DNA of 43,776 nt, taken from NCBI GenBank assembly GCA_012522955.1, contig JAAYJK010000116.1, forward strand, positions 1 through 43,776, in the 5' to 3' direction. The first letter of the stretch is position 1. Each line of letters begins with the position of its first letter. The DNA comes from Syntrophomonadaceae bacterium (GTDB lineage Bacteria; Bacillota; Syntrophomonadia; Syntrophomonadales; Syntrophomonadaceae). The notes beneath the pieces were generated by a model. The model was not told the origin of the DNA and did not search any database. It saw only the letters and a program-made list of their open reading frames with translations. Made by a program: the position numbers and the translations under genes. Shown here piece after piece: positions 1-43,776 of this stretch.

Positions 1-189
1 GGACGGTTCTTCTGTTACAATTTTGCTTTAGCCTTAAATATTATCCCTTTTATAAGCTTATCCTGTTGCTCAGGGTATAATCAATCATTAATTATGATAT
101 GGCATCCAAACCAGTTGTGCTAGGGTCTTCGCGGGGGAATTATTATTATCTAACTTCACACGAAAATGAATTATCCCCCCGAAATCTGG

Positions 190-285
190 TTATTGTTGCG
201 GGCGACCACAGGTCGCCCTTACAAACTCGCACCGTTAATTTTGATCTCAGGCAGGCATATGTAGGGGCGGTCTTTGACCGCCCCA
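190..285. repeat. Composite palindromic intergenic repeat, copy 1
   Basis: Two GC-rich palindromes are joined by an AT-richer linker. The left one (200-218) pairs GGGCGACC with GGTCGCCC around ACA. The right one (264-284) pairs GGGGCGGTC with GACCGCCCC around TTT. The linker ends in GGCATAT just before the second palindrome. The same design recurs at 34804-34892 and 36939-37020, and rearranged versions lie at 13184-13314 and 26241-26372. An ORF at 99-305 that runs through it is a by-product. The rest of 1-315 shows no gene I can support. Confidence 0.85.
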
Positions 286-315
286 GACTGTCCGAAAAGT
301 CTTAAAAAGAAATAA

Positions 316-501
316 CTAGACCTCCAAAGTAGAAGATGGGCACATTTCAAGGCCAAAAAACAGCCTCCAGCGCTTAATATGCAAATAAGCAGCATCAAGT
401 GGGGCTTTGGACCGAGTCGACAAATCCCAGTCTCTTATGGCTTGTTGCTCCATAAATTGCTTGCTTATATCTCTGGCCTTGAGGTCGGAACTGTCCTCCG
501 G
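316..501 (-). other. Open frame directly after the ftsH-like stop, same frame
   Basis: After the TAA that ends the FtsH-like gene, the same minus-strand frame stays open for 61 codons to a TAG at 316-318. It contains an internal ATG at 453, and the residues look protein-like, with a stretch reading AAYLHIKRWRLFFG. No ribosome binding site precedes the ATG. A GGAGG just after the ftsH stop has no start codon at a good distance. It could be a remnant, a readthrough tail or chance. I do not recognise the sequence and do not claim a gene. Confidence 0.2.
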
Positions 502-1962
502 TTACAGGAGTTCAATAAATCGGTCTCTATCCAGGCTTTCTTCAGCTAGAATGGTTTCCGCCAGGGAGAATAAACTATCCTGATGTATCAACAAGATTTC
601 CTTAGTTTTCTTTTCCAAACTGCCTATTATCTCTTTACACTCTTTATAAATAACTTCATCCGGGCTGTCGGTTCGTTTTACCACCCCCAGAGATGAAAGG
701 CCGGTTTCTACAATTTGCATGGCCAATTTCCAGCACTGCTCAAAATCGCTGGCAGCTCCGGTACTATAATTACCATATTTTATCTCTTCAGCCGCCGCTC
801 CGGCTAAGGCCACCATAATATCTCCCTCTAGCTCCTCCCTGATATATAGATATTGATCATTCTGGGCAGTTTTGCGCATAAAACCTAATGCGCTGCCTCG
901 GGGAATGATGGTAAGGGAAGATACTGAGCCTGGTTTAACTAATTCACTTATCAGGGCATGTCCACTCTCATGAAAGCTTACTCTTTCAATCTCAGCAGGG
1001 GAAGGTTTTTTATCCAATTTCTCCCCCAGAATAACTTTATCAATAGCCTCGTGAAAATGGCTGCGGCTAATACTCTGGGCATTTTCTCTAAGAGCTAAAA
1101 TGGCAGCCTCATTGGTTAGGCTTTCCAGATGGGCTCCGGAGAAACCGAAAGTAGACGCAGCTATTTCATCCAGTATACTAGAATCTTCAACGGGTTTGTT
1201 ACCAGCATGTATATCCAGTATTCTCCGCCTTCCTACCCGGTCCGGCAGAGTAACCTGAACGTGACGGTCAAAACGGCCCGGCCTTAATAAGGCAGAATCC
1301 AGCATATCGGCTCGATTTGTAGCTCCAATTATCAGTATACTGGGTTCAGATCGAAAGCTTATGCCGTCCATTTCTACCAGAAGCTGGTTTAAAGTCTGAT
1401 CATATTCCATATGGCTGTTGTGACTGCCCCGTTTTCCACCCAATATTTCTAATTCATCTATAAAAATTATGGCACTCCCGCTATTCTGTTTACTAGCCTT
1501 TTTGCGAGCATCATTAAACAGTTGTCTTACTCTTTTAGCTCCCATTCCGGCATATACTTCAATGAACTCACTGCCCGAAGTGGCTATAAAGGCAGAACCA
1601 GTATAACTGGCGGCTGCCTTGGCCATCAAGGTTTTGCCTGTACCGGGAGGCCCAACCAAGAGCACTCCTTTTAGAGGCCTGATACCCATTTTTTTAATTG
1701 CCTCAGGTTTGATAATAAATTCCAGAGCTTCTTCCAGTTCCTTGATAGCACTGTCTTGTCCACCGATATGTTCAAAAGTAATGCCTGTACCGACTTTTAT
1801 ATCAGTACCAATATTGTCAAACTTCACCGTTCCTTGCCCCAAATAGAAAAAATAAAATCCTCCTACCAGTAGGGTTATGAGTATTAAAGGCGTTACGTTT
1901 ATTCCAATGAAGGCTAGGAATATTATCAGTCCCAGCAATACTCCAGCTGCCATTTCTTTCAT
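502..1962 (-). CDS. FtsH-like membrane AAA+ zinc metalloprotease, short form
   Basis: This is a 486-residue member of the FtsH (M41) family, a membrane-anchored ATP-driven protease that degrades misfolded or regulatory proteins. Visible motifs are Walker A GPPGTGKT (residues 104-111), Walker B IIFIDE (165-170), a second-region-of-homology stretch ATNRADMLDSALLRPGRFDR (214-233) and the zinc site HESGH (331-335). The substrate-gripping pore motif reads VYAG where classical FtsH has FVG. The N-terminus has about 40 hydrophobic residues, enough for a two-helix hairpin, and lacks the roughly 70-residue extracytoplasmic domain of classical FtsH. The protein is therefore much shorter than the usual 600-650 residues. 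It lies 16 bases downstream of a small membrane-anchored protein gene and probably shares its transcript. ATG start with GAGGTAG upstream. Family assignment is firm; whether it is the main FtsH of the cell is unknown, so no symbol is given. Confidence 0.9.
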   Translation of the reverse strand: MKEMAAGVLLGLIIFLAFIGINVTPLILITLLVGGFYFFYLGQGTVKFDNIGTDIKVGTGITFEHIGGQDSAIKELEEALEFIIKPEAIKKMGIRPLKGVLLVGPPGTGKTLMAKAAASYTGSAFIATSGSEFIEVYAGMGAKRVRQLFNDARKKASKQNSGSAIIFIDELEILGGKRGSHNSHMEYDQTLNQLLVEMDGISFRSEPSILIIGATNRADMLDSALLRPGRFDRHVQVTLPDRVGRRRILDIHAGNKPVEDSSILDEIAASTFGFSGAHLESLTNEAAILALRENAQSISRSHFHEAIDKVILGEKLDKKPSPAEIERVSFHESGHALISELVKPGSVSSLTIIPRGSALGFMRKTAQNDQYLYIREELEGDIMVALAGAAAEEIKYGNYSTGAASDFEQCWKLAMQIVETGLSSLGVVKRTDSPDEVIYKECKEIIGSLEKKTKEILLIHQDSLFSLAETILAEESLDRDRFIELL

Positions 1963-1978
1963 GCTACCTCACCTCACT

Positions 1979-2518
1979 CTACGCTGTATCGACCTGGGGA
2001 GCGCTTCGATCTATAATATAATACTGATACTGATCCCCGTGGCTAAATTGCAAGTAAACACGCTGCTCGTCTATAAACATCTTGTATTCAAGTCCATCTT
2101 GTTCTGCCAACAGGTTTATTTGTTCCTTCATCCATACATATTGGTTATTGGCCAAGGCCTGGTAGACAACGGGCTGAATCTCATAATAAATCAGGTCCAA
2201 GTCCCTGCTGTCCCTGCCCTCAATAAGGATTTGATACTTTCCTTCCCCCAATTTTTCTTTGGCCAGCTCATCCAATTGTTTGAATTCTTCCTGGAGATTT
2301 TCCACTTGAGCCAAAGATACCCTCAGCAGATACATGTGGTCCTTCTTTTCTATACTGCTGCCTTCTACATTGGGAAGGTCTTGTATTTGGGCTAGCAAAG
2401 GATTTTCTATATTGTAGCGAGAGTGCAGAAAATTGCCTCCCAGTGCCAAACCGAAGGTAATAAGCAAGGCAGTTATAAACAACAATATTTTAAACTCATT
2501 CTTTTTAGACAAGTGCAT
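1979..2518 (-). CDS. Hypothetical single-pass membrane-anchored protein
   Basis: A 179-residue protein I do not recognise. Residues about 10-30 form one hydrophobic helix (ILLFITALLITFGLALG), so it is probably anchored in the membrane with the rest outside. The remainder is acidic, alpha/beta in character and rich in Gln, Glu and Tyr, with no cysteines. It is the first gene of a two-gene unit with the short FtsH-like protease, 16 bases apart. An accessory or substrate-presenting role for that protease is possible, but only from context. ATG start with a GGGGGGAG ribosome site a few bases upstream, and an extended -10 promoter just before it. Confidence 0.75.
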   Translation of the reverse strand: MHLSKKNEFKILLFITALLITFGLALGGNFLHSRYNIENPLLAQIQDLPNVEGSSIEKKDHMYLLRVSLAQVENLQEEFKQLDELAKEKLGEGKYQILIEGRDSRDLDLIYYEIQPVVYQALANNQYVWMKEQINLLAEQDGLEYKMFIDEQRVYLQFSHGDQYQYYIIDRSAPQVDTA

Positions 2519-2537
2519 TCTCCCCCCTTACTCCGCA

Positions 2538-2566
2538 ATTATATCATAGGCCGCCATTTAACCAGA
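2538..2566 (-). promoter_or_regulatory. Extended -10 promoter for the ftsH-like unit
   Basis: On the minus strand TGATATAAT (2538-2546) is a perfect extended -10 (TGn plus TATAAT). The -35 region around 2561-2566 is weak (TCTGGT). The predicted start lies only about a dozen bases before the first gene's ATG. The remaining stretch up to 2761 holds no gene I can see. Confidence 0.55.
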
Positions 2567-2761
2567 GCTTCAATATATGGAAGTATAGCGGTTTTGTGGC
2601 AATTATCCCTCCTTATTAGCCGGTGCTTAAAGACCTCAATTGATCCAAGGAAATCATAAATGGCTAATAGGCTTGAAGTTTGCATACCTAAGACTAATAA
2701 AGATCTGCCCCAACTAGTGCTTCAACCTAGCAGGATTTCACCCTCCCGTCCTAGAAGCAAT

Positions 2762-2778
2762 AGGTAATTAAATTACCT
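2762..2778. promoter_or_regulatory. Perfect 17-base palindrome, candidate operator
   Basis: AGGTAATTAAATTACCT is a perfect inverted repeat around a central A. It lies 44 bases before the start of the FMN oxidoreductase gene and where a -35 element would sit relative to a TATATT at 2791-2796. This is typical placement for a repressor site of the MarR or TetR kind. The regulator is unknown. Confidence 0.4.
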
Positions 2779-2821
2779 TGCAGCTTACTTTATATTGATA
2801 GTCAATCAGGAGGTTATGTTT

Positions 2822-3793
2822 TTGAAAACCAAGATTACTGAAATGTTGGGAATTAAATATCCTATTATTTGTGGAGGTATGCTGTGGCTGGCGGTTCCCC
2901 AGTTGGCAGCTGCCATTTCCAACGCAGGAGGACTGGGGAATATTACAGCTGGCAACTACAATAACGGAGAAGAGTTGCGGGAAGCTATCAGACAGACCCG
3001 TCAGCTGACGGATCACCCTTTTGGAGTAAATATAACCCTCTTGCCATCTTTTAGAATTAGTGCTGAGACATATGATGATTTTTTCCGGGTATGCTGTGAA
3101 GAAGAGGTAGCGGCTATCGAAGTATCGGGATCACCGGCTCAGAAATACTTGGATAAAGTTCACGCTGCCGGCATCAAAATCTTCCACAAAGTAGGTTCAG
3201 TAAGGCATGCCATTAAGATTGAAGAGCTCGGCTATGATGGTGTTTTTGCCGCTGGTATAGAAGAAGGTGGGCATCCCTTGAATGATGATGTCAGTACTAT
3301 AGTTCTGGTTCCCCGTATAGTTGATTCTGTTCAAATACCAGTAGTTGCAACGGGTGGGATAGCTGATGGAAGAGGCTTGGCGGCAGCTCTGGCCTTGGGA
3401 GCCGAAGGGGTTATGATGGCCACTCGCTTTATAAACACTCAGGAATGTTTAGCCCATGACAGTATAAAACGAGAATTCATTAATCGACAGGAAACCGATA
3501 CCACTCTTATCTGCAAAAGCCTCAATCTGCAGGGCCGGGCTTTAAAAAACCGTCTTGCTGAAGCTGTGCTGGAAAGTGAAGCCAGAGGCGCCAGCCTGGA
3601 AGAGATCTTTCCCTTACTCAGCGGCCAGAGGTCAAAAGAAGCATGGGAAACAGGGGATGTTGAGGATGCAGCTTTTATGATCGGACAGTCGGTTGGTCTC
3701 ATCCATGATGTTCCAAGTTGCCAGGAATTATTAGACAGGATGGTACGGGAGGCAGAGGAAATATTAAAGGGCAAATCCGCCCTTTTTGATTAG
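2822..3793 (+). CDS. FMN-dependent nitronate monooxygenase / FabK-type enoyl-ACP reductase family protein
   Basis: This TIM-barrel flavoprotein family includes nitronate monooxygenases and enoyl-ACP reductase II (FabK). Signatures are the N-terminal KYPIICGGM, AISNAGGLGNITAGN, the glycine-rich GIEEGGHP and the FMN-phosphate loop VVATGGIADGRGLAAALALG. Length is 323 residues, usual for the family. I chose the TTG at 2822: AGGAGG (2808-2813) is 8 bases upstream and the product then begins MKTKITEMLGIKYP, like relatives. The ATG at 2816 is only 2 bases from the ribosome site, and a TTG at 2795 lies before it. This is the only plus-strand gene in the first 20 kb, with a palindrome upstream. The sequence does not decide between nitronate oxidation and fatty-acid synthesis. 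No fab genes are adjacent. Confidence 0.85.
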   Translation: MKTKITEMLGIKYPIICGGMLWLAVPQLAAAISNAGGLGNITAGNYNNGEELREAIRQTRQLTDHPFGVNITLLPSFRISAETYDDFFRVCCEEEVAAIEVSGSPAQKYLDKVHAAGIKIFHKVGSVRHAIKIEELGYDGVFAAGIEEGGHPLNDDVSTIVLVPRIVDSVQIPVVATGGIADGRGLAAALALGAEGVMMATRFINTQECLAHDSIKREFINRQETDTTLICKSLNLQGRALKNRLAEAVLESEARGASLEEIFPLLSGQRSKEAWETGDVEDAAFMIGQSVGLIHDVPSCQELLDRMVREAEEILKGKSALFD

Positions 3794-3909
3794 CCTTGGC
3801 GGATATTAGCCATACCAAATTCTTGGTTAATGCTATAGCAAAGGCAGGTGCCAGAGCAAAACCGTTTCCTCTGGCGCTTTTATTATATAACAAGAGACAC
3901 CCTCATCTG

Positions 3910-5226
3910 TTACATTTCTCCGATGAGGTCATAGTTTCTTACTGCTTTGAGTTGCACCGGATACATTTCGCCTTTTTTAAGACTGGCGCTGGTTTTTATT
4001 ATGGTAAGCCCATCTACCTCGGGAGCCTGATAATAACCACGCCCCAGATAGAGGTTGTTTTTCAAGCGCGAGGAAACCAGAATATTCTCCTGGCGGCCTA
4101 TACGCATAATATTTTTAGCCCGACTGATAGCCTTTTGTTGTTGCATTATTTGATCACGTCTTTCCCGGGCTAATTCTATAGGCACTTGCTTATCCATAGT
4201 GGCAGCCCGGGTACCGGCTTCGGGAGTAAACACAAAAGCTCCCAGCCAGTCAAATTGTACCTCATCCAGAAATTCACTGAGCAGCTCAAAGTCTCTTTCT
4301 TCTTCCCCGGGAAAGCCTGACATAACCGTGGTTCTCAACACCAAATCATTTATTTCTTGTTTTAGCTTAGTAAAGAGCTTATAAAGATAATCCATATCAT
4401 GCCCACGGTTCATGGCTGCCAGTATTTTATCGGATACATGCTGAATGGGTATATCTAGATAGGGGATAACTTTAGGGTTGGCAGCCAGGCTTTCTATCAA
4501 TTCGGCCTGCAAATGCCGAGGATGCAGGTACATCACTCTTACCCATTCCAGACCCTCAATACCCCCTAGTACCTCCAATACTCTGGGCAGGCTGGATGGG
4601 CCATCAATATCCATGCCGTAGGCAGCCGTGTCTTGAGCTATCAAGACCAGTTCTTTGACTCCTTGCCGGGCCAAGATAATTCCTTCTTTTTCTATTTCTG
4701 ATAAGGGGTTGGACCTAAGCCGGCCTCTTATGGAGGGTATAGTACAGTAGGCGCAAAGATTGTTGCATCCTTCTGCTATTTTCATATATGCCATTCCCGC
4801 AGGAGTGGTGAGTAAACGGGGTCCAGCTTCAATAAAGCTCTTGGGTGGATCATTGACCCAAGCTACTTTCTCACCCTCCTCTACAGCTTCTACAGCAGCT
4901 GCGATGTCCTTAAACCGAGAAATACCCACTATACCATCCAGCTCCGGCATTTCATCCAAAAGCTCTTGTCCGTATCTTTGGATCAGACATCCGCTAGCCA
5001 TCAGGTATTGTATTATTCCACGTTCTTTTAATTGTCCTGCCTCTATTATGGCATCAATAGCTTCTTCTTTGGCCTCGTCAATGAATCCACAAGTGTTCAC
5101 AATCACTAGATCTGCCCGTTCAGGAGAATTAACTATCCGGTGACCGCTCTTATTTAAGATGGCCATCATGATTTCTGTGTCCACCAAGTTCTTGGAACAT
5201 CCCAGACTTATAAAGCCAATATTCAA
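3910..5226 (-). CDS. rimO: Ribosomal protein S12 methylthiotransferase RimO
   Basis: A radical-SAM enzyme that adds a methylthio group to an aspartate of ribosomal protein S12. The N-terminal UPF0004 domain begins with SLGCSKNLVDTE and carries the cysteines for one Fe-S cluster. The radical-SAM motif CNNLCAYC follows near residue 150 and binds the second cluster. The C-terminal TRAM domain ends in YDLIGEM. Length is 438 residues, as expected. I take the TTG at 5226 as the start because AGGAG is 8 bases upstream and the protein then starts MNIGFISLGC. The TTG at 5232 would be only 2 bases from the ribosome site. It follows the rodZ-like gene closely, as in other Firmicutes. Confidence 0.93.
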   Translation of the reverse strand: MNIGFISLGCSKNLVDTEIMMAILNKSGHRIVNSPERADLVIVNTCGFIDEAKEEAIDAIIEAGQLKERGIIQYLMASGCLIQRYGQELLDEMPELDGIVGISRFKDIAAAVEAVEEGEKVAWVNDPPKSFIEAGPRLLTTPAGMAYMKIAEGCNNLCAYCTIPSIRGRLRSNPLSEIEKEGIILARQGVKELVLIAQDTAAYGMDIDGPSSLPRVLEVLGGIEGLEWVRVMYLHPRHLQAELIESLAANPKVIPYLDIPIQHVSDKILAAMNRGHDMDYLYKLFTKLKQEINDLVLRTTVMSGFPGEEERDFELLSEFLDEVQFDWLGAFVFTPEAGTRAATMDKQVPIELARERRDQIMQQQKAISRAKNIMRIGRQENILVSSRLKNNLYLGRGYYQAPEVDGLTIIKTSASLKKGEMYPVQLKAVRNYDLIGEM

Positions 5227-5237
5227 CGACAAAACTC

Positions 5238-5975
5238 CTATTCCGACTGTTCATTAAGCAAAAATTCTCGTTCAGCTACAGCTCCAGGCTGGCCCAAAGG
5301 TTCGATAACTTCGCCATTATAGCTTATTTCCACTCCGCCGGCGTTGCCCAGTTTAATATATACCGACTGCTTTCCCTCCAGGTTTTTTTCCTCTCCTGCT
5401 TGCAGTTCGGCCTCAAAAACCTTTTCTCCATCTACAATGGCTCGCAGCCAACAATCACTTAGGGCCTTGATGGATAAAGTCACTGTATCGGCAGGTGTTT
5501 CTACCTCAACTGGTATTTTTCCTATATCTGTTTGGTCCGGTTCTTTAGGTTCCTGGATGCCAATATTTGCCCCCGGATCCTTATTGATATTCTTTTCCAT
5601 CGCCTCGGATATAAAACCCACCAGGTAATTGCCGACCCAAACTACTATTATAAAAAACAGGATGCCGGCCAATATATTTTTAACCGGGATACTTTTATGT
5701 CTGCCAGGTGAGGGTAAAGCCGATTCTTCTTCCTGGTTCTGTCCTCCATAAGCCATCTGTTTAAATTCTTCTATTAGCTGACTTTCATCCAAACCCAGGT
5801 ATCGGACATATTTCTTGACAAAACCAATTGCATATACTCTGGGAGGTAGGACAGCAAAATTTTCATCCTCTATTGCTTCCAGATACATTCGCCGGATTTT
5901 GGTATCTTCTTCTATTTGCTCCAGGGTTATTTGTTTATTTATTCTGGTATTTCTAAGCGTTTCTCCGAATCCCAT
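5238..5975 (-). CDS. RodZ-like helix-turn-helix membrane protein
   Basis: A 245-residue RodZ/YmfM-type protein. RodZ links the MreB cytoskeleton to cell-wall elongation. The first 70 residues form an Xre-type helix-turn-helix domain (GETLRNTRINKQITLEQIEE). A transmembrane helix lies near residues 98-120 (ILAGILFFIIVVWVGNYLVG), followed by an extracytoplasmic DUF4115 beta domain with LSIKALSDCWLRAIVDGEKV. The gene ends 11 bases before rimO starts and follows the regulator-like gene, matching the B. subtilis spoIIIE-ymfM region in a general way. ATG start. It is a shape factor by homology and probably not a true DNA-binding regulator. Confidence 0.87.
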   Translation of the reverse strand: MGFGETLRNTRINKQITLEQIEEDTKIRRMYLEAIEDENFAVLPPRVYAIGFVKKYVRYLGLDESQLIEEFKQMAYGGQNQEEESALPSPGRHKSIPVKNILAGILFFIIVVWVGNYLVGFISEAMEKNINKDPGANIGIQEPKEPDQTDIGKIPVEVETPADTVTLSIKALSDCWLRAIVDGEKVFEAELQAGEEKNLEGKQSVYIKLGNAGGVEISYNGEVIEPLGQPGAVAEREFLLNEQSE

Positions 5976-6047
5976 ACTGCAAGCGACCCTCCTTAAATAT
6001 ATACTTATACCATAACATATCTTATAAATGTGTGCTTGTCAGCAGTA

Positions 6048-7016
6048 TCAATTCTTTAACTTGCCGGCTGAAGCCAGCCCAGCTCCTATGCGTACTGCCT
6101 GCCGCAACAGATATCCACCTGCCAAAGCATATATAATTCCGGTTAATAAGGCCCACAGACCTTCTTCATTATCGAAATACTGATTGGGAGGAAGCAGATA
6201 ATCCCCTGAGCTTTCCCGGCTTTTATATATTAATCTGCTTCGGCCATCAGTAATAATACAATTGATGGGTGTTTTTTCTTGCATGGCCTCCACTTTTTCT
6301 TCGTAATACTCTACCGCTAACAAGTCCTTTACCCCCAGCACCACAGTATGGAATTCGGCCATTTTCGATGGGAGTTCCCCGGCTTCATTGATAATGTACA
6401 TGGTGCAAAGATGTGCGAATTCTTCTTTTTTACTTACCCGGCTTAAAACTTGATCACGGAAATAAGAATCTACTATCAGCCATTCACAGTTAAAAATAAT
6501 CCAGTCCCAAGTGTTAAGAACCTGACTATAGTCGGGAGAGTCAAAACCTTCTTCAATTATATCTTCATTGGGCAGTAAGATCCGGCGGCAGGTTCTTTTA
6601 TGAGAATGCCTATATATATGCATCGGATCCACCTTATTTTCCAGTAGTCTGTTTGTTATGGTAGTGCCGGGTTCATCGTTCCCAATCAGGCTGATAATCT
6701 TCAAGTTTACTCCGAAGTCTGCCAGTATTTGGCTGGCCACCAGCGGCAACCCTTTATAGTCCAAATTGATAATATTTTTTTCTTCCTGCTCTTCTATACT
6801 TATCTTTAAATAGCTAAGACCAATAACAACTATGGAGGCCTGTTCGTTAAACACATAGCCCTTGCCTAGGATAAATCCCTTTTTCATTAAATTGGATATG
6901 TGTACAGCAATAGAGGAGCGGCTGATGCCTAAATGCATGGCTAATTCATCCTGGGATATTAATGGATTTTTTTTTAATAACTCAATTATCTCCCTTTCCC
7001 GCCAAGTAAGCCTCAT
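6048..7016 (-). CDS. Winged-helix regulator fused to a degenerate PfkB-family kinase domain
   Basis: A 322-residue protein. Residues 1-60 form a winged helix-turn-helix (LTWREREIIELLKKNPLISQ, then DELAMHLGISRSSIAVHISN). The rest resembles the ribokinase/PfkB fold, with a recognisable ISLIGNDEPGTTITNRLLEN segment. Proteins with this layout include sugar or nucleoside kinases and regulators. The kinase signatures are worn: the substrate-binding Gly-Gly/Asn motif near the front reads GLPLVASQ, and the C-terminal DTxGAGD containing the catalytic Asp reads FDNEEGLWALL. Catalysis therefore looks unlikely, and a ligand-sensing regulator is a better guess. The start is the ATG at 7016, 8 bases from AAGGGG; the ATG at 7022 is too close. 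It lies between spoIIIE and the rodZ-like gene. Confidence 0.75.
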   Translation of the reverse strand: MRLTWREREIIELLKKNPLISQDELAMHLGISRSSIAVHISNLMKKGFILGKGYVFNEQASIVVIGLSYLKISIEEQEEKNIINLDYKGLPLVASQILADFGVNLKIISLIGNDEPGTTITNRLLENKVDPMHIYRHSHKRTCRRILLPNEDIIEEGFDSPDYSQVLNTWDWIIFNCEWLIVDSYFRDQVLSRVSKKEEFAHLCTMYIINEAGELPSKMAEFHTVVLGVKDLLAVEYYEEKVEAMQEKTPINCIITDGRSRLIYKSRESSGDYLLPPNQYFDNEEGLWALLTGIIYALAGGYLLRQAVRIGAGLASAGKLKN

Positions 7017-7057
7017 GTCCATATCCCCTTAAACAAAAATGCCCCCCTGAGTCCCGC

Positions 7058-9325
7058 CTAAGCATATCCATGCCTATTCTGCAGCATTTCCAATTGTTCT
7101 CTATTTATTAGTATTTCCCTTCTCTTATTATTATCCAGTTCCGATACTAAACCCCGGTCTTCCATCATATCCACCAATCTGGCGGCCCGTGAGTAACCGA
7201 TTCTTAGCCTTCTCTGCAAAAGGGATACTGAGGCTTTGCGGCTATCAACGAACACTCCTACAGCATCCCAAAAAAGGTCATCCCCATAATCATCTTCCGT
7301 CTGCTCCAGGGACATCTGCAGGTCTTCTGCTACTTTACTTTCACCGCTGCCTACAAACTGTTCCCGTATGTAATCTACCGTCTTCTCAATATCCTGGTCC
7401 GAAACATAGGCTCCTTGAACCCGGAAAGGCTTGGATGCTCCCACCGGCAAAAACAGCATGTCCCCTTTGCCCAACAGCTTCTCAGCCCCAGAGCTATCCA
7501 GTATGGTTCTGGAATCGGCATTAGAGGATACAGCAAATGCTATCCGGGAGGGTATGTTGGCTTTAATGGTACCGGTTACAACATCCACTGATGGACGCTG
7601 AGTAGCAACTATCAAGTGCATGCCGGCCGCACGGGCCATCTGGGCCAGACGGCAAATGGAATCCTCCACTTCAACCGGCGCTACCATCATCAAGTCTGCT
7701 AATTCATCAATTATTATGACGATAAAAGGCATCTTGTCCTGACTATCCTGATTGTAGCGATGAATGTCCCGCACTCCTAATTCTGCAAACTTCTGGTATC
7801 GTTTTTCCATTTCACTGGCCATCCATTTCAACACTACCGAAGCTTTCTTGGGATCAGTGACTACCGGAGTCATCAGGTGGGGTATGCCATTATACACGGT
7901 TAATTCCACCATTTTGGGATCAATAAACACCATTTTAAGTTCCTCTGGAAAGGAATTATAGAGCAGACTCATTATTATACAATTAAGGCATACACTCTTA
8001 CCAGAGCCAGTTGACCCGGCTATTAACAAATGAGGCATGTCATTTAAGCGAGCTGCTACTGTGTTCCCGCTTATATCCTCCCCCAGGGCAAAAGCCAGGG
8101 GGGTATTAAGACGAGCAAAGGCAGGAGAAGACAACAGCCTTCTCAGTCCAACACTCAGGATTTTGCGATTGGGAACTTCGATGCCTACTGCCGATTTGCC
8201 CGGTATCGGTGCTTCTATCCTTATACCTGGTGCGGCCAAGTTAAGCTGCAAATCATCGGTCAGGCTAATAATCTTGCTGATCTTAACTCCCGCTCCGGGT
8301 GACAGTTCATAACGGGTTACGGCAGGCCCGCAGCTTACCTGATTTACCTTTACCTGCACCCCGAAACTGGAAAAGGTATCCTCCAGTACTCCTATACTCT
8401 CTTCAATATTTTTCTTGTCTATTGTCCTTTCATTGCTTATATCACTGAGCATGTCCAGCGGAGGTATATGGTAATCACTGACCTCCTGCTCCGTTCCCTC
8501 CCCGGTGTTAGCCTTATTTCCAGAGACCTTTAATTGCGGCACCGGTTCTTTAACCTGGGGCTGATCCGCTGCTGGAATTGATGGAGCCGGCTCCACTCGG
8601 CTACTAAATAGATCAATCGGCTGCATCTCTTCCTGCACCGTATCTATAATTAGAGGAGTAGATTTTCTTGGGCTGGTAGGTGGAACCTTCTCCTCTTTAT
8701 CATCTTCAAACATTATTTTATTCAATTTGGCCCCCAGGCCCCGCACCCATCCAACCACTACTTTTACCAGCTCCTGGAGGGGACGATCTATTATCATTAC
8801 CAGTGAAATCACTATACCGAACACAATTATGATCTGAGTTCCAATTCGCCCCACCAGCTTGATTAAAATATATGCCAGTGCACCTCCCAGGTATCCGCCC
8901 CCCATACCTTTAAAGCCGGCTTCCCATTCACTTATTCCTTCTGGTATTTGATAAATGCTGATACTGAGCAGGATAAACAAGGATAAAAGGCTGACACCCC
9001 ACATCCGGATGGACCATAGTTTTTTCCAGACTCCGGTGTGAATGGACCAGAACAATAAAAATAGCGGTATTAAAAAGACACCCTGGCTAAAAGCCAGATC
9101 CAGCCCTTTTAGATAATAGCTGCCCAGTACTCCTATAAATTGATCATCATAGGGGATATCGCGAAACTTATAAATACTGACCCAGGAAAAGACAGATAAC
9201 ATCAAAAGAATTATTGATATTAACTCGATATGTAGTCCTTTCAGCTCCGCTACTTTTTTATTATTCACTTTTCTTTTTGTATTGTTTCCCGTTTTCTTGG
9301 GAGTGGGGGTTTTTTTTGCTGGCAT
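7058..9325 (-). CDS. spoIIIE: DNA translocase FtsK/SpoIIIE
   Basis: A hexameric ATP-driven DNA pump that moves chromosomes through the division or sporulation septum. The 755 residues show a basic N-terminus, several membrane helices (about 33-180), a variable linker rich in Pro and Glu (about 205-290), and the motor domain with Walker A GSTGSGKS (437-444) and Walker B FIVIIIDELADLMM. A C-terminal winged-helix gamma domain (VSLLQRRLRIGYSRAARLVD) recognises orienting DNA sequences. ATG start, with GGAG 5 bases upstream. Its position next to tepA-ylzJ and near the dipicolinate operon matches B. subtilis spoIIIE, so I use that symbol. It may serve both vegetative and sporulation roles. Confidence 0.93.
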   Translation of the reverse strand: MPAKKTPTPKKTGNNTKRKVNNKKVAELKGLHIELISIILLMLSVFSWVSIYKFRDIPYDDQFIGVLGSYYLKGLDLAFSQGVFLIPLFLLFWSIHTGVWKKLWSIRMWGVSLLSLFILLSISIYQIPEGISEWEAGFKGMGGGYLGGALAYILIKLVGRIGTQIIIVFGIVISLVMIIDRPLQELVKVVVGWVRGLGAKLNKIMFEDDKEEKVPPTSPRKSTPLIIDTVQEEMQPIDLFSSRVEPAPSIPAADQPQVKEPVPQLKVSGNKANTGEGTEQEVSDYHIPPLDMLSDISNERTIDKKNIEESIGVLEDTFSSFGVQVKVNQVSCGPAVTRYELSPGAGVKISKIISLTDDLQLNLAAPGIRIEAPIPGKSAVGIEVPNRKILSVGLRRLLSSPAFARLNTPLAFALGEDISGNTVAARLNDMPHLLIAGSTGSGKSVCLNCIIMSLLYNSFPEELKMVFIDPKMVELTVYNGIPHLMTPVVTDPKKASVVLKWMASEMEKRYQKFAELGVRDIHRYNQDSQDKMPFIVIIIDELADLMMVAPVEVEDSICRLAQMARAAGMHLIVATQRPSVDVVTGTIKANIPSRIAFAVSSNADSRTILDSSGAEKLLGKGDMLFLPVGASKPFRVQGAYVSDQDIEKTVDYIREQFVGSGESKVAEDLQMSLEQTEDDYGDDLFWDAVGVFVDSRKASVSLLQRRLRIGYSRAARLVDMMEDRGLVSELDNNKRREILINREQLEMLQNRHGYA

Positions 9326-9445
9326 AACGACTCCATAATCACATATTTTGGCCCATGAATATTGAGTAATTTAATCTGTGCAAATCCAGGGGCTTATTAC
9401 TACTTTCGCTTGGGAATAGGCAATTCCTGCAAGTCAAGGTCAAAT

Positions 9446-10225
9446 CTAGAATAAGAAATAGGCTCCTAAGGTAAGAGCAGCAACCGCCCAGCAATAATAA
9501 GAGAATATGGATAATCTTCCCTCTTTTACCAGGTTTACCACCACTTTAATGGCCAGGTACCCAAAAGCAGCTGATGTGATGAATCCTATTATATAAGTAG
9601 TCAGTTCCGCACCAAAACTTGCAGAACCAATGGCGTCTTTAAGCTCAAAGACTCCTGCTCCCATTATGACTGGAATAGAAAGCAAGAAAGAAAAACGGGC
9701 AGCAAATTCTCGATCCAATCCGGCCAGCAAACCAGCCGCAATAGTAGATCCAGACCTGGATATGCCCGGTATTATAGCTAAAGCCTGTATACATCCAATC
9801 AAAAAGGCATCTTTATAAGAGGTTCCCTTAATCTGCTTTAAACCCCGATATTGGTTGGCCATATGTTCTGAATACTTGAGAACCAGTCCGGTAAATATTA
9901 AACCCAAGCCTACTACCAGCAGGGATTCAAAAGCCTTCTCCACCATGGGAGCCAGTAAATAACCGGCCAAGCCAGCCGGAATAATTCCTATTAATATTAA
10001 ATATGTAATCCGGGAAAAAGGTTTTCGGATTATAGCCATTATATCTTCCCAAAAAGCTATAAATACCGCGACCAGAGTTCCCAGATGCACAATAACATCG
10101 AAGGTTATGGCCTCTTGAATACCGAATAGATGTTGAAAAATTACTAAGTGCCCAGAACTGCTAACCGGCAAAAATTCGGTTAGTCCTTGAATCATTCCCA
10201 GTATAAACGCCTCAAGTGTTGTCAC
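9446..10225 (-). CDS. uppP: Undecaprenyl-diphosphatase UppP (BacA)
   Basis: An integral membrane enzyme that removes a phosphate from undecaprenyl pyrophosphate to recycle the cell-wall lipid carrier. Its presence can give bacitracin resistance. The family motifs are [14 protein letters not shown] near the N-terminus and [15 protein letters not shown] in the second half, which carry the catalytic residues. About eight hydrophobic helices span its 259 residues. The start is the GTG at 10225, with GGGAGG 8 bases upstream; an upstream in-frame start would precede the ribosome site. It is inserted between spoIIIE and ylzJ, where B. subtilis has no such gene. A terminator separates it from ylzJ, so it is probably transcribed on its own. 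Confidence 0.93.
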
Positions 10226-10294
10226 TGTTTCATCCTCCCCCGAAATGCTTGTTAAATTATAGCACAATCCAATAGATATTTTACTCGAAAAGCC

Positions 10295-10322
10295 AATAAA
10301 AAAGCACGCTCCTGGGCGTGCT
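10295..10322 (-). terminator. Rho-independent terminator after tepA-ylzJ
   Basis: On the minus strand AGCACGC and GCGTGCT form a 7-base perfect stem with a 6-base loop, followed by TTTTTT. It lies 22 bases after the ylzJ stop and before uppP. Confidence 0.85.
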
Positions 10323-10344
10323 GATTTGACATTTTCCAGTTGTT

Positions 10345-10554
10345 TTATAGCTTTACATCTAATATAGCACCTGGATAATACTTCTTGCTCATATAATCCA
10401 TCGGATCGGTACTACAAATATCCACTACCTTCCACTGTTCGGACTCCATTCTTTCCGCAATCAAATAACCACCGGAAGGCAGTTTGGTTCGAAGCTGTTT
10501 TTTTTCTTCTTGCTTCCCCAACAATTCCATAGGATCGGCAATATATATAATCAC
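10345..10554 (-). CDS. ylzJ: YlzJ-like small protein
   Basis: A 69-residue protein matching the YlzJ family in size, character and place. In B. subtilis ylzJ follows tepA and precedes spoIIIE. The N-terminus reads [13 protein letters not shown] and the C-terminus is beta-rich with [15 protein letters not shown]. The function is unknown. The GTG start overlaps the tepA stop by four bases (GTGA at 10551-10554), so translation is probably coupled. A strong terminator follows. Confidence 0.75.
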
Positions 10555-11246
10555 TGTAGCATGCCCCCCGACTCTTGAAGATGTTTGATTTTACTTATAG
10601 CCTGTTTCATGCCCCCCACCTCATCGATCAAACCACATTTAACCGCATCCTCTCCCACCAATACGGTACCAATGTCCCGGGCCAAATCACCGGTTCTAAA
10701 CATTAGTTCCCTGAATTTATCCACAGTGATCTTTGAATGTTCTACCACAAAGCGTACCACCCGATCCTGCATTTTATCCAGATACTCATAAGTTTGCGGC
10801 ACTCCTATAACCAAGCCAGTTAGTCGGATGGGATGTATGGTCATGGTGGCTGAAGGAGCTATGAATGAATAATCAGCACTTACGGCAATGGATGAACCTA
10901 TGGAATGGCCTCCTCCTAAAACCATAGACACCGTAGGCTTGGAAAGACTGGCAATCATTTCCGCCAGAGCCAGTCCTGCTTCTACGTCACCCCCTACGGT
11001 ATTCAGTACTATCAGTAATCCCTTTATTTGCGGATTTTCCTCTACCACCACAAGTTGAGGAATAACATGTTCATATTTGGTAGTTTTGTTTTGGGGCGGA
11101 AGTACCATATGTCCTTCTACCTGCCCGGTAATAGTCAAGCAATGTATATCACTTCTAAAAGAGGGTATCTCTATTTGACCCAATTCCTTGATATTGTTGA
11201 CCGCCTGCTCCTGTTCCGATGATTCTTGCCTGGGAGTTTCCTGCAA
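10551..11246 (-). CDS. tepA: ClpP-family serine protease TepA
   Basis: A ClpP-fold peptidase of the TepA (YmfB) type, linked in B. subtilis to protein export and processing during sporulation. Residues around the nucleophile are [16 protein letters not shown], with the catalytic Ser in the GHSIGSS segment, and the catalytic His is in [12 protein letters not shown]. Length is 231 residues. It lacks ClpX-type ATPase contacts that I can point to. The TTG start has AAGGAGG 7 bases upstream. It forms a two-gene unit with ylzJ and follows the rnj terminator, so a promoter probably lies in 11247-11316, although no clear one is seen there. Confidence 0.88.
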
Positions 11247-11316
11247 TTTGTTTCCTCCTTCCGAATAATCTCAATATTAGATTCTCCCCTAGACTTAAAA
11301 ACATACTGTCAGAAAC

Positions 11317-11355
11317 TTAAAAAACCTCCTTCCCGCAAGAAGGAGGTTTTTTTTT
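11317..11355 (-). terminator. Rho-independent terminator after rnj
   Basis: AACCTCCTTC and GAAGGAGGTT form a 10-base stem around 6 bases, with T runs on both sides, so it could work in both directions. It starts 7 bases past the ribonuclease J stop codon. Confidence 0.88.
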
Positions 11356-11361
11356 AAACAC

Positions 11362-13026
11362 TTAGACTTCCATTATGATAGGTAGAATCATGGGGCGGCG
11401 GCCGGTTTTCTCATATAGATGCCGGCTCAATCGTTCCCGCACTTGGGACTTAATCACTGACCACTCAGTTACATTACGCTGAGCGCAAACATCCAAGGCT
11501 TCCTTGACTTTTTCCCTGGCATCTACTATTAATTCTTCGGATTCGCGTACATAGACAAATCCACGGCTGACAATGTCAGGTCCGGCTAGTACGCTGCCTT
11601 TGTCTTTGTCGATGGTTACTACAACTATCATAATCCCCTCCTGGGATAATTGCCTGCGGTCCCTGAGCACAATATTACCTACGTCACCCACTCCCAGTCC
11701 ATCCACCAATATGCGGCCTGAACTAACTTTTCCATTAAGGCCGCCCTTCTTTTTACCTACCTCAATGATTTGACCATTCTCGGCTACAAAAATATTTTCC
11801 TTGGGTATACCCAGGTTTTCAGCCAATTTGGCATGTTTAATCAAATGATGGTATTCACCATGGACCGGTACAAAATATTGGGGTCGAATCAGATTTAGAA
11901 TTATTTTTAATTCCTCCTGGGCCGCATGTCCAGATACATGTACGCCCATATTCCGTTCGTATATGACTTCTGCACCCTGTTTAAACAACAAATCCACTGT
12001 CTTGGAAACCAGTTTTTCGTTGCCGGGTATGGGGTTAGCTGATATGATCACCGTATCCCCGGGTTGAATACCCACCCAGCGGTGATCAGCGGTAGCCATC
12101 CTGGTTAAAGCAGACATGGGCTCACCCTGAGATCCAGTAGTCACAATAACAATTTCCTGGGCTGGATACTCGCTTATATCCTCCATATCAATCCGCATTC
12201 CCTCAGGTATATCAATATAGCCCAAATCCATCGCTACCTGCACATTGTTTACCATACTGCGACCAATCACACAAAGCTTGCGCTGGTATTTGGCAGCAGT
12301 GGTCACCACTTGTTGAATCCGATGTACATTGGAGGCAAATGTGGTAACTATAATCCTGCCTTCACATTTGCCAAAGAGTTCATCAAAGGTATTGCCTACC
12401 ACTCGCTCAGACAGAGTAAAACCAGGCCGGTCTGCATTAGTGCTGTCGCCTAACATGACCAGTACCCCTTTTTCCCCCAGTTCAGAAAACTTTCTGAAAT
12501 CCACCAATTCGTTATCTACCGGAGTTTGATCTAATTTAATATCGCCGGTATGGACCACAATGCCCAAAGGAGTATGAATAGCAATCCCCATGGCATCCGG
12601 AATACTGTGACAAACCCTGAAAAATTCGATTTGTAAAGGCCCAATGGAAATAATATCCCTGGGTTTGACTACATTTAGCATCGTGCCGCTCAGATTATGT
12701 TCATCCAGCTTGCGCTCTACAATACCCAAGGTTAGCCTGCTGCCGTAAACCGGTACATTAATTTCTTTCAAGACATATGGAAGCGCCCCCACATGGTCTT
12801 CATGACCATGGGTCAATAGAATAGCTTTAACTTTTTCTCGGTTTTCCAGCAAATAGCTTATATCAGGAATAACTATATCTATGCCCAGAAGCTCTTCTTC
12901 TGGAAACATTAATCCTGCATCAATGACAATAATAGTATCTTGATATCTGAATGCCGTCATGTTTTTGCCAATTTCCCCCAAACCGCCCAGGGGAATAATT
13001 TGTAACCGTGCCTCGTTTTCCAGCAC
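11362..13026 (-). CDS. rnj: Ribonuclease J
   Basis: A metallo-beta-lactamase/beta-CASP ribonuclease with 5'-exo- and endonuclease activity in mRNA decay and RNA maturation. The zinc site is LTHGHEDHVGALPYVL (HxHxDH), with later ligands in VHTGDIKLD. The beta-CASP region has VIGRSMVNN, and VPVHGEYHHL holds C-terminal metal and catalytic histidines. Length is 554 residues, the normal size. The GTG start sits 6-7 bases after AAGGAGGT. By position beside tepA and dapA it corresponds to B. subtilis rnjB. Whether a second RNase J exists cannot be seen here. It has its own promoter and terminator. Confidence 0.93.
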   Translation of the reverse strand: MLENEARLQIIPLGGLGEIGKNMTAFRYQDTIIVIDAGLMFPEEELLGIDIVIPDISYLLENREKVKAILLTHGHEDHVGALPYVLKEINVPVYGSRLTLGIVERKLDEHNLSGTMLNVVKPRDIISIGPLQIEFFRVCHSIPDAMGIAIHTPLGIVVHTGDIKLDQTPVDNELVDFRKFSELGEKGVLVMLGDSTNADRPGFTLSERVVGNTFDELFGKCEGRIIVTTFASNVHRIQQVVTTAAKYQRKLCVIGRSMVNNVQVAMDLGYIDIPEGMRIDMEDISEYPAQEIVIVTTGSQGEPMSALTRMATADHRWVGIQPGDTVIISANPIPGNEKLVSKTVDLLFKQGAEVIYERNMGVHVSGHAAQEELKIILNLIRPQYFVPVHGEYHHLIKHAKLAENLGIPKENIFVAENGQIIEVGKKKGGLNGKVSSGRILVDGLGVGDVGNIVLRDRRQLSQEGIMIVVVTIDKDKGSVLAGPDIVSRGFVYVRESEELIVDAREKVKEALDVCAQRNVTEWSVIKSQVRERLSRHLYEKTGRRPMILPIIMEV

Positions 13027-13078
13027 CCAAACACCTCCTTTATATTAAATTTTTAGCCGCCCTATGTCCGTTGCGATT

Positions 13079-13107
13079 ATTATATCTGATTATCCAAGCT
13101 TACACAA
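13079..13107 (-). promoter_or_regulatory. Sigma-A promoter for rnj
   Basis: On the minus strand TTGTGT (13102-13107) and TATAAT (13079-13084) are separated by 17 bases. They lie about 52 bases before the ribonuclease J start. Confidence 0.6.
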
Positions 13108-13183
13108 CTACACAAAATTTTGAAACTCAAAATATAAGGGCCTGTGTGAAAACTAGCCCCTATATGCCGCACCACTAAACAAC

Positions 13184-13314
13184 TGTAGGGGCGGTCTTTG
13201 ACCGCCAGTTATTAGGTTTTAGCAGATAATACGTCTATAATAACCTATCTGGGGGCGACCACATGTGGCCCTCACAGGTCGCTCCTACATGTGGCCCTCA
13301 CAGGTCGCCCCTAC
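13184..13314. repeat. Composite palindromic repeat, rearranged copy with a 26-base tandem duplication
   Basis: This copy has the two palindrome types in the opposite order. GTAGGGGCGGTC/GACCGCC lies at 13184-13206, and GGGGGCGACC...GGTCGCCCCTAC lies at 13251-13314. The second part contains a 26-base unit repeated head to tail (13261-13286 and 13287-13312) with one mismatch. The gap between dapA and rnj (13027-13411) otherwise holds only the rnj promoter and a hairpin. Confidence 0.8.
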
Positions 13315-13347
13315 TTACCGCACGTTATACAACGGGATCACACACGA

Positions 13348-13383
13348 GGGCTGTGTCCAAAACTCAAGTTTCGGCACAGCCCC
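13348..13383. repeat. Long hairpin between dapA and rnj
   Basis: GGGCTGTG and CACAGCCC pair, and the inner bases CCAAAACT / AGTTTCGG pair in part, giving a stem of about 16 bases. No T run follows on the minus strand, so it is a doubtful terminator for dapA. A related half, GGGCCTGTGTGAAAACTAGC, begins at 13138. AGCCCCTATA occurs at both ends, so the two may bound one inserted element. Confidence 0.5.
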
Positions 13384-13411
13384 TATACATTAATAGCTTG
13401 TTTATACAATG

Positions 13412-14290
13412 CTATATTAACTTATATTTGCCCAGCAATTGCCTTATGAACTCCCGTTCACTTTCTGAAGCTTCACAAAGGGGAGGGCGGAATCCGCCTA
13501 CTCCTTTACCCATCATATTTAATGCTTCTTTTACTGGTATGGGATTAGTACAAACAAACAATCCCTTGAAAATGGGGAAAAGCTCCAAATGGATTTGACG
13601 AGCTTTTTCCACTTCTCCTCCTTTAAAGGCATCTACCATAGCCCTTATTTCCTTACCCACGATATGAGAAGCTATACTTACCACTCCCTGAGCCCCTATG
13701 GCCATCAGAGGCAGGGTCAGGGAATCGTCACCCGAGTAAATGACTACCTCCTGGGAAACCAGGCTTCCTAGCAAAGAAACCTGATCCATATTTCCACTGG
13801 CTTCTTTAACTGCTTTAATATTAGGAATCTCAGTCAGACGGGCTATAGTCTCCGGCAATAGATTACTGCTGGTACGTCCAGGAACATTATATAGCATTAT
13901 CGGCACTTGTACACTCTCGGCTGCCGCTTTAAAGTGCCGGTAGAGACCTTCCTGGGTTGGTTTGTTATAATAGGGAGTAACCAGCATAATTCCATCTATG
14001 CCTAATTTTTCAGCCTTTTTACTGAGTTCAACTGTGGCAGCTGTATCATTGGAACCGGTACCGGCCCAAACCGGCACTCTATCTCCAACTCTTTCTTTAA
14101 CGGCAGCAAATAACCTTATTTTTTCTTCCACCTTAAGAACCGGAGATTCTCCCGTTGTACCGGATACTACCAGTGCTTCTGATCCATTGTCACACAGATA
14201 TTCTGCCAATTGGGCCGCCCTAACATAATCTACACCAAGGTCCTCCTGGTAAGGAGTAACCATAGCTGTCAATAATCCCGGTATTGACAT
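13412..14290 (-). CDS. dapA: 4-hydroxy-tetrahydrodipicolinate synthase DapA
   Basis: A class I aldolase that condenses pyruvate with aspartate semialdehyde, the first step of the lysine, diaminopimelate and dipicolinate branch. The Schiff-base lysine lies in IKAVKEASGNMDQ and the catalytic tyrosine in MLYNVPGRTS. The substrate loop GTTGESPVL is near residue 45 and YYNKPTQEGLYRHF lies upstream of the tyrosine. Length is 292 residues, standard. ATG start with GGTGGAG upstream. It is the last gene of the operon dpaA-dpaB-asd-dapG-dapA, 17 bases after dapG. Confidence 0.95.
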   Translation of the reverse strand: MSIPGLLTAMVTPYQEDLGVDYVRAAQLAEYLCDNGSEALVVSGTTGESPVLKVEEKIRLFAAVKERVGDRVPVWAGTGSNDTAATVELSKKAEKLGIDGIMLVTPYYNKPTQEGLYRHFKAAAESVQVPIMLYNVPGRTSSNLLPETIARLTEIPNIKAVKEASGNMDQVSLLGSLVSQEVVIYSGDDSLTLPLMAIGAQGVVSIASHIVGKEIRAMVDAFKGGEVEKARQIHLELFPIFKGLFVCTNPIPVKEALNMMGKGVGGFRPPLCEASESEREFIRQLLGKYKLI

Positions 14291-14307
14291 TAATTCTCCA
14301 CCACCTT

Positions 14308-15549
14308 TTATTTCTTCCCCAGTTCAAATTTATCATGCAGGGCTTTAACTGCTAGTTTCATGTCTTCTTTTTTAACCAGGCACCAAATATTGGTATATGA
14401 ATCCCCCGACTGCAATATGGGTATATCGTATTGGTTCAAGGCTTCCACCACTCGAGCCATAACTCCTGGAATTCCTGTCATGGCTGCCCCTACCACAGCC
14501 ACTTTGGCACAATTACATTCAATAAGCGGTGAAATGTCAATGCTTTTTAATATATGTTCAGCTCTTACCGCTTCTTCGTCTGCCACTGTAAACATGATTA
14601 ATTCAGGCTGGACATTAATAAAGTCAACGCTAATTCCAGCCCCGGCCATAGCCTGAAAAACCAGCAATTGTATTCCCTGCCGATCTGCCATTTGGCTTAC
14701 ATCGATTTTAATCTGAGCTATATTGGAACTGTGGGTTATTCCAGTAATGAGAGTGTCTCTTATGATGCTTACTACGTCACTTTGACTATCTATGCGATTT
14801 CTAACCAGAGTGCCGGGTGAATCAGAAAAGGTAGACCTAACTCTTAGGGGTATACCCCTTTGCATAGCAATTTCAATGGCCCGGGGATGGACTACTTTGG
14901 CTCCTTCCCGAGCCATTTGGCATATCTCGTTATAAGTTATATCATTGATTAGCCTGGCGTCTTCAACAATTCTTGGGTCAGCCGTCATAATCCCTTCCAC
15001 ATCAGTAAAAATGTCTATATATTCAGCATTCAAAGCTACTCCCAGCACACTGGCAGTAGTATCACTACCTCCCCGGCCTAGAGTGGTAAGTTCTCCATTC
15101 TCGCCCAGACCCTGAAAACCTGCTACTACAGGTACCAGGCCTGCTTCCAGGCACTGCAGGACTCTCTGAGGTTTAACATATAATACATGGGCATGGCCAT
15201 GGTTGCCATCAGTGACCAGTCCCGACTGTTCCCCGGTCAAAAAGCTAGCCGGGATTCCACGAGCATACAATTGATTGGAAAGAATGATGCCTGAAATCAT
15301 TTCTCCGCAGGACATAATTAAATCCATCTCCCGCGGGGAAGGATTGGAGTTGGTTTGCTTTACCAAGTTGATAAAGGTATCGGTGGCATAAGGATCGTTT
15401 TGTCTTCCCATGGCTGACACTACTACCACCACTCGGTAGCCATCTTCAAGGGCACCTGCTACCAGGTCACAAACCCTGCTCCGCAGCTCTGGTGTGGCCA
15501 GGGAAGTTCCCCCATACTTTTGCACAACAATCTGCACTTTTTTTACCAC
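14308..15549 (-). CDS. dapG: Aspartate kinase
   Basis: This enzyme phosphorylates aspartate, the entry step for lysine, diaminopimelate, threonine and methionine synthesis. The N-terminal kinase motif is QKYGGTSLATPE, with VVVVSAMGRQND and GRGGSDTTAS further on. Two C-terminal ACT domains begin near residue 265 and would bind regulatory amino acids. The 413 residues match monofunctional aspartokinases. GTG start. By position in the dipicolinate operon it corresponds to B. subtilis DapG, the diaminopimelate-sensitive isozyme. The actual effector cannot be read from the sequence. Confidence 0.94.
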   Translation of the reverse strand: MVKKVQIVVQKYGGTSLATPELRSRVCDLVAGALEDGYRVVVVVSAMGRQNDPYATDTFINLVKQTNSNPSPREMDLIMSCGEMISGIILSNQLYARGIPASFLTGEQSGLVTDGNHGHAHVLYVKPQRVLQCLEAGLVPVVAGFQGLGENGELTTLGRGGSDTTASVLGVALNAEYIDIFTDVEGIMTADPRIVEDARLINDITYNEICQMAREGAKVVHPRAIEIAMQRGIPLRVRSTFSDSPGTLVRNRIDSQSDVVSIIRDTLITGITHSSNIAQIKIDVSQMADRQGIQLLVFQAMAGAGISVDFINVQPELIMFTVADEEAVRAEHILKSIDISPLIECNCAKVAVVGAAMTGIPGVMARVVEALNQYDIPILQSGDSYTNIWCLVKKEDMKLAVKALHDKFELGKK

Positions 15550-15570
15550 CCAACCTCTATTTTGGTTATT

Positions 15571-16590
15571 TTAATACAGGTTCTCTTTAACCACTATTTC
15601 AGCTATCTGGATAGCATTGGTAGCTGCACCCTTCCTAATCTGGTCCGCAGCCACCCAAAGCACTATCCCATTATCTCCCAGAGAGATATCCCGGCGGATT
15701 CTCCCCACAAACACCTGATCTTTATTAGAAGTATACAAGGGCATGGGGTATAATCTGGCGGCAGGATCGTCCTGCACTACTATACCTGGAGCCTTACTCA
15801 ATATACTCTTAGCCTCATCGGGAGTCATGGGTTTTTCCATTTCCAAATTGATAGACTCGGAATGACTTCTATAAACAGGTACTCTGACTGCAGTAGCAAC
15901 TATCTTAAGATCTGGTTCATGCATAATTTTTCTGCTTTCCCATACCATTTTCATCTCTTCCCGAGTATAAGCTTCTTCTACAAAATCATCTATATGCGGA
16001 ATAAGGTTAAATGCAATGGGGTGCTGAAACACTTCCACTTTGGGTTTCTGCCCTTGTAAAGCAGCTGATATATGTTGATCCAATTCATCCAGTCCAGCTT
16101 TCCCGGCCCCGGATACCGCCTGATAAGTAGATACTACAACTCTTTTGAGCCGGGCTGCTTGATGAATGGGGTTAATGGCCACTACCATAATAATAGTAGA
16201 ACAATTGGGATTGGCTATAATTCCCTGATGCAGTTTGATATCCCCCGCATTCACTTCAGGCACTACCAAGGGCACATCCTTATCCAGCCTAAAAGCATAA
16301 CTATTATCAACAACTACGCAGTTGTTTTTAACTGCTTCTGAAGCCAGCATTTTGCTGACCTCGGTTCCAACTGCAAACATGGCTATATCAGACTTTTTAA
16401 AAGCATCGGCACTGGCTCCGGCCACCGTATACTCTTCACCTTTAAACCAAACTTTACTTCCCGCTTCCCGGGGATCTGCCAGACATATTAATTCCTTAAC
16501 CGGAAAATCTCTCTCCTCCAGTATCTTTAACATTTCCTGACCTACTGCTCCAGTTGCTCCTACTAAAGCTAAACTTACTTCTGCTGCCAC
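15571..16590 (-). CDS. asd: Aspartate-semialdehyde dehydrogenase
   Basis: This enzyme reduces aspartyl phosphate with NADPH to aspartate semialdehyde, the substrate of DapA. The nucleotide-binding motif LVGATGAVGQEML is at the N-terminus and the catalytic cysteine lies in IANPNCSTI. The substrate region has VSTYQAVSGAGKAG and a conserved His follows further on. Length is 339 residues. The chosen start is the GTG at 16590, 8 bases after AGGAGG. The ATG at 16596 is 2 bases from that site, and an upstream TTG at 16608 precedes the site. It sits between dpaB and dapG. Confidence 0.93.
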   Translation of the reverse strand: MAAEVSLALVGATGAVGQEMLKILEERDFPVKELICLADPREAGSKVWFKGEEYTVAGASADAFKKSDIAMFAVGTEVSKMLASEAVKNNCVVVDNSYAFRLDKDVPLVVPEVNAGDIKLHQGIIANPNCSTIIMVVAINPIHQAARLKRVVVSTYQAVSGAGKAGLDELDQHISAALQGQKPKVEVFQHPIAFNLIPHIDDFVEEAYTREEMKMVWESRKIMHEPDLKIVATAVRVPVYRSHSESINLEMEKPMTPDEAKSILSKAPGIVVQDDPAARLYPMPLYTSNKDQVFVGRIRRDISLGDNGIVLWVAADQIRKGAATNAIQIAEIVVKENLY

Positions 16591-16656
16591 ATCCATTACC
16601 TCCTGCAAAAACTCTATGGATTATTGTAACACAATATTTTATATGCTCTCAAGAAA

Positions 16657-17262
16657 CTAAGCCGGACCTAAGAGCAGCGGTTGCATCTGTTTACCTTTTA
16701 AGGCCCAAATAACTGTTTCGCATATATAATCCATAGCTGCGATCACCGAATTTGCTTTAGTATGGGGACTGTCTTGACGAAAAGGAATGAAATAAATATT
16801 CTTCATATTAAGCAACAGGCCAATGTTTCTGGCATTTATGCTTAAGGCATCATTAGTAGATATCCCGATTACCACTGGCCGCTGGTTTCTTAAATGAGCC
16901 TTCACCGCCATTAGAGCCGGTGTATCAACTATGCCATTGGCCAGCTTAGCTATGGTATTTCCGGTAGCTGGAATTACAACTACAATATCCAACAACTGCC
17001 CCGGGCCTATAGGTTCTGCACCCACTATACTATTAATAATTGGCTTATCACTTATATCTCGAATCATTTCTTTTAAATCATCTGCATTATAAAAGCGATT
17101 ATCAGTCTGGTCCACAGTATAAGAGAATACTGGATATATTTCGGCCCCCAGCTCTTTCATCTTCCTGATTTGGGGTATGACCTCGGGGATTGTACAGTGG
17201 GACCCGGTCAGGACTACTCCTATCCTAATACCGGTCAAGCAGTGTGATTCCTTTTCCAGCAC
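16657..17262 (-). CDS. dpaB: Dipicolinate synthase subunit B
   Basis: A flavoprotein-like subunit (SpoVFB) that works with DpaA to make dipicolinic acid in the mother cell during sporulation. Dipicolinate fills the spore core with calcium and gives heat resistance. The 201-residue sequence has the flavoprotein fold marks IGVVLTGSHCTIPEV, VVVIPATGNTIAKLANGI and VIGISTNDALSINARN. The GTG at 17262 is 8 bases from GGAGG, so I prefer it to the GTG at 17271, which overlaps the ribosome site. It lies 16 bases after dpaA. Confidence 0.92.
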   Translation of the reverse strand: MLEKESHCLTGIRIGVVLTGSHCTIPEVIPQIRKMKELGAEIYPVFSYTVDQTDNRFYNADDLKEMIRDISDKPIINSIVGAEPIGPGQLLDIVVVIPATGNTIAKLANGIVDTPALMAVKAHLRNQRPVVIGISTNDALSINARNIGLLLNMKNIYFIPFRQDSPHTKANSVIAAMDYICETVIWALKGKQMQPLLLGPA

Positions 17263-17278
17263 TTTTTGCACCTCCTTC

Positions 17279-18193
17279 TCAACGTGAAAATAGGTACTGA
17301 TGGGTTCTACTCAACTCATTGATTATCAGGGTTGGAATAACCTCTGCCAATATTTTGCCTGCCGACACTGGAGCTACCTTTCCCGGCAATCCTGGAGCTA
17401 ATATGGCCTTAATGCCAAATAGATTGGCTGCTTCAAAGTCGGTACCTCCAGGTTGGCTTGCTAAATCTATAACTACCGTTTCCTGGCGGGCATGTTGCAG
17501 TATCTCTCTGGTTAACACCAGACTGGGAACGGTATTAAACACAATATCTGCGTAGTTCATGATCTGCTTGAGATTGTCATATCCAGCCCTCATACACCCC
17601 ATCTCGTAGGCCCGGGCTAACTGGCCGCGATTACGGGCAACTACAGTTACTTCTGCTCCCATAGCCTTCAACATATGAGCCAGAGTAATGGCCACTCGAC
17701 CAAATCCAACGATACAACACTGACTGCCATGAATGGTAATTCTGGTCTCTTCCATGGCAATCTGCAAAGCCCCTTCGGCAGAAGGTATAGAGTTCAATAT
17801 GGCCAGTTCATCCATTTCCCCCACCTCTACCAGCGTAAAACCATGCCTAGCTACCGACTCCTTGAGGAATGAGCGAGCAGAACCTATAATGATAAGTGCT
17901 TTTTCAGCCATAAGGCTCATCACTTCTTCAGTTAATACCATGGGATTTTCTGCATATATAGCCCGCACCACTCCCTGGGGATTGGTTCCAGGCAAAGGCA
18001 AAATAGCTACTTCAGCTTCTTTACATGCTTCAATAGGTGAATTAACCACAAGAGCCCCATGACCAACCATTTCTCTGGGAAAACCTGCCACTGTCACTGT
18101 TGCACCCATTTTTACCAACTCAGCAATCAAGATTAATTCTCTATCGTCCCCACCAATAACAGCAATTTTGATCCCAGAAAGCACCGAACTCAA
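17279..18193 (-). CDS. dpaA: Dipicolinate synthase subunit A
   Basis: An NAD(P)-dependent dehydrogenase-like subunit (SpoVFA) of dipicolinate synthase. It has an N-terminal Rossmann-like start IKIAVIGGDDRELILIAEL and a second dinucleotide fold CCIVGFGRVAITLAHMLKAM near residue 158. The 304-residue length is usual. The TTG start has AAAGGAGG 7 bases upstream. It is the first gene of the five-gene operon, and a sigma-K-like promoter lies 45 bases upstream. This agrees with mother-cell expression and marks the organism as a spore former. Confidence 0.93.
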   Translation of the reverse strand: MSSVLSGIKIAVIGGDDRELILIAELVKMGATVTVAGFPREMVGHGALVVNSPIEACKEAEVAILPLPGTNPQGVVRAIYAENPMVLTEEVMSLMAEKALIIIGSARSFLKESVARHGFTLVEVGEMDELAILNSIPSAEGALQIAMEETRITIHGSQCCIVGFGRVAITLAHMLKAMGAEVTVVARNRGQLARAYEMGCMRAGYDNLKQIMNYADIVFNTVPSLVLTREILQHARQETVVIDLASQPGGTDFEAANLFGIKAILAPGLPGKVAPVSAGKILAEVIPTLIINELSRTHQYLFSR

Positions 18194-18237
18194 TTCTTTT
18201 CCTCCTTTGGCTGTCGGTTTATCTCCAAAATTATTAG

Positions 18238-18266
18238 CATTATATGTATTCTTCCTAGATATGGTG
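18238..18266 (-). promoter_or_regulatory. Sigma-K-like sporulation promoter for dpaA
   Basis: On the minus strand CACC (18263-18266) is followed after 16 bases by CATATAATG (18238-18246). The B. subtilis sigma-K consensus is ACm near -35 and CATAnnnTA at -10, so this differs at one -10 base. No good sigma-A -35 lies 17 bases before the embedded TATAAT. The B. subtilis counterpart operon is sigma-K controlled. Confidence 0.5.
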
Positions 18267-18340
18267 CCTGTCTGAACCTTACGGAGTCAGGACGTCTGTA
18301 AAGGATTGCAAAAATTTAGGTGAATAGCTTTAAGATTGGC

Positions 18341-18392
18341 AAAAAAGAGACCAGTCATTATCAAGCTTTATTGCTTGGCATGGCTGGTCTTT
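18341..18392 (-). terminator. Rho-independent terminator after ferritin
   Basis: On the minus strand AGACCAGCCATGCCAAGC pairs with GCTTGATAATGACTGGTCT with a few mismatches around a short loop, followed by CTTTTTT. It lies about 70 bases beyond the ferritin stop. Confidence 0.8.
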
Positions 18393-18462
18393 CTTTGACA
18401 TTATGCTGCCGGCTACCACATTAGGCATCGGCACTCGTCTGCAATGCAGAATAACAGCAAAA

Positions 18463-18978
18463 TCAATCCAATACTAAGGAGGGGGCTACATAAACTCTTG
18501 CTTTCATCTCACTATCCAACATGTATAAGCCTTTAGAATCCCCTGCAAACAAATCAAATTTTTTTATGTTGTCATCGGCATTCTTTTCTTCCTCACCCTG
18601 TTCCTTTATGAACCAGTCAAGGAACTGCATGGTGCGAAAATCCTTTATTTTGTGTGCTTCTTCATATATTTTGTTTATAGAAGCAGTTACATACTGTTCA
18701 TGTTCAAAAGCCTTTTCCAAAGGTGTTTTAAAATTCTCGTAAGCTTCATTTGGAACCACTATATCTGCTAAAACAATAGATTCTCCGTTATTCAATAAAT
18801 ACTGTCTGAATAATAAGGCATGGTCCCGTTCCTCTTGGGTCTGAATAAAGAACCAGTTTTCAAACCCATTCAAGCCCTGGTCCGCATAATAATTTGCCAT
18901 ATCCAAATAGAGATAAGCAGAATACAATTCCTTGTTGATTTGCTCGTTTAAAAGTTTTGCTATTTCCTGATTTAACAT
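18463..18978 (-). CDS. Non-heme ferritin
   Basis: An iron-storage cage protein that oxidises Fe(II) and stores ferric mineral. The four-helix bundle has ferroxidase residues in NKELYSAYLYLDMANYYADQ and TQEERDHALLF, with a further acidic pair in EQGEEEKNADD. Length is 171 residues, as for bacterial FtnA. The ATG at 18978 is 8 bases after GGAGG. An upstream TTG at 18993 overlaps the ribosome site and is rejected. It lies between the dipicolinate operon and dapB. A decayed rubredoxin gene lies just upstream on the same strand, which suggests an earlier iron/oxidative-stress pair. Confidence 0.93.
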   Translation of the reverse strand: MLNQEIAKLLNEQINKELYSAYLYLDMANYYADQGLNGFENWFFIQTQEERDHALLFRQYLLNNGESIVLADIVVPNEAYENFKTPLEKAFEHEQYVTASINKIYEEAHKIKDFRTMQFLDWFIKEQGEEEKNADDNIKKFDLFAGDSKGLYMLDSEMKARVYVAPSLVLD

Positions 18979-19028
18979 TTTTCTTGCCTCCAATATCTAA
19001 TTATTTTTAAATACATTCGTATTAAAAC

Positions 19029-19171
19029 CTATTTTTCAGGCACGCCGCAAAGGGTATGTCTAATCTTCCGGCACATCTTCCCACTTTGTTACTGGCACAA
19101 TTCCCCTTTCGGTATCGCCGTCTCCTTCATCATAAACGTAAACACATTCCCTTGCAAACATATCTTTTCAT
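19029..19171 (-). pseudogene. Rubredoxin pseudogene
   Basis: The minus strand from ATG 19171 reads MKRYVCK, then after one extra G continues as ECVYVYDEGDGDTERGIVP and TKWEDVPED, clearly a rubredoxin (CxxC near the front, acidic middle). Where family members have DWxCPxCG, the sequence shows TAG in place of Trp and TAC (Tyr) in place of the third Cys. A two-base loss then removes the fourth Cys, before GVPEK and TAG. An intact version would be 47 residues (144 bases). One base gained and two lost gives the 143 seen. A ribosome site GAGGATTACTTTAT precedes the ATG. Four independent lesions argue against sequencing error. The rest of 18979-19309 shows nothing else. Confidence 0.82.
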
Positions 19172-19309
19172 ATAAAGTAATCCTCTATTCATGTACTTGT
19201 TTTCTAAAATTGACTTCCAAAGCCTATGAGCATATCAGCTTTTCACTTAACCCTAATAACTCCCCATTAGGAAAGTGATTTTCTGGCTCCTTAATAAGCA
19301 CTATTTATA

Positions 19310-20110
19310 CTAAATGAGATTCTCCATCCCATAAACCAGGCCCTTTATTTGAGGCAGCCTTTTTATAACCATGATTACCCCGGGCATAAATCCTACCCGA
19401 TCAATGGAGTCGTGCCTTATCTTAAGGCTCTGTCCAATACCTCCAAATATTACTTCTTGATGGGCAACGAAACCGGGCAGCCTAACACTATGTATTCTGA
19501 TTTGATCCAAATCCCCCCCCCGGCTGCCTGGAATCTTTTCAAATTCCTTTATGCTCCTGGGGGGCCGGGAAGCCCGGCTTTGGTTTATCATCTCAGCAGT
19601 CTTTATAGCAGTACCGGAAGGAGCATCCATTTTTTGATCATGATGCAGTTCAATTATCTCCACATCGGGAAAATATACCGCAGCCTCACGAGCAAATTTC
19701 ATCATTAAAACAGCTCCAATGGCAAAATTCGGGATTACCGCTATCCCGATCTCTTTTTCCCGGGCCATTTTGTCCAGCTGTTTTAGTTCCAGCTCATTAA
19801 GTCCAGTAGTTCCTATTACACAGGCTATTCCCTTTTCCAGGCTGATTCTAGCGTTGTTGTATACTGCTTGGGGGTTAGTAAAATCCACCATAATGTCAGC
19901 ATTATTCTGGTCCAGGCAGTTCTCCAAATCCTTTTCCAGCTCAATGTTGACTCCAGGTATCCCGGTAAGATCAGATACAGTCTCACCCCTGGATTTAAGG
20001 TCCACTGCTCCACTTAGCAAAAGCTCATGATCTTCTGCTACTGCTTTCAGGGTTTCCCGCCCCATTTTACCTAGGGCTCCGTTTACTATTACTCTTTGTT
20101 TTTTACTCAT
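19310..20110 (-). CDS. dapB: 4-hydroxy-tetrahydrodipicolinate reductase DapB
   Basis: This enzyme reduces dihydrodipicolinate, the product of the DapA step, to tetrahydrodipicolinate for lysine and peptidoglycan. The N-terminal nucleotide-binding motif is VNGALGKMGRETL and the catalytic region is ELHHDQKMDAPSGTA with the family Lys and His. Length is 266 residues. ATG start with AGGAGG upstream. It is separated from the dapA operon by ferritin and lies divergent from usp. Dipicolinate and lysine branches split at its substrate, so separate transcription would allow dipicolinate to be favoured in the spore mother cell. Confidence 0.94.
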   Translation of the reverse strand: MSKKQRVIVNGALGKMGRETLKAVAEDHELLLSGAVDLKSRGETVSDLTGIPGVNIELEKDLENCLDQNNADIMVDFTNPQAVYNNARISLEKGIACVIGTTGLNELELKQLDKMAREKEIGIAVIPNFAIGAVLMMKFAREAAVYFPDVEIIELHHDQKMDAPSGTAIKTAEMINQSRASRPPRSIKEFEKIPGSRGGDLDQIRIHSVRLPGFVAHQEVIFGGIGQSLKIRHDSIDRVGFMPGVIMVIKRLPQIKGLVYGMENLI

Positions 20111-20146
20111 CTTGCTACCTCCTGTTAGAGAATAGTTTTATATATT

Positions 20147-20175
20147 TTGCTAGCTGAGTCAAGATTTGATATAAT
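20147..20175 (+). promoter_or_regulatory. Sigma-A promoter for usp
   Basis: TTGCTA (20147-20152) and TATAAT (20170-20175) are spaced by 17 bases. The usp start follows 36 bases later with AAAGGAG in front. Confidence 0.7.
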
Positions 20176-20211
20176 CCAAAAAGAATACATCGTTAAAGGA
20201 GATATGATTAA

Positions 20212-20646
20212 ATGGAAGCGCTTTTTAATAAAGCTCTGGTTCCCGTGGATGATTCTGAACAGGCCCTGCGGGCGGTACACAAAGCAGCTCAGCTGGTCTC
20301 CGCCGGGGTAATCAAAAGTCTGGTCTTGCTCAACGTATACGATAGCTCAAATGTAGACATTACCAAACTCCACAGCCAGGATAAACTTGATGATCTTAGA
20401 GCTGATTCACTGGAATTACTCCAAAGATATGAAAGCATCATGTTGGAAAAGGACGTACATCCACGTTTAAAAAGAGCCGGGGGAGAACCTTCTGCATTAA
20501 TCCTGGATGTAGTTGACAACGATGGCAGCTATGATCTCATTATTATGGGCAGCCGCAAGCTGAATAAGTTTAAGGAATTAACCCTGGGTAGCGTTTCGGA
20601 CCGAGTTGGAAGATTGGTGGATATACCGGTTCTCATAATCAAATAA
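20212..20646 (+). CDS. Universal stress protein, UspA family
   Basis: A 144-residue single-domain Usp protein. It starts KALVPVDDSEQALRAVHKAA and ends with the nucleotide-binding motif IMGSRKLNKFKELTLGSVSD plus VLIIK, typical of ATP-binding members (GxxG...GS). The precise role of such proteins is broad, and it is likely a stress or energy-state factor in the cytoplasm. Good promoter and ribosome site upstream. It stands alone on the plus strand, divergent from dapB. Confidence 0.9.
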   Translation: MEALFNKALVPVDDSEQALRAVHKAAQLVSAGVIKSLVLLNVYDSSNVDITKLHSQDKLDDLRADSLELLQRYESIMLEKDVHPRLKRAGGEPSALILDVVDNDGSYDLIIMGSRKLNKFKELTLGSVSDRVGRLVDIPVLIIK

Positions 20647-20816
20647 ACCTTTTTAAGCTTAAGCAAGTACATAATTTTATAATCTGGTTAGGCCATCTTT
20701 TAACCTGAGCAGGACTTACAGAAAGGATTGGTCGATTGACCAGCGTCGAAAAGTGTAATGAAAAGCGGGAAGGTAATTACCCCAATAATGCAAGGCATAG
20801 TAACTGATCACAGTCT

Positions 20817-21248
20817 CTATGCCTTTAATTGCGTATAGAGTCGGCATTGGGCCAGCACATACTTGCTTATCTCCTGTATCATTCGGCGCTCGGTAAAGCT
20901 CAGCAGCTCCGGCTGGCCTTTGGCCTTTTCCAGCACCTGAATAAACCGGTGGGTATAACCTAACTCTTTACGGATGCGCTCAATCAATTCATCCTGGCCA
21001 AAGGGTTCGTACAAAGCCTGGATGTGCTTTATAATTGACTTCTCCCCGTTACTCAAAGCTATAACTGCTGCCTGTTCAAACAATTGGTGCTTGTTCAGGT
21101 CATACCCTAGAAATTTGTAAATTAAATCTGATCTTCTCTTTTTATCCTTGACTGTTAATATTTGTTTACTCAATGCCCTTTTTTGTTTTTCTTCTCTCAT
21201 TACCTGCTCTAGAATGCCGGTATATATAGCAGCAACTTCTTGAGACAT
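20817..21248 (-). CDS. Hypothetical helical protein
   Basis: A 143-residue protein I cannot assign. It is mostly alpha-helical and charged, with an N-terminal basic stretch (EEKQKRALSKQI, then KDKKRRSD), no signal peptide, no membrane helix and one Cys near the end. The ATG at 21248 has GAGGTG 6 bases upstream. It is transcribed divergently from rqcH. The intergenic part before usp (20647-20816) holds only short palindromes, including GGTAATTACC at 20772-20781, with the same half-sites as the palindrome at 2762. Confidence 0.65.
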   Translation of the reverse strand: MSQEVAAIYTGILEQVMREEKQKRALSKQILTVKDKKRRSDLIYKFLGYDLNKHQLFEQAAVIALSNGEKSIIKHIQALYEPFGQDELIERIRKELGYTHRFIQVLEKAKGQPELLSFTERRMIQEISKYVLAQCRLYTQLKA

Positions 21249-21349
21249 TAGAATCACCTCATCATACCCCTTACTTAAACTTCGCTTTTTACTATTAATA
21301 ATCCTTTAATTGTCGCAAAATTCTAAATCATGATGATCTGTATCCTTAT

Positions 21350-21378
21350 TTTACGCTACTCCACTTAAATGATATACT
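21350..21378 (+). promoter_or_regulatory. Sigma-A promoter for rqcH
   Basis: TTTACG (21350-21355) and TATACT (21373-21378) are 17 bases apart, about 26 bases before the rqcH start. Confidence 0.5.
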
Positions 21379-21403
21379 GATGCTGAATAAGGGAGGTTGT
21401 ATT

Positions 21404-23179
21404 ATGCCTTTTGATGGTATAGCTATCAGAGCTATGGTAGAAGAACTCAATTCTATGCTCTTAGACGCCCGGATTGACAAAATATATCAGCCGGAAAAAG
21501 ACGAACTGGTCTTGACTACTCGTCATCCCCGCATAGGAACCCATCGACTGCTGATATCTGCCAACGCCCGCTGGTGCCGTATGCATATAACTGAGAATAG
21601 AAAACCCAACCCCAGTAGTCCACCCAGCTTTTGCATGCTCTTACGGAAATATCTGGAAGGGGGCAAAATCAAGGGCATCCGTCAAGTAGATATGGAAAGA
21701 ATAGTACAGATTGAAATTGAAGCCCTGGACGAATTTAGAGAATGGAAGAGCAAGCTTTTGATCTGTGAATTCATGGGGCGTCATTCCAATATAATACTTA
21801 TGAATCCTGATAACGGAATTATACTCGATGGCATTTAAAGGTATGGTAGCGACCTTAGTTCCTATCGAGAAGTTCTACCCGGCAAGGAGTACCTGGATCC
21901 TCCCTCCCAGGATAAGCTTAATCCCTTGGACCTTGATTATAGGGCCTTGGTTAATAAATTATGGCAAGATAGCAACAAGACCCTAGCCTCAGCTTTGTTT
22001 ACATCCTGCACCGGCATAAGTCCCTTCCTGGCTCAGCAAATATGCAGCCTGACTGGACTTAATCCTGAGCTTTCGGTGGCAGAATGCGGTGAATACGAAT
22101 TCACCCTGATATACCAAAAAATTAGCAGCTTATTAAGGGAGGTAAAAGACTACCCAAGCCAAGCTTACGTAATCTTCCAGGATAGGTATCCAGTGGAATT
22201 CTGTCCTTATCAGCCAGCTGCTGATCATTATAAAAGTTTCCCTTCATTTAATCAGGCCTGTGATTTTTACTTCACATCAAAGCTTGATTACCTGCGACTG
22301 GAGTCTTTAAAGACCAATCTCTCCAGGAACATCAAAGCTATTCTGGATAAAGTGTATAAGAGGCAGTTCTTCCAATCCTCAGATCTAAGCCGGGCCGAAG
22401 AAAATGAAAAATATCGTTTATGGGGGGAGCTGATCACCTCCTATTTCCATGATTTTAAAAAAGGCGATCTGCTTGCAGTGGTAGAAAATTTTTATGATGG
22501 GGAGAAAATCAGTATCGAGCTTGACCCCCGTTATACTCCAATGCAAAATGCACAGAAATATTTTAAAGTCTACAATAAAAGCCGCAAAGCCATTAAGCAC
22601 TTGGAAAACCTGATGGCCAGCAACCAAGAAGAAATAGACTACCTGGAATCGATTATGGTGGCCATTAAACAGGCAGAATCAAGCGAAGAAATAGATGAAA
22701 TTATGGAAGAGCTAGAAAAAGAAAAATATATTAAAGGTCAATTGAAGAAGCGCTCCCGAACCAGTCCCAGTACCCCACGCAAATTCATATCATCAGACGG
22801 GATGGAAATACTGGTCGGGCGTAATAATCGACAAAATGACTTGCTCAGCCTTAAGATGGCTGAAGGCAGTGATCTCTGGCTCCATACCAAGAATATTCCG
22901 GGAACCCATGTTATAGTCAAGCTGCCCCGGCAAATCAAGTCCATTCATGATATGCCGGATGCGGCACTGGAAGAAGCTGCTTTACTAGCTGCCTATTTTA
23001 GCAAGGCAGCAGAGTCAGAAAAGGTTGAAGTGGACTACACCTTCAGATCCAATGTTAAAAAGCCAGGAGGAGCCAGGCCCGGTATGGTAATATATGAGCA
23101 CTACTGGACCCTGGTAGTGAATCCCCGGGAAGATCGGATAAATCAAATTTTAAGCAAAGAAGTCAAACATGATGAGTAG
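21404..23179 (+). pseudogene. rqcH: RqcH/NFACT ribosome quality-control protein, interrupted by an in-frame TAA
   Basis: RqcH (YloA, Rqc2, once called fibronectin-binding protein) binds stalled 50S-peptidyl-tRNA and adds alanine tails to the nascent chain. The first 144 codons match the NFACT-N start (MPFDGIAIRAMVEELNSML and HRLLISANARWCRMHIT). Codon 145 is TAA (21836-21838). The same frame then continues RYGSDLSSYREVLPGKEY and PPSQDKLNPLDLDYRALV to the end, including the NFACT-R domain with GSDLWLHTKNIPGTHVIVK. Family members have an IKxx(Y/V) run here, so AAA to TAA is the simplest change. Total 592 codons with the stop is the family's normal size, with no other lesion seen. The ATG at 21404 follows GGGAGG. 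The second part has no good start of its own. It could be a recent null allele or a sequencing error. Confidence 0.85.
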
Positions 23180-23566
23180 CTTTTTTTTAATCAAGTCCCT
23201 TTTAGACGTGCTGAATAATAATACATCCTCTTTAATTAAAAAGAATGTATCTGATCCATGCTGCAGTCTCAGCTTAGCCCCAGGGCAGAACCAGGAACAG
23301 AGAAAGCCATAATCCAGCTGCCGGCCACTTGATAGAAATTAATAAAGCAGAGCAGCCATCGGGACAAAATCAGTTATTACAGGGAGTGATAGCTGATTTG
23401 ATGGCTCATCTGCTTTTTTTATCAGAACTGTTATTTCTATGTATAATTATATCATCTGTTTATTATATAGCAAAGAAACCAGCCTCATCTAATAGATTCA
23501 TCATACATTCCCCAAATCCTTTTTCTTTTTTAGCCTGCTTTACCACTGTTTGAAAGTCAGCCTCTA
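23180..23566. other. Gene-free gap with a possible protein remnant
   Basis: No complete gene seen. On the minus strand a frame open from about 23613 to a TAA at 23463-23465 encodes protein-like residues (IEADFQTVVKQAKKEKGFGE, then CMMNLLDEAGFFAI). It has no start codon with a ribosome site and overlaps the end of the 100-residue gene in another frame. I read it as a possible decayed C-terminus. A plus-strand ORF at 23329-23553 mirrors it and is not supported. Confidence 0.3.
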
Positions 23567-23869
23567 TTAATTGACTATCTCCACACTGCCATCTTCTTTT
23601 TGTATAGCCTGCCGGTCGGGTTCAAGTATGTATATCTTTTTATTGGGTCTGTCAATCAATACCTCCCGATTTATGAGGGTGGCCACTTCCTCTTTGGTGA
23701 CCAGGGTTCTTATTTGCACCCCGTTGTCGTACATTTGTATAGTTAGTTCTCCATTGCCCTTTTTGATGGTTTCTTTATGGTGTTTTTGATATGATTTAAG
23801 GAATATATACTCATAACCACCTTCAGCAAATTCAATTTCCTGTCCATTCAGAAATACTTTCAACCCCAT
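23567..23869 (-). CDS. Hypothetical protein downstream of pyrE
   Basis: A 100-residue protein I do not recognise. It begins MGLKVFLNGQEIEFAEGGYE, is mostly beta with a charged surface, and has no cysteine, signal or membrane helix. The ATG has AAGGGGGA directly upstream. It starts about 50 bases after pyrE on the same strand, so it may be the last gene of the pyrimidine transcript, although no link to nucleotide metabolism can be shown. Confidence 0.65.
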   Translation of the reverse strand: MGLKVFLNGQEIEFAEGGYEYIFLKSYQKHHKETIKKGNGELTIQMYDNGVQIRTLVTKEEVATLINREVLIDRPNKKIYILEPDRQAIQKEDGSVEIVN

Positions 23870-23918
23870 TCCCCCTTCTCAGGCTAGCTGGAGCATACTG
23901 TCTTGTTGCTCCTGGTTT

Positions 23919-24494
23919 TTAACTGCGGCTTCCAGGCTTGTAAGCATTGGTTTTGCCTTCGGCACAAAGAGGGCAATCAGCAGGTTCCCAGGACTGAATC
24001 TCCATCGAAAGAACCGCTTCCTGTTTAACCCCAAAGTTCACCTGACCGTTGCTACGGTCTACCAATACCGCTACTCCTGCTACCGTCCCCCCGGCTGCTC
24101 TTACAGCTTCCATAACCTCTCTAACCGATCCGCCGGTAGTAACCACATCTTCGACTACCAGTACCTTCTGCCCCGGCTTTATGGTGAATCCCCTTCTTAT
24201 CTCCATTTTGCCGTCTTTTCTTTCTGCAAAAATGCTTGGCACCCCCAGCTGGCGCGCTACTTCATAGGATACAATTATTCCCCCCATGGCCGGACCTATC
24301 ACCAGTTCAATCCCGTCCTGGGCAAATTTCCCGGCCAGATCTTGGGCCAACTTTTCGGTATAGGCGGGGTACTGCAGAACCTGGGCACACTGCATATATT
24401 GATTGCTGTGCCGCCCGGAAGTCAGCAGGAAATGTCCTTCCAGCAAAGCCCCAGATTCACTGAATATTTGTATAGCTTCTTCTCTGCTTAACAC
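23919..24494 (-). CDS. pyrE: Orotate phosphoribosyltransferase
   Basis: PyrE joins orotate to PRPP to make OMP, the fifth step of UMP synthesis. The PRPP loop is VLVVEDVVTTGGSVRE, and the N-terminal part has GHFLLTSGRHSNQYMQ for orotate binding. Length is 191 residues. GTG start. It lies 2 bases after pyrF, so the pair is probably translationally coupled. The C-terminal tail ADCPLCAEGKTNAYKPGSR has a Cys pair, as seen in some Firmicute enzymes. Confidence 0.95.
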   Translation of the reverse strand: MLSREEAIQIFSESGALLEGHFLLTSGRHSNQYMQCAQVLQYPAYTEKLAQDLAGKFAQDGIELVIGPAMGGIIVSYEVARQLGVPSIFAERKDGKMEIRRGFTIKPGQKVLVVEDVVTTGGSVREVMEAVRAAGGTVAGVAVLVDRSNGQVNFGVKQEAVLSMEIQSWEPADCPLCAEGKTNAYKPGSRS

Positions 24495-24496
24495 TA

Positions 24497-25216
24497 TTAT
24501 CCCTCCAATTCTTGAACAATCTTAATCGCCGCTTCCACCGGCTGGCTGGCTTTTACTATAGGTCTCCCAATGACCATATAATCAGCTCCCATATCCAAGG
24601 CCTGACGAGGAGTGGTAATCCGTTTTTGATCATTGGCCTCGGACCAGGCCGGTCTAATTCCTGGAGTTACTATTTTAAATTCAGGCCCGCAGGCCTGCCG
24701 AATAGCAATTATCTCCTGGGGTGAGCACACCACCCCTTTGATACCACATTCCTGAGCCATAAGGGCCCATTTCACTACCAACTCTTGTATCTTAAGGTCT
24801 TGAACATACATTTCCTGGCTCAACTGTTCCTGGCTGATACTGGTCAATACCGTAACCGCTAAAGTAATTGGTTCGGGTTGATTGACACTTTGGGCGGCAG
24901 CTTTAAGTTCCTGGCTCAGAGCCTGCATCATATCCCGCCCCCCAGCCGCATGTACATTAAACATATAACATCCCAACCGGGCCATAACCCTACCGGCAGC
25001 AGCTACGGTGTTAGGAATATCATGAAATTTCAGATCTACAAACACCTTGCCTCCCAGATCATTGATCTCTTTGACTATATCCGGTCCCACACTGTTGTAG
25101 AGCTGCATACCAACTTTAAACACCCCTACATATCCAGCCAGTTCCTTGACCAGTGAAATTGCCTTAGCCTTGGAATCCACATCCAAGGCTAAGACTATTC
25201 TATCCCTAGCCTCCAT
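24497..25216 (-). CDS. pyrF: Orotidine-5'-phosphate decarboxylase
   Basis: PyrF decarboxylates OMP to UMP, the last step of the pathway. The active-site motif VFVDLKFHDIPNTV contains the DxKxxD network. The start IVLALDVDSKAKA and the phosphate loop MGADYMVIGRPI complete the TIM-barrel features. Length is 239 residues. ATG start. It follows pyrD after a 60-base gap in which no terminator is visible. Confidence 0.95.
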   Translation of the reverse strand: MEARDRIVLALDVDSKAKAISLVKELAGYVGVFKVGMQLYNSVGPDIVKEINDLGGKVFVDLKFHDIPNTVAAAGRVMARLGCYMFNVHAAGGRDMMQALSQELKAAAQSVNQPEPITLAVTVLTSISQEQLSQEMYVQDLKIQELVVKWALMAQECGIKGVVCSPQEIIAIRQACGPEFKIVTPGIRPAWSEANDQKRITTPRQALDMGADYMVIGRPIVKASQPVEAAIKIVQELEG

Positions 25217-25276
25217 TTACAACTACCTCCTTATTTACATCTGCTCCCAAGATATTTGGCTCAACTATAACTTCAT

Positions 25277-26194
25277 TTATTGCACCGCCGCCCCCACCAG
25301 ATCATGAATCTGGGCAAGACCCTGTTCCAATAGATATTTCTCCAAGCCCTGGGTGATCTCCTGGGCCAGGGACGGATTAACAAAATTTCCGGTGCCAATG
25401 GATATTGCACTGGCTCCTACCATTATAAATTCCAGAGCATCCCGGGTGTTACTGATTCCTCCTCCACCCAGTATGGGCAGGTTTACTTCTTTATAAACTT
25501 GATAAATCATGCGCAAAGCCACCGGTTTTATAGCCGGACCAGATAAGCCCCCAAACACATTGCCCAACACCGGCGTTTTTCTATCAATATCCACCGCCAT
25601 GCCCATCAGGGTATTAATCATGGATAAGGCATCAGCCCCTCCATCCCGAGCCGCTTTAGCAATACTGACGATGTCCGTTACATTAGGGGACAATTTGGGT
25701 ATTACCGGCAGCCTGGTTTCCTGCTTAACCGCCTCTACCACCTGTCTGACCAGCCTGGGGTCAGTACCAAACTGCATTCCTCCTTGTTTCACATTGGGGC
25801 AGGATATATTTAACTCAATGGCTGCTATTCCCGAGTGATTATCTATTATCCTGGTAATCAAAGCATATTCATCCACTGAGTTACCGGCTATGTTGGCTAC
25901 TATAGTTACTCCTTCCTCCATTAAAGCAGGCAGATACTCCTGCAAAAACACCTCTATCCCCGGATTCTCCAGGCCAATGGCATTAAGCATTCCGGCCGGG
26001 GTTTCGTATATCCGAGGCGGTGAGTTGCCACAGCGCGGCTCCAGGGTAGTCCCTTTAACTATAACCGCCCCAATTTTGCGTATATCTATGTAAGACTGGT
26101 ATTCGCGCCCATATCCGAAAGTCCCGGAAGCTACCGCCACCGGGTTCTGCATCTGCAAGCCTCCCAGATTCACTGACATATCAACAAGACCCAA
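25277..26194 (-). CDS. pyrD: Dihydroorotate dehydrogenase B, catalytic subunit
   Basis: This FMN enzyme oxidises dihydroorotate to orotate. The active-site loop [13 protein letters not shown] has the catalytic Cys, which marks class 1 enzymes, and the neighbouring pyrK gene makes this class 1B (NAD+-linked, PyrDB). FMN-phosphate binding is in [18 protein letters not shown]. Length is 305 residues. The TTG start has GGAGGG 7 bases upstream. The ATG at 26179 is too far from that site. Confidence 0.94.
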
Positions 26195-26240
26195 GGAAAC
26201 GCCCTCCTTATCAGTATTTAAATCAACAAATCATCGCGCC

Positions 26241-26372
26241 TGTAGGGGCGACCTGCACCGCAAGAAACCCAAGCGCCACAGCAATTCCGTAGGGGCGACC
26301 TGAGGTCGCCCGCCGGGGCTTTCTACAAATACCGGTGTAAGCCCGGGCGGGCGGTCGAAGACCGCCCCTACA
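26241..26372. repeat. Composite palindromic repeat inside the pyr operon
   Basis: Three related GC-rich palindromic parts stand in a row between pyrK and pyrD: GTAGGGGCGACC at 26241, GTAGGGGCGACCTGAGGTCGCC near 26289-26310, and GGGCGGTCGAAGACCGCCC near 26350-26368. They share the cores of the copies elsewhere in the window, with different linkers. On the pyr mRNA they would fold into strong hairpins between the two genes. Confidence 0.75.
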
Positions 26373-26426
26373 CAGTCCCGACCGAGATCCATATTAAACG
26401 TACCTGGCTCCGACTGAGGTCCATGT

Positions 26427-27206
26427 TCACGGTGCGATATTCACACTATCCAGGGGGAATACGGGGCCGTCGTGGCAAATCTTAACGTAGGACGGGTCGC
26501 TGGCTTTGAGTTTCCGAGCGCAACCCAAACAGGCTCCTACTCCACAGGCCATATATTCCTCCAAGGACAATTCCCCAGGCATATTGTTGCGGGCAGCAAA
26601 GGCGGCCACCGCTTCCATCATGGGTTCCGGACCGCAGGTATATATATAGTCGATGCTCTTGGGATCTATTTCCCGCTCCATAAGATCTGTGACCAGTCCC
26701 TTGAAACCCAGGCTCCCATCCATGGTGGCTATTCGATATTCCATCCCCAGACCGGTAAATTTGGGCCCGGAACAGGTCTCCTCCTTGCTTCCGGCACCAT
26801 GCAGGACTATTACTTTATTGTTCCTGACCTTCAATTCACGGCCCAAAAACAGCAGGGGAGCAATGCCTACTCCTCCTCCTACCAAGAGCACTCTTCGATC
26901 CTGGACCAAGCTGAATCCCTTACCTAAAGGACCCATAACATCAAGGGGCTGATCGCTGCTATATAGGCTTAAGATTTCGGTACCCCGTCCAACTACCTTA
27001 TACAGCAGAGTTATTAGACCGGCATCTACATCATAAATGCTTAAGGGACGCCGCAGCAAGGGGTCTTGGTTTCCACCCACCCGGATATGCACAAACTGCC
27101 CGGGTTGGGCCTCTCTGGCCAAGGCTAGGGCAGTAAATTCCATCTCCCACAGGTCTGGGCCTACCTTTTTATTACTCCTGACTATTCCTGAGCTGCAAGC
27201 AGGCAT
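26427..27206 (-). CDS. pyrK: Dihydroorotate dehydrogenase B, electron-transfer subunit
   Basis: PyrK passes electrons from PyrD to NAD+ through FAD and a [2Fe-2S] cluster. The FAD/NAD-binding parts include DPLLRRPLSIYDV and VLLVGGGVGIAPLLFLGREL. The cluster ligands are in ACGVGACLGCARK, with a fourth Cys in VKICHDGPVF. Length is 259 residues. ATG start with GGAGGT upstream. Normally pyrK and pyrD are close together; here a 232-base gap with repeats separates them. Confidence 0.94.
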   Translation of the reverse strand: MPACSSGIVRSNKKVGPDLWEMEFTALALAREAQPGQFVHIRVGGNQDPLLRRPLSIYDVDAGLITLLYKVVGRGTEILSLYSSDQPLDVMGPLGKGFSLVQDRRVLLVGGGVGIAPLLFLGRELKVRNNKVIVLHGAGSKEETCSGPKFTGLGMEYRIATMDGSLGFKGLVTDLMEREIDPKSIDYIYTCGPEPMMEAVAAFAARNNMPGELSLEEYMACGVGACLGCARKLKASDPSYVKICHDGPVFPLDSVNIAP

Positions 27207-27284
27207 GTTTTAACCTCCATTTAATATAATTACCTTGCTAATAATTAGTCTTCGGTCGGATACATGAGAGTTTGGCATATCCCA

Positions 27285-27311
27285 AAACCCGGCCAGGACT
27301 TGGCCGGTTCG
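27285..27311 (-). terminator. GC-rich hairpin between carB and pyrK
   Basis: On the minus strand AACCGGCCA and TGGCCGGGTT pair around a 5-base loop, followed by TTTTGGG. The T run is short, so it may be a weak terminator or a processing stem that lowers expression of the downstream pyrK-D-F-E genes. Confidence 0.45.
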
Positions 27312-27338
27312 TCAATGCAAATCAAGTCAATAATTCTA

Positions 27339-30300
27339 TCAATTGGCTCCGGCCAGATATTCCTGTAAGGGTCTTATAGCTTCATTTTTGCTGCCGGTAG
27401 GTCCTCCGTTCCTCAATACTTCCTTTACTACCTTAAGAGTATCCAGTGAGGTAAGACAGTGAACATTCAACTCCACGGCGGCCCGACGTATCTGAAACCC
27501 ATCACTATAAGGCTTTCTTCCATGGGTCAGGGTATTGACTACAAAATCCACCTGGCCTTCCCGGATAAGATCAACGATATTAGGGGAACCTTCCTTGATT
27601 TTCTTTACTGTCTGCACCTTTACTCCCTTTTCCCTTAATGCCCGGGCCGTGCCTTCGGTAGCTATGATATTGAACCCCATATCGGCCAAGTCAGCCAATA
27701 GAGGTATGGCTTCTTCCTTATCTTTATCGGCGATAGTGGCTACTATACTGCCGGCCTCCGGTATTTCCAGCCCCGCAGCCAGCAAGCCCTTGTATATGGC
27801 ACTACCCAGGGAGTAATCAATTCCCATCACCTCACCGGTTGATTTCATTTCCGGCCCCAGGTTTATGTCTACCTGCTGCAGTTTGCTAAAGGAAAATACC
27901 GGCACTTTTACGGCATAATAACCTATTTCCGGATATAAACCGCCATCATAACCCAAATCCTTCAAAGTTTCCCCCAGCATTATCATAGTGGCCAGCTTCA
28001 CCATGGGTATACCGGTAACTTTGCTGACAAAAGGTATGGTTCGGCTGGAACGGGGATTAACCTCCAGCACATAGAGTTCATTCTCATGTTCTACGAATTG
28101 AATGTTGATCAAACCCCGTACCTCCAGTTCCAGGGCCAGTCGGGTGGTATAATTCACCACTTTATCTCGAATTTCAGGACAGATGTCGTGGGCCGGGAAT
28201 ACTGCAGTACTATCTCCAGAATGTACTCCAGCCCTCTCTATATGCTGCATAATGCCCGGTATCAATACTTCATGTCCATCGCAAACCGCATCCACTTCAA
28301 TTTCCTTACCCATTAAGTACTTGTCTACCAATACCGGATGATCTTTATTAACCTGGGCCGCTGTTTCCATGTATTGTCTCAGTTCATCAATATTATCAAC
28401 AATCTCCATGGCCCGGCCTCCCAGTACATAGGAAGGACGCACCAACACCGGATATCCTATGGCAGCCGCCGCTTTAACCGCCTCTTCTACCGAATATACA
28501 CTCTTGCCTGGAGGTCTGGGTATTCCCAGCTCCTCCACCATGGCGTCGAAGCGTTCCCGATCCTCGGCCCGGTCAATACTGTCATTGGAACTGCCCAAAA
28601 TATTGATTCCGGCTCGGCATAAGGGACCAGCCAGGTTAATAGCAGTTTGTCCGCCAAACTGTACTATGACTCCTTCCGGTTTTTCTTCCTCCAGAATATT
28701 CATAACATCTTCAAACACCAGGGGCTCAAAATAGAGACGGTCGGAAGTATCGAAGTCGGTGCTGACGGTTTCCGGATTGTTGTTAACTATGATAGCTTTA
28801 ATCCCTGCTTCCCGCAGTGCCCATACCGCATGCACCGAGCAATAATCGAATTCAACCCCTTGCCCAATGCGAATGGGGCCGGAACCAATAACCAATACTT
28901 TACGGACCGAGGGATCATGATCGGCCTCATTTTCTTGCTCATAACAAGAGTAAAAATATGGAGTACGAGCATCAAACTCCGCAGCACAGGTATCCACCTG
29001 TTTGTAGGTTGGTACTATCCCCTTCTCCCTCCGCATGCGTCGCACATCTTTTTCCTGGATTCCTTTCAGATTGGCTATTTCACTATCGGAAAAACCCATC
29101 TTCTTGGCCGCAGTCAAGTTTTCCGCATCCAGCACCTTATTTTTAAGGGCCAGGGCGAAATCAATTATATTCTTCAGCTTCTTTAAGAAATATTTATCGA
29201 TTTGAGTTATATCCCATACTTCATCTATAGTAAAGCCTCGGGCAAAAGCCGCAGCAATAATAAAAATCCGCTCATCATCCGCATAAAGCATCCGCTTTCT
29301 TAGGGCTTCATCACTTAAATTTTGTAATTCGGGCAAGAGCAAACCGTATAGGCCGATTTCCAGCGAACGGATGGATTTTAAGAAAGCAGCTTCAAAACTC
29401 CGATCAATTGCCATAACCTCCCCGGTAGCCTTCATCTGGGTTCCCAGTTTACGGTCGCCAAAAACGAATTTATCAAAAGGCCAACGGGGTACCTTTAAGA
29501 CTACATAGTCAATAGCTGGTTCAAAGCAGGCAGTAGTAGTTCCGGTCACGGTATTGGGTATTTCGTCCAGGGTATAGCCCAGGGCTATTTTGGTGGTGAC
29601 TCGGGCGATGGGATACCCGGTAGCTTTGGAAGCCAGAGCACTGGAACGGCTAACCCGAGGATTAACCTCGATAACATAGTATTTCTTACTAAAGGGATCC
29701 AGGGCAAACTGGACATTACAGCCTCCGGCTATTTTCAAAGCCCTTATTATCTTGATGGATGCTGATCTTAGCATCTGGTATTCTTCATCGGTCAGAGTCT
29801 GGGCAGGAGCTGCCACTATACTGTCCCCGGTGTGTATTCCTACCGGATCCAGGTTCTCCATGGAACAAATGGTAATACAGTTATTGTTTGCATCTCGCAT
29901 TACCTCAAACTCAATTTCTTTGTAGCCGGCTACACTTCTTTCGATCAAGGCCTGGTGAATGGGGCTGCTTTTAAGACCCCGATTTACTATGTTAATGAGT
30001 TCTTCTTCATTGATGCAGCTGCCTCCGCCGGTTCCTCCCAGGGTATAGGCAGGACGTACTATTAAGGGATATCCAATTTTATCAGCAAATGTAAGAGCCT
30101 CTGGTATAGAATGTACTATGGCACTCTCGGGTATGGGTTCATCTATTTCCTGCATGGTATCCTTGAACAACTCCCGGTCTTCAGCCCTATAAATGGCCTC
30201 CAGGGGCATGCCCAGAACGGGAACTCCTTTTTCCTCCAGTACGCCGGCTTTATCCAGAGCCAAAGCCATATTCAGCCCTATTTGTCCGCCCAGGTTAGCA

Positions 30301-30560
30301 ATTATCCCATCCGGTTTTTCTTTATCTAGAATTTTTATTACACTCTCCAAAGTTATGGGTTCCATGTAGACTGCATCAGCAATGTCAACGTCTGTCATAA
30401 TAGTGGCAGGATTGCTATTTAGCAGGACAACCCCAATCCCCTCCTCTTTAATGGCTCGACAAGCCTGAGTTCCCGCATAATCAAATTCCGCCGCCTGTCC
30501 GATAATAATCGGACCAGAGCCAATTACCAGCACTTTTTTCAAATTCTTGTCCAGGGGCAT
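27339..30560 (-). CDS. carB: Carbamoyl-phosphate synthase large subunit
   Basis: CarB makes carbamoyl phosphate from bicarbonate, ammonia and two ATP, using two homologous ATP-grasp halves. Visible are [20 protein letters not shown] for the first half, [20 protein letters not shown] for the second, ATP-grasp stretches such as [11 protein letters not shown] and [10 protein letters not shown], and a C-terminal MGS-like allosteric domain ([20 protein letters not shown]). Length is 1073 residues, the family norm, with the motifs intact. The ATG at 30560 has GGAGGGAG upstream. An ATG at 30575 overlaps that site and is rejected. Its partner CarA has lost its glutaminase residues, so this subunit probably receives free ammonia. 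Confidence 0.95.
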
Positions 30561-30593
30561 TAAGACTCCCTCCATTTATCCATATTTTAAGAC

Positions 30594-31658
30594 TTAAAGC
30601 ATATTCACGAAATCATCATAGAAAAATCCAGTTTCACTGTAGCCCAAAAACCCCTCCGGATCGAACTGAACCGAAAAGGCTAGATACTGTAGGTGTCTAA
30701 TGCCTTCAATGCTGTGGTCATTCAGACTGCGCAGCGTTACCTCCAAAGCCAAATCTCCGATAGAATCCTGATCAATGGCAAAACCATGATTCTGAGTAGT
30801 AATATATACCCTTCCATTGCTTAAATCCTTTACCGGATGATTGCTTCCTCGATGCCCATAATCTAAGCGGATGGCTTTTGCCCCCATGGCCAGGGCCAGG
30901 ATCTGGTGACCCAGCCCTATACCAAATAAAGGTATCTGGCCCAGCAAATTACGGCAGCTATCTATAGCATAGACTAGCGCCTGAGGATCACCTGGCCCAT
31001 CAGATATTAAGACCCCATCGGGACCCAAGGCCATTATTTCTGAGGCGCTAATAGTGGCCGGTACTGCTATAACCTGGCATCCCCGCTCCATTAAAGAATT
31101 TATTACTCCTCTTTTGGTACCCAGGTCCACCAGGACGATTTTTTTATCCCCCTGCCCAAAGTTCATAATATTTTTACGCGTCACACACTTTACCATATCA
31201 CCGCTTAGATCCCGGGCCTCTTTTTTGGCCTTTTGAATCAAGCGGTCCATATTGTTCAGTTGATCGGTAATAATGCCTCCCATGGTGCCGTTTTTCCTCA
31301 GTTCCCTCGTCAAGGCTCGGGTATCGACCTCAGTTAACACCGGTATTTCGCTCTTGTTGAGGAAAGTGATCAAATCGGTTTCCATTTCATAGTGGCTGGG
31401 GAAATCCGTTGCTTCTCGCAGGATAAGGCCTTTGATCATAGCCGAACGGGAAGCGAAACTTCTTTGATTCAAGCCTACATTTCCAACCAGAGGATAGGTC
31501 ATAACCACAATCTGACCATAGTAGGAGGGATCGGTAATGATGTCCTGGTAACTAATCATAGCGGTACTGAATACTACTTCTCCTCCCGCCATACGACAAT
31601 CGTTTAATAGCCAACCGGGGAAAACTCGGCCATTTTCCAGAACCAGGTATCCTTTCAT
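30594..31658 (-). CDS. carA: Carbamoyl-phosphate synthase small subunit, glutaminase site lost
   Basis: CarA normally hydrolyses glutamine and passes ammonia to CarB. The overall family is clear: N-terminal CarA domain (ENGRVFPGWLLNDCRMAGGE, VDTRALTRELRKNGTMGGI) and class I amidotransferase fold with LISDGPGDP and QNHGFAID. Two catalytic residues are replaced. The nucleophile in the usual GICLGHQ is Gly (FGIGLGHQ, residue 248, GGG at 30915-30917). The His of the usual HPE is Asp (QFDPEG, residue 333, GAT at 30660-30662). The Glu (335) remains. The frame is intact at 354 residues, from ATG 31658, 9 bases after GGAGG. It probably supports an ammonia-dependent synthase, as in animal CPS I. It sits between pyrC and carB. 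Confidence 0.93.
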   Translation of the reverse strand: MKGYLVLENGRVFPGWLLNDCRMAGGEVVFSTAMISYQDIITDPSYYGQIVVMTYPLVGNVGLNQRSFASRSAMIKGLILREATDFPSHYEMETDLITFLNKSEIPVLTEVDTRALTRELRKNGTMGGIITDQLNNMDRLIQKAKKEARDLSGDMVKCVTRKNIMNFGQGDKKIVLVDLGTKRGVINSLMERGCQVIAVPATISASEIMALGPDGVLISDGPGDPQALVYAIDSCRNLLGQIPLFGIGLGHQILALAMGAKAIRLDYGHRGSNHPVKDLSNGRVYITTQNHGFAIDQDSIGDLALEVTLRSLNDHSIEGIRHLQYLAFSVQFDPEGFLGYSETGFFYDDFVNML

Positions 31659-31672
31659 GAATGGTGTCCTCC

Positions 31673-32959
31673 TTATACTATGCTGCCCTCCCGGGCCACA
31701 ATTTTTCCATTTACTATAGTAATATAAGGCCAACCTGTTAAGATCTGGCCCTTAAAAGGGGTATTTTTACCCTTGGACTGGAATTTTTCCGGCTCCACCT
31801 TACGAACTGCTGCCGGATCAATAATAGTCAAATCAGCCCTAGCTCCTATGTTCAGGGTTCCGCCATCCAGGCCCAAAATATCAGCCGGTCCGCAGCTAAA
31901 CAGTCTTACCATATCATAAACATCTAGCTGCCCCTCTTGTACTAATCGATCCATTATCACCGCTACTGCGGTTTCTAGTCCAGAAATACCCATGGCCGCC
32001 AGTTGAAACTCGCAGTCCTTGGCTTCCCGGTGGTGGGGTGCATGATCGGTGGCAATACAGTCAATGGTTCCGTCCTGCAATGCTTCAATTAAAGCCTGGA
32101 TATGCTCAGCTGAACGCAGGGGAGGGTTGACTTTGGCGTCGCTATCATAATCTCCCAGTATTTCATCGCTTAGGGTTAGATGGTGGGGAGTGACTTCACA
32201 GCTTACGTTGACTCCCCTTGCCCGGGCCTGCCTTACCAACTCCAGGGAATCTTTAGTTGAAAGATGGCAAATATGAATGTGTCCACCGGTTAACTCTGCC
32301 AGCCTTATATCCCGAGCCACCATCAGCTCTTCAGCCGCAGCCGGTATGCCCTTTAAACCATAAATGGTAGAAAAATAACCCTCATGCATCTGACCGTCCT
32401 GGGAAAGCTCCATATCTTCACAATGAGAAAGTACGGGAATACCAAACATTTTGGTATATTCCAGGGCATTACGCATAACATTGGCCTTTACCACTGGCTT
32501 GCCATCATCAGAGATAGCCACGCAGCCCGCTGCCAATAGGTCAGCTACCTCGCTCAATTCCTGTCCGGCCTGGCCTTTGCTGATGGTTCCTATGGGATAA
32601 ACCCTTACCAGACCTGCTTTCTCTGCCTTTTCTCGAATAAATCGGACCACCGGAGCGCTATCCACCACCGGTTGAGTATTGGGCATACAGCAGACTGCGG
32701 TAAAACCTCCAACAGCGGCAGCCCGGGTTCCAGTAACAATATCCTCTTTGTATTCAAAACCTGGTTCTCTCAGATGAACATGCATATCTATAAATCCTGG
32801 ACACACTAACATATTCCGGGCATCAATCACTTCTGCCCCGGTCTGATCTATATCAATGCCAATCTGACTTATGATCCCATCCTCAATCAGCAGATCCATA
32901 ATCTGATCTAAATCGTTATCTGGGTCAATAACTCGTCCACCTTTAACCAGCAATCTCAT
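31673..32959 (-). CDS. pyrC: Dihydroorotase
   Basis: A zinc amidohydrolase that closes carbamoyl aspartate to dihydroorotate. The metal motif is DMHVHLREPGFEYKED and later metal or active-site stretches are CHLSTKDSLELV, CEVTPHHL and CIATDHAPHHREAK. Length is 428 residues, the Bacillus type. ATG start with GGGGGATC upstream. It overlaps the end of pyrB by 17 bases and is followed 14 bases later by carA, so the operon is tightly coupled. Confidence 0.95.
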   Translation of the reverse strand: MRLLVKGGRVIDPDNDLDQIMDLLIEDGIISQIGIDIDQTGAEVIDARNMLVCPGFIDMHVHLREPGFEYKEDIVTGTRAAAVGGFTAVCCMPNTQPVVDSAPVVRFIREKAEKAGLVRVYPIGTISKGQAGQELSEVADLLAAGCVAISDDGKPVVKANVMRNALEYTKMFGIPVLSHCEDMELSQDGQMHEGYFSTIYGLKGIPAAAEELMVARDIRLAELTGGHIHICHLSTKDSLELVRQARARGVNVSCEVTPHHLTLSDEILGDYDSDAKVNPPLRSAEHIQALIEALQDGTIDCIATDHAPHHREAKDCEFQLAAMGISGLETAVAVIMDRLVQEGQLDVYDMVRLFSCGPADILGLDGGTLNIGARADLTIIDPAAVRKVEPEKFQSKGKNTPFKGQILTGWPYITIVNGKIVAREGSIV

Positions 32960-33881
32960 CTTTTGATCCCCCCATCATTAAGAACAGCAAGGCCATCCTT
33001 ACCGCAACACCATTGGTAACCTGTTCATTAATCACTGAATGAGACCCTTCCGCTACTTCACTGGATATTTCCACTCCCCGGTTCATGGGTCCCGGATGGA
33101 GTACCAGCACATCCTCTTTGGCATATTTTAAGTGCCGGTTGCTCAGCATATACATATTGGCATATTCATCCAGGGAGGGGAATAAACCCGCTTCCTGCCG
33201 TTCTCTTTGAATTCTCAACACATTGATAACATCAACGTCCCGCAAGGCCTGCTCCATGCTATAATAGGCTTTTACCCCCATCCTTTCCACTTCCGGAGGT
33301 ATCAAGGTAGAAGGCCCTACCACTCTAATCTCGCAGCCAAATTTACTTAATCCGTATATATTAGAACGGGCTACCCGACTATGAAGTATATCGCCCACAA
33401 TAGCCACCTTTAATCCTTCCAGGGTTCCTTTGCTCTCCCGAATGCTGTACATATCCAACAGAGCCTGAGTAGGATGCTCGTGCTGACCATCCCCGGCATT
33501 AATTACACTCATACTGGTATTCCGGGCTACATATTGGGGAGTTCCGCTCATGGAGTGCCTCATTACCATAAGATCAAATCCCATCACTTCTATGGTCTTG
33601 ATGGTATCCCGCAGGCTTTCCCCCTTCTGTACGCTGCTGCTAGAAATGGCCAGGTTTACCGTATCAGCACTCAGATATTTGCCGGCAATTTCAAAGGAAG
33701 TACGGGTGCGGGTGCTATTCTCATAAAAAACTGTAACCATGGCTTTGCCCCTTAGAGTAGGGACCTTTTTAATATCTCGTTTAATGACATCCTTCATAGG
33801 AATCGCCGTGTCCAAAATCAATTGGATTTCTTCCCGGCTGAGTTCTCGCATTCCCAGCAAATCTTTCCGATTAAATTTCAC
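32943..33881 (-). CDS. pyrB: Aspartate carbamoyltransferase catalytic subunit
   Basis: PyrB joins carbamoyl phosphate and aspartate, the committed step of pyrimidine synthesis. Carbamoyl-phosphate binding is seen in FYENSTRTRTSFE and GDGQHEHPTQALLD, and the aspartate end in VLHPGPMNRGVEI. Length is 312 residues. I choose the GTG at 33881, 7 bases after AGGAGG. A TTG at 33887 is one base from that site. No pyrI regulatory gene is present, so control is at the level of PyrR attenuation, as in Bacillus. Confidence 0.95.
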   Translation of the reverse strand: MKFNRKDLLGMRELSREEIQLILDTAIPMKDVIKRDIKKVPTLRGKAMVTVFYENSTRTRTSFEIAGKYLSADTVNLAISSSSVQKGESLRDTIKTIEVMGFDLMVMRHSMSGTPQYVARNTSMSVINAGDGQHEHPTQALLDMYSIRESKGTLEGLKVAIVGDILHSRVARSNIYGLSKFGCEIRVVGPSTLIPPEVERMGVKAYYSMEQALRDVDVINVLRIQRERQEAGLFPSLDEYANMYMLSNRHLKYAKEDVLVLHPGPMNRGVEISSEVAEGSHSVINEQVTNGVAVRMALLFLMMGGSKDEIAG

Positions 33882-33956
33882 CGCCAAGCCTCCTCTGTTT
33901 TTTGGGGGGTGAGATTTTCACTACCCAATCTAAGTAACGTAGATCAGCAGGGACAT

Positions 33957-33995
33957 AAAAAAACCTTCCCTGCCTAAGGCCAACAAGGGAAGGTT
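33957..33995 (-). terminator. PyrR-controlled attenuator terminator before pyrB
   Basis: On the minus strand AACCTTCCCT and AGGGAAGGTT form a 10-base stem around 14 bases, followed by TTTTTTT. It lies between the PyrR-binding site and pyrB. When PyrR holds the upstream anti-antiterminator this stem would end transcription. Confidence 0.88.
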
Positions 33996-34018
33996 CTGCT
34001 AACGCTCTTGCCCTTGAC

Positions 34019-34032
34019 AGCCTCTCGGGACT
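34019..34032 (-). promoter_or_regulatory. PyrR-binding loop in the pyrR-pyrB leader
   Basis: AGTCCCGAGAGGCT on the minus strand fits the PyrR-binding consensus ARUCCNGNGAGGYU exactly. The terminator at 33957-33995 follows about 23 bases later. Confidence 0.88.
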
Positions 34033-34051
34033 GAGTTAAAGGGTCAGGTGC

Positions 34052-34621
<570 letters not shown>

Positions 34622-34626
34622 TCAGG

Positions 34627-34670
34627 CCAAAACAAAAGCCTGCTTTCAGCCGTAAGACTTAAAGGCAGGC
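34627..34670 (-). terminator. Attenuator terminator before pyrR
   Basis: GCCTGC and GCAGGC with an extended A/T stem around a loop, followed on the minus strand by TTTTGTTTTGG. It ends just before the pyrR ribosome site. Confidence 0.82.
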
Positions 34671-34694
34671 ATATAAATCCCGTCAATCCTTGCT

Positions 34695-34708
34695 AGCCTC
34701 ACGGGGCC
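34695..34708 (-). promoter_or_regulatory. PyrR-binding loop in the pyrR leader
   Basis: The minus strand reads GGCCCCGTGAGGCT. Its core CCCGTGAGGCT matches CCNGNGAGGYU, while the first bases depart from the ARU part of the consensus. It lies about 20 bases after the predicted transcription start and before the terminator at 34627-34670. Confidence 0.78.
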
Positions 34709-34728
34709 AACTTAAAGGTTCTTACTGA

Positions 34729-34757
34729 ATTTTAATCCAAGCTATTTCAACTGTCAA
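34729..34757 (-). promoter_or_regulatory. Sigma-A promoter of the pyr operon
   Basis: On the minus strand TTGACA (34752-34757) and TAAAAT (34729-34734) are separated by exactly 17 bases. This is the best promoter in the window and would start the pyr leader near 34722. Confidence 0.88.
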
Positions 34758-34803
34758 GTTAAAGCTTATTCCAACAATATGCACCGAAAAACTGGTAATC
34801 ATT

Positions 34804-34892
34804 GCAGGCGACCACAGGGCGCCCCTACAGACCCGCACTGTTAAATATAGATCTTAGGCGGGCATATTGTAGGGGCGGTCTTTGACCGCCCG
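34804..34892. repeat. Composite palindromic repeat, copy upstream of the pyr promoter
   Basis: Same architecture and linker as the copy at 190-285: GGCGACCACAGGGCGCC, a linker ending GGGCATATT, then GTAGGGGCGGTC/GACCGCCCG. It lies between the pyr promoter and the rluD stop, 13 bases from that stop. Confidence 0.85.
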
Positions 34893-34905
34893 TTTTCATG
34901 CACCC

Positions 34906-35826
34906 TTAAGTTCTCTCACCATCAAGTTGTCTTATTATAGCCTGGAAATACTCCGGCATTTCACTGTTAAACTCCATATACTGACCACTGACCGGATGGA
35001 TAAAGCCCAACAACTTAGCATGGAGAGCCTGGGAATCCAGATTAAAATGTGACTTGGCCGAACTATAGAGGGGATCTCCTACTACCGAATGCTTAATATA
35101 GGCGAAATGCACCCTGATTTGATGGGTGCGCCCGGTTAAAAGCGTGACCTTCACCAGGGAATAATTGCGATACCTTTGTAAAACCTGGTAATGGCTGATA
35201 GCCGGTTTGCCGTTTCCTACTACCGCCATTTTCTTGCGATCCACCTTACTGCGACCGATAGGAGCATCAATAGTACCCAGGTTTTCTTTAATGACCCCAT
35301 GTACCAGAGCCACATACTCCCGGTTTATGGTATGGTCTTTTATCTGAGCAGCCAGGCTGCGGTGGGCAGCATCATTTTTGGCTGCTACCATTACCCCGGA
35401 GGTATCCTTATCCAGGCGGTGTACAATACCGGGACGTAAATCGCCATTTATGCCGGACAGGTCTTTAATATGATACAGCAAGGCATTTACCATGGTTCCG
35501 TCCTGGTGGCCGGGAGCAGGATGAACTACCATCCCTTTTTCTTTGTTGATTACTACCAGGTCCTTATCCTGATAAATTATATCTAAAGGAAGATTCTGAG
35601 CCAGAGTCTCCACCTTTTCCGGGGCTGGGATCTCCACCAAAATTTCCTGACCTTCGTTCAAACGATAGCTGCTTTTACAGGCCTGGCCGTCCACCAGTAT
35701 GTGTCCCTCTTTAATCAATGTCTTGACTGTGGTACGGGAAAGACCGGATACCTGCTCTGCTACCAAAGCATCCACCCGCTCCCCTTCCATATCTTCTTCC
35801 ACGGTAATAATTGCTCTGTTAACCAT
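34906..35826 (-). CDS. rluD: Pseudouridine synthase, RluD family
   Basis: This enzyme converts uridines to pseudouridine in large-subunit rRNA. An N-terminal S4 RNA-binding domain covers roughly residues 12-65 (RVDALVAEQVSGLSRTTVKT, then LIKEGHILVDG). The catalytic motif is GIVHRLDKDTSGVMVAAK with the conserved Asp, and RTHQIRVHFAYIKHSVVGD follows. Length is 306 residues. The ATG at 35826 overlaps the lspA stop (35819-35821), so translation is coupled. The lspA-rluD-pyrR order is the same as in B. subtilis, where the gene is ylyB. Confidence 0.92.
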   Translation of the reverse strand: MVNRAIITVEEDMEGERVDALVAEQVSGLSRTTVKTLIKEGHILVDGQACKSSYRLNEGQEILVEIPAPEKVETLAQNLPLDIIYQDKDLVVINKEKGMVVHPAPGHQDGTMVNALLYHIKDLSGINGDLRPGIVHRLDKDTSGVMVAAKNDAAHRSLAAQIKDHTINREYVALVHGVIKENLGTIDAPIGRSKVDRKKMAVVGNGKPAISHYQVLQRYRNYSLVKVTLLTGRTHQIRVHFAYIKHSVVGDPLYSSAKSHFNLDSQALHAKLLGFIHPVSGQYMEFNSEMPEYFQAIIRQLDGERT

Positions 35827-36268
35827 TTGTTCTTTCACTCCGCTCCTGCATGAAAACATACCATACTAACAAAAAACTACCTACGACTATAGCCATATCC
35901 GCAAAATTGAATACGGGCCACCAATGCAAGTCCAAAAAGTCAATTACATGGGAAAACCTCAGCCTATCCACCAGATTGCCCACGGCTCCCCCGCTGAGTA
36001 AACCCATTATCATGGCCAGGACATTTGGAGGCCGGGATACAGCAACCCAAATCGACACCCCGATAATTACAATTATAGAGGCAATAACGAAAAAGGCAAT
36101 TTTGCCTTGCAAAATACTAAATGCTGCTCCCTGATTATGCACATGGGTCAACCACAGGATCCCATCAATAAGAGGCCTGCTCTCACCCATGAACAGGGTG
36201 CTGCTTACCCACCATTTGCTGCTCTGGTCCAAAAGGACAACCAGAGCCAGGATTATCCAGTAATACAA
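35819..36268 (-). CDS. lspA: Lipoprotein signal peptidase
   Basis: A membrane aspartyl protease that removes the signal peptide of prolipoproteins after lipid attachment. Four hydrophobic helices span its 149 residues. The two catalytic aspartates lie in GGAVGNLVDRLRF and FNFADMAIVVG. The TTG start has GGAGGTT 5 bases upstream. It overlaps rluD by 8 bases. The preceding terminator at 36363-36392 insulates it from the gene upstream. Confidence 0.94.
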   Translation of the reverse strand: MYYWIILALVVLLDQSSKWWVSSTLFMGESRPLIDGILWLTHVHNQGAAFSILQGKIAFFVIASIIVIIGVSIWVAVSRPPNVLAMIMGLLSGGAVGNLVDRLRFSHVIDFLDLHWWPVFNFADMAIVVGSFLLVWYVFMQERSERTNG

Positions 36269-36362
36269 TATCTAACCTCCATGGCTGTTTTTTTTACAGT
36301 GCTATTATTTTACGATACCTTGCTTATTTAAACAAGGAAAGCAGTATCCCAAGGGAAAAAAC

Positions 36363-36392
36363 AAAAAAACCTCTTTATCAGAGGATTTTTTT
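36363..36392 (-). terminator. Rho-independent terminator upstream of lspA
   Basis: CCTCT and AGAGG form a stem around TTATC, with runs of T on both strands. On the minus strand it follows the small ORF at 36501-36719. The stem is short but the T runs are long. Nothing else is seen in 36269-36500. Confidence 0.65.
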
Positions 36393-36500
36393 GCCATAGG
36401 TTATGTTATGTTTTGTACTAAATATAATCTGAGTATCTTGTTCTTATCAACCTGGCAAGCAAATCAAATCATCTTAGATGACTCTTCTAACTATCGGACC

Positions 36501-36719
36501 TCAATTTTCCAGGCGCAGCCTAGGAGTACTTATTCCCGTAACCTTCGGTACCCAGCCCAATTTCGCAGCTGTTTCATCCAAATCCACCATTAATACGGCT
36601 TCTTCCAAAAACATACCGTCAGGACATACGCCCATGATCCACTGCATCCAGCTCTTGCCATATCGTTCCCAGAGCAGTTTCCGAAATTCCAGGTAACCGA
36701 CTTCATTTACTGTAGGCAA
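36501..36719 (-). CDS. Small hypothetical protein
   Basis: A 72-residue frame from TTG 36719, with AAGGAGG 11 bases upstream, ending in RLRLEN. It includes GYLEFRKLLWERYGKSWMQW and a segment VCPDGMFLEEAVLMVDLDET. I do not recognise the family. The frame is open further upstream to 36788 (IIIYKGIEEYLLRYRDKE), but no ATG, GTG or TTG is present there. Either it starts at a rare codon such as ATT, or the front of the gene is damaged. A terminator follows at 36363-36392. Confidence 0.4.
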   Translation of the reverse strand: MPTVNEVGYLEFRKLLWERYGKSWMQWIMGVCPDGMFLEEAVLMVDLDETAAKLGWVPKVTGISTPRLRLEN

Positions 36720-36824
36720 TTCACCAGCAACCTCCTTATCCCGGTATCGAAGCAGGTATTCTTCAATACCTTTATAAATAATAATCTCTCACACCTATTA
36801 TTATTTTACATAATTCGACACGGA

Positions 36825-36872
36825 ACAGGCAAGTTATTATATTCACTATAGGACAAATAATAACTTGCCTGT
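36825..36872. repeat. 16-base perfect inverted repeat
   Basis: ACAGGCAAGTTATTAT (36825-36840) and its exact complement (36857-36872) flank a 16-base loop. No T run follows on either strand, so it is not a typical terminator. It could be a transcript-end stem or a small mobile repeat. The rest of 36720-37101 holds only the repeat at 36939 and the open frame upstream of the small ORF. Confidence 0.75.
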
Positions 36873-36938
36873 AAAAAAGTTGATACCAAAATGCTTTATT
36901 CTAACCACACCAAAATAGTTTATCCCAATGGAGTTTCT

Positions 36939-37020
36939 GGCGACCACAGGTCTCCTACAGACCAGCATCGTTAGTATAGATCTCAGCGGGCATATGTAGG
37001 GGCGGTCTGTGACCGCCCCT
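36939..37020. repeat. Composite palindromic repeat, diverged copy
   Basis: Left part GGCGACCACAGGTCTCCTAC is partly eroded. The linker ends GGGCATAT, and the right palindrome GGGGCGGTC/GACCGCCCC is intact with TGT in the loop. A short ORF at 36846-37061 is an artefact of this repeat. Confidence 0.83.
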
Positions 37021-37101
37021 CCGGCATAGCCCAAAATTTTCATACTCGTTTGTGTTCCCATGGGAGTTGATAAGTTGGTGCCTGGCAGCAGGTGAGCAGC
37101 T

Positions 37102-37548
37102 TTATTCTCCGATATAATCTATGGACTTGACCTGATATTTAAATGTGCCTCCCGGAGCATTTACCAGGACTTCATCCCCTACCTGTTTCAGCATCAAAGC
37201 TCTGCCCACTGGCGACATACAGGAAACATCCCGGCTGTTTTTTCTATTATAGTTGGGACCGACAATATGAAAAGAAAACTCCTTCTGATTACCTACATTA
37301 ATGACGGTAACCAGGGTTCCAATAGTGATAATGGGCATACCATTAGCCTTTCCGGTCAACTCTTCGGATTTTTCCACTAACTGCCGCAGCTGCAGCAAAT
37401 AGTTCTTGAACTCTATAGTATATTCCCGGTATTCATCACAATTCTTTGCTATAAAGTCCTCTACAATCTGGCTTTGCCTTTCTTCCATATCCTCCAAATG
37501 TTCTTGCAGCCCTTTAAGGATATCTGGCGACAACTCTATTTCCTTCAT
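37102..37548 (-). CDS. GreA/GreB-like transcription factor
   Basis: This looks like a Gre-family protein that reaches into the RNA polymerase channel. The 148 residues start with a predicted helical hairpin (DILKGLQEHLEDMEERQSQI, then CDEYREYTIEF at what may be the tip) and finish with a Gre-type C-terminal beta domain (MSPVGRALMLKQVGDEVLVN). The family motif S/TPxGxALxGxxxGD is present in that form. The ATG at 37548 has GGAGG 7 bases upstream. Because the N-terminal coiled coil diverges from classic GreA, it may be a paralogue and not the main GreA, so no symbol is given. Confidence 0.78.
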   Translation of the reverse strand: MKEIELSPDILKGLQEHLEDMEERQSQIVEDFIAKNCDEYREYTIEFKNYLLQLRQLVEKSEELTGKANGMPIITIGTLVTVINVGNQKEFSFHIVGPNYNRKNSRDVSCMSPVGRALMLKQVGDEVLVNAPGGTFKYQVKSIDYIGE

Positions 37549-37588
37549 ACTAGCCCCTCCACTCAAAGACATAAAATGGAAAATCACC

Positions 37589-37631
37589 AATAAAATAAGA
37601 TTGGGCATTCCACAATTCAAGTGGAATACCC
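37589..37631 (-). terminator. Hairpin terminator after the subtilase gene
   Basis: GGGTATTCCAC and GTGGAATGCCC pair around a 7-base loop on the minus strand, followed by AATCTTATTTTATT. It lies about 100 bases beyond the subtilase stop and before the GreA-like gene. Confidence 0.7.
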
Positions 37632-37729
37632 ATCTTTATGTACATTGTATACCTGACAGACAAGGGCTGTCAACTATGTTTTATATTTCCTTTTAATTTA
37701 ACATTTACCAATTTCTGCCCTAATATTTA

Positions 37730-39970
37730 TTAAACCCTCTGCTTTCTAATCCTGGATAGCCTCAAGGCCAGTAGAAAAGTAAGCAAAATGATTATTAACA
37801 GCAGCCATTGATGAAGGATAAGATAAACCGCTAATATGACGGGTGTCAGCAGTATTTTTACTATTACCCGCAATCCCTCTTTATCTGCAATATATTGGGC
37901 TAGGGGTGGAGAATAGTGATAGTATAATGCCACCATACTCCGGCCTATATTATTGGTCAGCAGATGCTGATCGCGAAAAGCGCGTAACAATACCACTGCC
38001 GGTTCATATTTGGAGCCAAAGGCAGCGGTGGCAATAAAACACTGGTCAATAGAATTCCGGTACAGCTCTATGGTATAGCAGCGATCAGCAATTCCTGGTG
38101 TTTGCACCATGATACTTATGGTATCCCCTTCCGGATCCAAGGAAATCTGATCTTCGGTCTGGAGTAACTGATTATAGTAAACTGATACACTGCTCTGGGC
38201 GGTCCCTGTATAAGTCAAAGCCAGGCTGGACAGGCTGTCATCGATGTTAAGCTGATAATCAATTTGCTCAGGCCGAAAATCACTGAGCAAATCATTACTC
38301 CCATCCAGCAAGTGCAAGCTTATTAAAGGGCCCGCTTCAACCGGTCCCACTGCATCGGATAATACCAGGTCTCCCGGCGTCAAACCTGAACTTGCTTCCG
38401 GTATAAGGCCAAAACACAGGTATTTGCCAATGTCCTCGCTCTTTATGGTATACTGCAGCAGATTAGCACCCGGGATTTCAATCAGATTGTCCTGCTGAGC
38501 CGAATCAGCCCTATACCACTCAAAGCGAGAGTTTCCCTCCGGATCCTGATTAGCATCATGATAGATATATTTCCCTTGCAGCACCTCCCCCGGATACAGG
38601 CTACCGCTGATGCTCAAATCAGAGGCTGTGGGAGCAAGATTAATTCCTAGAGCCTCTAGGGCATCCACCATCCCCCCGGTTAAAATCTTGTTCGACAAAC
38701 TACTCAAAGGGTTATGTACTGCAGAATCCAAAATTCGCTGCTTAATAAGGGCATTATCGTTAATCCCGGTACTGGCCAAAAGAGCTGCTACCCCGGAAAC
38801 ATAAGGAGTAGCCATTGAAGTGCCATTAAGAAATCCATATTTATTATCCGGCCTGGTACTGTATATTGATTTTCCTGGAGCTGCCACATCCACCGAATTA
38901 TAGCCATAGTTGGAAAATGATGTAAGGTTGCCCATATTATCCACGGCAGCAACAGCAATAATATTATCCAAATCGAAAGAAGCCGGATAGAGCGGGAAAT
39001 CATCAATGTCCTTAGGAGATTCACCGCTATCAACATTTCCCGCTGCAGTCACAAAAATCATATCCGAACCACCAATGGCATCTTGCAAGGCTTGGGAGGA
39101 ATCGGATCCCCCCCAACTGCAATTGACTATTTTGGCTCCAGCCCGGGCTGCATATTCAATGGCACTAATGGCATCACTGGTGCTGCCACCTGAGGCGTTC
39201 ATGAACTTAAGCGGAAGAATCTTCACCCCCGGTGCCACCCCCACTACTCCCAGCAGGTCATGAGCAGCAGAGATTATACCGGCACAATGAGTACCATGGG
39301 CATCCTCGGAGGCTGAATCATAAACACTCTTATCATCATGAACAAAATCCCATCCATTAAGATCGTCAATCAGGCCATTATTATCATCATCCACACCATT
39401 GTCCGGAATTTCACCCTGATTAATCCATATGCTATGAGACAGATCCGGATGCCTGATGTCAATACCAGTATCAATAATCGCCACCAGCACCTCCGGATTT
39501 CCCTCAGTCACCTGCCAGACTCCCTCCAGATTGATATCAACCTCTGCAACACCTACATTCCCATCAATAGATTGTCCATAGTTTTTAAGACCCCATAAAA
39601 GGCTGGCATCAGCATCCTGGGAGATAGGAGTTCCCATGGGATAAAGACAATAATCAGGTTCTACGTATTCAACTGCAGGATCCTTGGCTATTTCTTCCAA
39701 TAACGAGGATTGGCTCTGGGCACGGAAAGAACCCGCCGGAGATACCAGCTGGGCATTTATAATTTGAAGATCTTGTCGTTTCTGCAAGGCATGCTCGTTG
39801 ATCACTTTAGCTTTGCCCTCTGCACTAACCCCGGCTTTGTATTTGACAATATATTGTGCTGGATACTGTTGGCTTTGACCCAAGGCTAGGCAAGGGGAAC
39901 CAATCATCCCCCAGATAAGGGTAAAGAAAAGGATAAGCAGGATTTTAGAGGGTCCAGGAAAAGGAATCAA
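37730..39970 (-). CDS. Secreted subtilisin-like serine protease with CFI-box C-terminus
   Basis: A 746-residue extracellular S8 peptidase. Parts in order: signal peptide (1 to about 31, SKILLILFFTLIWGMIG), inhibitor-like propeptide (about 36-105), and S8 domain with catalytic D167 (AIIDTGID), H225 (HGTHCAG) and S385 (GTSMATPYVSG). Next comes an Ig-like or cadherin-like beta region (about 450-640), then a CFIATAAFGS box near 650-665, and a hydrophobic tail (about 690-735) ending in basic RLSRIRKQRV. The CFI-box tail followed by a membrane helix and basic end resembles sorting tails that keep proteins at the cell surface. The TTG start has GGAGGT upstream. It stands alone with its own terminator and probably degrades external protein. 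Confidence 0.9.
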   Translation of the reverse strand: MIPFPGPSKILLILFFTLIWGMIGSPCLALGQSQQYPAQYIVKYKAGVSAEGKAKVINEHALQKRQDLQIINAQLVSPAGSFRAQSQSSLLEEIAKDPAVEYVEPDYCLYPMGTPISQDADASLLWGLKNYGQSIDGNVGVAEVDINLEGVWQVTEGNPEVLVAIIDTGIDIRHPDLSHSIWINQGEIPDNGVDDDNNGLIDDLNGWDFVHDDKSVYDSASEDAHGTHCAGIISAAHDLLGVVGVAPGVKILPLKFMNASGGSTSDAISAIEYAARAGAKIVNCSWGGSDSSQALQDAIGGSDMIFVTAAGNVDSGESPKDIDDFPLYPASFDLDNIIAVAAVDNMGNLTSFSNYGYNSVDVAAPGKSIYSTRPDNKYGFLNGTSMATPYVSGVAALLASTGINDNALIKQRILDSAVHNPLSSLSNKILTGGMVDALEALGINLAPTASDLSISGSLYPGEVLQGKYIYHDANQDPEGNSRFEWYRADSAQQDNLIEIPGANLLQYTIKSEDIGKYLCFGLIPEASSGLTPGDLVLSDAVGPVEAGPLISLHLLDGSNDLLSDFRPEQIDYQLNIDDSLSSLALTYTGTAQSSVSVYYNQLLQTEDQISLDPEGDTISIMVQTPGIADRCYTIELYRNSIDQCFIATAAFGSKYEPAVVLLRAFRDQHLLTNNIGRSMVALYYHYSPPLAQYIADKEGLRVIVKILLTPVILAVYLILHQWLLLIIILLTFLLALRLSRIRKQRV

Positions 39971-40130
39971 AAAACAATACCTCCAAGAACTATTACAGTA
40001 ATAATCGGAAAAAGTATTACCATCAGTAATAGCCTATTTACTCATTTCACTCATTTTACCATAACTAACAATGAGCTCCCTAGAGGTATTCAGCACTTTG
40101 GATGATCCGAAATTAATGAGGAATATACTC

Positions 40131-40805
40131 TTATTTACTTGAATATAAACCGTAGGCGCTATTTGCATTCTGGACAAAAATAATACCGTTACCCGGCTTG
40201 TCGATTTGAGCCCGTTCTCGGATAGCGGATACGATTGAATCAGTCAGGGGCTCCTCACACAATAACAAAACCAGCTCTTTTTCCGGTTCTATATCCATGG
40301 CAAAAATCTTGTTAGTTTCATGGATGCCTGAACCTCTCGCATTAATGATCGTTCCTCCACTGGAACCAGCTTTGTTTGCAGCCTCTATCACAGAGGCTGC
40401 CCTGCCTCTGTCAACAATTACATAAATAACCTTATACATGGTATTTTCTGCACCTCTGCTTTCTAAATTATGGCTGTCTTTGTAACATGAAGCTCCAAAT
40501 AGATTAATAACAGAAGTAGTAAATACTATTCCATGACCTTTTTTGATCAATTTTAATTCTTTTTTCATTGCTTCCATAGCTTTATAGATAATATCTTTAG
40601 TAGATATCATGATTACGATTTCTTTTCGAACTTCGGTTAAATCAAGTAGTTCCAAAATCTTGTTTTTTACAGTTCCTCTTCCTAAAAAAATGGTTCCTCC
40701 CGTTACTCCGTGTTGCTTGGCCAATTTCATAACCTTACTCCCCAAACCATAATTGAGTATTACACAAAGCAACTCAAACTCAGGTAGCTGAGGACTATTA
40801 TCCAT
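40131..40805 (-). CDS. Tandem PII-like protein next to a DUF1538 transporter
   Basis: A 224-residue protein with two PII-type folds in a row. Repeat 1 has HGVTGGTIFLGRG and EIVIMIS; repeat 2 has AGSSGGTIINARGSGIHE and ELVLLLC. PII proteins sense nucleotides and small metabolites and regulate partners, many of them membrane transporters. Each half aligns with the beta-alpha-beta core, but the T-loop uridylylation site is not obvious, so it is a PII-like sensor and not a clear GlnB. ATG start. Its first bases overlap the end of the DUF1538 gene by 8 bases, a strong sign that the two work together. Confidence 0.8.
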   Translation of the reverse strand: MDNSPQLPEFELLCVILNYGLGSKVMKLAKQHGVTGGTIFLGRGTVKNKILELLDLTEVRKEIVIMISTKDIIYKAMEAMKKELKLIKKGHGIVFTTSVINLFGASCYKDSHNLESRGAENTMYKVIYVIVDRGRAASVIEAANKAGSSGGTIINARGSGIHETNKIFAMDIEPEKELVLLLCEEPLTDSIVSAIRERAQIDKPGNGIIFVQNANSAYGLYSSK

Positions 40806-42285
40806 CTGATTCTATTCCTCCTTTTACCGACTTAACCCTAAAAATATAACCTACAATCTGTAAAGCAATAACTGGTGTTAAGGCTACCATAGCAATCATA
40901 CCAAATCCATCAATTAACACGTCGGCTGCTTTAATAGCTTCAGCTACTCCTTGGGCAAAGGCCAAAATAAAAGTTACCGTCATAGGGCCTGAAGCTACTC
41001 CACCAGAATCAAAAGCCATTCCAACAAACAATGGTGGAACAATAAACACCATACCTATTGCGATTATATATCCTGGTAAAAGATAATGCCATAGCTGAAT
41101 TTCGGGAATTATTATCCTAAGCATTGATAATGCTACTGCAAAGCCAACCCCAATGCAAAGTGCAAATAGTACAATAGGCCTTTTCACATAACCACTGGTA
41201 ATATCCTCTATTTGATGGGTTAGGACGTGGACCGCAGGCTCTGCCAAAATAGTTACCAGACCTAGAACAAACCCTATAATTACAATCAAGGGGAGATTGC
41301 CTGAAGATGCCACATTAATGCCTATGATACGGCCCACATCCATAAAACCAGCATTCACCCCAATTAAGAATAATACTAAGCCAATAAATGTATATACAAG
41401 ACCTTTCAGTATCTTTCGCAGAGCCTTTCGCTCAATTTTACAAAACATTACATTGATAAATAAAAATATGGTTAATAATGGAATCAGAACGAAGAAAACT
41501 TCAATAGCTATGGTTGGCAGCTTTTGAATGAACGGTCCTATAATTGAAGATGAGGAAGCTATGTGGTACTCAATAGTACCGGAGATCTTATCAGTTTTAG
41601 AAAGAATACTCATAAGCATTACTGCTATTATAGCCCCGGCTGAGGCCAGCGCAACTAATCCAAAGCTATCTTTCTCGGAAGCTTGGCTATCCCTCTTCAA
41701 GGAAGAGATGCCTGTTGCCAGAGCCAGCATAAACGGTACCGTTAAGGCTCCGGTAGTGGCACCTGAAGCATCAAATGATATGGCTAAAAATTCTGGCGTC
41801 GTAAACAAAGCTAAAAGCAGAATGACTACATATAGTATTATTAAGACAATATGTAAAGGTATGTTCCTTACTATTCTGATCGAGCCCAGAGTAAACATTA
41901 AACCAATACCTACGGAGACAATGACAAGAATACTCAGCTTCGATACCAAACCCGAGGTAACAAACTCTATCTGTCCAGCAATAATATGCAAATCAGGTTC
42001 AGCTATGGATATAAAAAACCCCAGTATTAATCCACCCAAAGCCACTATCCAAATCTTGTTGCTTTTGGCCAGGGCAGATCCCATTAGATTTCCAATAGGT
42101 ATAATTCCGATATCTACTCCAAATAGAAAAACAGACAAGCCCAAGATAATTAATAAAGCCCCCAAAACAAATCGAAAAATCAAGATGCCTTCCAGGGGAA
42201 CAATGGTATAATTTAACACCAACACGATCAGCGTGATGGGAAGTACAGCAAATAAAACCTCTTTAAATTTGTTCAATAAGTCCAA
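40798..42285 (-). CDS. DUF1538 membrane transporter, internally duplicated
   Basis: A 495-residue polytopic membrane protein of the DUF1538 family. It consists of two repeats that I can align by eye: IAEPDLHIIAGQIEFVTSGL with LAEPAVHVLTHQIEDITSGY, and FDASGATTGALTVPFMLAL with FDSGGVASGPMTVTFILAF. It therefore looks like a fusion of two half-transporters. From memory, DUF1538 proteins called UmpA/UmpB were reported as a two-part Na+(K+)/H+ antiporter, so an ion transporter is a reasonable reading. The start is uncertain: the TTG at 42285 has only a weak upstream GTGAG. It precedes the PII-like gene. I expect the PII-like partner to gate it. Confidence 0.8.
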   Translation of the reverse strand: MDLLNKFKEVLFAVLPITLIVLVLNYTIVPLEGILIFRFVLGALLIILGLSVFLFGVDIGIIPIGNLMGSALAKSNKIWIVALGGLILGFFISIAEPDLHIIAGQIEFVTSGLVSKLSILVIVSVGIGLMFTLGSIRIVRNIPLHIVLIILYVVILLLALFTTPEFLAISFDASGATTGALTVPFMLALATGISSLKRDSQASEKDSFGLVALASAGAIIAVMLMSILSKTDKISGTIEYHIASSSSIIGPFIQKLPTIAIEVFFVLIPLLTIFLFINVMFCKIERKALRKILKGLVYTFIGLVLFLIGVNAGFMDVGRIIGINVASSGNLPLIVIIGFVLGLVTILAEPAVHVLTHQIEDITSGYVKRPIVLFALCIGVGFAVALSMLRIIIPEIQLWHYLLPGYIIAIGMVFIVPPLFVGMAFDSGGVASGPMTVTFILAFAQGVAEAIKAADVLIDGFGMIAMVALTPVIALQIVGYIFRVKSVKGGIESDG

Positions 42286-42426
42286 TTAAATACAGCTCAC
42301 TTCTTTATTATTAAGTATTAATTGCTTTAAGAAAGTATTAACTAATGATATCGTATATCGAAAGCCTAAAGCAAATTGGACCACCTATAGCAGGTGATTT
42401 ATAAAATACATGTTCCTTCCAGCATA

Positions 42427-42648
42427 CTATCCGAAAGAAATAAAGCCCAAGGAAGCATCCGTCCAAACATATTTTGCTTTGTCGTCTATTTCCAGCAATA
42501 ATTGTATAAGATCGGTCAATCTACAGTTTAATTCATCCAAATCCTCGGCCTCAACATGATATCCTGGCGACTCCGGAACAGATGCTGCAAACCACCCTCT
42601 TTCGTCTTGCTCGATGACGACTGTAAATTTCAGTCTTGGCTTAGTCAA
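42427..42648 (-). CDS. HicB-like antitoxin-type protein
   Basis: A 73-residue protein resembling the HicB RNase-H-like fold (FTVVIEQDERGWFAASVPES, PGYHVEAEDLDELNCRLTDL). HicB usually neutralises the mRNA-cleaving toxin HicA, and a DNA-binding domain may follow. Here there is no DNA-binding tail, and no HicA partner is seen in the 141 bases before DUF1538 or in the upstream 42649-43023. It is either an orphan, a stand-alone HicB-like protein, or the remnant of a pair. The TTG start has GAGG 8 bases upstream. A weak hairpin (CACCT/AGGTG) lies beyond its stop. Confidence 0.65.
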   Translation of the reverse strand: MTKPRLKFTVVIEQDERGWFAASVPESPGYHVEAEDLDELNCRLTDLIQLLLEIDDKAKYVWTDASLGFISFG

Positions 42649-43023
42649 AACCGTTTCCTCCTATTCTCATAAAAAATGGAATCAGGCCCAGTTTGCGAAA
42701 TATTAGAAGAATTGCTGCTGTGAGATGTATAAGGTGATGTGTAATTGCTTTGTGAGTATATTGGCACTGATTATTAACAAGGATTAATACAAAAATGAAT
42801 GTGTATTATAGAGTACCAGACAAGATTAGTTGGGTTAGATTATATTAATACATTATAACCCCCCTTGCTTTTAAATCTTATTTTTTCATAATGTGCATAT
42901 TTTACTCTATTTTGTTATTAGATTCAACTTTACATTCAGCAATCCTCGGTCAGGCAACTCCATCAGCTTTCTGACTTTTTAGCTGAAACACGACAAACTT
43001 ATATATTAAATTCTAATTAATTA
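42649..43023. other. AT-rich gap before the CRISPR array
   Basis: No gene supported. The stretch is very AT-rich. An AAGGGGGG before an ATG on the minus strand near 42858 leads to an immediate TAA, so no product can be made. This side is the leader-distal end of the array, so no leader is expected here. Confidence 0.6.
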
Positions 43024-43776
43024 GTTGCAATCCACGCACCCGTGCAGGGTGCGACGCTAGTAGAATCGGTTGTCTTGGTTGTGTAAGCAATGTTTCAATC
43101 CACGCACCCGCGAGAGGTGCGACGGCAGTAGATTCTTTAGTGCCTGCCGGTGCAGCCTGTTTCAATCCACGCACTCGCGAGAGGTGCGACTATTGGGCAG
43201 AAGCTAGTTTAATCTCATCATGGAAGTTTCAATCCACGCACCCGCGAGAGGTGCGACCGGGGTTTCTGAGGTATTAATAGGATATTGCATGTTTCAATCC
43301 ACGCACCCGCGAGAGGTGCGACGAAGATCGAGACGAAGTGTGGCTGAAATACTGGCTGTTTCAATCCACGCACCCGCGAGAGGTGCGACGCACAAACACC
43401 TCTCGCAAACTCCAAATCCACTTTCGTTTCAATCCACGCACCCGCGAGAGGTGCGACCAGGACTGGCCAGTGCACATCGACATTTGCCATGACGTTTCAA
43501 TCCACGCACCCGCGAGAGGTGCGACGTATAGTGGATGCGCACTTAGCGGTCGATCTGCTGCTGTTTCAATCCACGCACCCGCGAGAGGTGCGACGAGGCT
43601 TTAAAATTTGCACCTTGCAACATATTCGTTTCAATCCACGCACCCGCGAGAGGTGCGACTTTAAACCCTCTGAAGAGCTTGTGGAACTCAAGCGTTTCAA
43701 TCCACGCACCCGCGAGAGGTGCGACAATTTAAACATTGTACTATTCTCCTTTCCTATTTGTTTCAATCCACGCACC
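43024..43776 (-). CRISPR. Type I-C-like CRISPR array, continues past the right edge
   Basis: Eleven full 32-base repeats and a 17-base partial one at the edge (starts 43024, 43092, 43159, 43226, 43291, 43358, 43426, 43494, 43563, 43628, 43694, 43760) hold eleven spacers of 33-37 bases. Plus-strand repeats begin GTTTCAATCCACGCACCC and end GAGAGGTGCGAC. On the minus strand the repeat ends in ATTGAAAC, as in type I-C handles, so it should be transcribed leftward from a leader beyond the window. The first repeat (43024-43055) is degenerate and the third has one change (CACTC), as expected at the old, leader-distal end. No cas genes are in the window. The ORFs over the array are artefacts. Confidence 0.97.

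Follow-up and report, generated by a model that had tools for sequence, protein, structure and literature searches.

A carbamoyl-phosphate synthase (CPS) small subunit encoded in the pyrimidine (pyr) operon of a Syntrophomonadaceae bacterium, here called CarA1, has lost both the nucleophilic Cys and the catalytic His of its glutaminase site. CarA1 is likely to be a selected, glutaminase-dead small subunit of a pyr CarAB that depends on ammonia, with a second and intact subunit, CarA2, serving under ammonium shortage. The gene lies in a window of 43,776 nucleotides, which is the whole stretch of DNA that was analysed. In Escherichia coli CarA, Cys269 and His353 are described as essential for glutamine hydrolysis, and every bacterial CPSase is said to draw its nitrogen physiologically from glutamine (PMC6245113). 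All CPS types use glutamine with the exception of CPS1, and the human enzyme, carrying a Ser in place of the Cys, uses only ammonia (PMC4655335). A literature search, from which subscription journals were mostly out of reach, found no report of a Cys-less bacterial CarA.

The pyr-operon CarA and its altered active site

The window shows the gene order pyrR-pyrB-pyrC-carA-carB-pyrK-pyrD, which is conserved in relatives. The features are listed below, with the residue numbers of E. coli CarA assigned through alignment to PDB 1c30/1a9x; fractions refer to sequences of the Syntrophomonadaceae clade and to canonical CarA rows, respectively.

34052..34606, minus strand: pyrR, pyrimidine operon regulator (ORF, operon order in relatives)
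32943..33887, minus strand: pyrB, aspartate carbamoyltransferase, consumer of carbamoyl phosphate (ORF, operon order in relatives)
31673..32959, minus strand: pyrC, dihydroorotase (ORF in the pyr operon order, conserved in relatives)
30594..31658, minus strand: carA1, CPS small subunit lacking the catalytic Cys and the catalytic His (ORF and translation, TIGR01368, PF00988 and PF00117, AlphaFold model)
31560..31562, minus strand: codon 33, Ala at E. coli Ser35 (Ala 33/33; Gly, Ser or Ala in canonical rows)
31551..31553, minus strand: codon 36, Ser replacing Gly, E. coli G38 (Ser 32/33; Gly 92/92)
30999..31001, minus strand: codon 220, Asp replacing Asn, E. coli N240, the residue before Gly241 (Asp 33/33; Asn 93/93)
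30915..30917, minus strand: codon 248 GGG, Gly replacing the nucleophile Cys, E. coli C269, motif GIGLGHQ (Gly 33/33; Cys 93/93)
30660..30662, minus strand: codon 333 GAT, Asp replacing the catalytic His, E. coli H353, motif FDPEG (Asp 32/33 and Ala 1/33; His 93/93)
30639..30641, minus strand: codon 340, Tyr replacing Pro, E. coli P360, which adjoins the tunnel residue Gly359 (Tyr 32/33; Pro 93/93)
27339..30575, minus strand: carB1, large (synthase) subunit, ordinary (full length, NF003671, 1557-1572 bits, with 1572 for NF003671)
26427..27206, minus strand: pyrK (ORF, operon order in relatives)
25277..26194, minus strand: pyrD (ORF, operon order in relatives)

The carA1 frame runs on the minus strand from an ATG at 31658 to a stop at 30594 and encodes 354 aa. 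Its product contains both CarA Pfam domains and scores 400.9 bits against TIGR01368, above the cut-off of 307.35. Translation confirmed the GGG and GAT codons, and with them the GIGLGHQ and DPE motifs, from which a sequence-only reading had started. That reading had also described the frame as full length with its other motifs intact: the length stands, but the point on the motifs needs some correction, as N220D, P340Y and G36S are fixed as well. The third residue of the triad, Glu355 in E. coli, is retained in the alignment to E. coli CarA, so that Gly, Asp and Glu stand where a glutaminase has Cys, His and Glu; the nucleophile of the class I amidotransferase motif GxCxGxQ (PF00117) is likewise missing throughout the clade.

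With regard to the whole protein, CarA1 resembles E. coli CarA (PDB 1jdb/1c30) in domain order, fold, length, carB partner, Glu355 and most of the glutamine-contacting residues, and differs from it by the changes C269G, H353D, N240D, P360Y, G38S and S35A. The AlphaFold model was poor when built with 15 clade sequences alone (pLDDT 63) and good with 50 sequences (pLDDT 90, pTM 0.89). Its best PDB match is E. coli CarA (TM 0.93) and it also superimposes on human CPS1 (TM 0.89); CarA1 is thus predicted to fold still as a CarA. Several changes fall near the active site and the tunnel when placed by alignment. Ser35 is a position of the ammonia tunnel in the small subunit; Huang and Raushel reportedly found in 2000 that engineered bulk at Ser35 and Gly359 blocks or breaches that tunnel. 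Judged from its residues, the CarA1 glutaminase would be unable to work by the known mechanism.

Hydrolysis of glutamine might nevertheless proceed with a relocated nucleophile, for example Cys21 or Asp333. Residue 21 of CarA1 (codon 31598-31596) is in fact a Cys in 33/33 clade sequences and is not conserved in canonical CarA, but its counterpart in the alignment is E. coli Thr23, a residue of the N-terminal domain and not of the amidotransferase domain, and no class I amidotransferase is known to work with a nucleophile relocated in this way, which makes the idea very hard to credit.

Somewhat less improbable, and still unlikely, is that CarA1 senses nitrogen by binding glutamine, or some other ligand, and gates the synthase, with ammonia arriving from solution or from CarA2. 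The amidotransferase fold is retained and its domain strongly conserved, and the positions Ser47, Gly241, Gly243, Leu270, Gln273, Asn311 and Gly313 (E. coli numbering), which contact glutamine, are all kept in the alignment of the window CarA1, so glutamine could still bind as an effector. Against a sensor speak the changes in the Cys-His-Asn240-Pro360 set and the example of human CPS1, which keeps its dead domain with no known glutamine role (PMC4655335). Moreover, even a sensor would imply ammonia dependence wherever CarA1 stands alone.

The partner gene carB1 lies 18 bp downstream of carA1, as a separate gene, and is the same neighbour in relatives. Comparison with 57 canonical CarB showed no change of catalytic residues; together with the full length and the profile scores, this agrees with the earlier impression of a normal carB.

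The likeness to animal CPS I that had been proposed is one of presumed function and not of membership. Human CPS1 (PDB 5dot) also retains a small-subunit-like domain without the catalytic Cys, and ammonia would be the donor in both, whereas CarA1 belongs to a two-subunit bacterial enzyme of separate origin, encoded in a pyr operon, with an anabolic role and with the His lost as well. The Cys is replaced by Gly in CarA1 and by Ser (Ser294) in human CPS1 (PMC4655335), and the small and large parts form one fused chain in animal CPS I but are two genes, carA1 and carB1, here. On its sequence, CarA1 is best classed as a CarA that fails the defining catalytic feature of its family, CPS I-like without being a CPS I. 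The same position has been altered in the engineered E. coli mutants C269S (1c30) and C269G, from which CarA1 differs in being natural, family-wide and accompanied by further fixed changes. Mutants of C269 are said, from the work of Rubino and colleagues in 1986, to lose the use of glutamine and to keep that of ammonia. A further parallel is the carbamate-kinase-like CPS of Pyrococcus, where an anaerobe makes carbamoyl phosphate from ammonia, as the CarA1 system would; the folds are unrelated, since the CarA1 system uses an ATP-grasp CarB.

Conservation within the family and independent cases outside it

The alignment of orthologues proposed by the sequence-only reading bore out the Gly/Asp pair. 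Among 33 distinct full-length pyr-operon CarA sequences from Syntrophomonadaceae, 64-87% identical to the window CarA1, Gly takes the place of Cys in all and Asp that of His in 32, the remaining one having Ala; such conservation is far beyond chance. A sequencing error or assembly artefact could be suspected in a window that comes from an assembly of 137 contigs, but 33 distinct sequences drawn from many assemblies agree in the Gly, and all but one of them in the Asp, which refutes this explanation and leaves it a negligible probability.

In a tree computed with the trait columns omitted and 18 of the 33 clade sequences included, the CarA1 sequences occupy one side of a branch (SH-aLRT 100) with a long stem of 0.59, beside the canonical CarA of the same order. 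At five positions where 92-93 canonical rows show no variation, the clade has settled on another residue: N220D, P340Y and G36S in addition to C248G and H333D. Furthermore, carA1 is under purifying selection, with a dN/dS of 0.04-0.12 among congeners, similar to that of the canonical carA2. A member of another family of the same order (G041, family f2) has a pyr operon with a canonical CarA (locus L262; sequence L039), which indicates that the Gly/Asp state is derived in Syntrophomonadaceae. The glutaminase-dead CarA is a trait that defines a clade. The claim that selection and not error explains the two residues is accordingly upheld by the family-wide conservation, the purifying selection and the species, described below, in which CarA1 is the only CarA.

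Outside the clade, Gly in place of Cys was found in L092, L099, L100, L102, L127, L139, L144, L174 and L189. The CarA tree requires several independent changes from Cys to Gly, and such CarA have therefore arisen independently of the Syntrophomonadaceae clade. Since L127, L139 and L144 were recovered with a Gly-specific pattern, only the remaining six cases bear on the statement that the replacement is always Gly. A broad DNA pattern for Gly in place of Cys across the phylum returned mainly Obg GTPases and chance frames, with new CarA in 3/30 loci examined.

Some of these cases are worth describing individually. Pyr operons harbour a Cys-to-Gly CarA with GHE in Pelotomaculum sp. UBA5255 (L174, 9001-10062) and with GQE in Oceanobacillus rekensis (L189, 9001-10053). 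In an order-mate (G040), a CarA that has Gly at the Cys position and HPQ in place of HPE is encoded within an arginine operon, argC-J-B-D-carA-F (L092, 5204-6292), and an intact carA is present on another contig. Both CarA of G051 are without Cys (L099, GVGLGHQ/HPN; L100, GIGVGHQ/HPE), and AmtB was not found in that genome.

Carbamoyl phosphate synthesis with and without CarA2

Two single-contig genomes (G007, G025) and five near-complete ones (G016, G022, G026, G027, G031) encode CarA1 and one CarB, and an intact CarA was not found in any of the seven. Ornithine carbamoyltransferase (OTC) is kept in 7/7. Stretches of the pyr operon were examined for all but G031; those of G007, G025, G016, G022 and G026 include pyrB, and the one from G027 ended before it. 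Carbamoyl phosphate is thus needed in these organisms and, in the absence of any other CarA, CarA1 must belong to the synthase that makes it. With the triad lost and no other CarA in these relatives, we infer that ammonia is the nitrogen donor. A general loss of glutamine use was rejected as an explanation because other class I amidotransferase genes persist in the CarA1-only genomes, including frames of GuaA and PyrG length.

The window genome itself has a second carA, carA2 (GICLGHQ, HPE; C129:16268-17317). Genes for PII (PF00543) and AmtB (PF00909) come directly after it, and close to this operon are nadE, glnA and the genes of an ANTAR regulator and a class-II amidotransferase. As a side observation, the positions within locus L112 of contig G000:C129 are as follows.

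8242-9348, minus strand: carA2
7766-8113, minus strand: PII gene
6308-7714, minus strand: amtB

A second intact carA had been named in the sequence-only reading as something that would refute ammonia use. Such a gene exists, but that reading survives it, because no intact carA at all is present in related genomes that have one CarB and because carA2 belongs to a PII-AmtB nitrogen operon. The probable ammonia dependence of pyr CarAB that had been suggested is well supported by conservation, purifying selection and the CarA1-only species. CarA2 might alternatively pair with CarB1 and supply glutamine dependence, CarA1 being a relic and neutral baggage; intact CarA2 in the window genome and 19 other family genomes would suit this idea, which is disfavoured by the low dN/dS of carA1 and by the several near-complete genomes that have CarA1, lack CarA2 and need carbamoyl phosphate, and it appears highly improbable.

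The order carA2-PII-amtB recurs in many family relatives, and G013 and G014 have carA-carB-PII-amtB. Across the family, amtB accompanies an intact carA in 20/20 genomes and occurs in 0/16 genomes without one (Fisher p about 1e-10), a count from which G018 (80% complete; amtB, no carA found) was excluded. Pairs within one genus agree (g2, g6, g9, g10, g13, g17) and, the two genes being physically linked, the co-occurrence partly reflects one event of gain or loss. Four genomes that are 99-100% complete (G028, G034, G015, G005) combine both CarA with a single CarB. The window genome has in addition a divergent carB2 on contig C113, and with carA2 and carB2 both present, glutamine could reach its CarB1 by way of CarA2. 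The idea that carA2 works only with carB2 is unsupported, given that carB2 is unlinked to carA2 and its presence does not track that of carA2. Pyr operons of the order pyrR-pyrB-pyrC-carB-pyrK-pyrD, without carA, occur in G009 (L265) and G040 (L261), where an intact carA is found elsewhere in the genome. The lack of a glutaminase next to the pyr CarB therefore takes two forms: a dead CarA in the clade, and no CarA in the operons of G009 and G040.

Some genomes (G037, G039, G020, G045) gave no CarA match at all, and the one CPS large subunit recovered from them is carB2, which is 46% identical to carB1; these may possess a CarA-less, ammonia-dependent CPS. Besides G020 and G045, the divergent CarB2 of such genomes was located as follows.

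8018-11248 of L263: CarB2 of G037
6351-9566 of L264: CarB2 of G039

The leaders of carA2, of the PII gene and of the ANTAR gene contain an A1-G4 hexaloop hairpin (e.g. ggcAAAGGCgcc) followed by a terminator-like T run. A strict scan, with a background of 1.3% of random 240-mers, detected hairpin and terminator in 9/18 carA2, 6/15 PII and 6/7 ANTAR-gene leaders, and in 0/14 carA1 and 0/12 pyrR leaders; in some of the leaders that the scan missed, the motif is visible on inspection but has a G-U pair or a T run of reduced length. A promoter-like AAGTATACAGTATA block precedes the hairpin and terminator in carA2, PII and ANTAR-gene leaders of L042-L048, L050, L112 and L167. An ANTAR target comprises a pair of stem-loops, each with an A1/G4 hexaloop, of which the second overlaps a terminator (PMC8164766), and the carA2 leader hairpin fits one stem of such a target. 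No first stem was recognised ahead of carA2, and comparison with Rfam returned nothing for the window or for the carA2 loci and leaders, so that ANTAR-type antitermination of carA2, although probable, is to be taken as a lead.

A proposed route for nitrogen and its meaning

In the proposed mechanism, CarA1 presumably docks on CarB1 and supports its structure and the ammonia path. CarA1 would be unable to form the glutamyl thioester, and on this ground pyr CarAB is proposed to use free NH3, together with bicarbonate and ATP, for making carbamoyl phosphate. CarA1-CarB would be the only CPS of many Syntrophomonadaceae, feeding both pyrimidines and arginine. In cells able to scavenge ammonium, that is those with AmtB, the glutaminase CarA2 is encoded together with PII and AmtB and probably pairs with CarB under ammonium shortage. 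Swapping of small subunits on a single CarB could then act as a nitrogen-status switch, with CarA1-CarB fed by ammonia as the default and CarA2 fed by glutamine under PII/AmtB/ANTAR control; this further step is advanced tentatively, its chances being put at slightly under even.

Such a switch, if true, would mirror in bacteria, in reversible form, the transition by which CPS I evolved from CPS III, and the CarA1/CarA2 system offers it in a testable form. CarA1 would also represent a natural second case of lost glutamine use beside animal CPS I, raising the questions of why a dead domain is kept and where ammonia enters. Annotation is affected too, since databases label CarA1 proteins as 'glutamine-hydrolyzing' (TIGR01368). 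If the reading of CarA1 as a glutaminase-dead subunit is true, the Syntrophomonadaceae, bacteria of the methane food chain, would break the rule stated in reviews that bacterial CPS is fed by glutamine, CarA1 belonging to the sole CPS in some species, and metabolic models of syntrophic fatty-acid degraders would have to count, per carbamoyl phosphate, one less glutamine and a direct need for ammonium.
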